From assembly GCA_030044045.1 (NCBI GenBank), contig JASHWO010000268.1:1-6105 (forward strand): a stretch of DNA of 6,105 nt, read 5' to 3'. The translations under genes and the position numbers were made by a program. The notes beneath the pieces are model-generated. The model ran no database searches, was not told where the DNA came from, and was given only the letters and a program-made list of their open reading frames with translations. The stretch comes from Acidimicrobiales bacterium (lineage in GTDB: Bacteria > Actinomycetota > Acidimicrobiia > Acidimicrobiales > RAAP-2). Of the stretch, positions 1 to 6,105 are shown in pieces (the first letter of the stretch is position 1; the number at the start of each line of letters is the position of its first letter).

Positions 1-531
1 GGCTTCACCCTTATCGAACTGATGGTGGTCCTCCTGATCATGGGGATCCTCCTCGCCATCGCCATTCCTACGTTCCTGAGCGTGACGGGCGGTGCGAAGA
101 AGACGTCGGCGCAGTCGAATCTGACCAATGCCATGACGTCGGCAACGGCAATCTACACGAGGACCAGTAGCTTTCCGGCAGCTACAGGAGCGACAACAGA
201 TTCCGCCGAAATGGCTAAGACACTCCAAAAGACACAGACGACCATTAAGTTCGTTCATGGGACGACGGGACCGACTAAGGGGGACAACAGTATCTCTGTC
301 GATGAAGTAACATCGTCGATAGTTATCCTGTCAGCGCTGGATGGAGATGGCTACTGCTGGGTTGCAGTCGATAACGAAGGTACGGCTACCGCGCATATCC
401 CAGCGGGGGACAGTTTCTACGCCAACGCAACCCAAACATCGTCGACAAAGTGTGAGGCGAGTTCATACGCCACAACGACGCTGGCCACATGGCAGCCAAA
501 CTTTAAGACAATTACCAATCCGAAGACATAG
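1..531 (+). CDS. Type IV prepilin (major- or minor-pilin-like), 5'-truncated by the window edge
   Basis: The reading frame is open from base 1 to a TAG at 529-531. It begins directly with the class III signal motif GFTLIEL: Gly is the -1 residue cut by prepilin peptidase PilD, Phe is the N-methylated mature residue 1, and Glu is mature residue 5. The short charged leader and start codon lie upstream of the window. The mature protein is 175 residues. Residues 1 to about 25 form the hydrophobic alpha-1 helix that anchors the subunit in the membrane and packs the pilus core. The rest is a Thr/Ser/Ala-rich globular head. Two cysteines, in GYCW (mature 118) and TKCE (mature 150), are placed like the C-terminal disulfide loop of type IVa pilins. 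A hand count gives about 55% GC over the first 480 bases, well below the genes further right. The gene converges on the pilMN-pilO operon and is closed by the hairpin 22 bases downstream. Type IV pilin family is very likely; whether it is the major or a minor pilin cannot be told. Confidence 0.93.
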   Translation, partial: GFTLIELMVVLLIMGILLAIAIPTFLSVTGGAKKTSAQSNLTNAMTSATAIYTRTSSFPAATGATTDSAEMAKTLQKTQTTIKFVHGTTGPTKGDNSISVDEVTSSIVILSALDGDGYCWVAVDNEGTATAHIPAGDSFYANATQTSSTKCEASSYATTTLATWQPNFKTITNPKT

Positions 532-553
532 CGTATTGGAAGATTAGGAACAA

Positions 554-587
554 AAGGAGGGGCCCAGCGAGAGTTGGGCCCCTCCTT
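554..587. terminator. Bidirectional intrinsic terminator between convergent genes
   Basis: A perfect 13-bp stem (554-566 with 575-587) encloses an 8-base loop at 567-574. The stem is very GC-rich in its centre. On the minus strand the hairpin is followed by TTTTGTT, a usable U-tract, so it fits best as the terminator of the pilMN-pilO-lipoprotein operon, whose last stop codon is at 620-622. On the plus strand the stem ends in CCTT and then CGCG, a poor U-tract, but the strong stem sits 22 bases after the prepilin stop and probably also ends that transcript. Confidence 0.9.
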
Positions 588-619
588 CGCGTACGGAAGA
601 GCGATGGAGGCCATGCTGA

Positions 620-880
620 TTAGCACATCGACGGTGAGCCAGGGGGTGCAGCCGATGCCGTCGGATCGAAGGGATCACGTTGGGATCCGCAGGCTGGCAG
701 GGGCGCCGTGGTCGTGGTTGCCGGGTTCGTCGCCCTGTCCAAGTGTGCTGCGTGGCTTACGTGGTTGACTGCATCTCCGGCCGTTGAGCCACATCCAGCT
801 AGGAGTAGCGTTGAGCCTGAGAGCGCTCCCACCGCGACTGCATGGCGCATTCGGCGCAGAGAAGGGGGCCGGCGACGCAC
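620..880 (-). CDS. Small lipoprotein in the PilP position of the pilus operon, with an RDPF motif
   Basis: The 86-residue product starts at a GTG (880-878) and ends with TAA. The signal peptide has an Arg-rich n-region (RRRPPSLRRMR), a hydrophobic stretch at residues 14-28, and a lipobox LAGC with the lipidated Cys at residue 30, so the mature form is a 57-residue lipoprotein outside the membrane. It has a Thr/Pro linker at 51-62, then Cys64, the sequence QRDPFDP at 67-73, and a C-terminal Cys86. An (R)DPF motif after a flexible N-terminal tail is seen in PilP lipoproteins, and pilP normally follows pilO, so a reduced PilP is plausible by position and motif. PilP is usually about twice this length, and its C-terminal beta-sandwich, which binds the PilQ secretin, is absent. 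The GTG start is favoured because an AAGGA ribosome site overlaps the pilO stop. An internal ATG at 850-848 would give a 76-residue form that still has the lipobox, but it lacks a good ribosome site. Lipoprotein nature is likely; the PilP relationship is inferred. Confidence 0.75.
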   Translation of the reverse strand: MRRRPPSLRRMRHAVAVGALSGSTLLLAGCGSTAGDAVNHVSHAAHLDRATNPATTTTAPLPACGSQRDPFDPTASAAPPGSPSMC

Positions 881-891
881 AGTCGTTTCTT

Positions 892-896
892 TCCTT
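892..896 (-). promoter_or_regulatory. Ribosome binding site AAGGA that sets the GTG start of the lipoprotein
   Basis: On the minus strand the pilO stop codon TAA runs straight into AAGGA, followed by 11 bases and then GTG at 880. Overlap with the upstream stop suggests translational coupling to pilO. No comparable site precedes the internal ATG at 850. Confidence 0.6.
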
Positions 897-1500
897 ACGG
901 CGTAGTTGACGGTGGGGTAGCCGTCGTGAACGTGACGAGGTCGAGGGTGGTGGTCAAGGTCGTCGACCGATTGGTTCCGGGGCCTCCTCCAGTCACGTCC
1001 ACTGACTTGATGTCAGTCAGCCGTGACATCGAGTAGATTTTGGTGACGAGGGTGAGGAGATCGTCGTAGGTCCCTTTCGCGACCAGCGTAACCGGGACAG
1101 TAGTGAACTTTGATCCACTACTCGCGGCGGCCGCACCCCCTGGGCTCACCGATGTCAGGTGCATCCCCGCGGCCGTGACGGTTGCCGACAGCTGGCTGGT
1201 GTAGTTGGCCGTGGTCTTGAAGATATCCGGTGTGGTGGGGACATAGGCTCGCAGGGCATTGTCCATCGACCTGAGCTGGGTGGCCTGCTGAAATGTGTGC
1301 TCCAGCCGGGTCACCTTGGCATCGCCCTGCGCCACCTCTGACTGCAGAGACTGTTGCTGGGTGGCGAGCGTCGAGGCCTTCTTTCCCTGAGGTAGGAAGA
1401 AGGCCACGAGCCATACCAGGATCACCACCACGGCCACCACGGCGGTGATAACCACTTGCGGACGCTTCAGCGCGGCCAGGGTGTCGGGTGAGATCTTCAT
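895..1500 (-). CDS. pilO: Type IV pilus inner-membrane alignment protein PilO
   Basis: The product is 201 residues, close to the family's usual length of about 200. A short cytoplasmic N-terminus ends in KRP. A single membrane segment spans about residues 16-36 (rich in Val, Ala and Ile, ending AFFLPQG). A Gln-rich coiled coil covers about 39-75, and a ferredoxin-like domain fills the remainder. The stretch VPVTLVAKGTYDDLLTLV, then the segment ending RLTDIKSVDV, and a final alternating beta strand match the PilO pattern of a beta strand, a G-x-Y helix and an R-[IL]-x-x-I turn. PilO pairs with PilN through equivalent domains to form the alignment complex that links cytoplasmic PilM and the motor to the pilus. 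Its ATG overlaps the pilMN stop as ATGA (1500-1497), and no strong ribosome site is visible, so translation is probably coupled to pilMN. The tail is Thr/Pro-rich. Identification rests on domain layout and operon order. Confidence 0.9.
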   Translation of the reverse strand: MKISPDTLAALKRPQVVITAVVAVVVILVWLVAFFLPQGKKASTLATQQQSLQSEVAQGDAKVTRLEHTFQQATQLRSMDNALRAYVPTTPDIFKTTANYTSQLSATVTAAGMHLTSVSPGGAAAASSGSKFTTVPVTLVAKGTYDDLLTLVTKIYSMSRLTDIKSVDVTGGGPGTNRSTTLTTTLDLVTFTTATPPSTTP

Positions 1501-3185
1501 GGCACCGGCTGGGTGAAGAGGCTGGTCCGCTGGCTGCCGGCCTTGGCGTCGATGCTGAAGGCAATGCTGAACGTGATGGAGGAACCGTTCGTAAGCGTGA
1601 CCGACGGGGCGCCGAGCGTTAGCGCAGGTGACTGGGCCATGGAGTCGCCGAACTGGCTGAACGCTGTGTAGCTGGTCACGCTGACATTGCCGGTCCCGAT
1701 GCCAATGGGCGTTGCTGTGGTGCTGCCGGTGGACGAGCCGCCGGCAGCGTTCGTCGGTGGCGTGCCGGGCTCGACGTTTTCTGTGAGCTTCAGTGTGGAG
1801 AACACGGCGCTCGACGGCAGGTACTGGCCGAGCTGGTTGAAGACGACGAGCCAGTCCACCTCGCCCTCCACCAGCGGTTCGTCCTGTTGCTGGAGCGTGC
1901 GGATCTGGTCCTGGATGGCGACCACCTTGTCGTACTTCGGGATCTCCACCTTGTTGATGTAGGAGAGCTGGCTGTCCAGCGACGAGACCTGGCCCTCGGC
2001 GTGCTGCACGGAGAGGATCCGCCAGACGGTGCCGCCGATCAACAGGAGCAGGACGATGGCGCCGACGGCCAACAGGGCCTTTCGCACCTTCCGCTCCACG
2101 TAGCCGGCGGTGACCTCGGGGGGGAGCAGGTTGAAGGGCTTGCCGCCGGGGTCGGGCAGGGCCAGGCCCACCGGCACGGCCATGGTGGGGTCGATGGCCC
2201 GGGCCTGCTCCGGGGTGATGGGGAGGCGGCTGGTGTCGATCCCGGCCAGGGGCGAGGCGGCCAGCACCGGCACGTCGATCCCCCGTTCGATCTGGTCGAA
2301 GAGCCCGGCCGTTCGTGACCCGCCCCCGGTGACCAGCACCCGGGAAGGGGTGCTGCGGCCGGGCTGGGAGGAGTAGAAGCGGATCGAGTTCAGGATCTCG
2401 CCCACCAGCTCGGCCACCGCCGACCGGTTGGCCACCTCCACCCGGTGGTCGCGGAGGGGTCCCTCGGCCAGGCGGCGCTTGAGCTGCTCGGCGTCGATCA
2501 GGGGCACGTCGATGGCGCCGGCGATGGCCTTGGTGACGCTCTCGCCGCCCAGGTCGATGGTGCGGACGAACTGGAGCCGGCCGCCCTGGTGCACCACCAC
2601 CATGGTCAGCCCGGCGCCCACCGAGACCACGGCCTCCGGCCCGCCGGTGTGGGCGGGGTCGTGGAGGGCCCGGGCCACGGCGGCGGTGTCCAAGTCGATC
2701 CCCACCGGCTCCAGCCCCGCCGCCTGCACAGTGGCCACCACCCCGCTGATCAGCTCCCGGTGGGCGGCGGCCACCAGCACCCGCACCTGGGGCGACCCGT
2801 CGGCGTCGGTGTACTGGGCGATGACCTTGGCCGAGATCACCGTCTCGTCCATGGGGAAGGGGACCACCTGGTCGGCCTGGAAGCGGACGGCGTCGTCCAG
2901 CTCGTCGGGAGGGAGGGGCGGCATGTCCACCTCGCGGGTGATGGCCCGCAAGCCGGCCACCCCGAGCACCACCCGGTGCTCCCTGAAGCCGCCCTCCCGC
3001 CACACCCGCTGGATGGCCTGGACGACCTGGGAGCGGTCGCGGATCTCGCCGTCGACGATCACCCCCGGATGGATGCCGACCTGCCCGAAGGCCTCCAGGA
3101 CGGGCCGGCTGCCGGGCTCGACCGTGAGCTCGACGGCACGGATGGCGCTGGTGCCGATGTCGAGCCCGACGATCCGTTGTGCCAT
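1497..3185 (-). CDS. PilM-PilN fusion protein: actin-like ATP-binding domain joined to a membrane alignment domain
   Basis: One uninterrupted frame encodes 562 residues. Residues 1 to about 345 are PilM, a cytoplasmic actin/FtsA-like ATP-binding protein. The phosphate-1 motif is at 6-20 (VGLDIGTSAIRAVEL), the phosphate-2 region at 186-202 (VVSVGAGLT onward), the adenosine motif at 283-295 (VLVTGGGSRTAGL), and the typical PilM end VPVGLAL at 337-343. PilN follows with no stop: KPFNLLPPE at 349-357 corresponds to the N-terminal INLLP tail of PilN, the part that PilM binds in separate-protein systems. Then come one membrane segment at about 369-388, a coiled coil at about 392-435, and a ferredoxin-like domain to the end. 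That domain is interrupted by a Gly/Ser/Thr-rich loop at about 472-500. PilM alone is usually about 350 residues and PilN about 200, so both halves are full length. The ATG at 3185 is chosen because AGGGGA sits 7 bases upstream and PilM proteins begin at this point; in-frame sequence further upstream looks non-coding. GspL of type II secretion has the same fused layout. The gene heads the operon with pilO. Confidence 0.93.
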   Translation of the reverse strand: MAQRIVGLDIGTSAIRAVELTVEPGSRPVLEAFGQVGIHPGVIVDGEIRDRSQVVQAIQRVWREGGFREHRVVLGVAGLRAITREVDMPPLPPDELDDAVRFQADQVVPFPMDETVISAKVIAQYTDADGSPQVRVLVAAAHRELISGVVATVQAAGLEPVGIDLDTAAVARALHDPAHTGGPEAVVSVGAGLTMVVVHQGGRLQFVRTIDLGGESVTKAIAGAIDVPLIDAEQLKRRLAEGPLRDHRVEVANRSAVAELVGEILNSIRFYSSQPGRSTPSRVLVTGGGSRTAGLFDQIERGIDVPVLAASPLAGIDTSRLPITPEQARAIDPTMAVPVGLALPDPGGKPFNLLPPEVTAGYVERKVRKALLAVGAIVLLLLIGGTVWRILSVQHAEGQVSSLDSQLSYINKVEIPKYDKVVAIQDQIRTLQQQDEPLVEGEVDWLVVFNQLGQYLPSSAVFSTLKLTENVEPGTPPTNAAGGSSTGSTTATPIGIGTGNVSVTSYTAFSQFGDSMAQSPALTLGAPSVTLTNGSSITFSIAFSIDAKAGSQRTSLFTQPVP

Positions 3186-3191
3186 TCGCGT

Positions 3192-3197
3192 TCCCCT
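3192..3197 (-). promoter_or_regulatory. Ribosome binding site AGGGGA of the pilM-pilN fusion
   Basis: AGGGGA on the minus strand lies 7 bases before the ATG at 3185. It supports that start over a possible in-frame start about 105 bases further upstream (near 3290), whose extra residues resemble no PilM. Confidence 0.65.
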
Positions 3198-3305
3198 GTC
3201 GACCCGTCGGACAACGTGAGGGCGGTCGCACCCGCCGGCCCCGCCCCACCACCGTCGCCTCTGGTTGCCCGCCCGCCCCGAGCAGTGCATCGAACGTGGC
3301 GAAGC

Positions 3306-3317
3306 GAGTGCACTCTA
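3306..3317 (-). promoter_or_regulatory. Candidate -10 element and overlapping 10-bp palindrome upstream of the pilus operon
   Basis: In the 190-base gap between the ATPase stop and the pilMN start, the only TANNNT hexamer on the minus strand is TAGAGT (3317-3312). It would place the transcript start near 3305, giving a leader of about 120 bases. No good -35 is visible. A perfect 10-bp palindrome, GAGTGCACTC (3306-3315), overlaps the -10 and start region. A related half-site, CAGTGCA, lies at 3283-3289, 23 bases away. This could be an operator, but palindromes of this size do arise by chance in GC-rich DNA. Read-through from the ATPase gene is an alternative source of transcription, since no clear terminator is seen after 3376. 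Confidence 0.35.
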
Positions 3318-3375
3318 CCTCCCGCCCCCCTCACGAGCGCGGCAATCTGGCCCGCGGCGGCGCCGGGGGGCAGCC

Positions 3376-4839
3376 CTACTCGAGCAGCAGGGCCAACACC
3401 GGCGCCGGCACCGCCCAGACCGGGTGCGACAGGTCCACGACGGTCCGCGTGGCTAGGACCCCGCCGGCGAACTTGCCCTCGACCACCAGGGACTCCGAAC
3501 GCCAGCCCGACGACACCCACTTCGACTCCATGGGCACGGTCGCGCGTGGGCCGGCTGGCGCCGGCACGGACGTCGGACCGAAGTCGATCTCGTTGCCCTT
3601 GCCCGTCCGCAGGTAGCCGATCGTGTCGTCGGCCGTCCACCGGCCGGGCTCCAGGCGGTCGACTGCCCGGCCCAGCGCCGCGCCGAGCGCGGCCTCGGTG
3701 AGCCGGGCGAAATCCGGTCGCCCGAGGCCGCTGCGCAGCCGGGAGCCCACCCAGGCGAGGACGGGGTCGGAGAGGTAGAGCTTGGACTGGGCGCCGGCGA
3801 CCCGGTGGCCTTCGTCGTCGATCTGGTGGCACCACAGGGCGGCGAACGCGTGGACGAGCCGGGCCAGCCGCCGGTCGAGTGCCTGGCGGTTGGCATAGCC
3901 GAGGTCCGTCGCCAGTCCGGAGCGGTTCAGCGGGGAGGTGCCGCGCCGCTCGATCTCCCCGAGCAGCTTCGGCACCGAGTCCTCGCCGGCCTCCGGGTCG
4001 ACGTCCCGGTACAGCCACGCTTCGAGGTCGTGCAGGAAGGCGTCGGAGACCTCCCCGTCGACATGGTGCTCGGCCACCGCTCTCGGGAAGCCGCCGGAGG
4101 TGAGGTAGGACTGCCAGGCGAGGTCCAGTTCGCCGGCGAAGATCTCGAGGCCCTCGACGATCGGTCGCGTCGACGGCTCCTGGATCGCCCAGGGGTCGAC
4201 GCTCGGGGGGGGTGGCACGTCCCGCCCGGTCGCTACCAGCACGTGCCGGAACGACATCGGGTGCAGCAGCCGGGTGCGCGCTGCGGGCCGCGTGCCCGCC
4301 CGGCCGGCGAGCAGGTCCCGTTCGACCCGGGCGTCCTCGTGCCAGGACGATCCCGTGCACACGACGGTGTCGGCACCGAGGGGGGTGTTGTCGCGGAGGT
4401 ACTTGAGCTGCTGCGTCCAGCCCGGGATGCCGGTCACCTCGTCGAGCAGCCAGACCCGCCGGGCGTCCTCGGCCGAGCGGGTGAGCTCGCGCCCGAGCTT
4501 CACGGCGCGGCCGAGGTCGCGTGCCGCCATGCCGTCGGCCGGGAGGTAGACGGCCTGGCGGGTGTCGAACCCGCGCTGGCCGCAGAGCCGGGCCGCGGTG
4601 TCCTTCAGGAGGACCGACTTGCCTACCCGCCGGGGGCCCCGGAGCACGACGAGCTGGTCGTCGATCGGGGCCTGGACCACGTCGTCGAGCAGGTCGGACC
4701 GGTAGCCGAGGTCGACCCGGGCACGGGCCGCCAGGGTCGGGTCCGCGGCGGTCCAGGCGGTCGGATCCGACCCGGTGGCCGTGGCACGCCACCAGGGGTT
4801 GCAGTCCACCAGGCGCTCCCGCATCTCGTCGTCGCGCAT
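3376..4839 (-). CDS. AAA_14/DUF4143-type ATPase (COG1373 family) with a C-terminal nuclease-like domain
   Basis: The product is 487 residues, within the 400-500 usual for this family. The AAA domain has a Walker A motif GPRRVGKS at 68-75, Walker B RVWLLDEV at 128-135 (Asp133, Glu134), and a sensor-1-like strand VVCTGSSW at 159-166. The linker carries the family hallmark YLTSGGFPRAV at 245-255. A helix-turn-helix-like segment follows at about 305-335. The C-terminal part (about 345-487) resembles the restriction-endonuclease fold of DUF4143 proteins, with GNEIDF at 415-420 and MESKW at 437-441, giving Asp419, Glu438 and Lys440 in PD-(D/E)xK order. The cellular role of this family is not well established. 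It sits alone between the pilus operon and the divergent carboxyltransferase gene, with no partner toxin, antitoxin or transporter. The ATG at 4839 lacks a ribosome site but has TACGAT 7 bases upstream, which fits a leaderless mRNA. An ATG at 4824 (residue 6) is a weaker alternative. Unusual repeats lie just upstream. Confidence 0.88.
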   Translation of the reverse strand: MRDDEMRERLVDCNPWWRATATGSDPTAWTAADPTLAARARVDLGYRSDLLDDVVQAPIDDQLVVLRGPRRVGKSVLLKDTAARLCGQRGFDTRQAVYLPADGMAARDLGRAVKLGRELTRSAEDARRVWLLDEVTGIPGWTQQLKYLRDNTPLGADTVVCTGSSWHEDARVERDLLAGRAGTRPAARTRLLHPMSFRHVLVATGRDVPPPPSVDPWAIQEPSTRPIVEGLEIFAGELDLAWQSYLTSGGFPRAVAEHHVDGEVSDAFLHDLEAWLYRDVDPEAGEDSVPKLLGEIERRGTSPLNRSGLATDLGYANRQALDRRLARLVHAFAALWCHQIDDEGHRVAGAQSKLYLSDPVLAWVGSRLRSGLGRPDFARLTEAALGAALGRAVDRLEPGRWTADDTIGYLRTGKGNEIDFGPTSVPAPAGPRATVPMESKWVSSGWRSESLVVEGKFAGGVLATRTVVDLSHPVWAVPAPVLALLLE

Positions 4840-4846
4840 GCCCGGG

Positions 4847-4852
4847 ATCGTA
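4847..4852 (-). promoter_or_regulatory. Candidate -10 TACGAT for a leaderless ATPase transcript
   Basis: TACGAT on the minus strand fits the TANNNT -10 pattern common in actinobacteria and ends 7 bases before the ATG at 4839, so transcription would start at or next to that ATG. The intervening CCCGGGC is no ribosome site. The -35 position falls inside the adjacent inverted repeat and does not resemble TTGACA. Half of the hexamer lies within that inverted repeat, so a protein bound there would block the promoter. Confidence 0.5.
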
Positions 4853-4877
4853 CCAGAACCCCCCCGGTTCTGGTACG
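4849..4877. repeat. Perfect 12-bp inverted repeat with C5 spacer abutting the ATPase promoter
   Basis: CGTACCAGAACC (4849-4860) is followed by five C and then its exact reverse complement (4866-4877). The element overlaps the candidate -10 of the ATPase gene and includes the first of three 33-bp tandem units. The two other units keep only an imperfect 7-bp version of the dyad (CAGAACC with GGTTTTG). It could be a dimeric operator or a hairpin in DNA or RNA. Because the proposed ATPase mRNA starts downstream of it, DNA recognition is the simpler reading. Confidence 0.85.
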
Positions 4878-4945
4878 TCGATGACTCAGAACCCCCCCGG
4901 TTTTGGTACGCCGATGACTCAGAACCCCCCCGGTTTTGGTACGCC
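4855..4945. repeat. Three tandem 33-bp units, each with a C7 tract, upstream of the ATPase gene
   Basis: Units begin at 4855, 4888 and 4921, an exact 33-base period. Each opens with AGAA, then seven C, then GGTT(C/T)TGGTACG; the first two continue through CGATGACTC, while the third departs after 4945. Unit 1 differs from unit 2 by two substitutions (C/T at 4870 and T/C at 4878); unit 3 is identical to unit 2 up to 4945. The period is close to three helical turns, so bound proteins would lie on nearly the same face. No spacers separate the units, so this is not a CRISPR array. Near-identity suggests recent duplication or selection as protein-binding sites. Confidence 0.92.
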
Positions 4946-4951
4946 TCGGAA

Positions 4952-4971
4952 TGGCTCCGGATCTGGAGCCA
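4952..4971. repeat. 7-bp inverted repeat near the carboxyltransferase start
   Basis: TGGCTCC (4952-4958) and GGAGCCA (4965-4971) are exact reverse complements around the 6-base loop GGATCT. The element lies 35-54 bases before the GTG at 5006, at and just upstream of the expected -35 position of that gene's candidate promoter, so it may be an operator. It is unrelated to the 33-bp units. A chance dyad is possible. Confidence 0.45.
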
Positions 4972-4991
4972 CCCGGGGAGATGGCGGACCG

Positions 4992-4997
4992 TAGGAT
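4992..4997 (+). promoter_or_regulatory. Candidate -10 TAGGAT for the carboxyltransferase gene
   Basis: TAGGAT matches TANNNT and ends 8 bases before the GTG at 5006, so a leaderless mRNA beginning at or near that GTG is possible. The same bases contain AGGA (4993-4996), 9 bases before the GTG, which could instead serve as a ribosome site on a longer transcript. The two readings exclude each other. No clear -35 is visible. Confidence 0.4.
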
Positions 4998-5005
4998 GGC
5001 CGGCC

Positions 5006-6105
<1,100 letters not shown>

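Follow-up and report, generated by a model that had tools for sequence, protein, structure and literature searches.

An AAA_14 ATPase gene of the Acidimicrobiales and the evenly spaced sites on its promoter that its own product probably reads

Controller (C) proteins of restriction-modification (R-M) systems bind operators on their own genes, where tandem sites lie over leaderless promoters and are occupied cooperatively. They are separate small helix-turn-helix (HTH) proteins, whereas in the locus described here the proposed regulator is an ATPase itself; the likeness lies in tandem sites that overlap a leaderless promoter, which here is predicted from sequence. Also comparable are the STAND/NLR proteins, including CED-4 and the plant NLR RPP1, and the archaeal proteins SSO1545 and PABY2304. 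The ATPase studied here has the STAND/NLR arrangement of nucleotide-binding, helical and winged-helix domains, and differs from all these proteins in that no repeat-type sensor is recognised and in having a C-terminal PD-(D/E)XK-like motif. We know of no private operator array on the genes of STAND/NLR proteins or on those of SSO1545 and PABY2304. The mycobacterial regulator IniR, an ATPase with an SSO1545-like domain whose promoter binding was tested by ChIP-seq, is similar in being a signalling ATPase reported on a promoter; according to the available portion of that report, it activates another operon and carries a putative LuxR-like C-terminal DNA-binding domain, whereas the present array lies on the promoter of the ATPase itself (PMC5760070). 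In the accessible text of a further study the NLR Rx1 binds and deforms DNA via its NB-ARC domain (PMC4599002), and DNA reading by an NLR-like fold is therefore plausible.

The same ATPase matches both the AAA_14 and the PDC-S01 models. In the available sections of one survey PDC-S01 ranks fourth among the commonest defences of prokaryotes, with most such candidates awaiting experimental validation, and those sections mention neither upstream arrays nor autoregulation (PMC12988326); in an extract of another it is the most frequent single locus of a rumen set (PMC13356809). A Thermus AAA 14/DUF4143 gene is listed in the accessible part of one published table. No earlier description of such arrays was found in the open-licence literature searched.

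The window, that is the whole stretch of DNA analysed, comprises 6,105 nucleotides of an Acidimicrobiales bacterium (GCA_030044045.1, contig JASHWO010000268.1), and its features are collected in Table 1. Tandem Repeats Finder (TRF) delimits an array of a 33-bp unit at 4854-4945 (2.8 copies, 96% matches, score 170), and a repeat search places copies at 4854-4886, 4887-4919 and 4920-4952 that score 100, 94 and 82% against the reference. The arms of the dyad, 4849-4860 and 4866-4877, are complementary at 12 of 12 positions across a 5-nt gap. Only the gene-proximal copy forms this perfect dyad, both distal copies having one arm intact and the other altered at its end. When the 168 bp from the start codon to 5007 were shuffled 5000 times (Markov-1), a three-copy array never arose, and a perfect 12-bp dyad (gap of at most 12) arose three times. 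The initial annotation of this DNA had described 33-bp tandem units and a perfect 12-bp dyad before the ATPase start, with the dyad overlapping a likely -10. Both descriptions are borne out, the former by TRF, the repeat search and the shuffles, the latter by a TACGAT hexamer (4847-4852) whose end lies 7 nt from the ATPase ATG at 4839.

Table 1. Positions of genes, protein domains and predicted promoter elements in the window.
Feature	Position	Strand	Basis
Prepilin (N_methyl)	1-531	+	domain match
PilO	895-1500	-	domain match
PilM_2 protein with long C-terminal extension	1497-3185	-	domain match
Gene of the AAA_14 ATPase (487 aa), start codon ATG at 4839	3376-4839	-	ORF list, Pfam, PADLOC
PD-(D/E)XK-like motif, E417xD419...E438xK440	3520-3591	-	conservation in aligned members
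Winged helix, residues 301-360, proposed operator reader	3760-3939	-	model elements; array partial correlation 0.54
P-loop AAA_14 domain, residues 61-200	4240-4659	-	Pfam; AlphaFold model pLDDT 84.7
Candidate -10 TACGAT, leaderless-type, overlapping the dyad	4847-4852	-	sequence prediction only
Putative operator array, 33-bp unit in 2.8 copies	4854-4945	-	repeat searches, shuffles; homologues with the same architecture
Gene-proximal unit, perfect dyad CGTACCAGAACC-5 nt-GGTTCTGGTACG	4849-4877	.	arms 100% complementary
Second unit, one arm intact, other altered at its end	4882-4910	.	sequence comparison
Third unit, letters identical to the second over 29 bp	4915-4943	.	sequence comparison

The protein belongs to AAA_14 (PF13173) with 61 bits against a cut-off of 27 (E 1.5e-16, residues 61-200, Pfam), and the PADLOC PDC-S01 model matches residues 46-361 (E 1.6e-18, 64.8 bits). 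Among 7998 candidates scored, 988 related proteins were found at E<=0.001. A DUF4143 label given previously, which we take to be PF13635, could not be upheld: Pfam DUF4143 does not recognise the window's subfamily, with no match at E up to 10 in the window ATPase or in three homologues. A search for a C-terminal repeat sensor found no repeat family among the Pfam matches of the window ATPase, and a search of solved structures by sequence returned 0 chains. The AlphaFold model (pLDDT 84.7, pTM 0.84) contains the elements H306-313, H318-330, E334-340 and E352-356, from which residues 301-360 appear to form a winged helix, and as modelled the fold resembles that of NLR/STAND switches, here with a tail of PD-(D/E)XK-like type. 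In this tail E417, D419 and E438 are present in 20/20 aligned members and K440 in 19/20 (arginine in L008); the ExD...ExK pattern presumably corresponds to the catalytic motif of PD-(D/E)XK nucleases. The C-terminal domain modelled poorly on its own (pLDDT 52.8), and no nuclease stood among the 50 structure matches listed, a comparison that ran mainly over residues 4-373 and barely included the C-terminal part.

A profile built from a 20-member alignment was used to scan genomes and yielded 25 loci. Upstream of most start codons there are short units, one to four in number, of which the final one usually adjoins the start; the letters of the unit vary from locus to locus. The upstream set comprised the window and 25 loci drawn from this and further scans (n=26); L011 (a copy of L010) and L003, L023 and L058 (5' part missing) were left out of the counts, and the distant paralogues L050 and L051 stand outside the set. 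When the best repeat lag was sought between 22 and 46 bp, it fell at 31-34 bp in 23 of these 26 homologous genes, although their units differ, and the upstream repeat was significant against shuffles (p<=0.02) in 19. The three genes without this period are L012 (two inverted sites), L022 (masked) and L025 (one site). Counted by eye, the units of L050, from Acidithrix, are 33 bp apart; in L051 no array is evident by eye. For L013 the start is uncertain, as there is no ordinary start codon at the family position. In this set the architecture is conserved and the unit sequence is not. The initial annotation had proposed aligning the regions upstream of related genes and looking for the dyad, and would have given up its idea had the repeat been missing upstream of all close homologues. 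The period of about 33 bp does recur, and it is the sequence of the units that is not conserved.

Five homologues (L014, L018, L021, L024 and L025) have broken frames with units still upstream, at a period of 32-34 bp in four of them and as a single site in L025; such loci suggest recent gene decay. In another homologue, P0002, an N-terminal extension (residues 1-27) resembles translated operator units, which suggests that its start codon is misplaced.

Candidate -10 elements, defined as a TANNNT that ends 2-12 nt upstream of the start codon, were sought in 25 subfamily members (L022, whose array is masked, being left out). They are present in 15/25 and missing by this definition in 10/25, as against 3.5 +/- 1.7 (at most 9) among 500 shuffles; Shine-Dalgarno-like motifs precede 3/25. 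Because the former are frequent and the latter rare, the transcripts of the subfamily are probably leaderless, with the last site over the promoter.

The ATPase subfamily is rare, being found in 2/396 genomes of one phylum, 3/297 of one family and 4/395 of one class, in overlapping sets that include the seed genomes. The array stays with the ATPase gene across unrelated neighbourhoods. In 25 stretches (the window and 24 loci; ORFs of at least 80 aa) no neighbouring ORF family occurs in more than two, and there is no separate small HTH controller gene, in agreement with an earlier remark that no regulator gene lies next door. When one neighbouring ORF was taken from each of eight of the 24 homologous loci, none (0/8) had a PADLOC match at 1e-5.

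The units are close to private. In the genomes of relatives, scans with six unit patterns gave 26 matches, 23 of them at ATPase promoters, with no sign of a regulon in the genomes scanned; the scattering of the unit that had been named as a possible objection was not seen there. The window-type unit (at most one mismatch, ten genomes) matched twice, both times at the ATPase promoter of G001, and its reversed control matched once. A looser pattern (at most two mismatches, seven genomes) gave six matches, all at ATPase promoters, in four genomes, and a third unit (at most three mismatches, five genomes) gave three, all within its own array. Five of the seven matches of a fourth unit (at most one mismatch, six genomes) lie at ATPase promoters; the other two, with a single mismatch each, lie elsewhere, and its control pattern also matched twice. 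Two exact unit patterns had 0 matches in viral contigs, where two candidate stretches for ATPase relatives were noted and neither was confirmed. Against plasmids and phages, the array gave chance-level matches only (blastn, E about 4) and the window ATPase none at 1e-5 (tblastn); the AAA_14 locus L114 had no match in plasmids (megablast).

Co-variation between array and protein bears on the identity of the reader. The comparison used 20 subfamily members with open frames, the five broken-frame loci and L022 being omitted. Array similarity correlates with protein identity at 0.42. With the rest of the protein removed, residues 301-360 retain a partial correlation with the array of 0.54 (0.44-0.56 over five settings; 0.49-0.59 when members are left out one at a time), while 60-residue windows that end before residue 295 or begin beyond residue 365 reach at most 0.26. 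The value was matched by 0/500 random column sets and by 0/2000 label permutations, which do not preserve relatedness. Since residues 301-360 had been noticed before the permutations, the permuted maximum, which allows for that prior choice, was also recorded; it was reached in 0, 1, 0, 0 and 0 of 300 in the five settings. Within the window's subfamily, these sequences indicate that the array co-varies with the putative winged helix beyond overall relatedness. Replication in 101 broad AAA_14 members failed: the partial correlation is highest away from the HTH core (consensus column 213), with a maximum of 0.14 at columns 141-180 over all pairs and values up to 0.31 around columns 141-200 in pairs of higher identity (40-85%, chosen post hoc). 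Because the peak of the broad set lies elsewhere, the step that would make the winged helix the reader draws on the subfamily.

The wider family was surveyed for the architecture. PF13173 occurs in 47/149 genomes of the phylum of G009, and the genome G164 has 23 matches. In G164 no 12-mer is common to any two of 21 comparable AAA_14 upstream regions, and 15 of these 21 contain a 10-mer repeated directly or inverted within the region. One G164 unit matched three times, always in its own array, and another five times, four in its own array and once at a decayed copy of the gene to which that array belongs. Of 130 broad-set matches 90 were read, and the number fell to 89 (L117 has no ORF), to 87 with 140 bp upstream, to 86 with a P-loop near the start and to 85 after removal of redundancy. 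Controls were ORFs of at least 150 aa picked mechanically from the AAA_14 loci. In a first set of 152 such ORFs the best lag was 22, 23 or 32-34 bp in 28; 26 control regions sharing DNA with AAA_14 upstream regions were removed, and 128 controls were used. The best lag was 22, 23, 32 or 33 bp, a set chosen after first looks at these data, in 47/85 AAA_14 genes versus 14/128 control ORFs (p 3.6e-12). Strong repeats (at least 14 of 18) at these lags occurred in 31/85 versus 0/128 (p 8e-15), seven of the 31 genes being from G164, and strong repeats at any lag in 39 AAA_14 genes versus eight controls. For a second phylum, in which lags and threshold were fixed beforehand, 30 of 45 matches were taken, leaving 29 (L184 has no ORF) and then 23 non-redundant genes; the signal was weak, with the best lag in the set for 6/23 (p 0.09) and strong repeats in 2/23 (p 0.02). 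Because strong repeats are found in 31/85 genes there and in 2/23 in the second phylum, the architecture is common in the first phylum and not universal.

Taken together, these comparisons make it quite likely that the array is the operator of the ATPase gene and that the ATPase, as a dedicated repressor of itself, acts on such phased, private sites. The earlier suggestion that the ATPase itself recognises an autoregulatory site is thus supported as far as sequence can do so, by an array that follows the gene, by near-private units, by a spacing of about 33 bp kept despite divergence and by co-variation with the winged helix. Near-privacy and co-variation fit any self-binding, including one in which an ATPase-nuclease uses the array as its target or for anchoring, sitting or assembling there as sensor or self-mark with any effect on the promoter being secondary, and the conserved PD-(D/E)XK-like motif would suit such a role. 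We nevertheless think it unlikely, as in the window the last unit overlaps the -10, and in most homologues it stands near the start, as operators do, while the viral contigs searched contain no exact copy of the window-type unit and its plasmid and phage matches are at chance level. Much less probable still is a host regulator or nucleoid protein on the array: the operators of global regulators are common, yet in the genomes scanned the present units are nearly restricted to a single promoter each and differ among paralogues in one genome, and no neighbouring gene is conserved.

The remaining explanations dispense with a protein reader. The three G7 runs of the window lie on the coding strand of the ATPase gene, and they might be structured in the transcript or in that strand as an RNA or G-quadruplex element. 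The runs are, however, C on the coding strand in L009 and L056, occur once per orientation in L012 and are missing from several loci (e.g., L016 and L017); moreover, the predicted -10 would place the array upstream of the transcript, and Rfam has no match in the window at gathering scores, so that we give this explanation very little credence. Functionless tandem duplication by replication slippage, which the near identity of the window's copies might evoke, appears the least credible of all, given a period of 31-34 bp in 23/26 homologues with differing units and periods of 22, 23, 32 or 33 bp in 31/85 relatives versus 0/128 controls.

On the preferred reading, the ATPase probably reads evenly spaced sites on its own promoter. 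In the mechanism that we infer, the protein would be an NLR/STAND-like switch in which an AAA_14 nucleotide-binding domain is joined to a helical domain and a winged helix, followed by a PD-(D/E)XK-like tail with possible nuclease activity. At rest it would bind the tandem sites, held through the winged helix. Given a spacing of about three turns (two in some relatives), neighbouring molecules could stack cooperatively on the same face of the DNA. The gene-proximal site would cover the -10 and spacer of the leaderless promoter, so that the gene would be nearly silent when bound, and release would follow a nucleotide-coupled signal. As each gene has its own site sequence, many copies could coexist in one genome without cross-talk. 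More generally, the comparisons suggest that AAA_14 proteins may silence their own genes via private DNA sites. A bolder version, which includes a role in defence and which we hold to be doubtful, is that AAA_14/PDC-S01 proteins sit on their own promoters as NLR-like immune switches, where the phased array would template an inactive, DNA-bound oligomer and a phage signal would derepress the gene and free the nuclease; if so, the genes of this kind in one genome would make up a family of sentinels, each silencing itself and orthogonal to the others.

PDC-S01 ranks with the commonest defence candidates and is apparently uncharacterised, and a self-read operator would offer a concrete handle on it. 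If true, the self-operator reading assigns to each protein a predicted DNA ligand, offers a reporter for triggers, suggests how 23 AAA_14 matches can coexist in one genome without cross-talk, and would amount to a large set of naturally orthogonal repressor-operator pairs as well as to a possible bacterial NLR-like switch with a DNA-reading winged helix.

Some further observations concern other sequences. In G164 the interval 1340-1700 of L190 contains decayed AAA_14 genes, with a remnant of the L114 gene that has one unit left and, beside it, a decayed orphan array of TTTGCAAAATCCC in two 33-bp steps. Upstream of the AAA_14 genes of L146, L150, L154 and L158 there is a similar TTACTCAATATGTTGAGTAA-like palindrome with a 22-bp period, the L146 and L150 proteins being 72% identical. 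In the window itself, positions 1-3185 are occupied by type IV pilus genes, and a 12-bp inverted repeat (AAGGAGGGGCCC) at 554-590, directly 3' of the prepilin stop, is terminator-like with no evident T run.
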